Part shown: positions 1-64,000 of the stretch, in pieces
How positions within the stretch are numbered: position 1 is the stretch's first letter
Layout of the letters: every line of letters begins with the position of its first letter
From: Aliivibrio sifiae
GTDB lineage: Bacteria > Pseudomonadota > Gammaproteobacteria > Enterobacterales > Vibrionaceae
Reading direction: 5' to 3'
NCBI RefSeq assembly: GCF_002954715.1
Contig: NZ_MSCP01000001.1
Coordinates: 676,012-740,011, forward strand
Length of the DNA: 64,000 bases
Program-made: the position numbers and the translations under genes
Notes under the pieces: generated by a model
Told to the model about the DNA's origin: nothing
Seen by the model: only the letters and a program-made list of their open reading frames with translations
The model's database searches: none

Positions 1-2
1 TT

Positions 3-35
3 AAAAAGCCCAATCAGAAATGATTGGGCTTTTTG
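3..35. terminator. intrinsic terminator of an off-window gene
   Basis: A perfect inverted repeat (AAAAAGCCCAATCA / TGATTGGGCTTTTT) with a GAAA loop is followed by a T run and preceded by an A run, so it can act on either strand. The gene it serves lies outside the window. Confidence 0.8.
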
Positions 36-235
36 ACGTTTTCAGCAGAGTAAAAAAGAGACTCGATTCATAATCTCAATAACTAGCACTAAGCTGGTAG
101 GTGCAACCTTGCTCAGGTCGAGCTCACGCTGCTCTAGTTCCTTTAAATAGAAAGCAGAAGCTCAATTAGAAATGATTGGGCTTCTTGACATTTATAGCAA
201 AGTAAAATGACTCTATAATTGTCAGAAATAAGAGT
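19..235 (+). repeat. diverged tandem copy of the terminator segment (offset 152)
   Basis: The sequence at 5-75 recurs in diverged form at about 157-230. AATGATTGGG occurs at 19-28 and again at 171-180, and the downstream parts also align (TTTTTGACGTTTTCAGCAGA versus TTCTTGACATTTATAGCAAA). The second hairpin has a mismatch and a weaker T run. This looks like an old duplication. Confidence 0.6.
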
Positions 236-414
236 TACTTGATAAAGACCATTATTACCGATTAAATCACTTAATGGCTGCGTTAAAAAATAGTATTGCA
301 GAATAACTACTTATCATATTCTACCCTAAGCGATTTTTCCTGTGTAATAAATAGATCATCCAGTTAATTACATTGGTATAAGATCTAAATGATAATTCTA
401 TTATGAAAAATCAT

Positions 415-423
415 TGCTATATT
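415..423 (+). promoter_or_regulatory. candidate extended -10 promoter element
   Basis: TGCTATATT fits an extended -10 (TGn plus TATATT at 418-423). It would place a transcript start near 430, about 14 bases before the first stem of the structured element at 444. No convincing -35 is seen, which extended -10 promoters can do without. Confidence 0.35.
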
Positions 424-443
424 ATGAACAGATATGCTATTTT

Positions 444-593
444 CGTTCACAATCTCGGAGTCGCTCTGGGGGAGACGCGTTTTACTATCAAAGAAAGTAG
501 TAAATACGTAGGGTAGGTATCAGCAAGAGTATTGTTGATAGAAGGGATACTAGTGACAAAACGTCACGTTTATGGGAAACCCAACAGTGAACG
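444..593 (+). ncRNA. candidate structured RNA or 5' leader
   Basis: A seven-base closing stem (CGTTCAC 444-450 with GTGAACG 587-593) encloses at least four local hairpins: 481-487/498-504 (7 bp), 518-526/532-540 (9 bp, one G-U), 553-557/563-567 (5 bp) and 573-576/580-583 (4 bp). This many nested perfect stems in 150 bases is unusual for intergenic DNA. It is co-oriented with the norspermidine operon 246 bases downstream, so a cis-regulatory leader is possible, as is a separate small RNA. I do not recognise a known riboswitch class. A mobile palindromic element is the main alternative. Confidence 0.35.
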
Positions 594-710
594 CATTTAA
601 ATTACACACCACAATCCGCTTTATTTTTCCAATCTGTCCGGTTCTTGAAGCTAGAAGCATTACTGAACCTTGAATCTCTGAAAAATCATAGCCATTACTT
701 GGCTTAACTT

Positions 711-730
711 CCATAAGCACATTGCTATGG
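711..730 (+). other. leader hairpin
   Basis: CCATAAGCA and TGCTATGG form an eight-pair stem with one bulged A and a three-base loop. It lies between the candidate structured RNA and the first gene. Its function is unknown. Confidence 0.4.
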
Positions 731-758
731 AATGCATTTTTACATCTTAACTTTCTTA

Positions 759-813
759 TCCTTTAGTTTTTGGCATTTTTTTGTCAAAAAAATAGCATGA
801 TTAAGTTAAAGGA
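759..813 (+). promoter_or_regulatory. stem that can hide the leader-ORF ribosome binding site
   Basis: TCCTTTA (759-765) is the exact complement of TAAAGGA (807-813). The latter is the best Shine-Dalgarno sequence in the leader and precedes the five-codon ORF at 818. An inner hairpin (A plus seven T at 775-782, GTC loop, seven A plus T at 786-793) would bring the two arms together. The pairing is seen in the sequence; a regulatory role is inferred. Confidence 0.35.
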
Positions 814-817
814 ATAT

Positions 818-835
818 ATGATTTTTCAAGGTTAG
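818..835 (+). CDS. possible five-residue leader peptide (MIFQG)
   Basis: ATG ATT TTT CAA GGT TAG starts four bases after a strong AAAGGA and stops four bases before the ATG of the first operon gene. The layout suits translational coupling or leader-peptide control of a polyamine operon, as known for ornithine-sensing speFL in enterobacteria. The peptide is unrelated to speFL as far as I can see, and the ORF could be chance. Confidence 0.25.
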   Translation: MIFQG

Positions 836-839
836 AAAA

Positions 840-3746
840 ATGAGTACACTTTTTGATGTCAATGCTGACATTGTAATACCAAAATTTTCAGTTGAAATTC
901 CTATCGTCGATGAACTTTATGACTTAACTCCAGATCATCACGTTGTTGAACAATCTAAAAATGAATCCAAAGTCCGATCCTATCCTCGTCGTTTTCCAAT
1001 AGCGATACAACAAGCATGTGGTGCACTAGTTGAGGATACTCGAGGGCAAATTTATTTAGATTGTCTTGCAGGAGCAGGTGCTCTCGCACTAGGTTATAAC
1101 CACCCCGAAATTAATCAAGCACTTAAGGAGCATATAGATTCAGGCCTACCGTATCAAACACTAGATATAACCACCCCTGTTAAAAATAAATTTATTCAAC
1201 AGGTTAAATCATTCTTACCTTCTTATTTTTCAGAGTCTTCGGTTATTCAATTTTGCGGACCTTCCGGAGCAGATGCTGTAGAAGCAGCAATAAAGTTAGC
1301 AAAGCAAACGACAGGTCGAAACACTATGTTTGCTTTTCGTGGGGCTTATCATGGTATGACTAATGGCACTATGGGATTAATGGGTAATCTCAGTACAAAA
1401 GTCCGTCGAACGGGTTTAATGTCAGATGTTCATTTTATGCCATTTCCATACGATCTCCGCTGTCCTTTTGGTATCGGAGGAGAGGTTGGTGCGAAAGCGA
1501 GCATTCGCTATATCGAACGTTTATTAAATGACGATGAATCAGGAATTATGAAACCTGCAGCCATGATCGTCGAGCCCATCCAAGGAGAAGGTGGTGTTAT
1601 TCCAGCGCCAGCATTTTGGTTAAAAGAATTACGTAGAGTCTGTAACGAACATAATATTCTATTAATTCTTGATGAAATTCAATGTGGTGTAGCTAAGTCG
1701 GGGGACAACTTTGCATTTGAAGAGTCAGGGATCACGCCTGATATTCTTTGCCTATCGAAAGCTATTGGTGGTGGATTACCAATGTCATTGCTTGTATTTA
1801 ACAAGACGATAGATACTTGGAATGCAGGAGAGCACACGGGAACCTTTAGAGGAAACCAGCTTGCTATGGTATCAGGATCAAAAGCATTAGAGATAATACA
1901 ACGTGATAATTTAGTAACTAAAGCGCAAGCTGTTGGAGAGTATTTTAAAAAAGGATTGCAAGCAATTCAACAGCGAGTCAGTTGTATTGCTGAAGTGCGT
2001 GGTCGCGGCCTTATGTTGGGTATCGAGATCCAACAAAGAGACGGAAGTAAAAATAAGTTTGGAGAACCAAATAGTGATGGTGAACTTACATTAGCGATTC
2101 AACGGGCTGCCTTAGAGCGTGGACTTATGATTGAAAAAGGAGGTCGAGATGGGTCCGTTCTTCGTTTCTTACCTCCCTTAATTATTAGCCTTGAACAAAT
2201 AGATTTTGCGTTAAAAGTACTAGAGAAAGCCATTATTTCACTCATGCCTGAAGAGCAATATGAGCAATATGAGCAACATAAGCAAGATCCGCAAGACAGT
2301 TGGAAGCAACATTTCATCCAAACTGGTGAAGGAGGATCTGAACAATTCCTCACGATGCTAAACCACACTAACAAAGCACTGTCTTCTGTATTTGAAAAGA
2401 TAGATAAGCCTTACTCTGGACTTGAACCTGCACTGCTTGAACAAGCAATCCATAACATTGATTTCGATAGTAAGCCAAATAACTTGCGTGATGTTATTGA
2501 TCACACAATCAATTTGGTAATCAAAAACGCCATCTTTGTCCAGCATCCTCATTGCATTGCTCACCTTCATACACCACCATTATTATCTGCAATTGCTGCA
2601 GAGGCGATGATAGCGGCTTTAAATCAATCAATGGATTCTTGGGATCAAGCTTCATCTGCAACTTACGTCGAGCAAAAAGTGATTAATTGGGTTTGTGGAA
2701 AATACCAGTTAGGTCATAAGGCTGACGGTGTTTTTACTAGCGGTGGTACACAAAGCAATTTAATGGGGTTACTGCTTGCTAGGGATTGGATTTCCGACAG
2801 AATGAGCGATCATTCTATTCAACAAATGGGCTTACCTGATTACGCAGATAGGTTGCGAATCATATGCTCTAAAAAATCACATTTTACTATCCAAAAATCA
2901 GCCTCTTTATTGGGTTTAGGGGAGAGTTCAGTATGTAGTGTTGATACTAATGGTAATGGGACGATTAATATCGATTCATTAGAAAAAACGCTTCATGAAT
3001 TAAAAGAAAGTGACTTAATTCCTTTTGTATTAGTAGGAACTGCAGGGACGACGGATCATGGTGCTATTGATGATTTATCGGCTCTTGCTGATCTAACTCA
3101 AACAGAAGGTATGTGGTTCCATGTTGATGCTGCTTATGGTGGTGCGCTGGTATTAAGTCGCCATAAGAAGCGTTTGAACGGTATTGATAAAGCAGATTCA
3201 CTCAGTGTTGATTTTCATAAACTGTTTTATCAAACAGTCAGCTGTGGTGCGTTATTAGTGAAAGATAAATCACACCTTGGTTATTTATTACATCATGCTG
3301 AGTACTTAAATCGAGAAGAGGATGAACTGCCTAATTTAGTTGATAAGTCGATTGCGACAACGAAACGATTTGATGCGCTAAAAGTCTTTATGACAATGCA
3401 AAGTGTCGGGCCAGATCAGCTAGGTAAAATGTACGATCATTTGTTAGACCAGACGCAACAAGTCGCTGAATTAATTACTCACCGTGAGGGTTTTGAATTA
3501 CTGGAAATACCTTCATTAACAACCATTTTATTTCGAGTTAAAAATAAAAATATCAAAGAGTTAAATGGTTTTAACAAAAAGCTGAGAGTTGAAGCATTAA
3601 TTCGTGGAATTGCAGTGTTAGGTGAAACTGTTGTGGATGAAAAGACGGCGTTGAAATTCACCATATTAAATCCATGTTTAAAGATCAGTGATTTTGAGTC
3701 TTTATTAGAGAAAATTGAAAATTTAATAATTGAATTAGAAAAATAA
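840..3746 (+). CDS. fused L-2,4-diaminobutyrate aminotransferase / decarboxylase
   Basis: This 968-residue bifunctional PLP enzyme makes 1,3-diaminopropane from aspartate semialdehyde by way of 2,4-diaminobutyrate, the first stage of norspermidine synthesis. Residues ~40-470 are a class III aminotransferase, with GPSGADAVEAAIKLAK, IVEPIQGEGG, LDEIQCG and Schiff-base Lys307 in LSKAIGGG. Residues ~520-968 are a group II decarboxylase, with TSGGTQSN, HVDAAYGG and PLP Lys794 in DFHKLF. The joining segment near 475-490 is rich in Glu, Gln and Tyr. The same fusion is known in Vibrio upstream of the carboxynorspermidine genes. AAGG eight bases upstream supports the ATG. The next gene starts 13 bases after the stop. 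Confidence 0.93.
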   Translation: MSTLFDVNADIVIPKFSVEIPIVDELYDLTPDHHVVEQSKNESKVRSYPRRFPIAIQQACGALVEDTRGQIYLDCLAGAGALALGYNHPEINQALKEHIDSGLPYQTLDITTPVKNKFIQQVKSFLPSYFSESSVIQFCGPSGADAVEAAIKLAKQTTGRNTMFAFRGAYHGMTNGTMGLMGNLSTKVRRTGLMSDVHFMPFPYDLRCPFGIGGEVGAKASIRYIERLLNDDESGIMKPAAMIVEPIQGEGGVIPAPAFWLKELRRVCNEHNILLILDEIQCGVAKSGDNFAFEESGITPDILCLSKAIGGGLPMSLLVFNKTIDTWNAGEHTGTFRGNQLAMVSGSKALEIIQRDNLVTKAQAVGEYFKKGLQAIQQRVSCIAEVRGRGLMLGIEIQQRDGSKNKFGEPNSDGELTLAIQRAALERGLMIEKGGRDGSVLRFLPPLIISLEQIDFALKVLEKAIISLMPEEQYEQYEQHKQDPQDSWKQHFIQTGEGGSEQFLTMLNHTNKALSSVFEKIDKPYSGLEPALLEQAIHNIDFDSKPNNLRDVIDHTINLVIKNAIFVQHPHCIAHLHTPPLLSAIAAEAMIAALNQSMDSWDQASSATYVEQKVINWVCGKYQLGHKADGVFTSGGTQSNLMGLLLARDWISDRMSDHSIQQMGLPDYADRLRIICSKKSHFTIQKSASLLGLGESSVCSVDTNGNGTINIDSLEKTLHELKESDLIPFVLVGTAGTTDHGAIDDLSALADLTQTEGMWFHVDAAYGGALVLSRHKKRLNGIDKADSLSVDFHKLFYQTVSCGALLVKDKSHLGYLLHHAEYLNREEDELPNLVDKSIATTKRFDALKVFMTMQSVGPDQLGKMYDHLLDQTQQVAELITHREGFELLEIPSLTTILFRVKNKNIKELNGFNKKLRVEALIRGIAVLGETVVDEKTALKFTILNPCLKISDFESLLEKIENLIIELEK

Positions 3747-3759
3747 GGGTAAAACTATA

Positions 3760-5004
3760 ATGTCTATTCTACAAATTGGCGCTGGTGGCGTTGGATGGGT
3801 AATTGCACATAAAGCAGCTCAAAATAATGACACTTTAGGTGATATTACGATTGCGTCTCGTACCATTACAAAATGTGAAAAGATCATCGAATCGATTAAA
3901 GGTAAGAATAACCTAAAAGATACGACGAAAAAGTTAGAAGCAAAAGCCGTAAATGCAAATGATATTGACGCACTTGTTGTTCTTATTGAAGATGTTAAGC
4001 CTGATCTTGTCATTAATGCAGGTCCTCCATGGGTAAATATGTCTATTATGGAAGCGTGCTACCAAGCAAAAGTCTCGTATTTAGACACATCGGTAGCCGT
4101 AGATCTATGCTCGGAAGGACAACAAGTGCCTGAAGCCTATGATTGGCAATGGGGTTACCGTGAAAAATTCAAAGATGCAGGTATCACTGGCATTTTAGGT
4201 GCTGGTTTTGATCCCGGTGTAGTTAGTGTATTTGCTGCCTATGCGGTTAAACATCTGTTTGATGAGATTGAAACCATTGATGTAATGGATATTAACAATG
4301 GTGATCATGGTAAAAAGTTTGCAACCAATTTTGATCCTGAAACTAATATGTTAGAGATCCAAGGGGATTCTTTCTATTGGGAAGATGGAGAATGGAAGCA
4401 AGTTCCGTGTCATACACGTATGCTTGAGTTTGATTTCCCTCATTGTGGTAATCATAAAGTTTATTCAATGGCACATGATGAAGTGCGCTCCATGAAAGAG
4501 TTTATCCCTGCAAAACGGATTGAATTCTGGATGGGTTTTGGTGACACCTACTTAAATTATTTTAATTGTATGCGTGATATTGGTTTATTAAGTCCTGAAC
4601 CACTGACATTACATGACGGTACGGTTGTTCAACCTCTACATGTATTAAAAGCGTTATTGCCAGATCCAACCTCTCTTGCTCCCGGTTATACAGGATTAAC
4701 TTGTATTGGAACTTGGGTGCAGGGTAAAAAAGACGGTAAAGAACGCAGTGTATTTATTTACAATAATGCGGATCATGAAGTGGCATATGAGGACGTAGAG
4801 CATCAAGCGGTCTCTTATACTACAGGTGTACCTGCAATTACTGCAGCATTACAATTTTTTCGTGGTAAATGGGCTGATGCTGGTGTTTTCAATATGGAAC
4901 AATTAAATCCTGATCCGTTTCTCGAAACGATGCCAACAATTGGCCTGGATTGGCATGTGCAAGAGTTAGTGCCAGGGCAAGCAAAGATCAATACGTTAAA
5001 ATAA
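3760..5004 (+). CDS. carboxynorspermidine dehydrogenase (synthase)
   Basis: This 414-residue saccharopine-dehydrogenase-like enzyme joins 1,3-diaminopropane and aspartate semialdehyde, with NADPH reduction, to carboxynorspermidine. The N-terminus MSILQIGAGGVGWVIAHK is a Rossmann GxGxxG motif. LDTSVAVDL and GAGFDPGVVSVFAAY are typical of the LYS9-like family. It is the middle gene of the three-gene norspermidine operon, between the diaminopropane-forming fusion and nspC, so substrate and product are set by context. Short forms annotated as saccharopine dehydrogenase are common misnomers for this protein. Confidence 0.92.
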   Translation: MSILQIGAGGVGWVIAHKAAQNNDTLGDITIASRTITKCEKIIESIKGKNNLKDTTKKLEAKAVNANDIDALVVLIEDVKPDLVINAGPPWVNMSIMEACYQAKVSYLDTSVAVDLCSEGQQVPEAYDWQWGYREKFKDAGITGILGAGFDPGVVSVFAAYAVKHLFDEIETIDVMDINNGDHGKKFATNFDPETNMLEIQGDSFYWEDGEWKQVPCHTRMLEFDFPHCGNHKVYSMAHDEVRSMKEFIPAKRIEFWMGFGDTYLNYFNCMRDIGLLSPEPLTLHDGTVVQPLHVLKALLPDPTSLAPGYTGLTCIGTWVQGKKDGKERSVFIYNNADHEVAYEDVEHQAVSYTTGVPAITAALQFFRGKWADAGVFNMEQLNPDPFLETMPTIGLDWHVQELVPGQAKINTLK

Positions 5005-5052
5005 ATTAGGTTCTGATAATAACGTCTGAAGCTAGATAAATAACCATGGTTG

Positions 5053-5076
5053 ATGTGATGAAACTGAATATCACAT
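5053..5076 (+). other. intercistronic hairpin before nspC
   Basis: ATGTGAT (5053-5059) and ATCACAT (5070-5076) form a seven-base stem in the 103-base gap before nspC. There is no T run, so mRNA processing or stability is likelier than termination. Confidence 0.4.
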
Positions 5077-5107
5077 TAACGTTGTTAAATTAGTAGAGAA
5101 CATAATC

Positions 5108-6253
5108 ATGACGGCTCAATTGAATAAGAATAACTTAAAAACCCCTTATTTTATGATTGATGAAAAGAAGTTAGTTGCTAATCTCGAAGTAGCTAAACAA
5201 TTAAAAGAGCGATCAGGGGTCAAGTTAGTATTGGCATTAAAATGCTTTTCGACGTGGGGTATATTTAGCATCATTAAACCTTATCTTGACGGTACAACAA
5301 GCAGTGGTCCTTATGAAGTTAAATTAGGTCATGAAACTTTTGGTGGTGAAACCCATGCTTACAGTGTTGGCTATAGTGAAGATGATGTAAAAGAAGTCGT
5401 CGATATTTGCGATAAAATGATCTTTAATTCGCAATCGCAACTTACCGCTTATCGACATTTAGTTGAAGGAAAAGCATCAATAGGGCTTCGTTTAAATCCC
5501 GGAGTCAGTTACGCAGGCCAAGACTTGGCTAACCCTGCTCGTGAATTTTCACGTTTAGGAGTACAAGCTGATCATCTTGATCCTCAAGTGCTTGAGAATA
5601 TCAATGGTGTTATGTTCCACATGAATTGTGAAAATAAAGACGTAGATGCATTTTCATCGTTATTAGATTCGATTTCAGATAAATTCGGTGCTTATCTCGA
5701 TAAGCTAGAGTGGGTAAGCTTAGGTGGCGGAGTATTCTTTACATGGCCAAGTTATGATGTTGAAAAGCTCGCTTTTGTCTTAAAAATGTTTTCAGAGAAA
5801 CATAAAGTACAACTGTACCTTGAGCCGGGCGAAGCGATCATTACAAAAACAGCGGATCTTGTTGTGAGTGTGGTCGATATTGTTGAGAATGGTAAGAAAA
5901 CAGCCATAGTTGATTCTGCAACAGAAGCACATCGTCTTGATACCTTAATCTATAATGAACCAGCATCAGTATTAGAGTCTTCTGAGAATGGAAAATACAA
6001 TTATGTGATTGGATCTTGTTCATGTTTAGCGGGAGATCAGTTTTGCGAAACGCAATTTGAACAACCATTAGAAATAGGTCAGAAGTTACACCTACTAGAC
6101 AGTGCTGGTTATACCATGGTGAAGTTAAATTGGTTTAATGGTTTGAAAATGCCATCCATATACTGTGAGCGTGCGACAGGAGAGATCGAAAAACTAAATG
6201 AATTTGGTTATGACGATTTTAAACGTTCATTATCACAATGGGTTGTAAACTAA
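5108..6253 (+). CDS. nspC: carboxynorspermidine decarboxylase
   Basis: This 381-residue fold-type III PLP decarboxylase converts carboxynorspermidine to norspermidine, the last pathway step. The PLP lysine lies in [11 protein letters not shown] near residue 46. [16 protein letters not shown] and LYLEPGEA are conserved family motifs, and [11 protein letters not shown] carries the active-site cysteine region. Norspermidine is known to affect biofilm formation in Vibrio. The gene closes the operon and is followed by a clear terminator. Confidence 0.94.
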
Positions 6254-6271
6254 CGTTTATCTTTGTATATA

Positions 6272-6300
6272 AAAATGGCAGCATATTAGGCTGCCATTTT
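6272..6300. terminator. bidirectional terminator between nspC and the ACT-domain gene
   Basis: AAAATGGCAGC and GCTGCCATTTT form an 11-base perfect stem with A and T runs at either side. It serves the converging genes on both strands. Confidence 0.85.
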
Positions 6301-6321
6301 AATTATTTACGTAGTGTTTAG

Positions 6322-6819
6322 CTAAATAACGGTAACAACCATATCATTACTTAGTGCCTCAATTTCGGCAGCTAAGTCATCAATATTAGCACTAATTGGT
6401 AATTTTAAGCTTAATGTTGCCGTAAATACGCTGCTTCCATTTGCTGGAACCCCAATTCGATGGCTATCCATATCGATCAATTCAATTGATTCTTTCTGCA
6501 AGATATTACTAATATCATTAACGATCCCTGCTCGGTCTTCCGCATCGACTTTTAATCTTGTGTGTTGATGTTCAACAATCGTTTCTAATGCATCAGTGAA
6601 AGTGACCAATAAGTCATCTTGCGATGCAAAATAATCTTGTACTGCTTTTTTATGGTTTGTTGGGACTTCTATTTTTATTACCGCTGAGATATGAGCATCA
6701 AGGTAATGAACTTTACTTACTAGCCATTTTCCTCCTTCCTCATGGGTAACAGAGGCGAGTTGTTTAATTAAATCTGGGCTAGCAATTCCAACAAAAGCAG
6801 CAATAAATACACTTTTCAT
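6322..6819 (-). CDS. ACT-domain regulator, GcvR-like
   Basis: The 165-residue protein has two ACT-type ligand-binding domains, about 1-80 and 85-165. The second shows LKVDAEDRAGIVNDISNILQKE. In GcvR, which modulates the activator GcvA in glycine cleavage control, the same two-ACT layout is found, but no gcvA or gcv genes are near. GGAGG seven bases before the ATG fixes the start. It stands alone between convergent nspC and upstream yccS. The assignment to the GcvR-like family is fair; the regulated target is unknown. Confidence 0.75.
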   Translation of the reverse strand: MKSVFIAAFVGIASPDLIKQLASVTHEEGGKWLVSKVHYLDAHISAVIKIEVPTNHKKAVQDYFASQDDLLVTFTDALETIVEHQHTRLKVDAEDRAGIVNDISNILQKESIELIDMDSHRIGVPANGSSVFTATLSLKLPISANIDDLAAEIEALSNDMVVTVI

Positions 6820-6958
6820 AGTGAGGCCTCCAACTGAGTTAGGGTGTTCTTTTATTAAAAAGTATCTCTAACACCAGTGTAGACGCCTCGTTCTAAAAAA
6901 AATTGATAAACATCAAGTTATCGATAAGCCAAAAAGATCCAGTTCAAACTTTAGCCTT

Positions 6959-9127
6959 CTATTTTTTCTCTGTTACTTGAGTGCCTAATGTTGCTGATAA
7001 TGCATGCATTTCAGGTAAGATTTGATGCATTAAATGCAGTTGTTGTAATACCATTTTTACTGAGTTTTCATCTTCATCACGCCATTCTGATAAACGTTTC
7101 TCAATGCTTTCTTCAGCGACAATATTTAGTTTTTCACTGCACTCGGTATTACTCAGTTGGCATTGAATTTGATTCAAATGCGAATGAATAATACGGTGTG
7201 ATTCGGCAACTAATTGATGGGTTTCTTCATCTTTTAATCGTACTCTATGGGCTCCAAGCGCTGATATATAGCTTAGCATTGCATGGCATAAGCAAAGAAA
7301 GCGGAATGATTCATCCACTGCGGTTTGGTATTTCCCAGGTTCAATCAACATATTACTAATGGCTGAACTGAGGGCCGCTTCATTGTTATGAGCTTGTCTA
7401 CGAGACAATCGATATTGCAGAGAATCTTTTTTTCCTGCTCGATACTGAGCAATAATATTTGATAAATAATCTTGATGGGCATGAACGGTATCAGCCATTA
7501 CCTTGTGCAAGCGTTTAGATTGCCAATCTGGCAAGATGTAAGTCACGGCAACTACAGCTAGGACGCAGCCTACGATTGTATCTCCCAAGCGAGGAAGTAT
7601 TACCGCGTAGCCTTCGCCTAATTGGTTGAAACAGAACAAAACCAAAATGGTGATGAATGCTGTAGCAAAACCATAATTTGCAAGACGGAAAGCAAAAAAG
7701 AGCACACCAGCAATGACCATTAAGACTAACTGACTATCAAGTGAAGGGAACAAGACTAACAGTGCCGTCCCTGCCAATAAACCAATAAGTGTTCCAGCGA
7801 CGCGAGCAACGAGTTTTTCTTTGGTTGCACTGTAGTTTGGTTGGCAAACAAAAAGCGTGGTTAATAAAATCCAATAACCACGGTCTAAATCAAATGCTTG
7901 AATAATTCCATAGCCAGCAGTCAATGCTAATGCCATTCGAATTGCATGGCGAAATAGAACGGAATCTGTTGTTAGATTCGCTTTTAATCGTTGCCACATT
8001 GCTTTTGGTGTATGTGCGCCTTGATCGGCTAATACTGTATCTTCTTCTGTTTCTAAGCTGCGTTCAGGATTACTGATATTGGCAAACTGACGTTCAACGG
8101 TAGCGAGATTATTAAATAAATATTCCAATTGAATCACTGATAAGCGCCATTCTGGTCGCTGTTGTTCTTTTAGAGCAATAAGTGACTGTTGTAGTTCATC
8201 TAAAGCAAAGATAGAGGTTTGAGCGTGTTGGTAAGGTAAACCAAGAGATAAACAGCGAGCAACTTCTTTACAAGCCTCTGATTGGCTATGTAATAAATGC
8301 TTAAAGCGAAAGAGAATATCACTTCGGTTAAATGTATTAGCAAGGTCTTGATAGCGATAATGACTAGAGCTGACTCGCTCATGGATGTCTTGAGCAATAA
8401 AATAAATTTTTAGAAAGCGATCGCTTGCACCAACAACATGGCCACCTTTTGCTCTCGTTAATAAAGATGCTTTACTGTTATTCAATGCCGTCACCATTTG
8501 CGCGTTATTTTTTGCTTCTTGAAGACGGTAAGGCTGAGGTATTAGATTTGTGACGGGATGAAACAACTCACTTTTGCTATTCAAATAAGTCGCCATTGTT
8601 TCAAAAACGGTGGCTAAGTTTTGTTGTACTGGTTGTAAAGGCCAGAAAATTTGCCAAGTCAATGAGATTGAATAGTACCAAGCTGCTCCACCGAGAAGAA
8701 GCATCGGTTGATACCAAATATTAGGGCTTTCAGCTGCACCTAACATGGTGTAAATAGCGATGAGTAAGGAGCCAAATGCGATACTTGCGTAGCGAGGACC
8801 TAAAGCTCCCAGCATAATAAAAGAGAACGTTGAGCAGAAAAGACCAATTGCAAATAAGACGGGGGTTTTAAAAAGAAGCTCAATAGAGAAAGCTGCAATA
8901 GCAAAGCAAATAAATGTTAAGAAAAGAGCTTTTAATCGACCAGATAATTTATCGTCAGTTTCTGCTAGTGCTGCAGCAATAATTCCTAAAATTAATGGGG
9001 TAATAGCGGTATTTTGTTCTAGGTACCAACATGGTATAACGGCACCCACTAGAGCGATTAATACACGGACACTAAAATTAATGGTTTTATTAGACCAATA
9101 TTGACGAAAAAGTTGGTGATAGCTCAC
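6959..9127 (-). CDS. yccS: YccS-type FUSC-family inner-membrane protein
   Basis: This 722-residue protein has two clusters of membrane helices (about 18-165 and 395-530), each followed by a soluble helical part, the usual YccS/YhfK layout. Conserved pieces include GPRYASIAFGSLLIAIYTML, AQDIHERVSSSHY and GYWILLTTLFVCQPNYSAT. The length agrees with E. coli YccS (about 720). Proposed roles for the FUSC family are efflux of aromatic or toxic compounds; the substrate is not known. The start is GTG with no good ribosome binding site, but no in-frame alternative keeps the conserved N-terminus. It is divergent from helD. Confidence 0.85.
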   Translation of the reverse strand: MSYHQLFRQYWSNKTINFSVRVLIALVGAVIPCWYLEQNTAITPLILGIIAAALAETDDKLSGRLKALFLTFICFAIAAFSIELLFKTPVLFAIGLFCSTFSFIMLGALGPRYASIAFGSLLIAIYTMLGAAESPNIWYQPMLLLGGAAWYYSISLTWQIFWPLQPVQQNLATVFETMATYLNSKSELFHPVTNLIPQPYRLQEAKNNAQMVTALNNSKASLLTRAKGGHVVGASDRFLKIYFIAQDIHERVSSSHYRYQDLANTFNRSDILFRFKHLLHSQSEACKEVARCLSLGLPYQHAQTSIFALDELQQSLIALKEQQRPEWRLSVIQLEYLFNNLATVERQFANISNPERSLETEEDTVLADQGAHTPKAMWQRLKANLTTDSVLFRHAIRMALALTAGYGIIQAFDLDRGYWILLTTLFVCQPNYSATKEKLVARVAGTLIGLLAGTALLVLFPSLDSQLVLMVIAGVLFFAFRLANYGFATAFITILVLFCFNQLGEGYAVILPRLGDTIVGCVLAVVAVTYILPDWQSKRLHKVMADTVHAHQDYLSNIIAQYRAGKKDSLQYRLSRRQAHNNEAALSSAISNMLIEPGKYQTAVDESFRFLCLCHAMLSYISALGAHRVRLKDEETHQLVAESHRIIHSHLNQIQCQLSNTECSEKLNIVAEESIEKRLSEWRDEDENSVKMVLQQLHLMHQILPEMHALSATLGTQVTEKK

Positions 9128-9324
9128 GATAGGTATTATCTAATTTATGGAAAAAAGCCATCATAACAAAGTCCTATTGAGAAAAAAGTAGCAGAGAGTA
9201 GATCATTGTCTTAATACTGATCTGGGACAACAAAAAAAGAACCTGATATCCTATCCCTCTTCCAGACATTTATGGGTGTATAAATACACTCATCAATACA
9301 ATTATCTTTAGGTAGTATCGAATC

Positions 9325-11388
9325 ATGCAGATAAAAGCAACCACCTTCGCTCAGTGGTTAGTTCAAGGTGACTATTATCAACTTGAATTAGAGCAAGAGC
9401 AGCTGTTGTTTACTTCACATAAGTTCCAAGTATCTGTTCCATTTGATAAATGGAGTGGCAAGGTTACCTTTCAAAGAGGGTTGGTTTGGAGTTCTCTGTG
9501 TTTTTATAACCGTAATGAACAAGTCGCATGGCGTGTGTCTGGTTTACCTTGGCAAGAGTGTGACGCCATTATTAATACGGTATTAAATTCATATGCAGAT
9601 TGGAAAGAATCTAAAATAGCGATGCTTAATCAACTTAAACCACAAATGTTGGATTTAGTTGAAGAGTTTAGATCTCAGCGCCGTTTTCTTAAGCAAACAG
9701 AAGCCTTGTTGATGGTTGAAAAGCTGTATGATTTATTTGAACAAACAAGGCTTTCTATTCCGCTTGCTGAGCAACTTCAACCAGATTGTATTGCCCCTGT
9801 TCTAGATTGGCTTACCGATCCTGAATTACAGCTAAAAGTTCTTAATGACGATTGGTTAGAAGAGCAAAAAACAGAGTGGAAAGCCTTTTTTTCTGAATGT
9901 GAATCTCAACCATTAAATGAATCTCAGCAAAGCGCACTATTGTTAAACGAAGATCATACTTTAGTTTTAGCAGGCGCAGGTTCTGGTAAAACAAGCGTGT
10001 TGGTTGCTCGAGTTAATTATCTAATTGAAAGTGGTCAGGCGCAGCCTGATGAAGTGTTATTACTTGCCTTTGGTCGTCAAGCCGCTCAAGAGATGTCAGG
10101 CAGAATCATTGAGAAATTAGGTGCGGATGTTGGCCAAAAAGTAAAAGTGGCTACGTTTCATCAATTGGGTTTAGAAATTATCCGTCATGCTGAATATCAA
10201 CAACCTAAGCTTTCTTGCCTTGTTACTGATGTAAAAAGCCGGAAAGAGTGGTTTATTCATGTGCTTGATTCTGAGTGGAAAAATGCGACAGCAACAAACC
10301 GCTGGAAAAAACATCTTAAAAAATGGCCAATTGCCTACCTTCGTGGTGATGTTGATTTAAAAGAAGAATCACATAATGAGAAGCTTCAAGAGTGGTTGTA
10401 TAAACAGATTTGCCAACTTAATGCATTGCAATTGGACAAAAAAACAATTCTAGAAAAGATAGAATCGCATGTTGATGTTGCACGATTAAAAAGTGAATTA
10501 AATATCGTGTGGCCATTTTTTAAAGCGTATGAGCGAACGTTAAAACATGAAGAGGCGATTGACTACGAGCTGATGATCTCAAAAGCCAAGCAATACATAA
10601 ATGATAAAAAATATGCTTTGCCTTGGGCGTTTGTTATGGTTGATGAATACCAAGATATTTCCCCACAGCGATTAGATTTAATTGAAGCTATTTGTCATAA
10701 CGAAAATGCGCGTCAAGAAAAAGCAACCTTATTTGCGGTAGGTGATGATTGGCAGGCAATTTATCGTTTTGCTGGTGCAGATGTATCGTTAACAACAGGG
10801 TTTGAAAAACGTTTCCAATCGACCCAAATTGCACATTTATCGACGACATACCGCTTTAATGATCAAATTGGTGCGGTGGCAAATAGGTTTATTCAAGAGA
10901 ACCCAATGCAGCTTAAAAAAGAGCTGAACAGCTTTACTAAGCAAAAACGAAAAGCAGTGAAAGTGATTGAGCATAATTCAATTGAAAAAGAATTACTGTC
11001 ACTGTCGAAGAATAGTAAAACTGGAGATAACGTACTCATTTTGGGACGAAACCACAATCATAAACCTGACTGTTTTGAAGAGTGGAAAACATTTTATCCT
11101 GGGTTAAACCTAGAATATAAAACGTGCCATTCGAGTAAAGGTACTGAAGCTGATTATGTGTTTATCGTTGAAATGACAGACGGGCAGTTTCCAATGAAAA
11201 CTCGAGCAGAGTCATTAGACGGTGCATTACTTCCTCATGAGGAGGAATTCAGTTATGCAGAAGAACGTCGTTTATTTTATGTAGCATTAACAAGAGCAAA
11301 GAAAAAAGTCTGGATCGCATATCACGGTAAGCCTTCTCCTTTTGTTCAGGAAATTGTCGATAAAGACTATCCCGTTATTATTGAATAG
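9325..11388 (+). CDS. helD: DNA helicase IV
   Basis: This 687-residue superfamily 1 (UvrD/Rep-like) helicase has an N-terminal domain typical of HelD (MQIKATTFAQWL, FQRGLVWS). Walker A is LAGAGSGKTS with Lys222, motif II is MVDEYQDISPQR, motif III is GDDWQAIYRFAGAD, and motif VI is EERRLFYVALTRAKK. It is likely to unwind 3'-tailed DNA in recombination and repair. The length matches E. coli HelD (684). It is a single gene with a terminator after it. Confidence 0.93.
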   Translation: MQIKATTFAQWLVQGDYYQLELEQEQLLFTSHKFQVSVPFDKWSGKVTFQRGLVWSSLCFYNRNEQVAWRVSGLPWQECDAIINTVLNSYADWKESKIAMLNQLKPQMLDLVEEFRSQRRFLKQTEALLMVEKLYDLFEQTRLSIPLAEQLQPDCIAPVLDWLTDPELQLKVLNDDWLEEQKTEWKAFFSECESQPLNESQQSALLLNEDHTLVLAGAGSGKTSVLVARVNYLIESGQAQPDEVLLLAFGRQAAQEMSGRIIEKLGADVGQKVKVATFHQLGLEIIRHAEYQQPKLSCLVTDVKSRKEWFIHVLDSEWKNATATNRWKKHLKKWPIAYLRGDVDLKEESHNEKLQEWLYKQICQLNALQLDKKTILEKIESHVDVARLKSELNIVWPFFKAYERTLKHEEAIDYELMISKAKQYINDKKYALPWAFVMVDEYQDISPQRLDLIEAICHNENARQEKATLFAVGDDWQAIYRFAGADVSLTTGFEKRFQSTQIAHLSTTYRFNDQIGAVANRFIQENPMQLKKELNSFTKQKRKAVKVIEHNSIEKELLSLSKNSKTGDNVLILGRNHNHKPDCFEEWKTFYPGLNLEYKTCHSSKGTEADYVFIVEMTDGQFPMKTRAESLDGALLPHEEEFSYAEERRLFYVALTRAKKKVWIAYHGKPSPFVQEIVDKDYPVIIE

Positions 11389-11407
11389 CAGTATATTTTT
11401 TATAAAA

Positions 11408-11446
11408 AAAGCCCTTACTTAAGGTTAAGTAAGAGCTTTATTTTTT
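11408..11446. terminator. bidirectional terminator between helD and mgsA
   Basis: CTTACTTAA and TTAAGTAAG form the stem core, extended by flanking AAGC/GCTT. T-rich runs lie on both sides: seven T for the minus strand (mgsA) and TTTATTTTTT for the plus strand (helD). Confidence 0.8.
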
Positions 11447-11461
11447 GTAATTAGATTGGAA

Positions 11462-11917
11462 TTATAAACGTTCAGCTAAATATGCAGCGTAATCTGGGAT
11501 CTCAATCTTAACTTCTTTTGTCATGTTTGGAGATGTGATCATTAGTTTTGCGCTAGCACGATTCATCGCTACAGGAACGTTCCATACTGTTGCTATGCGT
11601 AGTAAGGCTTTTACATCTGGATCATGAGGAACCGCATTTAATGGATCCCAGAAAAAGATCATCATATCAATCTTACCTTCTGAAATTAAAGCGCCTAATT
11701 GCTGATCTCCCCCCATAGGTCCGCTTAATAAACTTTTAATCGCTAACCCGGTTTCTCTGCTAAGAATGTTTCCTGTCGTGCCTGTAGCAAATAGAAAATG
11801 ACCTTGTAATGCTTCCTTGTTTTCTGTAACCCAACGTAAAAGCTCTGGTTTGTAATGGTCATGAGCCACAAGCGCTATATTTTTATGGGCAGGGATAATC
11901 CGTGTTGTTTTTTTCAT
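11462..11917 (-). CDS. mgsA: methylglyoxal synthase
   Basis: This 151-residue enzyme converts dihydroxyacetone phosphate to methylglyoxal and phosphate, a bypass used under phosphate limitation or sugar-phosphate stress. It has [27 protein letters not shown] (catalytic Asp region) and [18 protein letters not shown]. An upstream in-frame ATG at 11968 would add 17 basic residues absent from the family. The ATG at 11917 follows AAGGA at good spacing and gives the usual length of about 150. It is co-oriented with torT, 67 bases downstream of it. Confidence 0.95.
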
Positions 11918-11984
11918 TAAAGGTTCCTTAATTATAATTTTCTTTAACTTACTACTTTTACATCTCAACTAAATGACACTGCAA

Positions 11985-12980
11985 CTAAGGTTGTGCAGCT
12001 ACAAAAAACGTAGGGCGGTATTCCGCAGGAGAGAGAGAATCGAGTAATACATTTTTTGGTAAATGGTTTGGTGTTAATGCTTCTATCTTTGGAGATAACC
12101 TAAAAGGTAGTGGTTTATTATTTAAGTATCCAATCGCCTGTTGAACACTCAATCTACCTTGTAAAACCATTTTATCAGTAGGAGAAAATAGCACACGTTT
12201 ACGTAATAAACCGCGATATACCGCATGACTTAGATAAGTAGATACTAATCCAACTTCATTTTGCATTTTTCTACTAGCAAGTTCACTGATGGCAACCTCA
12301 ATTGCCACGGCTCCACCTACTAAATAATCTAGTTTTTCACTTTGAAGCGCATCTTGAATAAGGTTGCGCTGTAACTCTTTACTGTTATCTCCCCAGTAGG
12401 TCGCACTGACTACAATATCACTTTCTTTTATTGCGTCATTAAATCCTTTCGTTACAGGTTTTGTTCCGCCACGAGTTTTAGGTCCTGGTAGCCAACCAAT
12501 ATAAGTGATACCAGAGTCTTTAGGGTGCCTTTTAGCTAAAAACTCTCCCGCTTTATAGCCCATGTCGTACCAATCTACACCGACTTCACCAAGATGAATG
12601 GGGGGCAGAGGAGGTAATGAACTCGTTAATTGATTTACGGTAGCTAAGATAGGTATCCCTGAGGTTAATCTTTTTAAATCATGTTGATAAATAATAGGGT
12701 CAACAGTACCTAAAAGAATAGCGTCAGCACCAATAGATACGCATTGTTTGATCTGTTCTTTTTGACGATCAATATTAGGGTAACCACCTGACTCATAAAC
12801 GGTTAATTCAATATTGTTACGTTTTGCTTCTTCAACCATGCCGTAATTGACAGAAAGCCAATAAGAGTCTTTTAAGTGTGGGTAAATAGCACACAATTTC
12901 CATGATTCTTTTGCGTGAGCAAGAGGAGATAATAAGATGGAAATTAGTAAGATAGCTATGGAATGAAAAGTAAGTTTCAT
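11985..12980 (-). CDS. torT: periplasmic binding protein TorT (TMAO sensing)
   Basis: This 331-residue protein has an N-terminal signal peptide (hydrophobic core ~6-20, cleavage near AHA-KE) and a type I periplasmic-binding fold. SWKLCAIYPHLKDSYWLSV, GADAILLGTVDPI and GYKAGEFLAKRHP fit TorT. TorT binds trimethylamine N-oxide and hands the signal to TorS. It is divergent from torS, with only 74 bases between start codons, matching the known pairing. No torR, torC, torA or torD lies nearby. Confidence 0.88.
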   Translation of the reverse strand: MKLTFHSIAILLISILLSPLAHAKESWKLCAIYPHLKDSYWLSVNYGMVEEAKRNNIELTVYESGGYPNIDRQKEQIKQCVSIGADAILLGTVDPIIYQHDLKRLTSGIPILATVNQLTSSLPPLPPIHLGEVGVDWYDMGYKAGEFLAKRHPKDSGITYIGWLPGPKTRGGTKPVTKGFNDAIKESDIVVSATYWGDNSKELQRNLIQDALQSEKLDYLVGGAVAIEVAISELASRKMQNEVGLVSTYLSHAVYRGLLRKRVLFSPTDKMVLQGRLSVQQAIGYLNNKPLPFRLSPKIEALTPNHLPKNVLLDSLSPAEYRPTFFVAAQP

Positions 12981-13054
12981 GGTCTCTTCGCACTGACTTT
13001 AGGTTGGTGATATGATACTCGCATTACTTCATTTTCTAAAGTGTATTCAAGATT

Positions 13055-15931
13055 ATGTTATTTGCTTCTACAGGGATAGGTCGAAAGCTATTTCTTACTT
13101 TTATGGTGATGATTGCTCTTATGGCTTTTGGATCTGTTGTTGGTGTTCTTGGTTTTTCTTATGTTGAAAAAACAGAAAGAACAGTAATAGATTCTGCCAT
13201 TCCTGCAGTAATTGAAGCTCGATATATCTCTGATTTGAGTACAAAAATAATCTCTACTTCTCAATTACTTTCTCAAGTTGATTCAGAGGAAGATCGAAAA
13301 AAATATGGGCAAGAGCTATTTACATCGATTGAAAGCTTATATGTAAGATTGAAAGGATTAGGGGTTTATCCATTTGATAAGGCTCTATTAACTCGTTTAG
13401 ATCATCAAGTACAAGAAATTGTTGATAACTTAGCAACGATGGGAAATAACGTCGGTGAGAAAGTTGTCCTGCACAGTCTGATTCAAAATAAAAGTCAAAA
13501 GCTAACAAAAACAGCACTTCAATTAGAAGAGTTAGCTCGTTCGCAAGTGCTTAACTCTAATACTATTACTATTGCCAATGTTGTGAAGATCTATGATCTC
13601 GTCGAAAACAACGATAAGAATGCAGTATATAAAGCGTTAGATACGTTGGTGGAAATAGACCTTGATTTAGCGGAACGTTTGCATGAATTGCGTTTGCTTA
13701 CTTTTAAAGTTGTTAATACCATTGATGATGCTAGAAACAGTCATAGCATTGTTAATGTTGAGAAATTACGCCAAGACTTCAATCGGGACATGACAATTAT
13801 TACGCGTCGTGTGCAGGCTGTTGAAGATCCAAGTAGAACAAAACAAATGCTTGCGCTAGCAAATAACCTCACTAAAAGTGAACGCCTTTTTAATGAGTTG
13901 ATTCAATTAGTTAATATAAACCAAAAATTGAAATCATTAAGTGATGAAAATATTCATCAATTTCAGGAGTTAAACTTAACTATTGCACAGTTATTAGAGC
14001 AAGCAAACGATGTAACACAGCAAGCCGTTGCTGATGTGAACTTTGTTTTGAAAGTTGTGCAACAACTCCTTATATCAATCACATTATTGGGTTTATGTTT
14101 AGTTATCTACATTATGTGGCGTTATGTATATGCTCGCGTAATTATGAGACTCAATCAATATGAGCAAGCTATTACCGACGTCGCTAATGGACAATTAGAC
14201 ATAGAGCTAGATACATCAGGAGATGATGAATTAGCTCAAATGGGACGTTCTATTCTAGTAGCTAGAGATACCGCGCAAGAGCTTCAAGATTATAAAGACA
14301 GCTTAGAATTACAAATTGCTCAAAGAACTCAAGAGTTAAAATCGAGCAATGAACGTTTAAATGTTGAAATTATTAACCATGACAAAGCTCGTGATTTAGC
14401 GGAGCAAGCCAACCGTGCTAAATCGGCATTCTTAGCTACGATGAGTCATGAAATCAGAACGCCGCTAAATGGTGTACTTGGAACGGGTGAATTATTGCGT
14501 GGAAGTGGGTTAACAGCACAACAGCAACAATATGTAGATATTATTAATCGTAGTGGTGAGAATTTACTCGATCTACTTAATGATATTTTAGATTATTCAA
14601 AAATTGAGGCGGGTCATTTATCTATCCGTCGTATTAACTTTAATGTTCATTCGATGATCACCGACGTGCATCATTTATTTAGTTCAAGAGCCCAACAAAA
14701 AGGTATTACACTTGCTTTTGATGTTCCTGCCGATATACCAGCGTGGTGGATGGGCGATTGCACTCGAATTAGACAAGTGCTGAACAATTTTGTCGGCAAT
14801 GCCGTTAAATTTACTCATACCGGTAGTGTGACAATTCAATTACATGTCATTTTAGATACTACATTATTGTTTGAAGTTGTTGATACTGGTGTTGGTATTG
14901 CAGAGCATGAAATGAGCAGCTTATTTGAAGCGTTTACACAAGCTGAAGAGGGCCAGAAAGTTTATGGCGGAACAGGGTTAGGTCTAGCGATTAGCCAGCG
15001 TTTAATTGAAGCAATGGATGGCGAGATAGGTGTAGATTCAAAAGAGGGGCTAGGAAGCACATTTTGGTTCTCTTTAGAGTTGGAAGAAGGGCATTGTATT
15101 ACCGCTCATACTGAAGATAGTATGGTTCCTGATGTTGCGCCTGCTCATATTCTCCTCGTCGAAGATAATCCTGTTAATCAAATGGTTGCGGTTGGTTTTC
15201 TAGAGCGTTTAGGTCATAGGGTTACAGCAGTAGATACCGGAAAATTTGCGGAAGAGGCATTAAAAAATAACCAATTTGATATGTTACTTTTAGATATTAA
15301 TCTACCTGATACCGACGGTGTGACTTTACAAAAACGATTACGAGAAATAGAGCAACAGAAAGAAAATAATATAAAGCATACACCGATACTCGCTGTGTCT
15401 GCACATGTATTTAGTGAGGATGTGGAAAGCTATTTGGCTGCTGGTTTTGATGGATTTTTAGCTAAACCTCTTATTGAAAATCAATTGATTAAAATGTTAA
15501 ACCGTTTTTTAAGTGATGCCTATCCGATTAAAGAGTTTGATATATCCCAAGAAATATTTAACTCTACAATGGATAGCATCACTGTTAAGGAAATTGATAT
15601 GGTTTTAAATGAAAAAGTACTTAAAAGTGATCTTGCTGTATTAGGTGAGATTAGAATGCTTAAAATTATTGAATTATTTAGACAATCCTCTAAAGATAAT
15701 TTAATTCAACTGCAAGATGCGATTGTTAATAAAGAGGCTTATCAAGTCAATCAGTTGGCTCATAAGCTAAAAGGATCTGCGGGCAGTCTTGGATTAATGC
15801 AATTACATACACTTTGTAATGTTTATGAAGAAAGAGGAAAAGAGGGGGATTTATCTGAATGCAGTGAGATTGAAATCGCTCAGATTTACGAACTCTCAAT
15901 AGGTGCATTAAATAATTTCTTTAATAATTGA
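13055..15931 (+). CDS. torS: hybrid sensor kinase TorS
   Basis: This 958-residue tripartite hybrid kinase has a membrane helix (~11-34), a long helical periplasmic sensor (~35-330), a second helix (~335-355) and HAMP (~355-410). The kinase core has SHEIRTPLNG (phospho-His465), N-box VGNAVKFTHTG and G-box GGTGLGLAI. A receiver domain follows (phospho-Asp747 in LLLDINLPDTDG), then an HPt domain (His903 in AHKLKGSAGS). TorS with TorT detects TMAO and phosphorylates TorR. The length is close to E. coli TorS (914). The response regulator must be elsewhere. Confidence 0.9.
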   Translation: MLFASTGIGRKLFLTFMVMIALMAFGSVVGVLGFSYVEKTERTVIDSAIPAVIEARYISDLSTKIISTSQLLSQVDSEEDRKKYGQELFTSIESLYVRLKGLGVYPFDKALLTRLDHQVQEIVDNLATMGNNVGEKVVLHSLIQNKSQKLTKTALQLEELARSQVLNSNTITIANVVKIYDLVENNDKNAVYKALDTLVEIDLDLAERLHELRLLTFKVVNTIDDARNSHSIVNVEKLRQDFNRDMTIITRRVQAVEDPSRTKQMLALANNLTKSERLFNELIQLVNINQKLKSLSDENIHQFQELNLTIAQLLEQANDVTQQAVADVNFVLKVVQQLLISITLLGLCLVIYIMWRYVYARVIMRLNQYEQAITDVANGQLDIELDTSGDDELAQMGRSILVARDTAQELQDYKDSLELQIAQRTQELKSSNERLNVEIINHDKARDLAEQANRAKSAFLATMSHEIRTPLNGVLGTGELLRGSGLTAQQQQYVDIINRSGENLLDLLNDILDYSKIEAGHLSIRRINFNVHSMITDVHHLFSSRAQQKGITLAFDVPADIPAWWMGDCTRIRQVLNNFVGNAVKFTHTGSVTIQLHVILDTTLLFEVVDTGVGIAEHEMSSLFEAFTQAEEGQKVYGGTGLGLAISQRLIEAMDGEIGVDSKEGLGSTFWFSLELEEGHCITAHTEDSMVPDVAPAHILLVEDNPVNQMVAVGFLERLGHRVTAVDTGKFAEEALKNNQFDMLLLDINLPDTDGVTLQKRLREIEQQKENNIKHTPILAVSAHVFSEDVESYLAAGFDGFLAKPLIENQLIKMLNRFLSDAYPIKEFDISQEIFNSTMDSITVKEIDMVLNEKVLKSDLAVLGEIRMLKIIELFRQSSKDNLIQLQDAIVNKEAYQVNQLAHKLKGSAGSLGLMQLHTLCNVYEERGKEGDLSECSEIEIAQIYELSIGALNNFFNN

Positions 15932-16057
15932 AATTAACTTTATAAATATCAATGGTATGAGTGAACTTTATTTGCCTCTCATATGGATTTGATCAATTTA
16001 TATTTATTGATATTTGGTATAGTCCGTTGAATTATTTTTATTTCATATGGATAGGTT

Positions 16058-17698
16058 ATGAAGTTAGCAGGACGTTTATCAGTAAAAACAAAAATAGCAT
16101 TGCCAATTGTCGCCATTGTTTTTTTATTCAGTGTTATTTCAACGCTTAATGTAATGAAGCTAAATGAGCAAGCGGAGGTTAATTATAAGTTAATCGAGCT
16201 TGTTCAACCAGTAAATGAATCTTTAGAAGATGCATACCGAGATCTTTATCAAGTTACCGCTGCAGCACAAGGATTTATGCTTTCAACAACGAAGGCAGAA
16301 AGAGAACACCACACGTTTGAGTTTAAAGATAACGCCTATAAAGCGATTCCTCGCTTAAAAAAAGTAGAAACTTTATATCAAGAAAATATCCTTCCTTTAA
16401 ATACTCAATTTGAATTAACAACGTTAATTAACGCGGCTGAAAAATGGGTCTCACTTTATGAACCTTTATTCTCAGATCCTGATAATGCTCAATTTTATTA
16501 TCAAGAAAATAGTGGTCAGTTAGAAGATCAGTTTAAGATCATGCGTAAGCAACTAAAATCAATTAGTAAGTTGATTATGAGTGAGCAGGTCAAACTAGGA
16601 GAGCAAAGTCATTATGGGATCAATTCAGGTAAAATAATTTCTGAGATTGGTGCAATTAGTGCTGTGATTTTTGGCTTATTTGTTATTTGGTTATCAATTA
16701 ACTGGATTGTGAAACCAATTCAGTCATTAGAGCTGGCAATGTCAGAAGTTGCTTCTGGTGATGGAGATCTAACAAAGCGCATCGCGGTTACCTCAAGTGA
16801 TGAAATTGGTAAATTGGCACAAGCGTTTAATTTATTTGTATCAAAGATTCACGGCACGGTTTCAGATGTGATTGTATCGTCTAATACCGTTCGTTCAGAA
16901 ATGGATAATATTCAAGTATTAACAAACAATATCGCTAAATTTTCTTCAAGCCAGCAACAAGAAAGTGAAGTGGTTGCAGCTGCTGTACATGAAATGCAAG
17001 TGACGAGTAATACGGTGAATGAGAATGCCAATGAAGCGGCGCAAGCAAGTTTAGGAGCAACAACAGAAGCCAATACGACAGAAGCTATTTTGCAGCAAAC
17101 CGTAGTATCGATTCAAGGATTGGCCAATGAGATCACTCAAGCAGGTACTGTAATCCATACTTTGGATAGTGATGTATCAAATATAGCGTCAATTTTAGAT
17201 GTCATTAAAGGGATTGCAGATCAAACTAATTTATTAGCGCTAAATGCAGCAATAGAAGCTGCACGAGCTGGTGAGCAAGGGCGTGGTTTTGCGGTTGTTG
17301 CTGATGAAGTAAGAGCGTTAGCAAGTAAAACACAAGACAGTACTGGTGAAATTCAAAAGATGATTGAACGCTTACAAGCGGGAGCGAAAGAAGCGGTAGT
17401 TGCGATGGAATCGAGTACTAAAAGTGGTAAAGAAACGATTGACCTAGCAAGTGAAGCATCAAAATCATTAGATCAGATAACAAGAGCGATTGTTATTATG
17501 AATGATATGAATACACATATAGCAACAGCAGCTAATGAACAGAGTCATGTTAGTGATGATGTTAATTCGAATGTACAGCGAATCGCCGATAATAGTACCC
17601 AGATGGTGCAGATGGTGAATCGTTCAGAAAGTTCATGTCTTTCATTATCAGAGCAATGTGAGAGACTTGATGGTTTAGTTTCTCAATTTAAAGTGTAA
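16058..17698 (+). CDS. methyl-accepting chemotaxis protein (HlyB-like)
   Basis: This 546-residue chemoreceptor has a membrane helix at ~12-32, a helical periplasmic sensor at ~33-185, a second helix at ~190-212 and HAMP at ~213-265. The cytoplasmic signalling hairpin has its tip at [28 protein letters not shown]. Size and layout resemble Vibrio HlyB-type receptors. The ligand is unknown. It lies 126 bases after torS in the same direction, but shared function is not shown. Confidence 0.92.
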
Positions 17699-17720
17699 TT
17701 TTTAAATTTAAGTGCTTATA

Positions 17721-17756
17721 AAAAATAGCCCACAATGATTGTGGGCTATTTTTATG
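17721..17756. terminator. terminator between the chemoreceptor and the DUF2057 gene
   Basis: AAAAATAGCCCACAAT and ATTGTGGGCTATTTTT form a very long perfect stem with A and T runs. It serves both converging genes. Confidence 0.9.
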
Positions 17757-17778
17757 TCTATTGATTTGTATGGAGCGT

Positions 17779-18411
17779 TTATTTATTTTGTAATAAGTAG
17801 GCGGAAAAACGTTCTTGCGTCTCTTTATCTGCTTTTTCATACCAGTAATGCAGCATTTGTTCAGCAGTGTTTTGGCCTTGCTCATTTTTAATTTCTTTAT
17901 GAGTTACAGTTACCATGCCTTCTTTAAATGCGGCAGGATCATTGGTGCTATTGAATTGCGCTAGTTCAAATTGAATATTTCGGCCAACTTGAACACCATT
18001 ATGGATAAGTTGTGACTGGGCATAAGGGATCGCTGCATTGTTTTGATCGATAAGTTGCCAATTTAAGTCAGTATTAAAGGCTTCTGCTTTTTCTGGCGAA
18101 TTATAGGTTGGAAATTTAAAGGTGATCTCTTTATCTGATGCTGAGAATTTAGAAATAATAATATCGCTAGAGACGATGATATTATCTTTACCTTGTTTAA
18201 ATACTGGGTTGTATCTAAATGCAATTTGGTGCTCGCCGTTTTCTAATTCAAGATTTGATGAAGTAGAGAAGAAAGAACTTTCTAATTCAACTTCTTGATT
18301 GTCAACCAGTAGTAGCTCAACATCTCCAGGAATAGTCAGTTGGATTGAGGCATTTGCACTTACTGAAGTAAGAAGACAAATACTGGCAGCAAAGAGAGAA
18401 TTAATTTTCAT
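17779..18411 (-). CDS. DUF2057 / UPF0319 family secreted protein
   Basis: This 210-residue protein has a signal peptide (MKINSLFAASICLL.., cleavage near ANA-SI). The body resembles the UPF0319 (YccT) family: IQLTIPGDVELLLVDNQEV, LENGEHQIAFRYNP and NSPEKAEAFN. The function of the family is not known; periplasmic location is inferred from the signal. Its ribosome binding site lies in a strong hairpin just before the ATG (see 18415-18450). It is co-oriented with the barrel-protein gene upstream, with a 72-base gap. Confidence 0.82.
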   Translation of the reverse strand: MKINSLFAASICLLTSVSANASIQLTIPGDVELLLVDNQEVELESSFFSTSSNLELENGEHQIAFRYNPVFKQGKDNIIVSSDIIISKFSASDKEITFKFPTYNSPEKAEAFNTDLNWQLIDQNNAAIPYAQSQLIHNGVQVGRNIQFELAQFNSTNDPAAFKEGMVTVTHKEIKNEQGQNTAEQMLHYWYEKADKETQERFSAYLLQNK

Positions 18412-18414
18412 TTA

Positions 18415-18450
18415 AGTACACCTAATCATTATTATTAGATTAAGTGTACT
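18415..18450 (-). promoter_or_regulatory. hairpin hiding the ribosome binding site of the DUF2057 gene
   Basis: AGTACACCTAATC (18415-18427) pairs with GATTAAGTGTACT (18438-18450) at 12 of 13 positions, with a ten-base AT loop. On the mRNA the AGG Shine-Dalgarno core (18421-18423) is inside the stem, nine bases from the ATG. No T run follows, so it does not look like a terminator. Translational control, for example temperature or a bound factor, is inferred. Confidence 0.45.
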
Positions 18451-18483
18451 CAGATTCTAGTAATAAATAAACGCCTAACTGAA

Positions 18484-19074
18484 TTAGAAATTATACGTTA
18501 ATCCGAGATAAGTGGTCCCAAAGTCATATCCAATACCATCCATAATAGCACGTGCTATGTTGTGACCTGCTGTCAAAGTGAAATGTGTTGTAAAGTCATA
18601 TCCAGCTTCAAAACCATAAGATAGGCCTAAGGCGCTTCGGCTTTGGGATCCTTTTCCTTTAAAACCTTTATTCCCTTCTTCTAAGTAAAAATCAATATCC
18701 ATATCTAAGTAGTAATAGCCATAGCCAAACATACTGGTAATAAAGAAATCAGATTCCAATATATAAGCTCGGTATTTTAAATTAGCACCGAAAAAATGGG
18801 CATCAATATGGCTTCTTGCAAATTCATTATCTTTCTTCCAGTCGTAATCAAAACTGCCCATATTGTTATATTCAAGTTCAACAGACATATAAAATGTATC
18901 TGAAATTGGGAAATCATAACCTCCTTTAATGTTATAGCCACGATCAAGGTCTGTTTGAACCCCAAGAAAAGTCACTGAAGACTCTTCGAGATTAGTTGTT
19001 ATGTAATAGCCTGATTTGTCAGCTTGTACAGAAAAAGAAAATAATATAAATGATATAAAACTCAATAACTTCAT
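18484..19074 (-). CDS. small outer-membrane beta-barrel protein
   Basis: The 196-residue protein begins with a signal peptide (MKLLSFISFILFSFSVQA-DKS). It then alternates aromatic beta-strand segments and ends in GTTYLGLTYNF, with the C-terminal Phe typical of barrel assembly. An in-frame ATG at 19116 would put 14 polar residues before the signal and has no ribosome binding site, so 19074 is preferred. It looks like an OmpA/OmpW-size eight-strand porin-like protein; the ligand or role is not known. Confidence 0.75.
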   Translation of the reverse strand: MKLLSFISFILFSFSVQADKSGYYITTNLEESSVTFLGVQTDLDRGYNIKGGYDFPISDTFYMSVELEYNNMGSFDYDWKKDNEFARSHIDAHFFGANLKYRAYILESDFFITSMFGYGYYYLDMDIDFYLEEGNKGFKGKGSQSRSALGLSYGFEAGYDFTTHFTLTAGHNIARAIMDGIGYDFGTTYLGLTYNF

Positions 19075-19170
19075 GTAATTATCCGTAATATCTATGTAGT
19101 TATCTTTATTATTCATAATTACTATTATAAATCCACAAATATAACAAATAAATTACAATTTATAACAAAA

Positions 19171-19192
19171 AAAGCCCCTAACTAGTAGGGGC
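19171..19192 (-). terminator. terminator of the pst operon
   Basis: GCCCCTA (19174-19180) and TAGGGGC (19186-19192) form the stem, followed on the minus strand by a run of seven T. It lies 41 bases after the pstB stop. Confidence 0.85.
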
Positions 19193-19232
19193 AAAAGTTT
19201 CCATCGCTTTTGTTATAATTCAAAAAATAGGA

Positions 19233-19982
19233 TTAACCAAAGTCACCATTTACGTAACCCTGAGTACGATCATCTTTTGGGTTTGAAAAGATAATATGAG
19301 TATCGTTATGCTCTACTAATTCGCCCATCAAAAAGAAAGCAGTTTTATCTGAAATACGACGAGCTTGTTGCATAGAGTGAGTGACGATAACAATCGTATA
19401 ATCTTTTTTAAGTGTTTCCATTAACTCTTCAATTTTATGTGTAGCAATTGGATCCAGTGCAGATGTAGGTTCATCCATTAAAATTACATCTGGTTCCATA
19501 GCTATAGTTCGAGCAATACATAAACGTTGTTGTTGGCCGCCAGATAACCCAAACGCATGAGATTTTAAACGGTCTTTTACTTCATCCCAAAGAGCGGCAC
19601 TGCGGAGTGACTTTTCTACAACAGCATCTAAATGCTTTTTATCTTTAACGCCTTGAGCTTTTAATCCATAAGCGACGTTTTCATAAATACTCATCGGGAA
19701 TGGATTTGCTTTTTGGAAAACCATACCTACTTTGATGCGTAAATCAGCAACGTCAATATTACCGTAAATGTCATTACCATCTAGATTTACTAATCCAGTA
19801 ATTTTTACACCTTCGATGAGATCATTCATGCGGTTCAAGCAACGTAAAAGGGTTGATTTACCGCAACCAGAAGGGCCGATCAGTGCAGTTACTTGCTTTG
19901 CTGGGATCGGTAAGTTAATGCTTTTTAGTGCTTGGTTTTGACCGTAAAAAAGATCTAGGCTTTCAATATTAAATTTGTTCAT
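19233..19982 (-). CDS. pstB: phosphate ABC transporter ATPase PstB
   Basis: This 249-residue ABC ATPase energises high-affinity phosphate uptake. Walker A is [15 protein letters not shown], the signature is [16 protein letters not shown], Walker B is [14 protein letters not shown], and the switch His is in [17 protein letters not shown] is a PstB hallmark. It is the last gene of pstSCAB. The phoU gene that often follows is not present; a terminator follows instead. Confidence 0.96.
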
Positions 19983-20053
19983 TTTAGTTTCCTTACTGGC
20001 TGCAACTTCTTTTCGTGCAACCAGTGAATAAATAGTGAGTAATAAGTTTTATA

Positions 20054-20911
20054 TTAATGAGATGCTTTATTTATTTTTTGAGCCAATAGCTTTGTTAGCA
20101 TATTAATAATTAAGACAAGAACAATCAGTACTGTTGCCGTGCCATAGGCCTGATTCCATTCTTCAATAGTGAAGAGTTCAGTGGTCAACTTATATAGGTG
20201 AACAGTTAATGTTCTGCCTGAATCAAATAATGAATCAGGGATCCTCGCAACCATACCTGCGGTTAAAAATACTGGCGCAGACTCACCAATCACTCGGCCG
20301 ATACTTAAAATAACAGAAGTTAAAATACCAGGCATTGCGCTTGGTAAAATTAAGCGCCAGATAGTATATATTTTTGACGCCCCTAAACCATAAGACCCTT
20401 CACGGAAAGTTTGAGGTACAGCCATTAATGCTTCTTCTGTTGTTCGAATAATGACAGGTAAAATTAGAATACTTAGTGTTAATGCACCGGAAAGAATTGA
20501 AAAGCCTAGGCCTAAAATCCCAACAAAGAAAGTCATACCAAATAAACCGAAAATAATCGACGGAATACCAGCTAAAGATTCGGTACAGAAACGGATAACT
20601 TTAACAAATTTACTGCCAATCTTGGCGTATTCAGTTAAGTATATTGCTGTCATTATTCCTAATGGTGCTGCGACGGCAATAGATGCTAATACCATATAGA
20701 GTGTTGCGACAATCATTGGGAAGATACCGTGTTCTTCACCCGTTCGAGTATAATCATCGGTAATGAACGACCAACTTACGTGTTGTAAGCCGTTCGAAAG
20801 AATGTACCAAATGATCCAGAATAAGAATCCAACGGTAATTGCGGCTGATAGCCAGATGAATCCCGCTGCAATTTGATCTTTTATGTGACGTTGCTTTTTA
20901 AGTTTATTCAT
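20054..20911 (-). CDS. pstA: phosphate ABC transporter permease PstA
   Basis: This 285-residue permease has about six membrane helices. Family motifs include YLTEYAK, ESLAGIPSIIFGLFG and EALMAVPQTFREGSYGLGASK (the ATPase-contact loop). The ATG at 20911 is five bases after the pstC stop. An earlier GTG at 20932, overlapping pstC, is the alternative, giving 292 residues. It forms the channel with PstC. Confidence 0.94.
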   Translation of the reverse strand: MNKLKKQRHIKDQIAAGFIWLSAAITVGFLFWIIWYILSNGLQHVSWSFITDDYTRTGEEHGIFPMIVATLYMVLASIAVAAPLGIMTAIYLTEYAKIGSKFVKVIRFCTESLAGIPSIIFGLFGMTFFVGILGLGFSILSGALTLSILILPVIIRTTEEALMAVPQTFREGSYGLGASKIYTIWRLILPSAMPGILTSVILSIGRVIGESAPVFLTAGMVARIPDSLFDSGRTLTVHLYKLTTELFTIEEWNQAYGTATVLIVLVLIINMLTKLLAQKINKASH

Positions 20912-20915
20912 TGTC

Positions 20916-21842
20916 TTATTTCGCCGTTTCACGATTTAGATAAAGAAGAATGCCATTAAGCGACATGATGAAAACTAGCAGTACAACACCCGTTGCATAT
21001 AACGCGTTAGCATGAATGCCACTTGCGTATGACATTTCAATCGCAATGTTTGCTGTTAATGTTCTTGCTGAGTCTAAGATGCCTTCTGGCATGGCAGGAG
21101 CATTACCCATAACCATAATGATTGCCATGGTTTCACCTAATGCGCGAGCAATACCTAAGATCACACCAGTCATTATGCCTGAACGAGCTGCTGGAAGAAG
21201 GATGCGGAAAATAGTAAATATCTTAGATGCCCCAAGCGCTAGAGAGCCTTCTTTATAAGTAGCTGGAACAGCTCTAATAGAGGTTTCTGACACCGTAATT
21301 ACGGTAGGTAGGATCATGACACCTAAAACGATAATACCGGCTAGAATGGTGTTACCTGCAGGGACTTGAAAGACGTCTTGAATAAGTGGAACGATAATAA
21401 CAAGACCAAAAAAACCATAAACTACAGATGGAATACCAGCTAATAACTCAACGGCAGGTCGAATAATATCAGCAACACGTTTAGGAGCAATTTCTGCAAT
21501 AAAAATAGCGGTTAATATTCCAACAGGTACACCAACAAGAACAGCACCAAAGGTTGAAACAACAGAAGCAACAATCATGGTGAAAACACCATAGAGAGCT
21601 GGTGGTAGCCAATCTTGACCAAATACAATACCGCTTACGCCAACTTGTTGAAATGCGGGGATACTTTCTTTTACGATGAAATAAGCAATGGTTGCTAATG
21701 AAACAATACCAATAACAGCACAACTTAAAAATAAACCGTGGAAAATGCGCTCTCTCCAATCAACTCGCTTTTTTTGTCTTAGCGGGCTTTTTGAAGGAGT
21801 ATCGTGATTTACTGAATTTTGATTATTCATTGCGATGGTCAT
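20916..21842 (-). CDS. pstC: phosphate ABC transporter permease PstC
   Basis: This 308-residue permease has a polar N-terminal tail and six membrane helices. IAEIAPKRVADIIRPAVELLAGIPSV (first part) and AVPATYKEGSLALGASK mark PstC. It pairs with PstA, takes phosphate from PstS and is powered by PstB. An ATG at 21830 is a possible alternative start. Confidence 0.94.
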   Translation of the reverse strand: MTIAMNNQNSVNHDTPSKSPLRQKKRVDWRERIFHGLFLSCAVIGIVSLATIAYFIVKESIPAFQQVGVSGIVFGQDWLPPALYGVFTMIVASVVSTFGAVLVGVPVGILTAIFIAEIAPKRVADIIRPAVELLAGIPSVVYGFFGLVIIVPLIQDVFQVPAGNTILAGIIVLGVMILPTVITVSETSIRAVPATYKEGSLALGASKIFTIFRILLPAARSGIMTGVILGIARALGETMAIIMVMGNAPAMPEGILDSARTLTANIAIEMSYASGIHANALYATGVVLLVFIMSLNGILLYLNRETAK

Positions 21843-21918
21843 AATAAATACTCACATGTCGAAAAATTCGAAATGGAAAAAGCCTGACCTTCACAGGTCA
21901 GGCAAATTAAGGTAGAAA

Positions 21919-22740
21919 TTAGTTAACTGAGATGTAGCCTTTCTTTTCAACTAGGTTTTGAGCGGTTTCTGCTGTCATCCAGTTTAGGAATTTTTGAGTT
22001 TCAACTGATGGTTGTCCTTCTTTGTATAGAACAAGGAAAGGACGAGACACTTTATATGTGCCATTTTTAATGTCGGCAACACTTGGTACTACATTATCAA
22101 TTGAAAGCGCATGAACTGAGCTATCTACAGTACCTAAAGAAATATAACCAATAGCATATGGGTTACTTGCTACCATTGTCTTTAGAGCGCCATTGCCATT
22201 AGCAACTTGAGCTCGTTGTGAAATTGCTGAAACTTTCATACCTGATATTTTTTTCTTTAAGCTCATGATGTCTTCAAATGCACCACGAGTACCAGAAGCT
22301 GTATCACGAGTGATAGCAACGATTGGTTTGTCTGCTCCGCCTACTTCTTTCCAGTTTTTTACTTCACCTTTATAGATAGCAGTTACTTGCTCAGACGTTA
22401 GGCCTTTTAGCTTGTTACTTGGGTTAACCACGACAGCTATACCATCGTGTGCAACCACTAATTCTTTTAATGTTGGTTCTTTTTCTGATGATTTAAGGTT
22501 ACGTGATGACATACCTAAATCCGCAGAGCCATTCTTTGCCGCTTTTACACCCGCTGAAGAGCCAGGGCCTTGAACTTCGATATATACGTTTGAGTGTTCT
22601 TTCATGTAAGTCTCAGAAAACACTTCCATTAGAGGGGTCACGCTGCTTGAACCAACGGCAGAAATTGTTTCTTTCGCTGATGCTGGTAATGCTACTACTG
22701 AACTCAGAATTGCTAGTGCGCCGATAACTGACTTTTTCAT
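21919..22740 (-). CDS. pstS: periplasmic phosphate-binding protein PstS
   Basis: This 273-residue protein has a signal peptide (MKKSVIGALAILSSVVALPASA-KE) and the phosphate-binding fold. ISAVGSSSVTPLM, GPGSSAGVKAAKNGSADLGMSSR and ITRDTASGTRGAFE carry the phosphate-contact serines and arginine. Two ATGs lie six bases apart; AAGGA is one base from the first (22746) and seven from the second (22740), so the second is chosen. The short form is typical of Vibrio PstS. A Pho box precedes it. Confidence 0.95.
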   Translation of the reverse strand: MKKSVIGALAILSSVVALPASAKETISAVGSSSVTPLMEVFSETYMKEHSNVYIEVQGPGSSAGVKAAKNGSADLGMSSRNLKSSEKEPTLKELVVAHDGIAVVVNPSNKLKGLTSEQVTAIYKGEVKNWKEVGGADKPIVAITRDTASGTRGAFEDIMSLKKKISGMKVSAISQRAQVANGNGALKTMVASNPYAIGYISLGTVDSSVHALSIDNVVPSVADIKNGTYKVSRPFLVLYKEGQPSVETQKFLNWMTAETAQNLVEKKGYISVN

Positions 22741-22746
22741 TTTCAT

Positions 22747-23159
22747 TTCCTTTATGAGGCATACGTGCCGGATTAAGTTGACGAGGTCACTTTAGAAAAT
22801 TTATATGACAGTAATATTTCAGTTTTCTTAAAAGTGTATTACAAGGCTATATTTATTTTTATTAGAAAATATGAATTATCTATTTATTCTTAATTATCAT
22901 ATGGATATATTGAGTTTTGTGTATTATTGATTAAAGGAAAATAATGACCCGATTCGTTATTTTATAGTAGTGATCTTACGAATGGTTAGATCTTTGAGTA
23001 AGTTTTTAACCAATGATGAAATGTAATTGGTTGTTATTTAATCAATTATTTATTGATGTGTTTCGCAAATAAATAAACGATGCCATTGGTTTATTCGCTT
23101 ATTTTAAAAAAAATATGCATCATTATGTATTAATCCGAATTGGGTGCTGATAAATAAAA
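22747..23159. other. divergent intergenic region, pstS / diguanylate cyclase
   Basis: This is very AT-rich. Apart from the Pho box next to pstS, it holds a modest hairpin (AACCAAT 23008-23014 with ATTGGTT 23026-23032) and a seven-codon ORF after AAAGGA near 22944 that I do not trust. No other gene is seen. Confidence 0.6.
22805..22822 (-). promoter_or_regulatory. Pho box upstream of pstS
   Basis: On the minus strand CTGAAAT-ATTA-CTGTCAT is two seven-base direct repeats with a four-base spacer, the PhoB box layout. The second half is a perfect CTGTCAT and the first matches five of seven. It lies 65 bases before the pstS start, which fits PhoB activation under phosphate starvation. Confidence 0.75.
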
Positions 23160-25277
23160 ATGATTCAGAATTTTGAACTGACCAACGTTGAGAGTAAACA
23201 AACGTTAGAGCAAAAAATAATTCAATGCCATGATAGAAAAATCATTTCGGATCTTCTTTTTTGGTATTTTTCATCTAGCTTTGAAGCTACATCAGCCGCC
23301 ATTATCTCTTTTCGTAAAGACAGTTATGATTACCATGAGGATTATATTTATGGTGAGCACTTACCTTTAGAGAGTATCCCTATTAGCTTTTGGGTTTGGG
23401 CTAATCAGTTTGGTAGTTGTGATGGGTTGGTTGCTATCTCTAGTAACACTATTGGTTGGGATTACAGACAAATATTGAGTAACGATACATTCTTATTTGT
23501 ATTAGATAGTCATACCTGTAATCGTTCCTATTTAATTATTGAAAATATAAAGATCCCTTCTGACATTTTAGTTGAACGAAGTAAATTGAATTTTTTATAT
23601 ATCGCAGCATCTCAATGGCAATGCATAAGAGCGGAAAGGAATGCGAGTAATGACATTCGTTTAAGAGACATGAGAGCGGCCAAATACTTAGATGAGATAA
23701 AAGAACGTGATCTCTTTCTTGATAAAATGAAATTAGTCCAAAATATTTCTCTTAACTTATCAAAACACGAAACATTAGATGAATTGTTTAAAGCAGCGGT
23801 TGAAGCAGTTCGAGATGATATGGGGTTTGACCGCAGCGTATTTATGTTGCTGGATTATAAACAGGGATCATTTAGTAGCACTTATGGGACAAATGAGAAC
23901 GGAGAAACGGTTCGAGAACACCATAAGACATACGATTTAAATCAGTTAGAACCATCCTATATCGAAGCGTTATACAGCCACTCTGAAACGTTAGTCGTTG
24001 TTGATCCTGCTCCACTCTATACTGCGGGGGAGGTTGTTGGTGAAGGGTGGAATGCGATGCTGATACTAAGAGGTGAAAATTACCCTGTAGGCTGGCTAGC
24101 GTTAGATAATTTTATTCATCGTGAACCGATTACCATTTATCAACAAGAGATGTTGAAGTCTTTTGCTGCATTATTATCTCAGATTTATATAAGAAAGCGA
24201 CGTGAGCAAGCGGTACGGTTACTGAATATTAGTTTGGTTGGCTTCTCTCGTTGCGAAACATTAAGCGATGTATGTCAAAGTGCGGTTTCTTTTGCTATTA
24301 AACATTTAGGAGTGGATCGCCTTGGCATTTTATTAACTAATGAAGACTGTACCAGTTTGCAAGGAACATGGGGAACAGATCAGCAAGGTAACACCGTTGA
24401 TGAATCTTATTTTTATAGTGAAAACTTAGATGTAGTTCAAGAAGCAATCGATAAACCTGAAACCCTGATATATACCGAATCAGCTCCTATTTTTCATGAT
24501 ATGGAAGTGATTGGTTTTGGCTGTAAAGGAATCGCATTAATTCAAACTACAGACAAGAAACCCTTTGCGTTTGTTGTTGTAGATAATTTTTTGACGAAGA
24601 AAGTACTTAGTACGGAAGAAAGAGAAATAGTTAACTTATTCATCTCTACATTAAGTGAGGTATTACAACGAACTCAAGCCACTGAACGATTAGAGAAGTT
24701 AAATAAAGAGCTAGAGTTGAAAATTAAAGCAAGAACTAAGCAGTTAGAAACAATGAATGAACAGCTAGAGTTATTATCTTTGCAAGATCCCTTAACTGAG
24801 CTTGGTAACCGTCGGCAGTTTGAAAAAAAATTCAATCAGATATTAAAAACACCAAATGCATCAAACGTAGCTGTGCTTTTAATTGATATTGATTTTTTTG
24901 GACTTTATAACACTTGTTATGGGCATTTACAGGGAGATAAAGCATTGTTGATGTTCGCAAGGATTTTAAATGATGCTATTAATGCGCTTCCGGGAGCTTC
25001 TTTTTGCCGTATAGGCGGTGAGGAGTTTGCAGTGTGTTTATCTGGCGTTAATATTGATGATTTAGAAAAAATAGCGTGCCGTATTCAACATCTATTAGCT
25101 GTTAAGAAAATTGAACATAACTTAAGTTCTGTTTCTGAGTTTCTAACTGTTTCTATTGGCTGTATTGTTGCAAACAAAGCCGTCAAAAGTATCGACCATA
25201 TATATCATGAAGCGGATATTCAATTATATAAAGCGAAAGAAAAAAGGAATTCAATTTGCTGTAAAACGGTTAATTAA
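23160..25277 (+). CDS. diguanylate cyclase with two GAF domains
   Basis: This 705-residue cytoplasmic protein makes cyclic di-GMP. The N-terminal ~190 residues are unassigned. Two GAF-like sensor domains lie at ~195-345 and ~355-505; both have a tryptophan-containing YGT/WGT..ENGETV or WGT..QQGNTV stretch, suggesting an internal duplication. A coiled coil follows (~510-545), then GGDEF (~548-700) with LTELGNRRQFE, LIDIDFFGLYN and the intact active site RIGGEEFAV. No RxxD inhibitory site is seen before GGEEF. No membrane segment or signal peptide is seen. Confidence 0.9.
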   Translation: MIQNFELTNVESKQTLEQKIIQCHDRKIISDLLFWYFSSSFEATSAAIISFRKDSYDYHEDYIYGEHLPLESIPISFWVWANQFGSCDGLVAISSNTIGWDYRQILSNDTFLFVLDSHTCNRSYLIIENIKIPSDILVERSKLNFLYIAASQWQCIRAERNASNDIRLRDMRAAKYLDEIKERDLFLDKMKLVQNISLNLSKHETLDELFKAAVEAVRDDMGFDRSVFMLLDYKQGSFSSTYGTNENGETVREHHKTYDLNQLEPSYIEALYSHSETLVVVDPAPLYTAGEVVGEGWNAMLILRGENYPVGWLALDNFIHREPITIYQQEMLKSFAALLSQIYIRKRREQAVRLLNISLVGFSRCETLSDVCQSAVSFAIKHLGVDRLGILLTNEDCTSLQGTWGTDQQGNTVDESYFYSENLDVVQEAIDKPETLIYTESAPIFHDMEVIGFGCKGIALIQTTDKKPFAFVVVDNFLTKKVLSTEEREIVNLFISTLSEVLQRTQATERLEKLNKELELKIKARTKQLETMNEQLELLSLQDPLTELGNRRQFEKKFNQILKTPNASNVAVLLIDIDFFGLYNTCYGHLQGDKALLMFARILNDAINALPGASFCRIGGEEFAVCLSGVNIDDLEKIACRIQHLLAVKKIEHNLSSVSEFLTVSIGCIVANKAVKSIDHIYHEADIQLYKAKEKRNSICCKTVN

Positions 25278-25324
25278 AGCTACTTATTTTTAGTAGATAA
25301 GTAGCTTTAAAATGACTAGTGAAC

Positions 25325-26074
25325 TTATATAGAGCATACCGAACATGAAGGTTGCTTCATCAACTTCATTTCACGCCAGTTCATTGAAAGGGCATCTAAT
25401 ATTAGTAATTTACTGGTCAGCGGTTGACCATAATTAGTTAATACCTTAATTGCTTCCAAGGCTTGAGTTGCGCCAATAATCCCAACGACAGGGGACATTA
25501 CTCCAGCTTCAACACAGGTTAATGCTTGTTGACCAAATAAACTGCTTAAGCACTGATAACATGGTTCATTATCTTGATAAGTATAAACGCTTACTTGACC
25601 TTCCATCCGTATCGCTGCACCAGATACCAATGGTGTTTTTGACTCAAAGCATAAGCGATTTAATTGATTACGAGTATCTACGTTATCAGTGCCATCTAGC
25701 ACTAAATCATGATTAGCAATCAGTGTTCGCAATTCGTCATCAGATAAGCGCTTATCAAGAGTCTCAATATGACAATGAGGGTTGATGCGATTCAACGCCA
25801 TTTTTGCAGAAATAACTTTTTTATCCCCAATGGTTTCATCGCAATGAAGAACTTGGCGTTGGAGGTTAGAAATTTCAACAATATCATCGTCCACGAGGGT
25901 GAGTTCTCCCACCCCTGCTGCCGCTAAATACTGACTTGAGGCACAACCTAAACCGCCAGCACCAATAATCAGAATAGAACTTGCTTTTAAGCGCTCTTGC
26001 CCATCAAAGTCAAAGTTTCTTAGAATTATCTGGCGATTGTAGCGCAACATTTCTTGATCGGTTAATTCAGTCAT
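25325..26074 (-). CDS. moeB: molybdopterin-synthase adenylyltransferase MoeB
   Basis: This 249-residue E1-like enzyme adenylates the C-terminus of MoaD for molybdopterin synthesis. Nucleotide-binding IIGAGGLGCASSQYLAAAG, RQVLH, DGTDNVDTRN, zinc pairs CYQC and CSVC, and TCVEAGVMSPVVG are visible. It is 12 bases downstream of moeA, so cotranscribed. Confidence 0.94.
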   Translation of the reverse strand: MTELTDQEMLRYNRQIILRNFDFDGQERLKASSILIIGAGGLGCASSQYLAAAGVGELTLVDDDIVEISNLQRQVLHCDETIGDKKVISAKMALNRINPHCHIETLDKRLSDDELRTLIANHDLVLDGTDNVDTRNQLNRLCFESKTPLVSGAAIRMEGQVSVYTYQDNEPCYQCLSSLFGQQALTCVEAGVMSPVVGIIGATQALEAIKVLTNYGQPLTSKLLILDALSMNWREMKLMKQPSCSVCSI

Positions 26075-26086
26075 CTTTAAATTCTC

Positions 26087-27334
26087 TTAATATAAAGAAG
26101 AGTTAAACAATTCAATAGTGACCATTTCGCCGGCTTCAACACGGCCACGCTCGCGTTCTAACACAACAAAACAGTTTGCAACACTCATTGAGCTGAATGC
26201 ACCTGAACCTTGGTTACCAGTTGTTGCTACTTCAAATTGTCCTAGAGCATTAATAGAGTAAATACCACGTTGATAGTCTGTACGGCCTGGACGTTTCTTA
26301 AATAGTGTTGTTGCGACTGCTGGGATTGATTTTGGTGCTTCCCACTTTGAGTGACCTGCTAATTTAGCAAGCATTGGTTGAACCAATACATACATAGTTA
26401 ACATTGCAGAAACTGGGTTGCCTGGTAATCCACAGAAATAAGAATTCGGTAAATTGCCAAATGCGAATGGTTTACCTGGTTTAATCGCGAGTTTCCAGAA
26501 ACCAATTTGCCCTAATTCATCTAGGATATCTTTTGTATAATCTGCTTCACCTACACTTACGCCGCCAGAAGTTACGACCACATCGGCTTCTTTATCTGCT
26601 TTTAAGAACACTTCTTTTAGTGTTTCAGGGCAATCAGGGATAATGCCTAAGTCGATCGCTTCACAGCCAAAACGCTCAATTAAAACTTTAATACCATAGC
26701 GGTTGCTGTCGTAGATCTGACCATCTTCTAATGGTTGACCTAATGGTTTTAACTCGTCACCAGTAGAGAAGAAGGCAACTTTTGGTTTTGCTACTACGGG
26801 AATATCATTAATACCTAAAGAGGCGATTAATGGAATGTCTCGGGGTGTTAAGCGATGGCCTTTTTCTAAAACAGTTTGACCTTGAGCAACATCATCACCA
26901 ATAGGGCGAATGTTTGTTTGTGGTTTTACATCAGCTAAAGAAAGATCAAACGTGATGTTACCTTCTGAATCTGAAGTCAACTCCTGCATAATTACGGCGT
27001 CACAACCTTCAGGGATTTTTGCTCCTGTCATGATTCTGATGGTAGTTTGTGTTGCCCATTCGCCATCAAAAGGGATACCAGCAAAAGATTTGCCTGCAAG
27101 AGATAGGGTTAATGATTGTTCTAAATCAGAGATACGAACGGCATAACCATCCATCGCTGAATTGGCAAATGGAGGTACATTAATTGGAGAGCAGATATCT
27201 TCAGCTAAGACAAAACCAATCGCATCAGCAAGCGGTAATATAGTTGTATTTGAGATAGGGGAAACTTGAGATAAAAGGGTGTCTAAGGCCGTTTCTACTG
27301 GGATCAAACCTTGAGTTGCGCAGCAATCCATCAT
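26087..27334 (-). CDS. moeA: molybdopterin molybdenumtransferase MoeA
   Basis: This 415-residue protein inserts molybdenum into adenylylated molybdopterin. Conserved blocks are PFANSAMDGYAV, MTGAKIPEGCDAVIMQE, FFSTGDEL, SGGVSVGEADY, KPGKPFAFG and GLPGNPVSAM. Two consecutive ATGs begin the gene. It is divergent from folE, as in several gammaproteobacteria. Confidence 0.95.
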   Translation of the reverse strand: MMDCCATQGLIPVETALDTLLSQVSPISNTTILPLADAIGFVLAEDICSPINVPPFANSAMDGYAVRISDLEQSLTLSLAGKSFAGIPFDGEWATQTTIRIMTGAKIPEGCDAVIMQELTSDSEGNITFDLSLADVKPQTNIRPIGDDVAQGQTVLEKGHRLTPRDIPLIASLGINDIPVVAKPKVAFFSTGDELKPLGQPLEDGQIYDSNRYGIKVLIERFGCEAIDLGIIPDCPETLKEVFLKADKEADVVVTSGGVSVGEADYTKDILDELGQIGFWKLAIKPGKPFAFGNLPNSYFCGLPGNPVSAMLTMYVLVQPMLAKLAGHSKWEAPKSIPAVATTLFKKRPGRTDYQRGIYSINALGQFEVATTGNQGSGAFSSMSVANCFVVLERERGRVEAGEMVTIELFNSSLY

Positions 27335-27484
27335 GATACTCTCTAGATTAATAGTAATAATGACAGCACATTATCATATTTTGCCTCTTAACATCTAATA
27401 GACCCAGTAAAATCAGGGTGTATTTATCTGACAGAGCGGGTATCCTTAGCAAAGTTCAATTGATTAGGTTATTTGGAGTATACG

Positions 27485-28138
27485 ATGTCATCATTCAGTG
27501 AATCAGCCATTTTAGTGCGTGATGCCCTTATCGCGCGTGGTCTTGAGACGCCAATGAAGGAAAATGGAATTAGTCGTGAAGAGAAAAAAGAACGTATAGA
27601 AGAACACATGCGTGAAATTTTAACGCTGTTAAGTCTTGATCTTAGTGATGATAGTTTAGAGGAAACCCCTCATCGAATTGCTAAAATGTATGTTGATGAA
27701 ATTTTCTCAGGTTTAGATTACGCCAATTTTCCTAAAATTACTGTTATTGAAAACAAAATGAACTGTGATGAGATGGTAAGAGTTAACGACATTACTCTTA
27801 CTAGTACTTGCGAGCATCATTTAGTTACGATTGATGGTAAAGCAACGGTAGCTTATATTCCTCGTCAGAAAATTATTGGCTTATCAAAGATTAACCGTAT
27901 TGTTCGTTTCTTTGCGCAGCGTCCTCAAGTTCAAGAGCGTATGACTCAGCAAATTTTAGTTGCACTGCAAACATTACTTGGCAGTGATGATGTGGCGATA
28001 ACGATGGAAGCGACACATTATTGTGTGAAGTCTCGTGGTGTTATGGATGCAACTAGCAGTACAACAACAACAGCTCTTGGGGGGATTTTTAAAAGAAACC
28101 CAGCAACAAGACATGAGTTTTTAAACGGTATTCGTTAA
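27485..28138 (+). CDS. folE: GTP cyclohydrolase I
   Basis: This 217-residue enzyme opens GTP to dihydroneopterin triphosphate, the first step of folate synthesis. [33 protein letters not shown] (zinc ligands Cys and His), GLSKINRIV and HYCVKSRGV are present. The frame also opens at a TTG (27473), but that TTG is part of the TTGGAG ribosome binding site, and the ATG at 27485 is six bases downstream and matches family N-termini. Confidence 0.96.
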
Positions 28139-28153
28139 TCGACATTTTTATAA

Positions 28154-28198
28154 AAAAAAGCCCGTGACTTAAATTATTAAGTGGCGGGCTTTTTTACA
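28154..28198. terminator. terminator between folE and the cardiolipin synthase gene
   Basis: AAGCCCG..ACTT pairs with AAGT..CGGGCTT, a long stem with a two-base internal mismatch and A and T runs on both sides. It probably serves both converging genes. Confidence 0.8.
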
Positions 28199-28243
28199 TT
28201 TATGTGTCGGATTATTTTATGCTAATAACTTGAATTTTTGCAG

Positions 28244-29698
28244 TTAAAGCAATGGGCTAAACATAGAAAAGAATCGTTCAGTAAAACGATGTGGTAAATT
28301 ACGCTGTTGCCAAACAGTAAGTTCAACGGGGGTAGATTGTTCTAAATAGCCATCAAGAACCCAAGAAAGTTGTTTAGTAAATTCAGGGTCATCAACGATT
28401 AAGCTCACTTCAAAGTTTAACCAGAAACTACGCATATCTAAATTAACTGTACCAATAATACAATGGCTATTATCAATAACGACGGATTTGGTATGCAATA
28501 ACCCTCCGTTAAATTCATGGATCTGAACACCGGCTTTAAGTAGTGTCTCAAAGAAAGATTTAGATGCCCAACTTACCATCAATGAGTCATTTTTCTTCGG
28601 TAAAATTAATTTAACTTCAACACCTCTGTGGGCTGTAGTTCGTAATGTATGAAGCAATATTTCACTAGGCACAAAATAAGGGGTTGTGATTGTAATTGAT
28701 GTTCTTGCTTGGTTAATTGCAGTGATTAAGACTTGTTGAATAATATCATCAGGCATCCCTGGGCCAGATGGTACCACTTGAGTTGTGTGATTGAATGGGT
28801 CTATTGAAATAGGGCATTCAGGCTGAGTTGGTAATTCACGGATCCCAGTTTCTACTTCCCAATCCCATGCATGTATTGTATTTAACACAGCGACATTTGG
28901 ACCAGTTAAACGGATCATGACATCAACCCATTGTCCAACACCTGAATTTTGTTTGAAGTATTGTGGATCAACCAAATTCATTGAGCCAGTATAAGCGATT
29001 ATATTGTCGATCACGACGATTTTACGATGCAGGCGCAAGTCTAATCGTCTAAAAAACATACGAAAAGGACTAACACTGAGTGCTTCTACAATATTAACAC
29101 CTGAGTTTTTAAGCAGTTTAGGCCAATGACTTTTAAAGAAATCGATACTTCCCGCGGAGTCTAAAAGTACATTAACAGTAACTCCACGTTTTGCCGCTTT
29201 AATTAATGCACTTGCAACACTGTCAGCTAGCCCACCATGATGCCAAATGTAAAACTCCATATTGATTTCATGTTCTGCTTTTTCAATATCCCGAACAATA
29301 GCGGTTAAAATTTCGGCAGGTGTATTTAGTAACGAAAGGGTATCCCCACTTAACGCGGGAATGCCTAATCTATTGGAACAGAGATTATGAATAGCTGAAA
29401 TCCGATGAGAAATGGACTGGGGTTGGTGGTGTTGGCAGTTATGCACTTGTGCAAACCATTCTTCATAAGGAGTAAACATAGCTCTGGCACGCTCACCACG
29501 TGTTCGTCCAAGGTTAAGCTCTCCAATTAAGAAGTACGCCATTACCCCTAACACAGGGATGATATAAATGATCATTAACCAAGCTAAAGAGACACCAACA
29601 GGCCTTGGTTTAAAAACAACACGTATTGTGACACCGGCAACGAGCAGCCAGTATAAGATAAAACCAATAAGAGTAAGCGCTTGATAAAATTTATCCAT
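28244..29698 (-). CDS. cls: cardiolipin synthase
   Basis: This 484-residue membrane enzyme of the phospholipase D superfamily makes cardiolipin from phosphatidylglycerol. Two N-terminal membrane helices (~5-25, ~35-58) precede two HKD catalytic motifs: LHRKIVVIDNIIAYTGSMN and LHTKSVVIDNSHCIIGTVN. The length equals E. coli ClsA (486). Confidence 0.93.
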   Translation of the reverse strand: MDKFYQALTLIGFILYWLLVAGVTIRVVFKPRPVGVSLAWLMIIYIIPVLGVMAYFLIGELNLGRTRGERARAMFTPYEEWFAQVHNCQHHQPQSISHRISAIHNLCSNRLGIPALSGDTLSLLNTPAEILTAIVRDIEKAEHEINMEFYIWHHGGLADSVASALIKAAKRGVTVNVLLDSAGSIDFFKSHWPKLLKNSGVNIVEALSVSPFRMFFRRLDLRLHRKIVVIDNIIAYTGSMNLVDPQYFKQNSGVGQWVDVMIRLTGPNVAVLNTIHAWDWEVETGIRELPTQPECPISIDPFNHTTQVVPSGPGMPDDIIQQVLITAINQARTSITITTPYFVPSEILLHTLRTTAHRGVEVKLILPKKNDSLMVSWASKSFFETLLKAGVQIHEFNGGLLHTKSVVIDNSHCIIGTVNLDMRSFWLNFEVSLIVDDPEFTKQLSWVLDGYLEQSTPVELTVWQQRNLPHRFTERFFSMFSPLL

Positions 29699-29814
29699 TA
29701 GCCTTTGTCATTGAAATAGTAAATGAATCTCTATTAAATCAGGTGTTGTAGGAAAAGAGTAGATAAGGAAGGAAAAATTTACAAAATAAAGTTTACTGAT
29801 GGTTTTGTAGACAT

Positions 29815-29857
29815 TTAGGTTAAAAAAGAGAGCTGTACGTTAAAAAATTTAACCTAA
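29815..29857. repeat. ten-base perfect inverted repeat
   Basis: TTAGGTTAAA and TTTAACCTAA are separated by 23 bases. There is no T run after the second arm. It may be a regulator site or leader hairpin; its function is unknown. Confidence 0.4.
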
Positions 29858-29924
29858 GGGGTTTCAATTTTATTCCTAAACTGTTTTACTTGCAATATTG
29901 AGTGTTAACCAAACCTTTTTTAAG

Positions 29925-29942
29925 TGTACACTTTTTTGTACA
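29925..29942 (+). promoter_or_regulatory. candidate TyrR box upstream of the NSS transporter
   Basis: TGTACA-CTTTTT-TGTACA matches the TyrR strong-box pattern TGTAAA-N6-TTTACA at five of six positions in each half with the exact six-base spacer. It lies 64 bases before the chosen GTG of a transporter family that carries tryptophan and tyrosine. TyrR control is inferred. Confidence 0.45.
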
Positions 29943-30005
29943 CCATTTTGATGCTCATATACAAACACAGTGCATATACAACAATATAGAATATTTGGAG
30001 AACTT

Positions 30006-31436
30006 GTGGCTATGAGTAATACCACTAAGCCCCGTGATACCTGGGGTTCAAAATTAGGATTTGTAATGGCTGCAGCAGGATCTGCTGTTGGTTTAGGTAA
30101 TATTTGGAAATTCCCATATACAGCTGGAGAGAATGGTGGTGGTGCATTTGTTGCTATTTACCTATTCTTTGTAATATTTATTGGTTTTAGTGTGATGTTG
30201 ACTGAGTTTGCTATCGGTCGTCGTACTCAAAAATCAGCGGTAGGTGCGTTTAAATCGACAGATCGTCGTTGGACTTTTGCTGGTGTTATTGGTGTAGTTA
30301 GTGGCTTATTGATTATGGGTTTCTATCCTGTAGTCGGTGGTTGGGCCATTGCTTATATTGCTAAAGTGGGTACGGGTCTATTAGACACTCCGGCCGCTAT
30401 TGGTGATAGTTTTGGTGCTTTCATCTCTAACCCTGTAGAGCCACTTATGTGGATGGGCTTATACCTACTTCTAAACATTGTTATTGTAATGAAAGGTATT
30501 TCTGGCGGTATAGAGAAAGCCGGCAAAATCTTAATGCCTTTATTATTTATTATCTTAATTATTGTTTCTGTAAAAGGTCTAATGCTTCCTGGTGCGATGG
30601 CAGGTCTTGATTTCTTATTTAGTCCTGATTTTTCTAAAATTGACAGTAATGTTATTCTTGCAGCATTAGGTCAAGCGTTTTTCTCATTATCTCTTGGTAT
30701 GGGCTGTATGATGACTTATGGCTCTTACTTGAAGAAAAAAGAGAATCTAGTTCAAACAACAGCGATGGTTACGGCAATGGATACCGGTGTTGCTGTTCTT
30801 GCGGGTGTTGCTATGTTTCCTGCAATGTTTGCATTTGGAATGGCACCAACTGCGGGGCCTGGTTTAGTATTTGTTGTTGTACCACAAATATTTGCAGAAA
30901 TGGGTGGTTTGATTGGTCTTCTGCTTGCTTTACTGTTCTTTATTGGTTTAAGTGTAGCAGCATTGACATCTTCAGTATCTCTATTAGAAGTAGTCGTTTC
31001 TTACTTAATTGATGAGAAGAAATTTACTCGAATTAAAGCGGTAATTGCTGCAAGTTCTGTAATGGCTATTTTGTGTGTGTTTGCTTCATTATCTTTAGGT
31101 GGTCTTGGTCCAACGCTGTTTGATACAGGAGCGTTTGATATCTTTGATTTATTAACTGATAAGATATTCCTAGCGGTTGGCGGTATGTTGGTATGTATCT
31201 TCGCTGGTTGGAGATTAAAGCGTGAAGATCTTGAAGATGAAGTAACAAATGGCGGTGAAATTAAATTTCCACTATTTGGCTTATGGTATGCACTAGTTAA
31301 GTATATTATCCCTGTTGCAATCGCAATCGTTGCATTCATGGGGATCTCATCTGGTTTTGATGGTGGTAAAGGCCCAATCATGCTGTTAGGTGTCGCTATT
31401 ATTGCTGGTTCAGCTCTTATCTCTAAGAAGTTCTGA
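30006..31436 (+). CDS. sodium-dependent amino acid transporter, NSS family
   Basis: This 476-residue transporter has 11-12 membrane helices. GSAVGLGNIWKFPYTAGENGGG is the hallmark of helix 1 (sodium and substrate site); AFFSLSLGMGCMMTYGSY belongs to helix 6 and its neighbour. Bacterial relatives carry tryptophan, tyrosine or hydrophobic amino acids with sodium. GGAG lies five bases before the GTG at 30006 and 11 before an ATG at 30012, so GTG is chosen but the ATG is possible. A TyrR-like box upstream suggests an aromatic amino acid substrate. Confidence 0.88.
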   Translation: MAMSNTTKPRDTWGSKLGFVMAAAGSAVGLGNIWKFPYTAGENGGGAFVAIYLFFVIFIGFSVMLTEFAIGRRTQKSAVGAFKSTDRRWTFAGVIGVVSGLLIMGFYPVVGGWAIAYIAKVGTGLLDTPAAIGDSFGAFISNPVEPLMWMGLYLLLNIVIVMKGISGGIEKAGKILMPLLFIILIIVSVKGLMLPGAMAGLDFLFSPDFSKIDSNVILAALGQAFFSLSLGMGCMMTYGSYLKKKENLVQTTAMVTAMDTGVAVLAGVAMFPAMFAFGMAPTAGPGLVFVVVPQIFAEMGGLIGLLLALLFFIGLSVAALTSSVSLLEVVVSYLIDEKKFTRIKAVIAASSVMAILCVFASLSLGGLGPTLFDTGAFDIFDLLTDKIFLAVGGMLVCIFAGWRLKREDLEDEVTNGGEIKFPLFGLWYALVKYIIPVAIAIVAFMGISSGFDGGKGPIMLLGVAIIAGSALISKKF

Positions 31437-31479
31437 TCTAAGATAAACCATCGTAAAGATATCGAATTATAAAAATATA

Positions 31480-31508
31480 AACGAGAGTTTTATGACTCTC
31501 GTTTTTTT
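31480..31508 (+). terminator. terminator of the NSS transporter gene
   Basis: AACGAGAGT and ACTCTCGTT form the stem, with a T run after it. Confidence 0.85.
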
Positions 31509-31521
31509 GAACTCATCGAAA

Positions 31522-31552
31522 TAAAAAAGCCTGATACGAATACCAGGCTTTG
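31522..31552 (-). terminator. terminator of the YchJ-like gene
   Basis: AAAGCCTG and CAGGCTTT pair around a ten-base interior. On the minus strand the stem is followed by a run of six T. Confidence 0.8.
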
Positions 31553-31577
31553 ATGTATTTAAATGTAAAGGTATGGT

Positions 31578-31976
31578 TTATTCAATCTCGCCATTAACGT
31601 AGTACCACTTTCTGTTTTCTTTTAGAAAGCGAGAGTGTTCTTTCAATTGATGTAATTGTCCATTTTCAGAGTAGGTTGCTTTAAAAGAAACAAAACCTTC
31701 ATTATCGCTAGTCTCTGATAAGTATGAAGACACTACCTTCAGCTTTCGCCAATCAAGCTCTATAGATTCTTCTATACCGTCTCTAAATTCTTCTGCGTGA
31801 CAAGAAGGATGGTAGGTATCGATAATATATTGAATTAATTGTTTTACATGAGCACTGTAACGAGAACGCATTAGTAATTCTGGTGTTATTGCTAATTCAT
31901 GGTTGTTATGAATTGGCTCACAACAAACTGAATAGTTTTTTTTGGTGCCACATGGACAATGATTCGCTTTAGACAT
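31578..31976 (-). CDS. YchJ family protein with SEC-C motif
   Basis: This 132-residue protein has an N-terminal zinc-binding SEC-C motif (CPCGTKKNYSVCC), then the UPF0225/YchJ domain (LMRSRYSAHVKQLIQYIIDTYHPS, split over ~35-58). The family has no established biochemical function. It lies 14 bases downstream of the EAL-HDOD gene, so probably shares its transcript. Confidence 0.88.
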   Translation of the reverse strand: MSKANHCPCGTKKNYSVCCEPIHNNHELAITPELLMRSRYSAHVKQLIQYIIDTYHPSCHAEEFRDGIEESIELDWRKLKVVSSYLSETSDNEGFVSFKATYSENGQLHQLKEHSRFLKENRKWYYVNGEIE

Positions 31977-31990
31977 TATGAGTTCGTTCT

Positions 31991-33193
31991 CTATTTTGCT
32001 ATGTCATCTACCCATTCAGCAGATTCTTTATAACAGGCTGTAAATTCTTGTTCGGTAATTTTCAAAGCAACACAACATTGAGATACCGTAGTCCAACTTG
32101 CTTTTTCATAGCTCTCAATTGCTAAGATTAACTTACCTAAAGAGCCTTGACGCTCTGTTAGTGCTAGCTTTATTTCAGTCGAGATAGGCAGATGTTGAAT
32201 CAAACTGTTCAAAGGCTGATCTAACAAAGGCTCTAGTAGTGAGAATAAACCTACTAAGAATGCTTGGCTTGGTTCGAGATCTATATTAGTTTTATTTACA
32301 ATTAACTCACATAATTTTGCACGATGTATCGAAAGAGTATAGAGAGATTGCGGTTTATGCTGTGTAGCATGAGCTACTGCAACAAGCGATACAAATTGAC
32401 GTAATTTCGTTTCGCCCAAATAGACAAGAGCCTGTTTGAAAGAGGTAATTGGCTTATCAATAACTGAAGATGCATTAACAAAACGCAGTAATTTATAAGA
32501 CAATGAGACATCTTGAACTAAGTATTTTTCAACGGCTTTAAAATCAACAATTGGAGCTGAAATTTCTTTATACAACTGCATTATTGATAATTGATTTGGT
32601 TGAATTGCTCGCTGTTGTAGCATTTCTGGTTTACTAAAAAAGTAACCTTGAAAATAAATAAATCCAGCGGCTTTTGCTTGCTCAAATTCTTCATAAGTCT
32701 CTACTTTCTCAGCAAGGAAAGAAATATTGTATTTTTCACAATGACGAATGAATAATTTTGCCTTTAAAATAGGCGTAGTACGAATATCAAACTTAATAAT
32801 ATCGATATAAGGTAAAAATGGAGTCCATTGAGGATTTGGTTCAAAATCATCAAGTGCTAATTTATAACCACGCTCAGAAAGGGTTTTAACTGCATTAAGT
32901 AAATCTTGATTTGGGATGCAATCTTCAAGGATCTCAACCACTAGATTATGAGAGTTAAACAGCATTGGAACTAAATTAATTAGGCTTTGTTGAGGGAAAT
33001 TTACAAAGCCTAATTTGTCATTGATTGCATTACACTGTGAGCTTAAAAAATGATCAGATAGTAGTCGACTTGTTGCTTCTTCTGCTTCTACTGCGGGAAA
33101 CGTATTTTTTGGACCATCTCGGAATAATAATTCGTAACCAATCGTATTTTTTTTGATGTCTAAGATAGGTTGACGAGCAACATATGAATACAT
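31991..33193 (-). CDS. EAL-HDOD signalling protein (YuxH type)
   Basis: The 400-residue protein combines an N-terminal EAL-like domain (~1-195) with a C-terminal HDOD domain (~200-390). The EAL motif reads YELLFR, and most catalytic-site landmarks remain: FVNFP, VEILE, LALDDFEPN, IIKFDI, AEKVET and FQGYFFSKP. Cyclic di-GMP hydrolysis is therefore possible, but the family contains both active enzymes and inactive scaffolds. There is no membrane segment. A partner is not evident from the neighbours. Confidence 0.87.
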   Translation of the reverse strand: MYSYVARQPILDIKKNTIGYELLFRDGPKNTFPAVEAEEATSRLLSDHFLSSQCNAINDKLGFVNFPQQSLINLVPMLFNSHNLVVEILEDCIPNQDLLNAVKTLSERGYKLALDDFEPNPQWTPFLPYIDIIKFDIRTTPILKAKLFIRHCEKYNISFLAEKVETYEEFEQAKAAGFIYFQGYFFSKPEMLQQRAIQPNQLSIMQLYKEISAPIVDFKAVEKYLVQDVSLSYKLLRFVNASSVIDKPITSFKQALVYLGETKLRQFVSLVAVAHATQHKPQSLYTLSIHRAKLCELIVNKTNIDLEPSQAFLVGLFSLLEPLLDQPLNSLIQHLPISTEIKLALTERQGSLGKLILAIESYEKASWTTVSQCCVALKITEQEFTACYKESAEWVDDIAK

Positions 33194-33306
33194 AAACGTT
33201 ATTCTCTACAGCGTGTTGAATCGAATCTGGCCTCATCATAATCTCTTTATTAAGAAAAGACTATGATTCTCCTTATTCCAGAATAAGAGTGAGTGATTAA
33301 TGTGAT

Positions 33307-34032
33307 TTATTTAAAACTTTTTTCATGAAGTGTGTATATATTGTTCTTATATTCAAGAATCGAACCTTGGGTATACCAATCGCCAAGCACAATACGAGTC
33401 ATCTCTTGATTATTACACGTAAAAACATGGGTGTCAGGGCGATGAGTATGGCCATGTATCAGCCTTTTCACACCTTCTTCAGACATAATTCTTTCAACTT
33501 CACTTTGAGTGACATCCATAATCGTTAGTTCTTTATGTTGCTTCTTTTCTTTGATTTTATCTTGTACGTTTTTAACGATACGTTGACGTATAAAAAGAGG
33601 GATACGATTGAACACCCATTGGAGCCACGGCTGGTGAACTTTTGCACGGAACTCTTGATATTTGATGTCATCAATACAAAGCGTATCACCATGCATGATT
33701 AACACTTTTTCACCATCCATATCAATTACGGTGTGATCTGCTAAAAGTTGAACTCCGGTTTCTTTACAAAAACGTTTATTCAATAAAAAGTCTCGATTTC
33801 CTTGAATGAAGTAGCATTCAATACCTTGTTGAGTTAACGCCTTAAATGCATCTTTAATTACAACATTAAATGGTGAGTTATCATCATCGCCAATCCAGAA
33901 TTCAAATAGATCACCTAATACATAAAGCTTTTTTGCGTGGATAGCTTCATTGCTCATAAAATCTAGAAAGCAATCGGTAATTTCAGGTCTAAGAGGGGAG
34001 AGATGGAGATCAGAGATAAATAAAATAGTCAT
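33307..34032 (-). CDS. lpxH: UDP-2,3-diacylglucosamine diphosphatase
   Basis: This 241-residue calcineurin-like phosphoesterase makes lipid X in lipid A synthesis. Metal-binding motifs are [42 protein letters not shown] and [10 protein letters not shown]. The order lpxH-ppiB, divergent from cysS, is conserved in gammaproteobacteria. Confidence 0.95.
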
Positions 34033-34096
34033 AAAATGCTTTTGGTTTAATAGGATGATGCCAGCTTTAATTTATAAAGCTGGCATAAAAACAGAA

Positions 34097-34594
34097 TTAT
34101 TCTGTAATTGTAGTACCAGTGATGAATACTTCTTCAACTGGAACATCTTGGTGTACATAACCGTAGTTACCTGTTGCAACACCTTTGATTTTATTTACTA
34201 CGTCCATGCCTTCAACAACTTCAGCGAATACACAGTAACCCCAACCATCCATAGACTCAGATTTAAAATCTAGGAATTTGTTGTCGTTAACGTTGATGAA
34301 GAATTGAGAACTTGCTGAATGCGGTTCCATAGTGCGAGCCATTGCTAATGTGCCTACTTTGTTGCTTAGGCCATTGTTTGCTTCGTTTTTGATTGTTGCA
34401 CGGCTAGTTTTTTCTTCAAGACCAGCTGTCATGCCGCCGCCTTGAACCATAAAGCCATCAATTACACGGTGGAAAAGAGTGTTGTCGTAGAAACCTTCTT
34501 GACAGTATTGTAAGAAGTTAGCACAAGTTGCTGGTGCTTTATCTTCGTGAAGCTTAACTGTGATGTCACCAAAAGATGTGTGAAGGATGATCAT
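34097..34594 (-). CDS. ppiB: peptidyl-prolyl cis-trans isomerase B (cyclophilin)
   Basis: This 165-residue cytoplasmic cyclophilin has [15 protein letters not shown] with the catalytic Arg, [18 protein letters not shown] and [12 protein letters not shown]. There is no signal peptide, so it is PpiB rather than periplasmic PpiA. It is upstream of lpxH on the same strand. Confidence 0.95.
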
Positions 34595-34742
34595 GAAATT
34601 ACCTTTGTAATTGTATTTAAATAGAATTTGATTTTACCTAAGATTAAGGAGGATCTACAGGGAATTTTCTTGCTATCATTACTTAATATAGGTTTAATAG
34701 CCTTTATATATCCTTTAAACAAATAATGAGTAAAAAAAGAGC

Positions 34743-36131
34743 ATGTTGAAAATATATAACTCACTTACACGTCAAAAAGAAGAATTTAAACCAATTACCG
34801 AAGGTAAAATCGGTATGTATGTGTGTGGGGTTACCATTTACGACTTGTGTCATATTGGTCATGGCCGTACGTTTGTCTCTTTTGATGTGATTTCTCGTTA
34901 TTTACGTTTTTTAGGTTACGATCTTACTTTTGTTCGTAACATTACAGATATTGACGATAAAATTATTAAACGTGCTGCTGAAAATAGCGAGACGTGTGAA
35001 GCATTAACTGAGCGTCTAATTGCTGATATGCATGCTGATTTCGATGCACTAAATATGAAACGCCCAGATGTAGAGCCAAGAGCTACTGAATATATTACTG
35101 AAATTGTAGAGTTAGTTGAACGTTTGATTGAACGTGGTTTTGCTTATGTTGCATCAAATGGCGATGTAATGTTTGAAGTGAAAAAGTACGACGAATACGG
35201 TCGTCTCTCTCGTCAAGATCTTGAGCAACTTCAAGCTGGTTCTCGTGTCACTATTGAAGAAGCAAGCGTGAAACGCAGTGGCATGGATTTCGTATTATGG
35301 AAAATGTCTAAGCCTGGCGAACCGACATGGGAATCTCCATGGGGGCCTGGTCGTCCAGGTTGGCATATTGAATGTTCTGCGATGAACTCTTCTATTTTGG
35401 GTAATCACTTTGATATTCATGGTGGTGGTTCTGACCTTATGTTCCCACACCACGAAAATGAAATTGCTCAGTCATGCTGTGCACATGATTCTAAGTACGT
35501 AAATACTTGGATGCACAGTGGTATGGTAATGGTTGACCGTGAAAAAATGTCTAAGTCATTAGGCAACTTCTTTACTATCCGTGATGTATTAGCGCATTAC
35601 GACTCAGAAACGGTTCGCTACTTCTTAATGTCTGGTCATTACCGCAGTCAATTGAATTACAGTGAAGATAACTTAAACCAAGCTCGTGCATCACTAGAGC
35701 GTTTGTATACCTCTTTACGTGGTCTTGATTTAACGGTTACTGCTGCTGGTGGTGAAGAGTTTGTTTCTCGTTTCTCAACGGCAATGAATGACGACTTTAA
35801 TACACCAGAAGCTTATTCTGTATTGTTTGAAATGGCGCGTGAAGTAAACCGCTTGAAGACAGAAAACGTCGAAGCCGCATCGAAGCTTGGTGCTCTGATG
35901 CGTGAATTAGCTGAGGTTTTAGGCTTATTATCTCAAGATCCAGAAACTTTCTTGCAAGGCGATAGTGGTAGCGATGATGAAGTCGCTGAAATTGAAGCAT
36001 TGATTAAAGCTCGTAATGATGCTCGTGCAGCAAAAGATTGGGCAGCCGCTGATGCGGCTCGTGATGCTATCGCAGCATTAAATATTGTTCTTGAAGATGG
36101 CGCTGAAGGTACGACATGGCGTCGTAAATAA
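34743..36131 (+). CDS. cysS: cysteinyl-tRNA synthetase
   Basis: This 462-residue class I synthetase has HIGH as HIGHGRT, KMSKS as EKMSKSLGN, and zinc ligands in [17 protein letters not shown] and HHENEIAQS. The C-terminus RRK is usual. It is divergent from ppiB with a 148-base gap. Confidence 0.97.
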
Positions 36132-36149
36132 GATAAGCAGTTTTATATA

Positions 36150-36176
36150 AAGGGCTGGTATTTCCAGCCTTTTTTA
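36150..36176 (+). terminator. terminator of cysS
   Basis: GGCTGG and CCAGCC pair, extended by AAA/TTT, and a T run follows. Confidence 0.85.
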
Positions 36177-36212
36177 TTACCAAATTTTTAAACTTTAATA
36201 GAGGACACATTT

Positions 36213-36791
36213 GTGGCTCAAATGTACTTTTATTACTCGGCAATGAATGCGGGTAAATCAACAACACTTCTTCAATCATCTTTTAATTACCAAGAGCGCG
36301 GAATGAACCCAGCGATTTTTACTGCTGCTATTGATGATCGTTATGGTGTAGGGAAAGTGAGTTCTCGTATTGGCTTAGATGCAGATGCACATTTATTTAA
36401 TACCGATATGAATTTGTATGAAACGATTAAAACACTTCATGAAGAAAGTAAATTGCATTGTGTTTTAATTGATGAGTGTCAGTTCTTAACAAAAGAGCAA
36501 GTTTATCAATTGACTGAAGTGGTCGATAAACTGCATATTCCAGCGTTGTGTTATGGACTGCGAACTGACTTCTTAGGTGAGTTATTTGAGGGCAGTAAGT
36601 ACTTATTATCATGGGCTGATAAATTAGTTGAACTAAAAACAATTTGTCATTGTGGCCGTAAAGCTAACATGGTTATCCGCACCGACGAACATGGTGTAGC
36701 GATAGCGGATGGTGATCAAGTCGCTATTGGCGGTAATGAGCTATATGTATCGGTTTGCCGAACTCATTATAAAGAAGCGCTAGGTAAGTAA
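36213..36791 (+). CDS. tdk: thymidine kinase
   Basis: This 192-residue type II thymidine kinase salvages thymidine to dTMP. The P-loop is [12 protein letters not shown], Walker B is VLIDECQFL, and zinc ligands are CHCGRK and SVCRTHY. The start is GTG, seven bases after GAGGA. Confidence 0.95.
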
Positions 36792-36821
36792 TACTTGCTC
36801 CAATAATTTTTCTTGATAAAG

Positions 36822-36859
36822 AAAAGGCCCAGATCATCATAATGAATTGGGCCTTTTTT
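36822..36859. terminator. terminator between tdk and the chitinase gene
   Basis: AAAAGGCCCA (36822-36831) and TGGGCCTTTT (36848-36857) form a perfect ten-base stem with T runs in both directions. Confidence 0.85.
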
Positions 36860-36881
36860 ATAGTAGTTTTATAATAGAGTA

Positions 36882-39419
36882 CTAATTACAAGTAGAAATG
36901 CCTACTTCCTTCCACACTCCCCATTCGCCAGAAGTTGATGGGTCGTTACCTTGAGTCCACCATTTTGCTTCCCATGTTTTTCCTGCTTGAGATACTTGAT
37001 TGCCACCAGTGTAAACCGCTGTTGCATCCCATGCATTGTCACAAGTTACAGGTGGATTTCCAGCATCTTTTAGTACAGTAACGTTTACTGTTGCTGTATG
37101 TGATGCTTGACCATCATTTGCAGTTACTGAGAATGGTAGCGGAGTATCTGTCGTATAAGGACCTGCAGTAAAAGTTACTTTAGAGCCGGTAATTGTAGCA
37201 TTAATTCCTGACGGAACTGTCCACGTAAATGTTAGTGGATCGCTATCAACATCAGTAGAAGAAGATGCATCTAGTATAACGACATCACCTTTATTGACAG
37301 AGCTTGGTGCAATAATTGCTGCCACTGGTGGGGTATTAACAGGTCCTGTTCCTTCAACGGTTACTGCTACAGAGACTAAATCAGAAGCTGTTGCGCCTTC
37401 ATTATCTGTTACTGTGAGAGTGAATTGAAGAGTTTCAGATTGAGTAAGCCCATCAGTTACAAAGCTTGCATTAACCGTATTTTGGTTCGTTAGTGTTACT
37501 GCTGGTCCAGAGGTTTGAGCCCAAGCATAAGAGGCAATAGTTCCATCACTGTCTGATGATAAAGAGCCATTAAGCTGAACAGTGGTAGGTGCTGTGATTG
37601 CAATATCGATTCCAGCATTAGCAAGTGGTTTCTTATTTTTAGGAGGAGTGACTGTACCGTCACCAGCAAGACCTTCTTGCATTGCATTTAGAATATCACC
37701 ATTATCAGCGTCAATTTCCCATGCAAATAAACCACCTAAACCGAGTGAACGAACGTATTCACCTTTAGCAAGTACAGATTGTTTATTATCATAAGTGATT
37801 AAATCACCATTGCTTGGGTCATAAGCATATGCCGCTTGAGCAATATCATCATAACCAACTTCAACGCCTGCTTTATTCACGTAATTAGATACAACATCTT
37901 TGTAATCAATTACACCTGCTTCCCAAGAGCCAGCTACCTTACCATTACCAACACCAGTCATTGGGTTTGTTGGATCGGTCATGCTGTCACGAGTAACTCC
38001 ACTCCAACCACGAGCATACATTGCTGCACCAACGACTAATTTTTTAGCGTCAACACCTTGAGCAAGTAATAAGTCAATCGCATTAGTGATTGTATAAGCA
38101 GGGCCTTTACGAGGTTCGCCTTTGTCATCTAACCCTGTACCATCACATTCGGCTTGCGACATATGAGAACCACAATTTAATGCAGTTTGATGGCCAACAA
38201 CATTATTCCAACCGCCGAAGAAGTCATAAGTCATCGCAAAAATATAATCCATATATTGAGAAGCTGCTGCATAATCAACATCTTCAATCTTATCGTAACC
38301 AGCACCAATGGCAGAAGTTAACTCATAAGTTTTTCCGGTTTCTGCACTTAGTTCATCAAGCATTGTTCTTAGTTCTTGCATTAGAGCTACATAAGCAGGG
38401 CCGTCATTTACAGGATCACCACCAGTTGCACTTGCACCATCACCACCAGGGAACTCCCAATCGATATCTACACCATCATAAAATTTCCATGTTTTAAGGA
38501 ATTTTTTAACTGAAGCTACAAAGATGTCTCGTTTGGATTTATCAACAAAGTCATAGAAAGGATCTGATAAGGTCCACCCACCGATTGATGGAACAATTTT
38601 AAGATCAGGATAGCGTTGTTTAAGTGCCATCATTTGACCATAAGTTCCTTTATAAGGAGTACTATGAACATGACCTGATTGAGGTTGTGGCATTTGAACC
38701 GCAGCCCATGGGTCATGAATGACGACTTCGTAATCAGGAGTACCAGCACAAGCGCGGTTTAGTGCTGCTAAGCTATTGCCATTCTCTATTTCTCCTAATG
38801 ATGGGTTAGGGCCACAAATAGGAATAAAGCCATAAAGGATATGAGTGAGGTTCTGTGCTGGAATTTGGTCAACAGCAAACTTACGACCATAAACCCCCCA
38901 TTCAACAAAATAAGCACCAGAAACCATACCTGTAGGAGTCGTGTAATTTCCATTGGCTGGATCTACATTCATTGGCAATGGGTCTAAATGACTGCCATCT
39001 GTATCTGCAACTACAATATCTTTAGGAGCACTTGTACTACATTCCTCTGCGGCTCCTGTTCCATTACATAGTTGAACCGTCATTGAATATTGGCCGCCTT
39101 GTCTTATTTGCAAAACGGTTGATGCTTTTTGTGATGCTGTTGCTGCAATCGCTTCTTCATGAACGATTTGACCATTTAATAAAACTTTCCATGTTTCAGC
39201 TGATTCGCCAGACCAACGATCCCAAGTTACTGGTACTTCAGCAAACTCTTTTATTGTAACTAAACTTTTATATGAAGTTGCCGCTTGATCTACATCGATA
39301 ATTGAAAAATCACTTTCCATCCAAGAAATAATGGCTTGGCCAGGGACGGCTGCATAGCTTGGAGCTGATAGAGCAAGGGCTACTGCTGCTGAGCAAATCC
39401 CTAGTTTATTTTTAAACAT
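36882..39419 (-). CDS. secreted GH18 chitinase (ChiA2 type)
   Basis: This 845-residue extracellular enzyme hydrolyses chitin. In order: a signal peptide (cleavage near SYA-AV), a ChiA-type N-terminal Ig-like domain (~25-150), a GH18 barrel (~165-580) with SIGGWTLSDPF and catalytic DGVDIDWEFPGG (Glu as proton donor), two PKD/Ig-like domains (~595-690 and ~700-785), and a C-terminal CBM5/12 chitin-binding domain rich in Trp (TYR-like AKWWTQGNDP). Length and layout match Vibrio ChiA2 (about 846-848). An ATG at 39428 abuts AAGGA; the ATG at 39419 has normal spacing and is chosen. Confidence 0.94.
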   Translation of the reverse strand: MFKNKLGICSAAVALALSAPSYAAVPGQAIISWMESDFSIIDVDQAATSYKSLVTIKEFAEVPVTWDRWSGESAETWKVLLNGQIVHEEAIAATASQKASTVLQIRQGGQYSMTVQLCNGTGAAEECSTSAPKDIVVADTDGSHLDPLPMNVDPANGNYTTPTGMVSGAYFVEWGVYGRKFAVDQIPAQNLTHILYGFIPICGPNPSLGEIENGNSLAALNRACAGTPDYEVVIHDPWAAVQMPQPQSGHVHSTPYKGTYGQMMALKQRYPDLKIVPSIGGWTLSDPFYDFVDKSKRDIFVASVKKFLKTWKFYDGVDIDWEFPGGDGASATGGDPVNDGPAYVALMQELRTMLDELSAETGKTYELTSAIGAGYDKIEDVDYAAASQYMDYIFAMTYDFFGGWNNVVGHQTALNCGSHMSQAECDGTGLDDKGEPRKGPAYTITNAIDLLLAQGVDAKKLVVGAAMYARGWSGVTRDSMTDPTNPMTGVGNGKVAGSWEAGVIDYKDVVSNYVNKAGVEVGYDDIAQAAYAYDPSNGDLITYDNKQSVLAKGEYVRSLGLGGLFAWEIDADNGDILNAMQEGLAGDGTVTPPKNKKPLANAGIDIAITAPTTVQLNGSLSSDSDGTIASYAWAQTSGPAVTLTNQNTVNASFVTDGLTQSETLQFTLTVTDNEGATASDLVSVAVTVEGTGPVNTPPVAAIIAPSSVNKGDVVILDASSSTDVDSDPLTFTWTVPSGINATITGSKVTFTAGPYTTDTPLPFSVTANDGQASHTATVNVTVLKDAGNPPVTCDNAWDATAVYTGGNQVSQAGKTWEAKWWTQGNDPSTSGEWGVWKEVGISTCN

Positions 39420-40033
39420 AAATAACATCCTTGATTAATTAACCCTTAACGGATTTCTGCTGAAAAATTCAGCATTACTACTATCTTTGTTTATATTTTA
39501 TAAATTACCAATTGTGATGCTGAGTTTGGTAGCAATCTAGGATAATCAACATGTTTGATTTGTAATGCAGTCAAAATAATGAAGAGTCGGTCTAAAATTT
39601 ATGCTTTATGTATTGCGTTACTTAAGGAGCTTAATTATTCGATTTAATTAACTTTTAAGCTCTTAAATCGACATTGGTTAGTGTCTTTATCTATCTTTTT
39701 GGTGAATTTTTGGTTTTCTATTCTTATTTTTAATGTTCTTTTAGTAGAAGTAGTGTGAAATTTTATTTTTTTATAGTGCAACTGCGCTCATATTTACTAA
39801 AAGGTTAAAATGTGGTCGTTTATACTGCTGATTGTGATGTTTTTAAAAATTATCAGGCGTTTTGTAACAAAAATGTGGCAAATTACTTCAATGATTGATA
39901 ATGTTTCCCACAATTCTTCGAAGGTTTTTATGTTTTTTAAGCGTATTTCACGTTTTTAGATAATAAATGATTGGCAAGTCGTTTTGCCCGAAGAGTGTCA
40001 TGGATGCTAAATAAAATGTATTGGAGTTAATGC
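39420..40033. other. divergent intergenic region, chitinase / oppA
   Basis: This 614-base AT-rich stretch has no gene I can support. It must hold both promoters. I see no clean CRP or other named operator; TGTGATGTTTTTAAAAA near 39834 resembles only half of a CRP site. Confidence 0.55.
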
Positions 40034-41698
40034 ATGTATAAGAATAAAATAACACAAGCGATCTTGCTTGGTGGCCTGTCACTAACACTTGCTGGCTGTG
40101 GAGATAAAACCGCAGAGCAACCAGTTAAAGAAACTAAACCTGCTGAAAAACCAATGTCGACCGAAGTGGTTTACGCTGATGTTCAAGAGCTGACTCGTGG
40201 TAATGGTACTGAAGTCGCAACTCTTGATCCTCACAAATCTCAAGGTGTGCCTGAATCTCACGTTATTCGTGATTTACTTGAAGGTCTTGTTAACCAAGAT
40301 GCTGAAGGTAACACTATTCCTGGTGTCGCAGAAAGTTGGGAAACAACAGACAACAAAAAATTCATTTTTCACTTGCGTAAAGACGCTAAGTGGTCAAACG
40401 GCGATCCTGTAACTGCGGATGACTTTGTATACAGCTTCCAACGTGCTGTTGATCCTGCCACTGCATCTCCTTACTCTTGGTATATGGAATATACTAAGAT
40501 GGCGAACGCTAAAGATATCGTTGCGGGTAAAAAAGACAAGAGTGAGCTTGGCGTTAAAGCGATAGATGCAAATACGTTAGAAGTTCAACTTGATACTGCT
40601 GTTCCTTATTTTGTTAAAATGATGGGTCATACAACAGTAAAACCTGTTCATAAAGCAACGATTGAAAAATTTGGTGACCAGTGGACTAAGCCTGGCAATT
40701 TTGTTGGTAATGGTGCATATGTTGTTAATCAATGGGTTGTGAATGAGCGTTTAGAATTGGTTCGTAATGAACAATATTGGGATAACGCGAATACGAAAAT
40801 AAATAAAGTAACGTTCTTACCTATTGAAAATCAGGTTTCAGAAATGAATCGTTTCCTTTCTGGTGAATTAGACTTTACAAATGAATTGCCTGTTGAGCAC
40901 TTTAAACGTCTGAAAAAAGAAGAGCCAGGATCAGTTTCAGTTGTTGGTAGTCTATGTACTTACTACTATTCATTTAACACGAAAAAAGCACCATTCGATG
41001 ATGTTCGTGTTCGTAAAGCAATTTCTTATGCTATTGACCGTCCAATTATTTCTGATGTGATTTTAGGACAAGGTCAAAAACCTGCGTATTTCTTAACACC
41101 AGAAATTACAGCAGGCTTTAACCCTGAACTTCCTGCCTACGGTAAAATGACGCAAGATGAACGTAATGCTGAAGCAAAACGTTTATTAGCAGAAGCAGGT
41201 TTCGGTCCTGAAAACCCACTGAAATTTACACTTCTATATAATACATCTGAAAACCATAAGAAAATTGCAGTTGCTGCAGGCTCTATGTGGAAGAAGACAC
41301 TTGGCCTAGAAGTTGTTTTAGAAAACCAAGAATGGAAAACCTACCTAGATTCAAAAGACCAAGGTCAATTTGAAGTGGCACGTGCCGGTTGGTGTGGTGA
41401 TTACAATGAAGCATCTGCTTTCTTAACATTGATGGTTAGTAAGAATACAACTGGTGGTCAGCATTATGGAAGTGCTGAATATGATGCATTGATTGAAAAA
41501 GCATTAGCCTCAACATCAGAAGAAGAACGTACAGCTATCTACCTACAAGCTGAACAGCTATTGGCGAAAGATATGCCGATAGCACCGATCTACCAGTACG
41601 TTAAGTCTCGTCTATTATCCCCACAAGTAGGTGGTTTCCCAACCGGAAATGCGGAAGAGAAAATCTACTCAAAAGATCTATATATCAAAGCTAAGTAA
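40034..41698 (+). CDS. oppA: oligopeptide-binding lipoprotein OppA
   Basis: This 554-residue SBP family 5 protein binds peptides for the Opp importer. The N-terminus has a lipobox (LTLAGC, Cys22), so it is predicted to be lipid-anchored rather than free as in E. coli, with an Ala/Lys/Glu/Pro-rich linker. GTEVATLDPHKSQGVPES, FHLRKDAKWSNGDPVTADDFVYSFQRAVDP and RAGWCGDYNEA are OppA landmarks (shown in parts). It is first in oppABCDF. Confidence 0.93.
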   Translation: MYKNKITQAILLGGLSLTLAGCGDKTAEQPVKETKPAEKPMSTEVVYADVQELTRGNGTEVATLDPHKSQGVPESHVIRDLLEGLVNQDAEGNTIPGVAESWETTDNKKFIFHLRKDAKWSNGDPVTADDFVYSFQRAVDPATASPYSWYMEYTKMANAKDIVAGKKDKSELGVKAIDANTLEVQLDTAVPYFVKMMGHTTVKPVHKATIEKFGDQWTKPGNFVGNGAYVVNQWVVNERLELVRNEQYWDNANTKINKVTFLPIENQVSEMNRFLSGELDFTNELPVEHFKRLKKEEPGSVSVVGSLCTYYYSFNTKKAPFDDVRVRKAISYAIDRPIISDVILGQGQKPAYFLTPEITAGFNPELPAYGKMTQDERNAEAKRLLAEAGFGPENPLKFTLLYNTSENHKKIAVAAGSMWKKTLGLEVVLENQEWKTYLDSKDQGQFEVARAGWCGDYNEASAFLTLMVSKNTTGGQHYGSAEYDALIEKALASTSEEERTAIYLQAEQLLAKDMPIAPIYQYVKSRLLSPQVGGFPTGNAEEKIYSKDLYIKAK

Positions 41699-41726
41699 TT
41701 ATTAGTAACTAAAACTATAAAAAAAG

Positions 41727-41754
41727 CCACTGCACGCAAGATAGCGTGTAGTGG
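41727..41754 (+). other. intercistronic hairpin after oppA
   Basis: CCACTGCACGC (41727-41737) and GCGTGTAGTGG (41744-41754) pair over 11 positions with one G-U. No T run follows. Such hairpins usually stabilise the mRNA or part-terminate after the highly expressed binding-protein gene. Confidence 0.7.
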
Positions 41755-41803
41755 TTAGATCTATCTCTATTTTATTTTTTGTCACAGACTGGAAGAGTGA
41801 ATT

Positions 41804-42724
41804 ATGTTTCAATTCATTATCAAACGGATCCTTGAAGCAATCCCAACTATGTTGGTATTGATCACCATCTCATTTTTCTTAATGAGGTTTGCCCCTGGTA
41901 ACCCATTTTCTACTGAGCGTCCACTTCCACCAGAAGTAATGGCGAACATTAATGCAAAATATGGTTTAGACAAACCAGTATTTGAACAATACACCACCTA
42001 TCTTGGTAATATTTTACAAGGTGATTTTGGACCATCATTTAAATATCAAGATTATACAGTAAATGAGCTTGTTGAAGCTGCATTACCAGTATCTGCGAAA
42101 GTCGGTTTCTTTGCTTTTATTTTTACGGTTGTTCTTGGTGTATCTATAGGTACATTAGCTGCATTGAGGCAAAATACTTGGCTCGATTATAGCATTATGT
42201 CCACCGCCATGGTCGGGGTGGTAATGCCATCCTTTGTATTAGCCCCAGCACTTATTTATCTATTTTCTATTGAGCTTGGTTGGTTCCCTGCTGGGGGCTG
42301 GCATGATGGTTCATTTAAATACATGTTCTTACCAATTATGGGGATGTCATTTCTTTATGTAGCAACATTTGCTCGTATTACCCGAGGTAGTATGATTGAA
42401 ACGCTTAATAGTAACTTTATCCGTACAGCTCGTGCAAAAGGGTTAAGTTACCGCTACATAGTTCTAAAACATGCGTTAAAACCAGCAATGCTTCCTGTTG
42501 TTTCTTATATGGGGCCGGCATTCGTAGGTATTATCACTGGTTCAGTTGTTATCGAAACCATTTTTGGTTTACCGGGTATTGGTAAGTTATTCGTAAATGC
42601 AGCTTTCAACCGTGATTATTCGTTAGTAATGGGGGTGACTATTTTAATTGGTTTCCTATTTATCTTATTCAACGCCATTGTTGATGTATTACTAGCAGTA
42701 ATTGACCCGAAAATTCGTTATTAA
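41804..42724 (+). CDS. oppB: oligopeptide ABC transporter permease OppB
   Basis: This 306-residue inner-membrane permease has six helices. The N-terminus (FIIKRILEAIPTMLVLITISFFL) and the coupling loop RTARAKGLSYRYIVLKHALKPA are typical, ending DVLLAVIDPKIRY. It forms the channel with OppC. Confidence 0.95.
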   Translation: MFQFIIKRILEAIPTMLVLITISFFLMRFAPGNPFSTERPLPPEVMANINAKYGLDKPVFEQYTTYLGNILQGDFGPSFKYQDYTVNELVEAALPVSAKVGFFAFIFTVVLGVSIGTLAALRQNTWLDYSIMSTAMVGVVMPSFVLAPALIYLFSIELGWFPAGGWHDGSFKYMFLPIMGMSFLYVATFARITRGSMIETLNSNFIRTARAKGLSYRYIVLKHALKPAMLPVVSYMGPAFVGIITGSVVIETIFGLPGIGKLFVNAAFNRDYSLVMGVTILIGFLFILFNAIVDVLLAVIDPKIRY

Positions 42725-42738
42725 TAGGGGACGGACGT

Positions 42739-43641
42739 ATGTTAACGAAAAAAGAAAATTTAGAAGCGATTGAAAAATTCTCAGAAAGTCTAGAGATTGA
42801 AGGTCGTAGTTTATGGCAGGATGCTCGCCTTCGTTTTATGCGAAACAAAGCTGCAATGATCAGCCTTTGTGTACTTACCGTAATGACTCTTGCCGTGATT
42901 TTTTTACCAATGTTTAGTCAGTACGCTTATGACGATACCGATTGGTATGCACTGCATGAAGCACCAAGTATGACTCATCTTTTTGGCACAGATAGTTTAG
43001 GCCGAGATCTGTTTGTTCGTACTTTAGTTGGTGGTCGAATTTCATTAATGGTTGGTATTCTAGGTGCATTTGTTGCAGTACTTATTGGTACGCTTTATGG
43101 TGCAACTTCAGGATTTGTTGGCGGTAAAGTCGACCGTATTATGATGCGTTTTATTGAAATTTTATATGCGGTTCCATTTATGTTTCTAGTAATCGTACTA
43201 GTTACTTTCTTCGGTCGTAATATTGTACTTATTTTTGTGGCTATCGGTGCGATTGCTTGGCTTGATATGGCTCGTATCGTTCGAGGTCAAACATTGAGCT
43301 TGCGTAGTAAAGAATTTATCGAAGCAGCACACGTTTGTGGTGTGAGCAAGTGGGGTATCATCACTCGCCATATCGTACCAAACGTATTGGGTATTGTTGC
43401 TGTTTATTCAACGCTACTTATTCCAAGTATGATCTTAACTGAATCTTTCTTATCTTTTCTAGGTCTTGGTGTTCAAGAGCCAATGACAAGCTGGGGTGCT
43501 TTACTTCAAGAAGGCTCTCAAACAATGGAAGTCGCTATTTGGCAACTAACTTTCCCCGCTTTATTTATGGTTGTTACCTTATTTTGCTTTAACTACGTGG
43601 GTGATGGTTTACGTGATGCGCTGGATCCAAAAGACAGATAA
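42739..43641 (+). CDS. oppC: oligopeptide ABC transporter permease OppC
   Basis: This 300-residue permease has an N-terminal cytoplasmic segment (GRSLWQDARLRFMRNKAAM), six helices, FGTDSLGRDLFVRTL and coupling loop EAAHVCGVSKWGIITRHIVPN. It begins 14 bases after oppB, with GGGGA as ribosome binding site. Confidence 0.95.
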   Translation: MLTKKENLEAIEKFSESLEIEGRSLWQDARLRFMRNKAAMISLCVLTVMTLAVIFLPMFSQYAYDDTDWYALHEAPSMTHLFGTDSLGRDLFVRTLVGGRISLMVGILGAFVAVLIGTLYGATSGFVGGKVDRIMMRFIEILYAVPFMFLVIVLVTFFGRNIVLIFVAIGAIAWLDMARIVRGQTLSLRSKEFIEAAHVCGVSKWGIITRHIVPNVLGIVAVYSTLLIPSMILTESFLSFLGLGVQEPMTSWGALLQEGSQTMEVAIWQLTFPALFMVVTLFCFNYVGDGLRDALDPKDR

Positions 43642-43691
43642 CTCTCTGTGTGGACAGCTAATTATTAAACAAATTTGAGCAGGAAAGAATT

Positions 43692-44657
43692 ATGAGTTTA
43701 TTAGATGTAAAAGATCTGCGCGTAGAGTTTACAACTCAAGATGGTAATGTAACCGCAGTAAATGATTTAAACTTCTCACTCAAACAGGGTGAGACATTGG
43801 GTATTGTGGGTGAATCAGGTTCTGGTAAATCACAAACAGTTTTTGCCTTAATGGGTCTATTAGCTAAAAACGGTATTATTACTGGTAGTGCAAAATTTGA
43901 AGGTAAAGAAGTTCTAAACCTTCCAGAAAAAGAATTGAATAAAATTCGTGCAGAGCAGATGGCGATGATCTTCCAAGATCCCATGACTTCTCTTAATCCA
44001 TATATGAAAGTCAGTGATCAGCTGATGGAAGTATTAATGCTGCATAAAGGCATGGGAAAAGCAGAAGCATTTGAAGAGTCAGTTCGCATGCTAGAAGCGG
44101 TTAAGATCCCAGAAGCTCGTAAGCGTATTACAATGTACCCCCATGAGTTTTCTGGTGGTATGCGTCAACGTGTAATGATCGCTATGGCTTTATTGTGCCG
44201 TCCAAAACTATTAATTGCTGATGAGCCAACAACGGCATTAGATGTAACTATTCAAGCACAAATTATGCAGCTATTGAATGAACTAAAGAGTGAGTTTAAT
44301 ACTGCAATTATTATGATTACCCACGATTTAGGTGTGGTTGCAGGCTCATGCGACAAAGTATTAGTGATGTACGCAGGACGTACCATGGAATACGGTAGTG
44401 TTAATGAGATTTTCTATGAGCCAAGCCACCCATACGCAGAGGGTCTATTAAAAGCGATTCCACGTTTAGATCAAGAAGGTGAAATATTACCAACAATTCC
44501 AGGTAATCCACCAAATTTACTTCGTTTACCTACAGGTTGCCCTTATCAAGAGCGTTGTCATCGAGTAATGGACCGTTGTAAACAAGAAGCACCAATTCTT
44601 CAACCATTTGGTGATGGTCGTTTACGTGCTTGTTTTTCTGATCAGGAGACGTGGTAA
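43692..44657 (+). CDS. oppD: oligopeptide ABC transporter ATPase OppD
   Basis: This 321-residue ATPase has Walker A VGESGSGKSQT, signature FSGGMRQRVMIAMAL, Walker B LLIADEPTTALDV, and the C-terminal oligopeptide extension with a cysteine cluster (GCPYQERCHRVMDRC). Its TAA overlaps the oppF ATG by one base, so the two are translationally coupled. Confidence 0.95.
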   Translation: MSLLDVKDLRVEFTTQDGNVTAVNDLNFSLKQGETLGIVGESGSGKSQTVFALMGLLAKNGIITGSAKFEGKEVLNLPEKELNKIRAEQMAMIFQDPMTSLNPYMKVSDQLMEVLMLHKGMGKAEAFEESVRMLEAVKIPEARKRITMYPHEFSGGMRQRVMIAMALLCRPKLLIADEPTTALDVTIQAQIMQLLNELKSEFNTAIIMITHDLGVVAGSCDKVLVMYAGRTMEYGSVNEIFYEPSHPYAEGLLKAIPRLDQEGEILPTIPGNPPNLLRLPTGCPYQERCHRVMDRCKQEAPILQPFGDGRLRACFSDQETW

Positions 44658-45652
44658 TGTCAGTAGATAAAAATTTAATTCTAGATGTAAAGAATTTGAA
44701 AGTGCATTTTAGCATTCCATCAAAATCTGTATGGCCTTGGGCAAAACCTGCTAACTTAAAAGCAGTAGATGGCGTAAATGTTCGTTTATATGAAGGTGAA
44801 ACGCTTGGTGTTGTAGGTGAGTCTGGTTGTGGTAAATCAACGTTTGCTCGTGCAATTATTGGTTTAGTAGAAGCAACAGAAGGTGAGGTTGTTTGGCTTG
44901 GTCAGGATCTAACTAAGCTGGAAGATGAGCCTTTGCGTCAAAAGCGTAAAGAAATTCAAATGATCTTCCAAGATCCACTAGCTTCTCTTAATCCTCGTAT
45001 GACGGTTGGAGATATCATTGCTGAGCCACTACAAACCTTTTATCCGAAATTGACTAAAGATGAAGTAAAAGACAGAGTAAAGGAGATGATGACGAAGGTG
45101 GGATTACTACCTAACGTAATTAACCGTTACCCTCATGAGTTCTCTGGTGGTCAATGTCAACGCATCGGTATTGCCCGTGCGCTTATTTTAAAGCCTAAAA
45201 TGATTATCTGTGATGAACCAGTATCTGCACTTGATGTATCGATTCAAGCTCAGGTTGTTAATCTTCTTAAAGAACTGCAGAAAGAACTTGGTTTAAGTTT
45301 GGTCTTTATTGCTCACGATTTATCAGTTGTAAAGCATATTTCTGATCGCGTGTTAGTTATGTATTTAGGTAATGAAGTAGAGTTAGGTGAATCTGATGCA
45401 CTATTTAGTAATCCTAAACATCCATACACTAAAGCGCTTATGTCAGCGGTTCCAATCCCAGATCCAAAGCTTGAGAGAGCAAAGGTAATTGATATGTTAG
45501 AAGGCGATTTACCTTCGCCAATCAATCCACCTTCTGGTTGTGTATTCCGTACTCGGTGTCCTCAAGCTACAGATATATGTGCCCAAACTAAACCTGAGCT
45601 AAAAGGGACAGATGTACATGCTGTTTCTTGTCTGGCAGTAGCCAGTATTTAA
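44657..45652 (+). CDS. oppF: oligopeptide ABC transporter ATPase OppF
   Basis: This 331-residue second ATPase of the importer has Walker A GESGCGKSTFAR, signature FSGGQCQRIGIARAL, Walker B IICDEPVSALDVS, and a C-terminal cysteine cluster (GCVFRTRCPQATDIC). The ATG at 44657 overlaps the oppD stop (TAATG) and is eight bases after AGGAG. A GTG six bases earlier is less likely. Confidence 0.94.
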   Translation: MSVDKNLILDVKNLKVHFSIPSKSVWPWAKPANLKAVDGVNVRLYEGETLGVVGESGCGKSTFARAIIGLVEATEGEVVWLGQDLTKLEDEPLRQKRKEIQMIFQDPLASLNPRMTVGDIIAEPLQTFYPKLTKDEVKDRVKEMMTKVGLLPNVINRYPHEFSGGQCQRIGIARALILKPKMIICDEPVSALDVSIQAQVVNLLKELQKELGLSLVFIAHDLSVVKHISDRVLVMYLGNEVELGESDALFSNPKHPYTKALMSAVPIPDPKLERAKVIDMLEGDLPSPINPPSGCVFRTRCPQATDICAQTKPELKGTDVHAVSCLAVASI

Positions 45653-45725
45653 TTTTAATTACCGTGTGGTTGGTTGACTTATCCACATTGAGTAATTAAG
45701 TTTATATTCAGCCTGTGACAGGCTT

Positions 45726-45758
45726 AAGCGCGATAGTTTTTATATCGCGCTTTTTTTG
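45726..45758 (+). terminator. terminator of the opp operon
   Basis: AAGCGCGATA and TATCGCGCTT pair around a seven-base loop, followed by seven T. Confidence 0.92.
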
Positions 45759-45941
45759 TACCTATTAAATAAAATGTTGATATTTGGTTAAATATTTTTT
45801 ACTAACTGTCGATATATATAATCATAAGAATTCAGATAGCGTTTTAATAACATCCTAAATAAGTATCTGATCAACGACTTATCAGGATTAGAATAACTAG
45901 AAAATAAACAGGTCAACGAAGTCATATTAAAAGGATATTAT

Positions 45942-48077
45942 ATGCAATCACTTTCACTTCAGTGGAAGATAACCATAGCGGCAGCTATTGGACTTATCAC
46001 CCTTGCTATTTCGCTTATTGGGTTTTCAATTTACTCATCGATTGAAAATCAAAAAATTGTTCAAAAACAAACATCAAACTCCGTTATTCAGCAAACTCAA
46101 ACATTGTTAATGGCAGAAGCGAAAAATCAATCCAAACAAATACAAACTTATTTAGATGAAGCGATTTACCGAGCAGAAATGCTTGCTGAAAGTGCGTTAT
46201 TTTTTCAAAAGAGTGCTGAAGATACCTTTATGGACAGTGGTGATTTACGCCAATCTTTAAGTGATATGATGAAACGACCTGTTGAGCAATATTCAAATAT
46301 TTATGGTACTTACAGTATCTATTTACCAGATATGTTAGACGGAGAAGATTTTAATTATCATGATGCAGGGTATGCAAGTTCAAATAAAGTAGGACGCTTT
46401 GCTCCTTATTGGTTTAAATCGGCCGCTGAAGTTGCTCAAATGCGTGTGTTTACTGAGAAAGAATTAGGTAACACAACTGCAAAATCTAACGGTGATACTG
46501 CTAATTATTGGTTTACATGTAGTTTAAAAGAAAGTCGTTTATGTATTATGGATCCTTATTATTATGAAAGTGATGGAGTCACAAGATTGATTAGCTCTAT
46601 TACTGCCCCGTTAATAAAAGAGAGTCAAACCATCGGAATGGTAGGTATTGATCTTGATATTGCTCGATTGTCTGGGCTAATTACTCAAGCGGATAAAGCT
46701 ATATTTAATGGAAAAGGTGCTATTTATATCGTTAATGGTAAAGGGCAGCTTATTTTATCCGACCAGAAAGAGGTTTCTTTTGGGCAGAACTTAGGAGCCC
46801 ATGACAGTACATTATCTTCTGTATCCTCTTGGGTCTCACAAGGGACGACACAATTAATATGGTCAGCTAATCAAGATAAGCTATTTGTCTTCGTGCCTAT
46901 TAATTTAAAGTCGCAAAATTGGGGAGTAATTATTGAAGTTGATAGAAAGACTGTTTTTTCTGATGCTGAAAAATTAGATCAATTACTCATAAGCCAAGGA
47001 AATGAATTTTTATTTATGCAGGCAGGTGTTGGCGTAGGGTTAACTTTTTTAGTTTTGGTAGCCTTGTGGTTTGCAACGAAACAGATTGTAAAACCTATTT
47101 CAGTTGTCGCGGCACGTTTAAAAGATATCGCTTCTGGTGAAGGGGATTTAACTCAACGTTTGATTATACAGAATAAAGATGAAGTAGGACAATTGGCACA
47201 TTGGTTTAATGCTTTCTTAGAAAAACTGCAATTTACAATTAAAGATGTCGCTCAAAGTAGTGATGAGTTATCTAATGTTGCTGTGCGATCGAGTGTTATT
47301 GCAAGCGAATCTAAAGAAGGCAGTAATGTTCAATTTAAAGAAGTTGATATGGTTGCAACTGCTGTTGAAGAGTTAACTCAAACAGCAAGCTTAGTGGTTG
47401 ATCACTCTACATTGGCAGCGGATGCGGCTAAACAAGCTGAATCAGCATCAAACCAAGGAAAAGAGTTAATACTAACAACTGAGTCGGTGATCCAATCGTT
47501 AGTTGCTAATATGGAAAAAGCGGTTCCCGTAGCTCAAGAATTAGAAAGTAATAGCATTAATATTACGACGATTTTATCGGTTATCGAAGGTATTTCAGAG
47601 CAAACTAATTTATTAGCATTGAATGCTGCCATTGAAGCAGCACGAGCAGGTGAGCAAGGGCGAGGTTTTGCTGTTGTGGCTGACGAAGTTCGTCAACTTG
47701 CGAGCCGTACTGGAGATTCGGTTGATGAGATCCGTACGGTTATTGATCAGTTGCAATCGGGAACTAAATCCGTGGTTTCAGCTATCACAGAAGGCAATAC
47801 GATAGCTTTAGATGGAGCATCAACCATTAAATTATCAGTAGAAAGTTTGCAGCAGATCAGTGATGCGGTGGTAACGATACAAGACATGAATATGCAGATT
47901 GTGAGAGCCGCAGAAGAGCAACAAGCGGTATCCAATGAAGTAAATCAAAGCGTCAGTAATATCAGAGATTCAAGCCAAAAGATGCTAGAGCAGGCGAACC
48001 TAGGTGAAGAGGTAGGTTTGGAACTGTCTTCTTTATCTACACAACAAAAAGAGCTGATGTCACAGTTTAAAGTTTAA
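45942..48077 (+). CDS. methyl-accepting chemotaxis protein with dCache sensor
   Basis: This 711-residue receptor has a helix at ~9-30, a large periplasmic double-Cache domain at ~35-345 ([49 protein letters not shown]), a second helix at ~358-380, HAMP, and the signalling hairpin with [20 protein letters not shown]. dCache receptors often bind amino acids or small metabolites; proximity to opp does not prove a link. Confidence 0.93.
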
Positions 48078-48098
48078 ATCTTTCTGTAATGAAAATAA

Positions 48099-48135
48099 AA
48101 ACGCCCATGGAGTTAAATTCATGGGCGTTGTTTTT
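48099..48135. terminator. terminator between the chemoreceptor gene and roxA
   Basis: AACGCCCATG and CATGGGCGTT form a ten-base stem. T-rich sequence follows on the plus strand, and an A run precedes it for the other strand. Confidence 0.82.
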
Positions 48136-48183
48136 AATCTGTATAATTAATTACAGTGGTAAAAAATCAGATTAATATAGTTG

Positions 48184-49350
48184 TTATTCTTCGTCTTCCT
48201 CTGATTCTACGAACCAGTAGCCGATATTTACAAACTGCAGTAAGTTAGCTACTGAATGTGGATCTTGCAGTAAATTCTCGACATCAAGCAGTGTAAATTC
48301 TGATGTTTCACATAGCGTAATGACATCATTTTTTACAGCTAGTGGGAAAACATAGCTTTCGCCATCAATATAAAGCGTCATGTTACCTTCACATGCTTCG
48401 GCTTCATGATAGAAAGCACGAAGGCCTGCAACTTTGATCAGAGCTTGACCTGACTGTAAGTAACCAAGTAATTCTTCAGTTGTCCATTTTTCAGAATCAG
48501 GAAGGATATTTAGATTATGGCGAGAGTTACTTAAATATTCCCCCATAAATTGTTTAAGGCTCTGTTCATTAGACATGGCATTTAACATCATGGCTTTTAA
48601 GTCTTCAAAGCTTTGCGTTGTAATCTCTGTTCCGTGAGTTTGCGCTTGAAGATCTGGATTGTGGTAATGCACATCACTTAGTTCATTTTCAATAATGAAA
48701 TCCGCAAAATTACTTACTAGCTCTTGCTCTTTTGGAGAGCGAAAGCCCGCTGAATAGCTCATTGATGGTTCTAATGCATAGCCGTCATGTGGGAAGCCTG
48801 GTGGAATATAAAGAATGTCACCAGGTTCTAAAATTTGATCGATAATAGGATCAAATCCAGTGATTTGCTTTAATGCACTATGGCGGTGCTCTTCTTGATA
48901 TTCACCGATATCACCCACACGCCAATGACGCTTGCCTTGACCTTGAATGATGAACACATCGTATTGATCAATGTGTGGACCAACGCCACCATCTGGCACA
49001 GAATAACTGATCATGATGTCATCAAATAACCAGTTTGGCATTTGTTTGAATGGCTTAAATAGCTCAGCTGCCCCTTCGTGCCAATGGTTAGCGGCTTGAA
49101 CGATAATAGACCAATTAGTTTCACCCAGCGTATCGAATAGTTCTTCGCTTAATGGCCCGTGTTCTGCTTTCCATTCGTTGTTTAAGTTAGAAACAAAGCG
49201 AGAATCCACGTCATTTTCTAGTGTTAAACCGGCTAACTCTTCAGGCGTTACTGGGTCTTGAAAGTTTTCAAAACCACCTTTGATGATAACTGGTTTTTTC
49301 TGCCAATATTCTGAGAGAAATTCTTGTAGTGAAAAGCTTAATTGATACAT
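48184..49350 (-). CDS. roxA: 50S ribosomal protein L16 arginine hydroxylase RoxA
   Basis: This 388-residue JmjC-type 2-oxoglutarate/Fe(II) oxygenase (YcfD) hydroxylates an arginine of ribosomal protein L16. Iron ligands are in GPHIDQYDVFIIQG (HxD) and PPGFPHDGYA (distal His). LGETNWSIIVQAANHW and DDIMISYSVPDGGVGPH are conserved. An ATG at 49386 lies inside the pflA terminator; the ATG at 49350 matches the family N-terminus (MYQLSFSLQEF) and has GGA upstream. Confidence 0.93.
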   Translation of the reverse strand: MYQLSFSLQEFLSEYWQKKPVIIKGGFENFQDPVTPEELAGLTLENDVDSRFVSNLNNEWKAEHGPLSEELFDTLGETNWSIIVQAANHWHEGAAELFKPFKQMPNWLFDDIMISYSVPDGGVGPHIDQYDVFIIQGQGKRHWRVGDIGEYQEEHRHSALKQITGFDPIIDQILEPGDILYIPPGFPHDGYALEPSMSYSAGFRSPKEQELVSNFADFIIENELSDVHYHNPDLQAQTHGTEITTQSFEDLKAMMLNAMSNEQSLKQFMGEYLSNSRHNLNILPDSEKWTTEELLGYLQSGQALIKVAGLRAFYHEAEACEGNMTLYIDGESYVFPLAVKNDVITLCETSEFTLLDVENLLQDPHSVANLLQFVNIGYWFVESEEDEE

Positions 49351-49360
49351 GATTTTTTCC

Positions 49361-49388
49361 AATAAAAATGCCCGATAGTCGGGCATTT
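49361..49388 (-). terminator. terminator of pflA
   Basis: AAATGCCCGA (49366-49375) and TCGGGCATTT (49379-49388) form a perfect stem with T-rich sequence after it on the minus strand. Confidence 0.85.
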
Positions 49389-49415
49389 AGAATAAATTTA
49401 GGGTGAAGTTCGAGC

Positions 49416-50153
49416 TTAGAATTTCACGTTGTTATGGTATTGGCTTAGGATCTCTACCATTTTTTCCATGGTTTCTTTAGAAGGAGGGTTTACTCCATCA
49501 AGAGGGTACTCAAGCCCCATCGCTTCCCATTTATGTGCACCTAGTTGGTGGTAAGGAAGCAATTCAATTTTCTCAATGTTATCCATGTCTTTAATGAATT
49601 CACCAAGTAGATGTGCTGATTCTTCATCGTCTGTATAGCCAGGAACAATAACGTAGCGGATCCACGTTTTTTGTCCAATCTTGTGTAAGTAACGAGCAAA
49701 ATCTAGAACGCGAGCGTTTGATACACCAATAAACTCTTTATGAATATCATCTTTCATTTGTTTAAGGTCAAGCATAACAAGATCAGAGACTTCTAATACT
49801 TCATCGATAACATCAGTATGTTTACGGATATAGCCATTAGTGTCTAAGCAGGTATGCATACCTTCAGCTTGTGCTGCACGGAAGAAATCACGAACAAACT
49901 CAGGTTGAAGCATTGCTTCGCCACCAGAACAGGTAATGCCGCCGCCAGATGCTTTCATAAAGTGACGATAGCTTTTTGCTTCTTCAATTAATTCAGTAAC
50001 GGTAACTTCTTTACCTTCATGCGTGTCCCAAGTATCGCGGTTATGGCAATACATGCAACGCATTAAACAACCTTGTAAAAAGATGATAAAGCGAATACCG
50101 GGACCATCAACGGTACCACAAGATTCAAAAGAGTGAATACGACCTACAGACAT
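49416..50153 (-). CDS. pflA: pyruvate formate-lyase activating enzyme
   Basis: This 245-residue radical SAM enzyme installs the glycyl radical on PflB. The iron-sulfur CxxxCxxC motif is [11 protein letters not shown], and [15 protein letters not shown] is conserved. It is downstream of pflB, with a strong terminator hairpin between them. Confidence 0.96.
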
Positions 50154-50260
50154 GACGACATTTCTCCGAGCTATAATTATGTGGCCATTTTATTACACTT
50201 TGAACTAATTAAGTAGGGTAACCAGAGAGAAATAGGGGGAATTATGAGGAAAGTGGAAAT

Positions 50261-50288
50261 AAAAAAGCCCCACCAAAATGGCAGGGCT
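50261..50288 (-). terminator. terminator between pflB and pflA
   Basis: On the minus strand AGCCCTGCCA and TGGTGGGGCT pair at all ten positions (two wobbles), with an ATT-type three-base loop and a run of T after it. It implies that pflA gets less transcript than pflB or has its own promoter. Confidence 0.85.
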
Positions 50289-50313
50289 TAATGCTACTTA
50301 ATTAACGCTGAAA

Positions 50314-52590
50314 TTATAGAGTTTCAGTGAAAGTACGTGCGATTACGTCTTTTTGTTGTTCAGTAGTTAGAGAGTTAAAACGCACAGCGTAACCCGATAC
50401 ACGGATAGTTAGTTGTGGGTAGTTCTCTGGGTGCTTAACTGCGTCTTCTAGAGTTTCACGGTTAAGAACGTTTACGTTAAGGTGTTGACCACCCTCTACG
50501 TTAGCTTCGTGGTGGAAGTAACCATCCATTAGGCCTGCAAGGTTAGAACGACGGTTGTCATCGTCTTTACCTAGTGCGTTAGGAACAATAGAGAATGTGT
50601 AAGAAATACCATCTTGTGCATCAGCAAACGGTAGTTTACCTACTGATGTTAGAGATGCTACAGCACCTTTTTCATCACGGCCGTGCATTGGGTTAGCACC
50701 AGGAGCAAAAGGTGCACCTGCTTGACGACCATCTGGTGTGTTACCAGTTTTCTTACCGTATACAACGTTAGATGTAATAGTAAGAATTGATTGAGTAGGG
50801 ATAGCGTTACGGTACATTTTAAGCTTACGGATTTTACCCATGAACGTAGAAACTAGTTCACATGCGATATCATCAACGCGAGCGTCGTTGTTACCAAATT
50901 TAGGGTAATCACCTTCGATGTCGAAGTCGATAGCGATGCCATCTTCGTCACGAATTGGTTTAACTGTAGCGTATTTGATTGCAGATAGAGAATCGGCTGC
51001 AACAGATAGACCAGCAATACCACATGCCATTGTACGACGAACGTCACGGTCATGAAGAGCCATTAGAGACGCTTCGTAGCTGTACTTGTCGTGCATGTAG
51101 TGGATAGAGTTCAATGCTGTAACGTATTGAGTTGCTAACCAATCCATGAAGTGATCTAGACGATCCATTACTTTAGCGTAATCAAGAACTTCATCAGTCA
51201 TTGGCGCTTCTTTAGGGCCAACTTGGATTTTCAGCTTCTCATCAACGCCGCCGTTGATAGAGTAAAGCATTGTTTTAGCAAGGTTAGCACGAGCACCGAA
51301 GAACTGCATTTGCTTACCAACGATCATTGGAGATACACAACAAGCGATTGCGTAATCGTCAGAACCTAGGTCAGGACGCATTAGGTCATCATTTTCGTAC
51401 TGGATAGAAGAAGTATCGATAGATACTTTTGCACAGAAACGTTTGAAGCCTACAGGCAGTTGCTCAGACCAAAGAACAGTAATGTTTGGCTCTGGAGAAG
51501 GACCCATAGTGTAAAGGCTGTTTAGGAAACGGAAGTTAGTACGTGTAACTAGTGTACGACCATCAATACCCATACCACCCATAGATTCTGTAGCCCAGAT
51601 TGGGTCACCAGAGAATAGCTCATCGTATTCAGGAGTACGTAGGAAACGAACCATACGTAGCTTCATTACGAAATGGTCAATCATTTCTTGAGCTTTTTCT
51701 TCAGTTAGAAGACCAGCTTCGATATCACGTTGGATGTAGATGTCTAGGAAAGTCGAAGTACGACCTAGAGACATTGCAGCACCATTTTGAGATTTAACAG
51801 CTGCTAGGTAGCCGAAGTAAGTCCATTGAATAGCTTCTTGAGCTGTCGTTGCTGGTTCAGAGATATCACAACCGTATTTAGCTGCCATAACTTTGATTTG
51901 ACCTAGAGCACGGTGTTGCTCAGCAATTTCTTCACGAAGTTGCATAGTAGCTGTTAGATCTTCGCCTTTTTCAAAACGTTCTTGTAAAGAAGCGAATTGA
52001 GCTAGCTTGTCTTTGATTAGGAAATCAATACCGTAAAGTGCAACACGACGGTAATCACCAATGATACGACCACGGCCGTATGCATCAGGAAGACCTGTTA
52101 GAACACCTGATTTACGACAGTTTAGAATGTCTTTAGTATAGATATCGAAAACACCAGCATTGTGTGTTTTGCGGTATTCAGAATAGATTTTTGAAACCAT
52201 AGGATCAAGTTCACGATCGTATGCTTTACAAGAACCTTCAACCATACGTACACCACCGTTAGGGATGATTGCACGTTTTAGAGGAGCATCAGTTTGAAGA
52301 CCAACGATTGTTTCTAGGTCTTTGTTGATGTATCCAGCGTCATGAGCTGTAATGGTAGAGATAAGAGAAGTATCAAAATCAACAGGTGCATGAGTTGCGT
52401 TTTCCTGTTTGATGCCTTCCATTACTTTAGCCCAAAGCTTGTTAGTTGCTTCAGTACCTTCAGAAACTAGGAATTCTTCGTCACCTTCATAAGGCGCATA
52501 GTTCTTTTGGATGAAATCGCGAACGTTAACTTCGTTTTGCCACTCACCGTCTGCAAAACCTGTCCAAGCTTTAGCAAATTGCTCTGCCAT
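50314..52590 (-). CDS. pflB: formate acetyltransferase (pyruvate formate-lyase)
   Basis: This 758-residue glycyl radical enzyme cleaves pyruvate with CoA to acetyl-CoA and formate in anaerobic growth. The catalytic cysteine pair is in IACCVSPM, and the radical Gly733 is in RVSGYAVRF near the C-terminus (Gly734 of 760 in E. coli). Unlike enteric bacteria, no focA precedes it. Three 20-base repeats lie ~180-240 bases upstream. Confidence 0.97.
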
Positions 52591-52765
52591 GATATACCTA
52601 CCTTTCTTAGTAGAAAAAATACGTACTATTTAAGTGGTGTTATGAATAGACCACAACCCGTATGGGCAAATAGTACACTCTAATATTAATAACAATATGG
52701 ATGGTTATAAAAACTAGTCTATACGCATTCATATTGCGACTAATCGCTCTATTTTTCAATCATAG

Positions 52766-52825
52766 CTTAAACTTTTTTTATAAACCTTAAACTAAATCAA
52801 TAAATCTTAAACTTTTTTAATAATT
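52766..52825 (-). repeat. three 20-base tandem repeats upstream of pflB
   Basis: CTTAAAC occurs at 52766, 52786 and 52806, spaced exactly 20 bases; each copy is followed by a related AT-rich 13 bases. On the pflB strand this is GTTTAAG three times. The regular two-turn spacing suggests a multi-site regulator, with ArcA (direct-repeat sites, regulates pfl) the obvious candidate. The repeat is seen; the regulator is inferred. Confidence 0.6.
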
Positions 52826-52827
52826 TT

Positions 52828-52850
52828 GGGGTAGCTGTTGACGCTACCCC
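52828..52850 (-). other. hairpin after the DUF3360-type permease gene
   Basis: GGGGTAGC (52828-52835) and GCTACCCC (52843-52850) form a perfect eight-base stem 27 bases after the stop codon. On the minus strand it is followed by AAAATTATT rather than a T run, so a weak or Rho-aided terminator or 3'-end protector is likely. Confidence 0.6.
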
Positions 52851-52877
52851 AGAAGTATTATAGTAACGCTTACTTAA

Positions 52878-54404
52878 TTAAAGTAAAGCTGGGATGCCAT
52901 ATTGACCTTCAAGCATACCAACAGCAAGCATTGCAATGAAACAAACAATTAATACGCCCGCAGGAATGATAATACGATCAGCAAAAGAAAGTTTCTTAGA
53001 ACGCTCTTTGTCGCCAATTAACCCATTGTTATCTAACAACATTGCTAAAGCCCATGCAAGAACAGGGTTGGTTACAGCGGCTGCAAAAATACAAATACCT
53101 GCAGATTGAGAATCTTTAGTATCTTTGATCATCTGAACACCAGCTTCAAGAAGAGGTAAGAATACACCAACTAATAAAGCAATACGCATTACTGGAGGCC
53201 ATACCGCTACATCCATAGGGAAACCTAAGATTGCAATAATGATACATAAAGAGCCTAGTAAAATTGCACCAGCAGGGATAGGACGCTTCGCTATCGCTGC
53301 AGGGATCATGTAGGTACCCCAAGAAGAAGTAATGTTACCACCACCAACGGCTGTACCAACCATTTGGCGAATTGAACACATGGTCATAGTGTCATCCACA
53401 TCCATCAATACTTTTTCAGTACGACGAGGGTAGTTTAGTTCTTGGAAGATACGGTGACCTAGGAAATCAGGTGACCACATTGCTACAGCAAGAATTGCAA
53501 ACGGCAATGAAGCAATAAAGTGCTGTAAGTTTGGTAAGCCAAGCATCCAACCTTCAGTCGTTGAGCCCCACCAGTAAACTGGATTCAGGTTTGGTAGCCC
53601 CATTTCTGTTTCAAAAACCAAATCAAAACCAGCGCCAAAGATAAGAGCAATGATTAAGCCGGTAAATGCACAAGCAGGGATCGCTAACCAACGTTTATTA
53701 ACACGTGCTAATAAAGCATAAAGAACGATGTTTACAGCTAAAACCACTAAGCCAACATAACCCATACTACCTTTTGCAACATCAGCAGATTGTAGGCTTG
53801 TTGCCCAAGATTGGATTTCACCAATTTGACTCATTGCACCGGTAAAGCCTAAAAAGACAAGTAAACCGCCAGCAACCCCTTCAGAGGTTAAATTGACCAG
53901 TTTAGAGCCACCTTTAAAGTAGCTTAATAATAGACCAAAGACACCCAAAAGAAGAGCAAGAGCAAGAGGGTGGGCACCGGCAAGAGCGATCGTACCGATT
54001 AGAGGTATCATTGGACCGTGGTTACCTGCAAGGTTAGCTCTAGGGTTAATAAAGCCAGATGCAAGAATACAGAATAATAGTGCAGGGATAAGCATTTCAA
54101 CACGAGCTACTTCAATAGCAAACTCTTTGCCTAAGTTTACGTGATCCCATGCTTGAGTTAGGCCATCAGCCCAAGACATCATTACCGCAGAATACATTGC
54201 GATAATACCAATTGTACCAGCTAAAGCAGGAACTAGATCTTCAAGTTCAAAACGGAAATCACGGCCTGGTAAATTCAAGCGAAAGCGACGTGGTTTCATG
54301 ATTTGAAGTTCATGATCTAAATAATCTGAACGGCTATTGAACTCAGAAGCTGGGCGATGTAGCTCGCTATAGCTTTTTTCGTTCTGATCTTTGTCTATAG
54401 ACAT
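52878..54404 (-). CDS. DUF3360-type multi-pass membrane permease
   Basis: This 508-residue protein has a ~65-residue polar N-terminus then about 12-14 membrane helices. The Gly/Ala-rich helices and TSEGVAGGLLVFLGF resemble the SulP/NCS2 anion-nucleobase transporter fold, and I recall near-identical Vibrio proteins under DUF3360. Substrate unknown. The ATG at 54404 is five bases after GAGGA; an earlier ATG at 54446 lacks this. An FNR-type promoter precedes it and pflB follows on the same strand, so anaerobic expression is expected and transport of a fermentation-related anion is possible. Confidence 0.7.
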   Translation of the reverse strand: MSIDKDQNEKSYSELHRPASEFNSRSDYLDHELQIMKPRRFRLNLPGRDFRFELEDLVPALAGTIGIIAMYSAVMMSWADGLTQAWDHVNLGKEFAIEVARVEMLIPALLFCILASGFINPRANLAGNHGPMIPLIGTIALAGAHPLALALLLGVFGLLLSYFKGGSKLVNLTSEGVAGGLLVFLGFTGAMSQIGEIQSWATSLQSADVAKGSMGYVGLVVLAVNIVLYALLARVNKRWLAIPACAFTGLIIALIFGAGFDLVFETEMGLPNLNPVYWWGSTTEGWMLGLPNLQHFIASLPFAILAVAMWSPDFLGHRIFQELNYPRRTEKVLMDVDDTMTMCSIRQMVGTAVGGGNITSSWGTYMIPAAIAKRPIPAGAILLGSLCIIIAILGFPMDVAVWPPVMRIALLVGVFLPLLEAGVQMIKDTKDSQSAGICIFAAAVTNPVLAWALAMLLDNNGLIGDKERSKKLSFADRIIIPAGVLIVCFIAMLAVGMLEGQYGIPALL

Positions 54405-54488
54405 AGAATCCTCATAATAAAATTTTAAAGTAAAATAAAGAGTCAATATATTAATAATATTGATAGGTGTTTCTTGTTATTTGGGCTG

Positions 54489-54496
54489 AGTGTAGC
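54489..54496 (-). promoter_or_regulatory. extended -10 for the DUF3360-type gene
   Basis: Minus-strand TGCTACACT (TGn then TACACT at 54494-54489) would start transcription near 54482-54483. That puts the centre of the FNR box at about -41.5. Confidence 0.5.
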
Positions 54497-54517
54497 ACAT
54501 GAAAATTAAGCCAATGA

Positions 54518-54531
54518 TTGATCTCGATCAC
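54518..54531 (-). promoter_or_regulatory. FNR box upstream of the DUF3360-type gene
   Basis: TTGAT-CTCG-ATCAC matches the FNR consensus TTGAT-N4-ATCAA at nine of ten positions. With the extended -10 at 54489-54496 its centre falls at about -41.5, the class II activator position. Anaerobic induction is inferred. Confidence 0.65.
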
Positions 54532-54754
54532 TATATAATTGTATATGAAAGAAAACTACAAAATGAGACGGTTAATACTTTGGTATTATTATGTTAATGA
54601 TGGTTTTGTTACTATTTTTTTCTTTTAATAACAGTCCTCTACAGTGTTTTTGATGCATAATTAGAATGGTATCAACAATATTGAACTTGTTAACATTTCT
54701 TAATAAAAAGCAAATAATAGTCGTAATTCATTTACATGTAGTACGTGTAGTATG

Positions 54755-54763
54755 TGCTATATT
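54755..54763 (+). promoter_or_regulatory. extended -10 towards hisP
   Basis: TGCTATATT gives an extended -10, preceded by the repeated GTAGTACGTGTAGTATG. It would give a leader of about 255 bases before hisP. Confidence 0.35.
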
Positions 54764-54872
54764 CGTTGTATTTTAAGGATAAAAACCTAAATTTAAATGT
54801 TTCAATATTGTTAATTCATTAGTGAATATAAATATTAGAATTAAGTTGATAAGTGCGTAAAATCTATTTTTA

Positions 54873-54890
54873 TTTGAATTAAAATTCTTC
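54873..54890 (+). promoter_or_regulatory. candidate ARG box
   Basis: TGAAT-TAAA-ATTCT matches the ArgR consensus TGAAT-N4-ATTCA at nine of ten positions with AT-only spacer. It lies 135 bases before hisP of a probable arginine/lysine/ornithine/histidine importer. A clear second box three bases away, as is usual, was not found. Confidence 0.35.
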
Positions 54891-55025
54891 ATTCATTTGG
54901 ATTATGTTTACCGCTCATGCTTTGGTTAATAAATTGTTGCTTGTGATAATTTTGAGTGTTAAATTCTAAGAATAAAGAGAAAAGCAAACGATTAATGTGT
55001 GATTGAAATTAGGAGTATATGGCGC

Positions 55026-55796
55026 ATGAAGGATGCAGTCGCGCTAGAAGTAAAAGATTTACACAAGCATTTTGGACAAAATGAAGTGCTAAAAGGTATT
55101 TCATTAGAAGCCAATAAAGGTGATGTAATCTCTATTATTGGATCATCAGGCTCAGGTAAGAGTACTTTCCTGCGTTGTATTAATTTACTTGAAACACCAA
55201 CAAAGGGTGAAATTTGGGTAAATGGTGAACTCATTGAAATGAAAAATAATCGTCGAGGTGAGTCAATTCCTGCGAATGAAAAACAAGTTCAACGAATTAG
55301 ATCTCGTTTAGCGATGGTTTTCCAAGGTTTTAATCTTTGGTCTCACATGACGGTCTTACAGAATGTGATTGAAGCACCTGTACATGTATTAGGTATGCCA
55401 AAAGCAGAAGCGATTGAAAAAGCGGAGCAAATATTAAAGCAAGTTGGGTTGTATGAACGTAGGGATTATTATCCTGGACATTTGTCTGGGGGACAACAAC
55501 AACGTGCAGCTATTGCTCGTGCATTAGCTGTCGATCCTGAAGTGATGTTATTTGATGAACCAACTTCAGCACTTGACCCTGAGCTAGTTGGGGAAGTGTT
55601 AGGTGTAATGAGAGATCTCGCTGAAGATGGTCGCACTATGTTAGTTGTAACTCATGAGATGGCATTTGCTCGAGACGTATCAAATCATGTGATGTTTTTG
55701 CATCAGGGGTTAGTTGAAGAGCAGGGAGACCCTGCAAAGCTTTTTACTAATCCGGAATCAGAAAGACTGCAACAGTTTATTTCATCCATTTATTAG
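55026..55796 (+). CDS. hisP: basic amino acid ABC transporter ATPase (HisP-like)
   Basis: This 256-residue ATPase has DLHKHFGQNEVLKGISL, Walker A IGSSGSGKSTFLRCINLLE, FQGFNLWSHMTVL, signature [16 protein letters not shown] and Walker [20 protein letters not shown]; the two-His HisP-type FNLWSHMTV is notable. The frame opens earlier at a GTG (54999), but the ATG at 55026 fits the family. AGGAG lies 11 bases upstream, slightly far. It is first gene of the transporter cluster. Confidence 0.92.
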   Translation: MKDAVALEVKDLHKHFGQNEVLKGISLEANKGDVISIIGSSGSGKSTFLRCINLLETPTKGEIWVNGELIEMKNNRRGESIPANEKQVQRIRSRLAMVFQGFNLWSHMTVLQNVIEAPVHVLGMPKAEAIEKAEQILKQVGLYERRDYYPGHLSGGQQQRAAIARALAVDPEVMLFDEPTSALDPELVGEVLGVMRDLAEDGRTMLVVTHEMAFARDVSNHVMFLHQGLVEEQGDPAKLFTNPESERLQQFISSIY

Positions 55797-55875
55797 ATTG
55801 ATGAAATGAGTTCCACCGAAACACAACAAAGTAAATATGGATAAGAATAATTAAATTAGTTACAGGAGCAAGGAA

Positions 55876-56652
55876 ATGAAAAAGTGGTTATTAGCAGCAA
55901 TTGTTGCATCTACGGCCGTAACTGGCGCAGCTCAAGCAAAAGAATGGAAGCAAATCCGATTTGGCATTGAAGGGGCTTATCCTCCTTTTAGTTGGACAGA
56001 ACCTTCAGGTGAACTAAAAGGTTTTGATGTTGATATTGCAAACGCACTGTGTCAAGAGATGGAAGCTCGCTGTAAAATTGTGGCTCAAGATTGGGATGGC
56101 ATCATTCCATCACTGCTTGCTCGTAAGTACGATGCAATTATTGCAGCGATGTCGATTACAGAAGAGCGTAAAAAGAAAATTGATTTTACTGAGAAATACG
56201 CACTGATCCCAAATAAGTTTGTTGCTAAAAAAGGAACAGAACTAGTAATGACAAAAGAGGGTCTTAAAGGTGTAACTGTTGGTGTTCAACGCGCAACAAC
56301 GCATGATAAATACTTAACAGATAATTTTGGTAAAGGCGTTGATCTTAAACGTTACGGGTCATTTGATGAAGCATACCTCGATCTTAAAGCTGGCCGTATT
56401 GATACTGTTCTTGGTGATGCATCAGCACTTGAAGAAGGTTTGTTAAATAAGCCAGGCGGTAAAGAGTATGAGTTTGTTGGCCCATCATTAACTGATCCTA
56501 AATGGTTTGGTGATGGCTTTGGCATTGCAACTCGCAAGCAAGATAAAGATTTAACTAACCAATTAAATGCAGCAATTGATTCATTACGTGAAAAAGGTAT
56601 CTATCAAGAGATTGCCGCTAAATACTTTAATTATGATGTTTATGGTGAATAA
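55876..56652 (+). CDS. basic amino acid-binding periplasmic protein (ArgT/HisJ-like)
   Basis: This 258-residue SBP family 3 protein has a signal peptide (cleavage near AQA-KE). IRFGIEGAYPPFSW, LKGFDVDIANALC, DWDGIIPSLLARKYDAIIAAMSITEERKK and LGDASALEEG match the lysine-arginine-ornithine/histidine class. It lies 79 bases after the ATPase gene with AGGA as ribosome binding site. Exact ligand among arginine, lysine, ornithine and histidine cannot be told. Confidence 0.9.
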   Translation: MKKWLLAAIVASTAVTGAAQAKEWKQIRFGIEGAYPPFSWTEPSGELKGFDVDIANALCQEMEARCKIVAQDWDGIIPSLLARKYDAIIAAMSITEERKKKIDFTEKYALIPNKFVAKKGTELVMTKEGLKGVTVGVQRATTHDKYLTDNFGKGVDLKRYGSFDEAYLDLKAGRIDTVLGDASALEEGLLNKPGGKEYEFVGPSLTDPKWFGDGFGIATRKQDKDLTNQLNAAIDSLREKGIYQEIAAKYFNYDVYGE

Positions 56653-56678
56653 ACATTAGAATTAATTATTAAAGGGAG

Positions 56679-56697
56679 GGGACACACTCGGTGTCTC
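56679..56697 (+). other. small hairpin after the binding-protein gene
   Basis: GGGACAC (56679-56685) pairs with GTGTCTC (56691-56697), seven pairs with one G-U, followed by a moderately T-rich tract. It may reduce transcription into the permease genes. Confidence 0.5.
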
Positions 56698-56717
56698 TTC
56701 CATTATTTCTAATAGTC

Positions 56718-56767
56718 ATACTTACCCCAATATATATCGAGTAAGTCTTATGTATTGGAGTGGGTAT
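56718..56767 (+). repeat. long imperfect palindrome before hisQ
   Basis: ATACTTACCCCAATA (56718-56732) pairs with TATTGGAGTGGGTAT (56753-56767) at 14 of 15 positions, counting two G-U, with a 20-base loop. Together with the hairpin at 56679 it fills most of the 138-base gap. It looks like a REP-type or regulatory palindrome; the function is unknown. Confidence 0.55.
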
Positions 56768-56790
56768 TAAAGTGAAAGCTTGGAAGCAGT

Positions 56791-57531
56791 ATGTTAGATT
56801 TACAAGGATATGAATCCTCCATCCTAGAGGGGGCAATAGTGACGCTGCAAGTGGCTCTATTATCTCTGATCTTAGCGGTATTCTTAGGTTTACTCGGAGC
56901 ATTGGCTAAAATGGCTCCTTATCGTTGGGCAAGGTCAATCGCAACCGTATATACAACGGTTGTTCGTGGTATCCCCGATCTTGTGTTAATGATGTTGTTA
57001 TTTTTTGGCGGTCAGATGCTGCTTAACAACGGGTTGTACGCAACGAATGAGTGGATTAATGAGTGGATGACTAACTCTAATCCTGAGCATGAATGGTTTT
57101 CTTACCTTCCAGATTACATTGAAATTAGCCCGTTTATCGCTGGTGTCTTAACTATTGGGTTTATCTTTGGTGCATATATGGCTGAAACTTTCCGCGGTGC
57201 AATAATGGCAGTAGATCGCGGTGAAATGGAAGCCGCAAAAGCTTATGGGATGAGTGGTGCGATGGCTTTTCGTCGTATTTTGTTCCCACAAATGATCAGA
57301 CATGCATTACCAGGATTTGGTAATAATTGGTTAGTGTTATTAAAAACAACCGCATTAGTGTCGATTATTGGTTTGGAGGATATGGTACGAGTGAGTTCAA
57401 TGGCAGCAGGCACTACAAAAATGCCATTTACGTTTTATATGACTGTTGCGTGTATTTTCTTGTTATTCACTGCCGTTTCGACAGGCGCGTTAAAGCTAGT
57501 CGAGCGTAAATTTAGTATTCATACGAGGTAA
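56791..57531 (+). CDS. hisQ: basic amino acid ABC transporter permease (HisQ-like)
   Basis: This 246-residue permease has about five helices. TLQVALLSLILAV, VVRGIPDLVLMMLLFFGG, YMAETFRGAIMAVDRGEMEAAKAYGMS and FPQMIRHALPGFGNNWLVLLK are HisQ/ArtQ landmarks. It begins after the palindrome and is two bases upstream of the next permease gene. Confidence 0.92.
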   Translation: MLDLQGYESSILEGAIVTLQVALLSLILAVFLGLLGALAKMAPYRWARSIATVYTTVVRGIPDLVLMMLLFFGGQMLLNNGLYATNEWINEWMTNSNPEHEWFSYLPDYIEISPFIAGVLTIGFIFGAYMAETFRGAIMAVDRGEMEAAKAYGMSGAMAFRRILFPQMIRHALPGFGNNWLVLLKTTALVSIIGLEDMVRVSSMAAGTTKMPFTFYMTVACIFLLFTAVSTGALKLVERKFSIHTR

Positions 57532-57533
57532 GC

Positions 57534-58210
57534 ATGGATTTTTCAATTATTATTGAGAGCCTACCTGTTTATTTAGAAGGGCTTTGGACTACGGTTTGGT
57601 TGGTTGCGCTTTCTTTAGTTATTGGTTTGTGTATTGCTGTGCCTTCTGCGATAGCAAGGAATAGCACTAATCCATTAATTTGGGTGCCTGCTTGGGCTTA
57701 TATTTATTTCTTCCGAGGAACGCCTTTACTGATCCAGTTGTACCTTATTTATTATGGGATGGATCAATTTTATCCAGTAAAAGACACCGTATGGGAGCAT
57801 GCCTCTTTCTGTGCTTTGGTTGCTTTTGCATTAAATACAGGCGCATATACATCTGAAATTGTTCGTGGTTCAATCAATGGATTACCACAAGGTGAAATTG
57901 AAGCTGCTAAGGCTTATGGTATGAGTCAATTTCAAACTTATAAACGCATTATTTTACCAAGTGCTTTACGTAGAGCATTGCCAGCATACAGTAATGAAGT
58001 GATTTTCATGTTACACGGTTCTGCAATCGCTGGGATTGTCACTTTAATGGATTAACTGGAGCCGCTCGATTAGTTAATTCTCGTTATTATGCTCCTTTTG
58101 AATCGTATATAGCAGCTGGTCTGTTTTACATGTGTCTAACTTTTATTATTATTTTTATATTTAAGCAGCTCGAAACACGAATGCTTAGATTTATGAGGCC
58201 ATTAAGTTAA
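57534..58210 (+). pseudogene. hisM: HisM-like permease gene with a late frameshift
   Basis: The frame from 57534 gives 173 residues of a HisM-type permease (FFRGTPLLIQLYLIYYG, TGAYTSEIVRGSINGLPQGEIEAAKAYGMSQ, RRALPAYSNEVIFMLHGSA) and stops at TAA 58053-58055, right after IVTLMD. Reading on in the -1 frame from 58052 gives 52 more residues (LTGAARLVNSRYYAPF ... LRFMRPLS) to TAA at 58208-58210, exactly the missing family C-terminus with its last helix. One lost T (GATTTA to GATTA) explains it. The total would be 225, near the usual 230-240. It may be a true mutation, an error, or a frameshift. Confidence 0.85.
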
Positions 58211-58230
58211 CTGGCTTTTAAGTACTAATC

Positions 58231-58259
58231 AAAAAGAGCACTGAATGTGCTCTTTTTTT
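58231..58259 (+). terminator. terminator of the basic amino acid transporter operon
   Basis: AAAAAGAGCAC and GTGCTCTTTTT pair around TGAAT, with a T run after. The same stem is repeated at 58446. Confidence 0.9.
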
Positions 58260-58314
58260 GTTAAGATTCATTCGAACAAGTAGGTGGTCAGCTTAGGCTC
58301 TTGAGGAGATTGTT

Positions 58315-58434
58315 ATGAAGTTATCATTTTTATTGATAAGGCTAGTAAAGTTAGTCGTTATTTGCGCATTCTTTTTGAGTCTTTTTGATTTCATTGAGCA
58401 TGGTGAAATACTTTGGTTCCAACGTTGGTTCTAA
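58315..58434 (+). CDS. small membrane protein, 39 residues
   Basis: An ATG six bases after GAGGAGA opens a 39-residue ORF (MKLSFLLIRLVKLVVICAFF.., ending QRWF) with one hydrophobic helix at ~5-25 and basic residues near the N-terminus. It has its own terminator downstream and is cut off from the transporter operon by one upstream. Strong ribosome binding site, transmembrane composition and tight terminators argue for a real gene. The function is unknown and I recognise no family. Confidence 0.6.
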   Translation: MKLSFLLIRLVKLVVICAFFLSLFDFIEHGEILWFQRWF

Positions 58435-58444
58435 TTGTAATGAT

Positions 58445-58478
58445 AAAAAAAAGAGCACTTTTATGTGCTCTTTTTTTA
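58445..58478. terminator. terminator between the small ORF and grxB
   Basis: AAGAGCAC (58451-58458) and GTGCTCTT (58465-58472), flanked by A and T runs, give a stem nearly identical to that at 58231. It can act on both strands and also serves grxB. Confidence 0.88.
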
Positions 58479-58504
58479 CCTTATAACCACTAATTAAATT
58501 AATG

Positions 58505-59155
58505 TTATACAGCGACATCTAAATATAGATTTACACCTGTTAGTTCATTAATCTCTTCTAGATAGTTTTTCAGATGAGGTGGGAAATCTAATCCTTTTAC
58601 GACGGTTAGGTTACGTAGGAATGGGAAAAAATTGACATCATCCCAAGTGATCTTATTGCCTTTTTCTGATGGTAAAGTAATGAAATTAACGTTAACTAAA
58701 AGAGGTTTTAACGACTTAATGTATTCATCACTTTGAGCAAGAGCCTCTTTAAAACTCATTTCAATAAATGCTTCTTTTTTCTCTGTAAACCACGTTACTG
58801 CTTCAGGACGCTCAAATTCAGGTAGCTCAAATTGAGTCCAACGAGGGAAGGTTAATTTATTAAATAAGGGGCGGGCATTACTTAGCCACTCTGAGATATC
58901 GTCAGCGTGAGTGCCTTTCTCTATGACAGGATGGTGATCGATCTCATCGAGATATTTTGCAATATCAAGACTTTCAGCCATATAGTTGCCATCGTCTTTT
59001 TCTAGAATAGGTACCATGTTTGCGCCTACCATTTCGATACGTGTATCGACATCATCATTTTGAAGATAAGTAAATTCAACAGGAAGCTTTTTTATTCCTG
59101 CGACCATTTTTGCTTTCATGCAAAATGGACAGTGGTCAAAGATGAATAATTTCAT
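58505..59155 (-). CDS. grxB: glutaredoxin 2
   Basis: This 216-residue protein has a thioredoxin-fold N-terminal domain with redox motif CPFC (Cys9, Cys12) and cis-Pro region MVPILEKDDGNYMAESLDIAKYLD (in parts), then a helical C-terminal domain, the GST-like layout of GrxB (215 in E. coli). It reduces disulfides with glutathione. Confidence 0.93.
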   Translation of the reverse strand: MKLFIFDHCPFCMKAKMVAGIKKLPVEFTYLQNDDVDTRIEMVGANMVPILEKDDGNYMAESLDIAKYLDEIDHHPVIEKGTHADDISEWLSNARPLFNKLTFPRWTQFELPEFERPEAVTWFTEKKEAFIEMSFKEALAQSDEYIKSLKPLLVNVNFITLPSEKGNKITWDDVNFFPFLRNLTVVKGLDFPPHLKNYLEEINELTGVNLYLDVAV

Positions 59156-59270
59156 TGTATTTCCTCAATAACACGAGTCTAAATAAGGTTTAGCCTATAT
59201 GTAGATCATTAAAATAGAGTATTTAATGAGTATCGTAGCAAACTTATTTTTATTCGTAACAATAACATAA

Positions 59271-59307
59271 TAAAAAAGCTCTCCCCTTAAATTGAGATGA
59301 GAGCTTA
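59271..59307 (-). terminator. terminator of xthA
   Basis: AAGCTCTC (59276-59283) and GAGAGCTT (59299-59306) pair; on the minus strand a run of T follows. Confidence 0.75.
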
Positions 59308-59310
59308 TTA

Positions 59311-60117
59311 TTATTTAAATGTAGACCAGATTGGTGCGTGATCAGAAGGTTTTTCAATGCCACGTAGTTCGTAGTCAATTCCCGCCTCAGTACACTTAAC
59401 TGCGAGTGTTGGCGTAGCCATTACAACATCAATACGAAGGCCACGATTATCAACAAAGCCTTTTGAGCGATAATCAAACCAAGAGAATTGGTCGGTTACT
59501 TCTGGATGAAGGTTACGGAAGGTATCTTCAAATCCCCAATCTTTTAATGTTTGTAGCCATTCACGCTCTTCTGGCTGGAATGAGCATTTACCCGTTCTTA
59601 ACCAACGTTTCGCATTTGGTTCACCAATACCAATATCTAAATCAATAGGGCTGATATTAATGTCACCCATGATAATGAGTTCTTCATCACTGTTATGATG
59701 AGAGTTTAGATGAGTCATTAGATCTTTATAGAACTGACGTTTGTATGGGAATTTAGTTTCATGCTTAATGCTATCACCCTGTGGGAAATACCCATTCATA
59801 ACGGTGAACTGTGAACCATCTTCACGCTGATGTGTCGTCATGATCATGCGTTTTTGATGTTCTTCGGTATCCGTATCAAAACCATATTGAACAGAAATAG
59901 GCTCTTCTTTACATAGCATAGCAACACCGTAATGTGCTTTTTGTCCATGGAAGTAGACTTTATAGCCCATTGCTTCGACAGCTTCGACAGGGAACATTTC
60001 GTTATGTACTTTGATCTCTTGAAGACCGATAACGTCTGGGTTGTGCTTATCAATGATAGCTTGAAGTTGATGAAGGCGAGCACGAAGGCCATTTATGTTG
60101 AAGCTGATTACTTTCAT
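59311..60117 (-). CDS. xthA: exonuclease III (AP endonuclease)
   Basis: This 268-residue enzyme repairs abasic sites and degrades 3' ends. It has [12 protein letters not shown] (metal-binding Glu), [22 protein letters not shown] and the terminal catalytic [11 protein letters not shown]. The length equals E. coli XthA (268). The integrase gene lies 88 bases upstream of its start on the same strand. Confidence 0.96.
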
Positions 60118-60205
60118 TGTTTTCTAGATTCCTTGTTTTATATAGGGTTTCGTTATTTTTCAATGTGTTAGTTATGTGAGTAAAACTAAATAAGGGTAAT
60201 GAAAA

Positions 60206-61279
60206 CTAATGGTTGTTAACCGCTGCCGCCACTTTGTCGCCATATTTTATGTCGTACTTGGTGGCATTTAATGGGTTTAACGAAACCGCATCATTTAGGT
60301 GATCAGGTGCAAAATGTGAATAAGCCATTGTTTGCTTAATATCCTGATGACCGAGGATTTTCTGTAATACCAAGATATTACCACCATTCATCATAAAATG
60401 GCTCGCAAAAGTATGTCTCAAAACGTGAGTCGATTGTCCTTTGGGTAAATCTGGTAATGCCAAGGTTAGCCATTTATGAACAACACCATAGCCACAGGTA
60501 AAAACTCGGCCAGAAGTCGGTTGATAAAGCTCATCATATAATTCTTTAGAAATGGGAATAGTGCGGTTTCGTTTCCCCTTAGTATTAATGTACGTGATCT
60601 TATACTCAGATAATTGAGAGCCTTGAAGACTTACCGCTTCCATAATTCGCGCACCAGTGGATAAGCAAATTTTGATAATAGAAGAGAGCTGATCACCAAT
60701 AGGGCTTTTTGATACAAACAAAAGCAAATCATCAATCTGAGCTTTAGATAAAAAAGTGAGTTCACTTTCACCTGTTTTAATCTTCTTTATTCCCAGCATT
60801 GGGTTTGGGTAATCCCATTCTTTAATTTCAATTAAATGGTTAAACACACCTTGAAGAGAGAGCTGGTCAAAGTTATGTGAGGCTGGTGAAAGTTCACCGC
60901 CGCTTCGTCCTGTTCCTCGGCCTCGTGTTTTTCTATTTGCGCGATAATGAACAAAATCAGTCGGTGTTAAACGTAAAGCGATTGGGTCGTTCAGTTCTTC
61001 ACATACCATCATTAACCGGCGATAAGTAGTCACGCCTGAGCGTAAATGCTTACCATGTAAATTAAACCAAAGCGTTAGCAACTCAGAAAGAGGGCGTTTG
61101 TCTTCTTTTGCACCAAGCCATGGTTTGTCATCAATAGTTTTCATCGTGAAGGTTTCAAATGCGGTTGCTTCTCCTTTTGTTGCAAAGCGTTTACGGATCC
61201 GTTTACCTTCTCGGCCCGTTGGATAGCATTCACAAATCCAAGGTTTCTTACTTCCATCTTTTAAATTACGTACTGACAC
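60206..61279 (-). CDS. phage-type tyrosine recombinase (integrase)
   Basis: This 357-residue integrase has an arm-binding-like N-terminus (MSVRNLKDGSKKPWICECYP), a core-binding domain (~60-165) and the catalytic domain with LSTGARIMEA (Arg), HVLRHTFASHF (HxxR), LGHQDIKQTMAYSHF (His and nucleophile Tyr). The set resembles P2/HP1-like integrases. It starts at GTG with a weak ribosome binding site and has a LexA-type box 18 bases upstream. It marks the edge of an integrated element with the AT-rich genes beyond it. No att repeat could be found inside the window. Confidence 0.9.
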   Translation of the reverse strand: MSVRNLKDGSKKPWICECYPTGREGKRIRKRFATKGEATAFETFTMKTIDDKPWLGAKEDKRPLSELLTLWFNLHGKHLRSGVTTYRRLMMVCEELNDPIALRLTPTDFVHYRANRKTRGRGTGRSGGELSPASHNFDQLSLQGVFNHLIEIKEWDYPNPMLGIKKIKTGESELTFLSKAQIDDLLLFVSKSPIGDQLSSIIKICLSTGARIMEAVSLQGSQLSEYKITYINTKGKRNRTIPISKELYDELYQPTSGRVFTCGYGVVHKWLTLALPDLPKGQSTHVLRHTFASHFMMNGGNILVLQKILGHQDIKQTMAYSHFAPDHLNDAVSLNPLNATKYDIKYGDKVAAAVNNH

Positions 61280-61296
61280 ATTAAATACCGATAAAT

Positions 61297-61312
61297 ATGT
61301 ATATATATACAG
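61297..61312 (-). promoter_or_regulatory. LexA (SOS) box at the integrase promoter
   Basis: ATGTATATATATACAG matches the gammaproteobacterial LexA consensus CTGTATATATATACAG at 15 of 16 positions, and TA follows as in the extended consensus. The core TGTATATATATACA is a perfect palindrome. It is 18-33 bases before the integrase GTG, so LexA would block it and DNA damage would release it. Confidence 0.7.
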
Positions 61313-61384
61313 TAATGCGATTATTGAGAATCTTCAATGTTTAAATTTGATGTTATATACATTGATCTTAGATGTTCTACTTAA

Positions 61385-61480
61385 TAGGTATTTAATACAA
61401 ATAACGTGCACTTCATCACGAATTTATTCTTTATGAGTGGAATTTTCAATTAATCACATTATGTAGTTAGGCGATACCTA
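61385..61480. repeat. spaced inverted repeat between integrase and MBL genes
   Basis: TAGGTAT (61385-61391) and ATACCTA (61474-61480) are exact inverted copies within similar AT flanks. They may be operator halves for the divergent operon. The evidence is weak. Confidence 0.25.
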
Positions 61481-61530
61481 ATTAACTCTTGTAGAATAAT
61501 CTGTAACTGACTCATGTATAGGTAAAAGAT

Positions 61531-62514
61531 TTGTTGTATATAGATATATTAGATGCTGGTCATGGTGATTGCCTATTAGTTAGTTGTGGTGATTTAAAAA
61601 TTCTAATTGATTCTGGACCTCAAAAATTTGTTATACGTAATCGAGTAGCGAATAAATTGAAAGAATTGTTAAATGGAAGCTCTGTAGATGTTGCTTTTGT
61701 AACGCATAATGATGATGATCATATTGGTGGTTATAAAGAATTTATAAAGAAAGGTATTATTATAAATTGTTTTGTATTCAATAGTTTAGAGTTATTAGGG
61801 AAAGTAATTAGCGTAAAAACAAAGAAAATTTCATTTAAGCAGGATATAAACTTAAAAAAAAACTTAGATGATGAAGGTATAAAAGTAATCACGCTAACGA
61901 AAGAAGATAAACATTTACACATTGGTAATGTCAAAATTACTCCTTTAACACCGAGTATAGATACTTTATCTTTATTAGATAATAAATTTAATAAAGATAA
62001 AATAAAGAAAATATCAGCATTAAAAAATAGTGAAGATTCATTATCTGAATGTTTTAATATAATTAATTTAAAGTGTGATAAATTTAAAAAAGATTTATCA
62101 ATAACAAATAAATCTAGTATTTCATTTATCATAGAATATGAAAATACTAAAGCGTTATTTCTTGGTGATTCACATGAAAAAGATATTGTTGATTCATTAT
62201 TAGATATAAATGAAAACGATAGAGTATTTAATGTAGTTAAACTCTCTCATCATGGAAGTAAAAAAAATACGAGTTTAAAATTATTAAAAATAATAGGTAT
62301 TACGGATTATATTATTTGTGCAGATAAATCAAAAAATAATCATCCAAATAACATTACTTTAGCTAGGATTCTAAAATTTAATAATAATCCTACGATACAC
62401 ATGAGTAGTAATGATGTAAGAGTTCGAGAACTTTTTGAACAATGCCATGATTTGAACTTTAAAGTTAATGTAACATACTCAGATAATGGAGTTAATACAG
62501 TTTTCTATGAGTAG
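61531..62514 (+). CDS. ComEC-like metallo-beta-lactamase-fold protein (Avs1a-like)
   Basis: This 327-residue protein of the ComEC/Rec2-type MBL class has no membrane helices. DAGHGDCLLVS and LIDSGP lead to the metal motif THNDDDHIGG (His59, Asp61, Asp63, His64). Later come LFLGDS, VKLSHHGSKKNTS (His240-241) and NNHPNN (His271). Metal-dependent nuclease or hydrolase activity is expected. It starts at TTG after a weak AGGT; no better start keeps the first strand. Codon use is much more AT-rich than in the core genes. With the downstream protease it matches the first gene of AVAST type I defence systems. Confidence 0.75.
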   Translation: MLYIDILDAGHGDCLLVSCGDLKILIDSGPQKFVIRNRVANKLKELLNGSSVDVAFVTHNDDDHIGGYKEFIKKGIIINCFVFNSLELLGKVISVKTKKISFKQDINLKKNLDDEGIKVITLTKEDKHLHIGNVKITPLTPSIDTLSLLDNKFNKDKIKKISALKNSEDSLSECFNIINLKCDKFKKDLSITNKSSISFIIEYENTKALFLGDSHEKDIVDSLLDINENDRVFNVVKLSHHGSKKNTSLKLLKIIGITDYIICADKSKNNHPNNITLARILKFNNNPTIHMSSNDVRVRELFEQCHDLNFKVNVTYSDNGVNTVFYE

Positions 62515-63967
62515 AGAAAATGCAATTAAAGTGAGCGTTTGTGATGCTGAATCAAGTGGTTATCATTTTAAATCAAGCTCAGATAATACATCGTTTGTTA
62601 TTACTTCAAAGCACGGACTTTGTCATAAAACAGATGTGTGTGAACAATATCAAAATAACGATACAGATAGCTGTAAAGAATGTAATGTTGAATTAAATAT
62701 TGAAGAAATAGAATTTACTACTTATGAAAATAATAAATTAACACCAATTAAAGTATACAGTTTTAAGAATAAAGATATGGTGATTACCAGTGTTGAAGAG
62801 GTTGCTAGAAATACAATAAAGATTGGTAAGGTAGCTGATGGTGATTATACTATTTATGGATATAAGAAAAATAATACTGCAGTATCAAGAGTTATTTTAG
62901 ATAAAGCAGTAATCGAATGTGGTGTTTGTTTTTTTAATATATATTCAAATAGTATTTCGGAATTAGTAGAAAAAAGCGATTCATACTATGGTATTTCTGG
63001 ATCTCTGGTTGTTAAAAATAGTATCGCTGGTGAGTGTACTGCAGTTTCCGTAATAACAAATAATGAATCGGATAATGATTTATCTGGAGAACTTTTGTTT
63101 GATATTGATTTTTCTATATTAAATGATTATTTTTCTTGTTCAGTTTTTAGAATCCCTCTTATGACTTCAAATATTGATGAAGAATTTAAATCTAAATTTA
63201 ATTTGCTATCTTCTGTTAATATAAATCATAAGGTGAAATTAAATGGATTAATACCTCGGAATAAAGGGATTCCTAGATTTAATTTAAGTTCTATTGTAGA
63301 TTCATTATTTTCAAATTTTGATGTTGTTTTAGGTAAGAGTGTAGTACATAGAAATTTATTTTTGATGTCTGCTATAAATATTATAAAAAATAAAAGATCA
63401 TTAGATCCTGTAAGTAAATTATTATCTAGTAAAGTAGTAGAATCATTTCTGCATGCACCACATATTTATTCCACGTGTATTGAGGATTCTAATTATCATC
63501 ATATGCATTATTCAGTATCAAAAACAGGTGAGATCGAATTTTTAGTTTCAAACTTTACAGGGTATGGAGATATTAGTGAAACTATTAATCAAACCTTAGG
63601 GCAGATAATAAATGATATAAATACTTATTCTCTTAACTCTAGTTTGATCACTGAACGAGCATTTTTAGATAAAAAATATTCCGAAGATGAATGTGAAGAT
63701 ATTTATAATATACTCTTTGGAAATGTAGATAAAGAGATTAAATCTATATCTATAGTACATACTATATCTTTAGATAGATTAAATATAACTAAAGATTGTA
63801 ATATGAATGAATGTATTAATAATATTATTAATCTAGCTGCTGATAATATACCAAAAAATTATTTAGATTTTTTGGATTATGGCATTACAGTTAATGTCTT
63901 CGTAATTCCAGTAAATAAAGACAATGAGTTATATGACTTGATGGAGAAGTTGATTAATGAATGTTAA
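62507..63967 (+). CDS. trypsin-like serine protease (Avs1b-like)
   Basis: This 486-residue protein has an N-terminal trypsin-like domain (~1-200) with FVITSKHGLC (His36), KNKDMVIT (Asp90) and YYGISGSLVV (Ser164) in triad order. Four cysteines (39, 45, 56, 59) between His and Asp suggest a metal-binding or disulfide insertion. Residues ~200-486 have no recognised domain. The ATG at 62507 overlaps the MBL stop by eight bases; an ATG at 62486 is the alternative (493 residues). In AVAST type I systems a protease of this kind sits between the MBL and the STAND NTPase genes. There is no signal peptide, so it is cytoplasmic. Confidence 0.7.
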   Translation: MSRENAIKVSVCDAESSGYHFKSSSDNTSFVITSKHGLCHKTDVCEQYQNNDTDSCKECNVELNIEEIEFTTYENNKLTPIKVYSFKNKDMVITSVEEVARNTIKIGKVADGDYTIYGYKKNNTAVSRVILDKAVIECGVCFFNIYSNSISELVEKSDSYYGISGSLVVKNSIAGECTAVSVITNNESDNDLSGELLFDIDFSILNDYFSCSVFRIPLMTSNIDEEFKSKFNLLSSVNINHKVKLNGLIPRNKGIPRFNLSSIVDSLFSNFDVVLGKSVVHRNLFLMSAINIIKNKRSLDPVSKLLSSKVVESFLHAPHIYSTCIEDSNYHHMHYSVSKTGEIEFLVSNFTGYGDISETINQTLGQIINDINTYSLNSSLITERAFLDKKYSEDECEDIYNILFGNVDKEIKSISIVHTISLDRLNITKDCNMNECINNIINLAADNIPKNYLDFLDYGITVNVFVIPVNKDNELYDLMEKLINEC

Positions 63968-64000
63968 TGCAATTGACTATATCTGCACTAAAATAGTTAA
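63957..64000 (+). CDS. 5' end of a third overlapping gene (cut by window edge)
   Basis: An ATG at 63957, overlapping the protease stop by 11 bases, opens a frame without stops to the window end (MNVNAIDYICTKIV...). Overlap and direction suggest the third gene of the operon. In an AVAST type I locus this would encode the STAND NTPase sensor, which cannot be seen here. Confidence 0.45.
   Translation, partial: MNVNAIDYICTKIV

Follow-up and report, generated by a model that had tools for sequence, protein, structure and literature searches.

A probable HamMAB (nuclease-protease Hachiman) operon carried between the integrase and cI genes of a P2-like prophage in Aliivibrio sifiae

Three overlapping genes in a P2-like prophage

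At the right-hand end of a 64,000-nucleotide stretch of the Aliivibrio sifiae genome (the window; contig positions 676012-740011), three overlapping rightward genes are arranged in the order hamM, protease-dHamA and hamB and span 61531 to window-equivalent 66482; the operon runs beyond the window edge, and the remainder was read in the host genome. The first gene, hamM (61531-62514, +), starts with TTG and encodes a 327-residue, ComEC-like MBL-fold protein, a predicted pro-nuclease recognized from the ORF listing, domain and profile matches, and an AlphaFold model. The second occupies 62486-63967 (+), or 62507-63967 from a conserved ATG that has a further ATG 21 bases upstream of it; from the conserved start it encodes 486 residues, with a trypsin-like protease followed by a putative degenerate HamA (DUF1837) domain. 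The third, hamB, begins at 63957 (+), inside the end of the protease gene, and runs past 64000 to window-equivalent 66482 (contig 742493), encoding an 841-residue DEAH helicase.

The original prediction, made from the window alone, had described much of this correctly. The THNDDDH motif lies at residues 58-64 of HamM; the protease triad His36, Asp90 and Ser164 is right when counted from the ATG at 62507 (His43, Asp97 and Ser171 from the ATG at 62486); the third open reading frame at the window edge and the neighboring integrase are real; and the operon is indeed very AT-rich, with a GC content of 24-28% against mostly 35-44% in the remaining prophage and host flank. In such AT-rich DNA, scans for promoters and terminators carry no information: 33 promoter-like sites were returned, relative to 42.7 expected in shuffles.

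Upstream of hamM lies a P2-like prophage tyrosine integrase (60206-61279, -; Pfam Int_N and Phage_integrase, PHROG integrase), and beyond it an 18-bp att repeat, AAGCTGATTACTTTCATT (60101-60118, no strand assigned), that overlaps the start of xthA. A second copy sits 35,687 bases downstream, at contig 771799-771816. Because the two repeats flank the operon, it lies inside a prophage of about 35.7 kb, between int and cI. Downstream of hamB are a leftward CI-type repressor, a CII-like activator, and a replication protein whose matches in the phage collection are all from Vibrio phages, followed by P2-like portal, terminase, capsid, tape-measure, sheath, and baseplate genes. The prophage is of the P2-like (K139-related) Vibrionaceae type, and hamMAB is its cargo between the integrase and cI. 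Its attachment site corresponds to the first codons of xthA (exodeoxyribonuclease III, 59311-60117), the coding sequence of which stays intact on the left side. Separately, an AT-rich open reading frame (about 30% GC; L002:12887-13516, -) for a predicted membrane protein, located between the prophage replication and packaging genes, is a possible second cargo.

The interval between int and cI differs in nearly every one of 20 integrase relatives (L059-L078). Many of the cargo genes match defense profiles. Cargo in the scanned examples includes PD-Lambda-5, Septu PtuA, an LmuB-like gene, a type II methyltransferase, an NsnA/NsnB pair, PDC-S73, and a DUF4297-like Hachiman; several large cargo proteins have no PADLOC match at all. 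The available excerpts of Rousset et al. (2022, PMC9122126, Fig. 7A) already present the int-cI interval of Vibrionaceae P2-like prophages as a defense hotspot, at the same position and in the same prophage type as here, and those excerpts contain no mention of HamMAB for it.

A nuclease-protease pair followed by a HamB helicase

HamM retains an MBL metal motif (H59-x-D61-x-D63-H64, plus D213, H240/H241, and H271), and its AlphaFold model is good (mean pLDDT 79.6), with the ComEC nuclease domain 9ic4 as the top PDB match in a fold search (E = 1.6e-15). Among PADLOC profiles the best is LmuA (1.6e-64), then RT-associated MBL, then Avs1a (8.3e-34). The first of these could be read as a Lamassu-like (ABC-3C) system, in which MBL and protease are paired with an SMC-like ATPase sensor; the last is in line with the original prediction of an AVAST type I (Avs1) system or near variant, in which an Avs1a MBL and an Avs1b protease accompany a phage-protein-binding STAND NTPase. 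The NCBIfam Avs1a model, one of the checks proposed for that reading, also matches HamM (1.8e-42), at 145.5 bits, far under its cut-off of 420.

The second gene was examined with separate HMMs for the N- and C-terminal halves of the clade's fusion proteins. For the protease half, the triad is invariant in a six-member family alignment, its columns align with the proteases of LmuA, Avs1b, and Plesiomonas HamA, and the next five matches outside the clade are all LmuA proteases (E of 2e-4 to 0.09), found in ABC-3C operons. For the C-terminal half, ranked against 870 open reading frames, only HamA proteins follow the clade members, each weakly (E of 0.1-8). The sole sequence-library signal of note for the window protein is PADLOC HamA (E = 3.4e-4, residues 340-488), although HamA1 picks up one of the six relatives scanned (4.9e-14). 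When six family members were compared with Plesiomonas HamA by HHalign, the C-terminal register was recovered at low probability. A sequence search of the fusion against the PDB gave no meaningful match; in a PDB fold search with its AlphaFold model, the protease half of which is poor (pLDDT mostly below 40), Hachiman HamA 8zue_A (E = 1.1e-5) alone reaches significance. Alignment and model together point to a degenerate HamA (DUF1837) domain that has lost its catalytic residues and has diverged so far that the window protein taken alone gives a weak profile match. In an alignment with shared register, the D...GEXK motif is lost in all seven fusions and kept in six of six canonical Vibrionaceae HamAs; two DUF4297-like HamA fusions likewise lack it. 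This agrees with PMC12799240, which reports the D-GEXK motif gone from HamMAB and takes fused HamAs to lose catalysis. Canonical Hachiman is ruled against at this locus, as an intact D-GEXK HamA nuclease is not present.

The third gene decides between these readings. PADLOC HamB1 covers residues 5-837 at E = 5.5e-189, and the canonical SF2 motifs GPTSLGKS, DEAH, and LAGRAGR are intact. The best PDB sequence match is 9wh1_B (E = 2.9e-92; labeled by its depositors 'DNA polymerase theta (Helicase domain only)'), and chains labeled HamB and 'Anti-bacteriophage protein B' match as well. Domain and PADLOC profile scans of the full 841 residues revealed no STAND domain. Where the original prediction expected a STAND reading frame of about 1,500-2,000 residues past 64000, there is instead an 841-residue HamB-type helicase, and both outcomes that it had named as counting against AVAST are in effect what was found: a third gene without STAND, and agreement with another MBL-protease system already characterized, HamMAB. 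AVAST shares the nuclease-protease module and its MBL profiles, but HamM scores better for LmuA, and the second gene is short (486 residues) with a HamA remnant, relative to an Avs1b of about 1,900 residues on a Vibrio parahaemolyticus plasmid. The third gene rules AVAST type I out, and we regard that identity as scarcely credible; what survives of the earlier reading is a presumed anti-phage locus, by analogy, built on the pairing of an MBL nuclease with a trypsin-like protease that is likewise found in AVAST type I. Lamassu fares no better: it is favored by both the best MBL profile and the nearest outside kin of the protease, yet the operon has neither a middle component nor an SMC-like ATPase (LmuB), and its sensor gene is a DEAH helicase. 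Gene content rules it out, and we attach next to no weight to it as an identity, while common ancestry of the nuclease-protease pair with Lamassu is likely.

The sequence features of HamMAB that were checked are all present: an MBL gene immediately upstream, a protease with full triad N-terminal to HamA, loss of D-GEXK, and an intact HamB downstream. A further feature, two disordered HamM loops that each carry a conserved isoleucine, is also present, a Photobacterium relative (Ala/Ser) being the exception. In the HamM model, pLDDT falls below 50 only at residues 89-98 and 154-165, and the tetrapeptide KKIS occurs at 98-101 and 159-162, each in or adjoining one of these disordered segments; two KKIS arise in 10 of 20,000 shuffles of the protein. 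We predict from alignment and model that Ile100 (codon 61828-61830, +; loop 1, KKI/SFKQD, adjoining segment 89-98) and Ile161 (codon 62011-62013, +; loop 2, KKI/SALKN, within segment 154-165) are protease cut sites in two gating loops, the slash marking the predicted cut. These loops are shorter than those of Lamassu or AVAST nucleases, which, like the weak HamA profile match, the poorly modeled protease half, and the low HHalign probability, weighs against the HamMAB reading.

I-S is found at both aligned loop positions in six of seven clade members. The exception, the Photobacterium HamM (L008:471-1502), has SKAS and KKSS, with both isoleucines replaced, and this paired change suggests co-evolution with an altered protease specificity. 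Cut sites have been mapped at I118 and I218 in PflHamM and at I134 in EpiAvs1a (Tuck et al., Science 2025, PMC12799240). In a V. parahaemolyticus Avs1a the residue aligned with Ile100 is Ile133, likely the counterpart of I134, and in Plesiomonas HamM it is Ile116; the equation of Ile100 with I118 and I134 runs through the alignment of these other relatives and near-equal numbering rather than through the PflHamM and EpiAvs1a sequences themselves.

Distribution and divergence of the lineage

Of 329 Vibrionaceae genomes, four carry the protease-HamA gene, a count that includes the genome of the window. Two further Vibrio genomes and one from Photobacterium have all three genes in the same order, as do a V. 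parahaemolyticus plasmid, an Escherichia coli chromosome, and a viral contig, so the arrangement is not due to chance. The plasmid copy adjoins genes for an integrase, an HTH protein, and VapE; the E. coli copy adjoins an integrase and has broken protease-HamA and HamB frames, perhaps due to sequencing error; and the viral-contig copy adjoins P4-like and P2-like integrases. This last locus was the only one recovered when the family alignment served as query against viral contigs, and the window fusion protein gave no match there. Class- and phylum-level genome surveys recovered the window's own copy alone.

Four cysteines directly past the catalytic histidine (C46, C52, C63, and C66 in upstream-ATG numbering; 62621-62683, +) are invariant in the six-member alignment and present in a further locus, L011. 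In an alignment with the proteases of Plesiomonas HamA, LmuA, Avs1b, and Runella, the insertion is absent from all of these; it is a possible zinc site. In the HamM tree, clade members group with full support, apart from Plesiomonas HamM; the two form one group in 16% of bootstrap trees, and the HamM tree does not decide whether they share a single origin. It is possible, though we would not favor it, that the clade is a distinct HamMAB lineage acquired separately from a Lamassu-type nuclease-protease pair, in which the four-cysteine and possibly zinc-binding module would add a layer of activation control, such as metal or redox.

Proposed mechanism and relation to known systems

We consider it very probable that this operon is an anti-phage system of the HamMAB (nuclease-protease Hachiman) type, borne by a P2-like prophage as cargo and acting by a mechanism transferred from its tested Pseudomonas fluorescens relative. 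By analogy with that system, we infer DNA sensing, oligomerisation, cleavage, nuclease activity, and defense: a helicase that senses DNA probably activates a protease, which in turn unlocks a DNA-destroying enzyme. HamB would sense abnormal DNA from the replication of an invading phage and hydrolyze ATP, upon which the catalytically dead HamA domain would oligomerise and the fused trypsin-like protease become active. The protease would then cut HamM after Ile100 and Ile161, in the two disordered loops predicted to cover the metal site, and the opened MBL nuclease would degrade DNA and arrest or kill the infected cell. The outcome would be protection of the prophage and of the kin host population.

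Alternatively, the locus may derive from HamMAB with a dead HamA that does not dock HamB, leaving HamB as a lone helicase effector and the MBL and protease as a separate toxin-like unit. HamA similarity is faint in the clade, and the HamA-HamB interaction is here only predicted, both of which would allow for such a split; against it, the overlapping three-gene order is kept in all relatives read, the C-terminal half has a HamA fold match (8zue_A), and published HamMAB makes a HamAB complex (PMC12799240). We therefore judge uncoupling to be improbable and retain the joint HamMAB reading.

Overall, the identification of a new HamMAB is well supported, and the hotspot that holds it is already known. 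What is new is small and amounts to modest leads: a divergent lineage hardly detected by HamA profiles, the four-cysteine insertion, and the paired isoleucine change in Photobacterium. With this lineage, the range of HamMAB widens to phage-borne carriage: its members lie in or next to a P2-like prophage, a plasmid element with integrase, HTH, and VapE genes, and an integrase-bounded E. coli island, and the carriage of relatives on such elements fits transfer by phages and satellites. Its predicted minimal, short-loop gated nuclease, with two near-identical KKIS sites, would be useful for tests of protease specificity. Automatic callers based on HamA or Avs1a profiles could miss or mislabel the lineage.

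Tuck et al. (Science 2025, PMC12799240) described HamMAB as the combination of an MBL pro-nuclease, a protease fused to a dead HamA, and HamB, which makes up about 5% of Hachiman systems. PflHamMAB of P. fluorescens (PMC12799240) shares with the window locus the gene order of MBL nuclease, protease-HamA, and HamB, the loss of D-GEXK, and two disordered loops that each carry a conserved isoleucine. The window locus differs in a shorter HamM (327 residues) with much shorter loops, a HamA nearly invisible to current profiles, and carriage by a prophage; the four-cysteine insertion is an extra feature of its clade in a comparison that covers other relatives and not the P. fluorescens sequence itself. 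A HamMAB on a Plesiomonas shigelloides plasmid (NZ_CP027853.1) likewise combines MBL, protease-HamA, and helicase, but its HamA sequence is well conserved (PDLC00169, 1.4e-239), it lacks the four-cysteine insertion, and its HamM belongs to a separate lineage. The helicase gene of that plasmid locus (L086:5368-9283) appears to be interrupted by ISVsa5.

Relative to canonical Hachiman HamAB (Tuck et al. 2024, PMC12278908), a HamB-family sensor helicase is common to both; canonical HamA is itself the effector nuclease, whereas the window HamA has lost the catalytic motif. A further nuclease-protease system, with a sensor outside the PADLOC models, possibly resides on Runella plasmid pRUNSL03 (L085:5968-11125), where an MBL gene adjoins one for a 1,363-residue protein annotated as a serine protease; the first 300 or so residues of the latter match LmuA, and the remainder has no PADLOC match. 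AVAST type I has a homologous MBL pro-nuclease and trypsin-like protease, and appears to share the first cleavage-site isoleucine, but in place of HamA and HamB it has a STAND NTPase as sensor, and its protease protein is very large. Finally, Lamassu/ABC-3C systems with an MBL (LmuA) are the closest outside kin by MBL profile as well as by protease domain, and differ in having an SMC-like ATPase and a middle component where the window operon encodes HamA and HamB.
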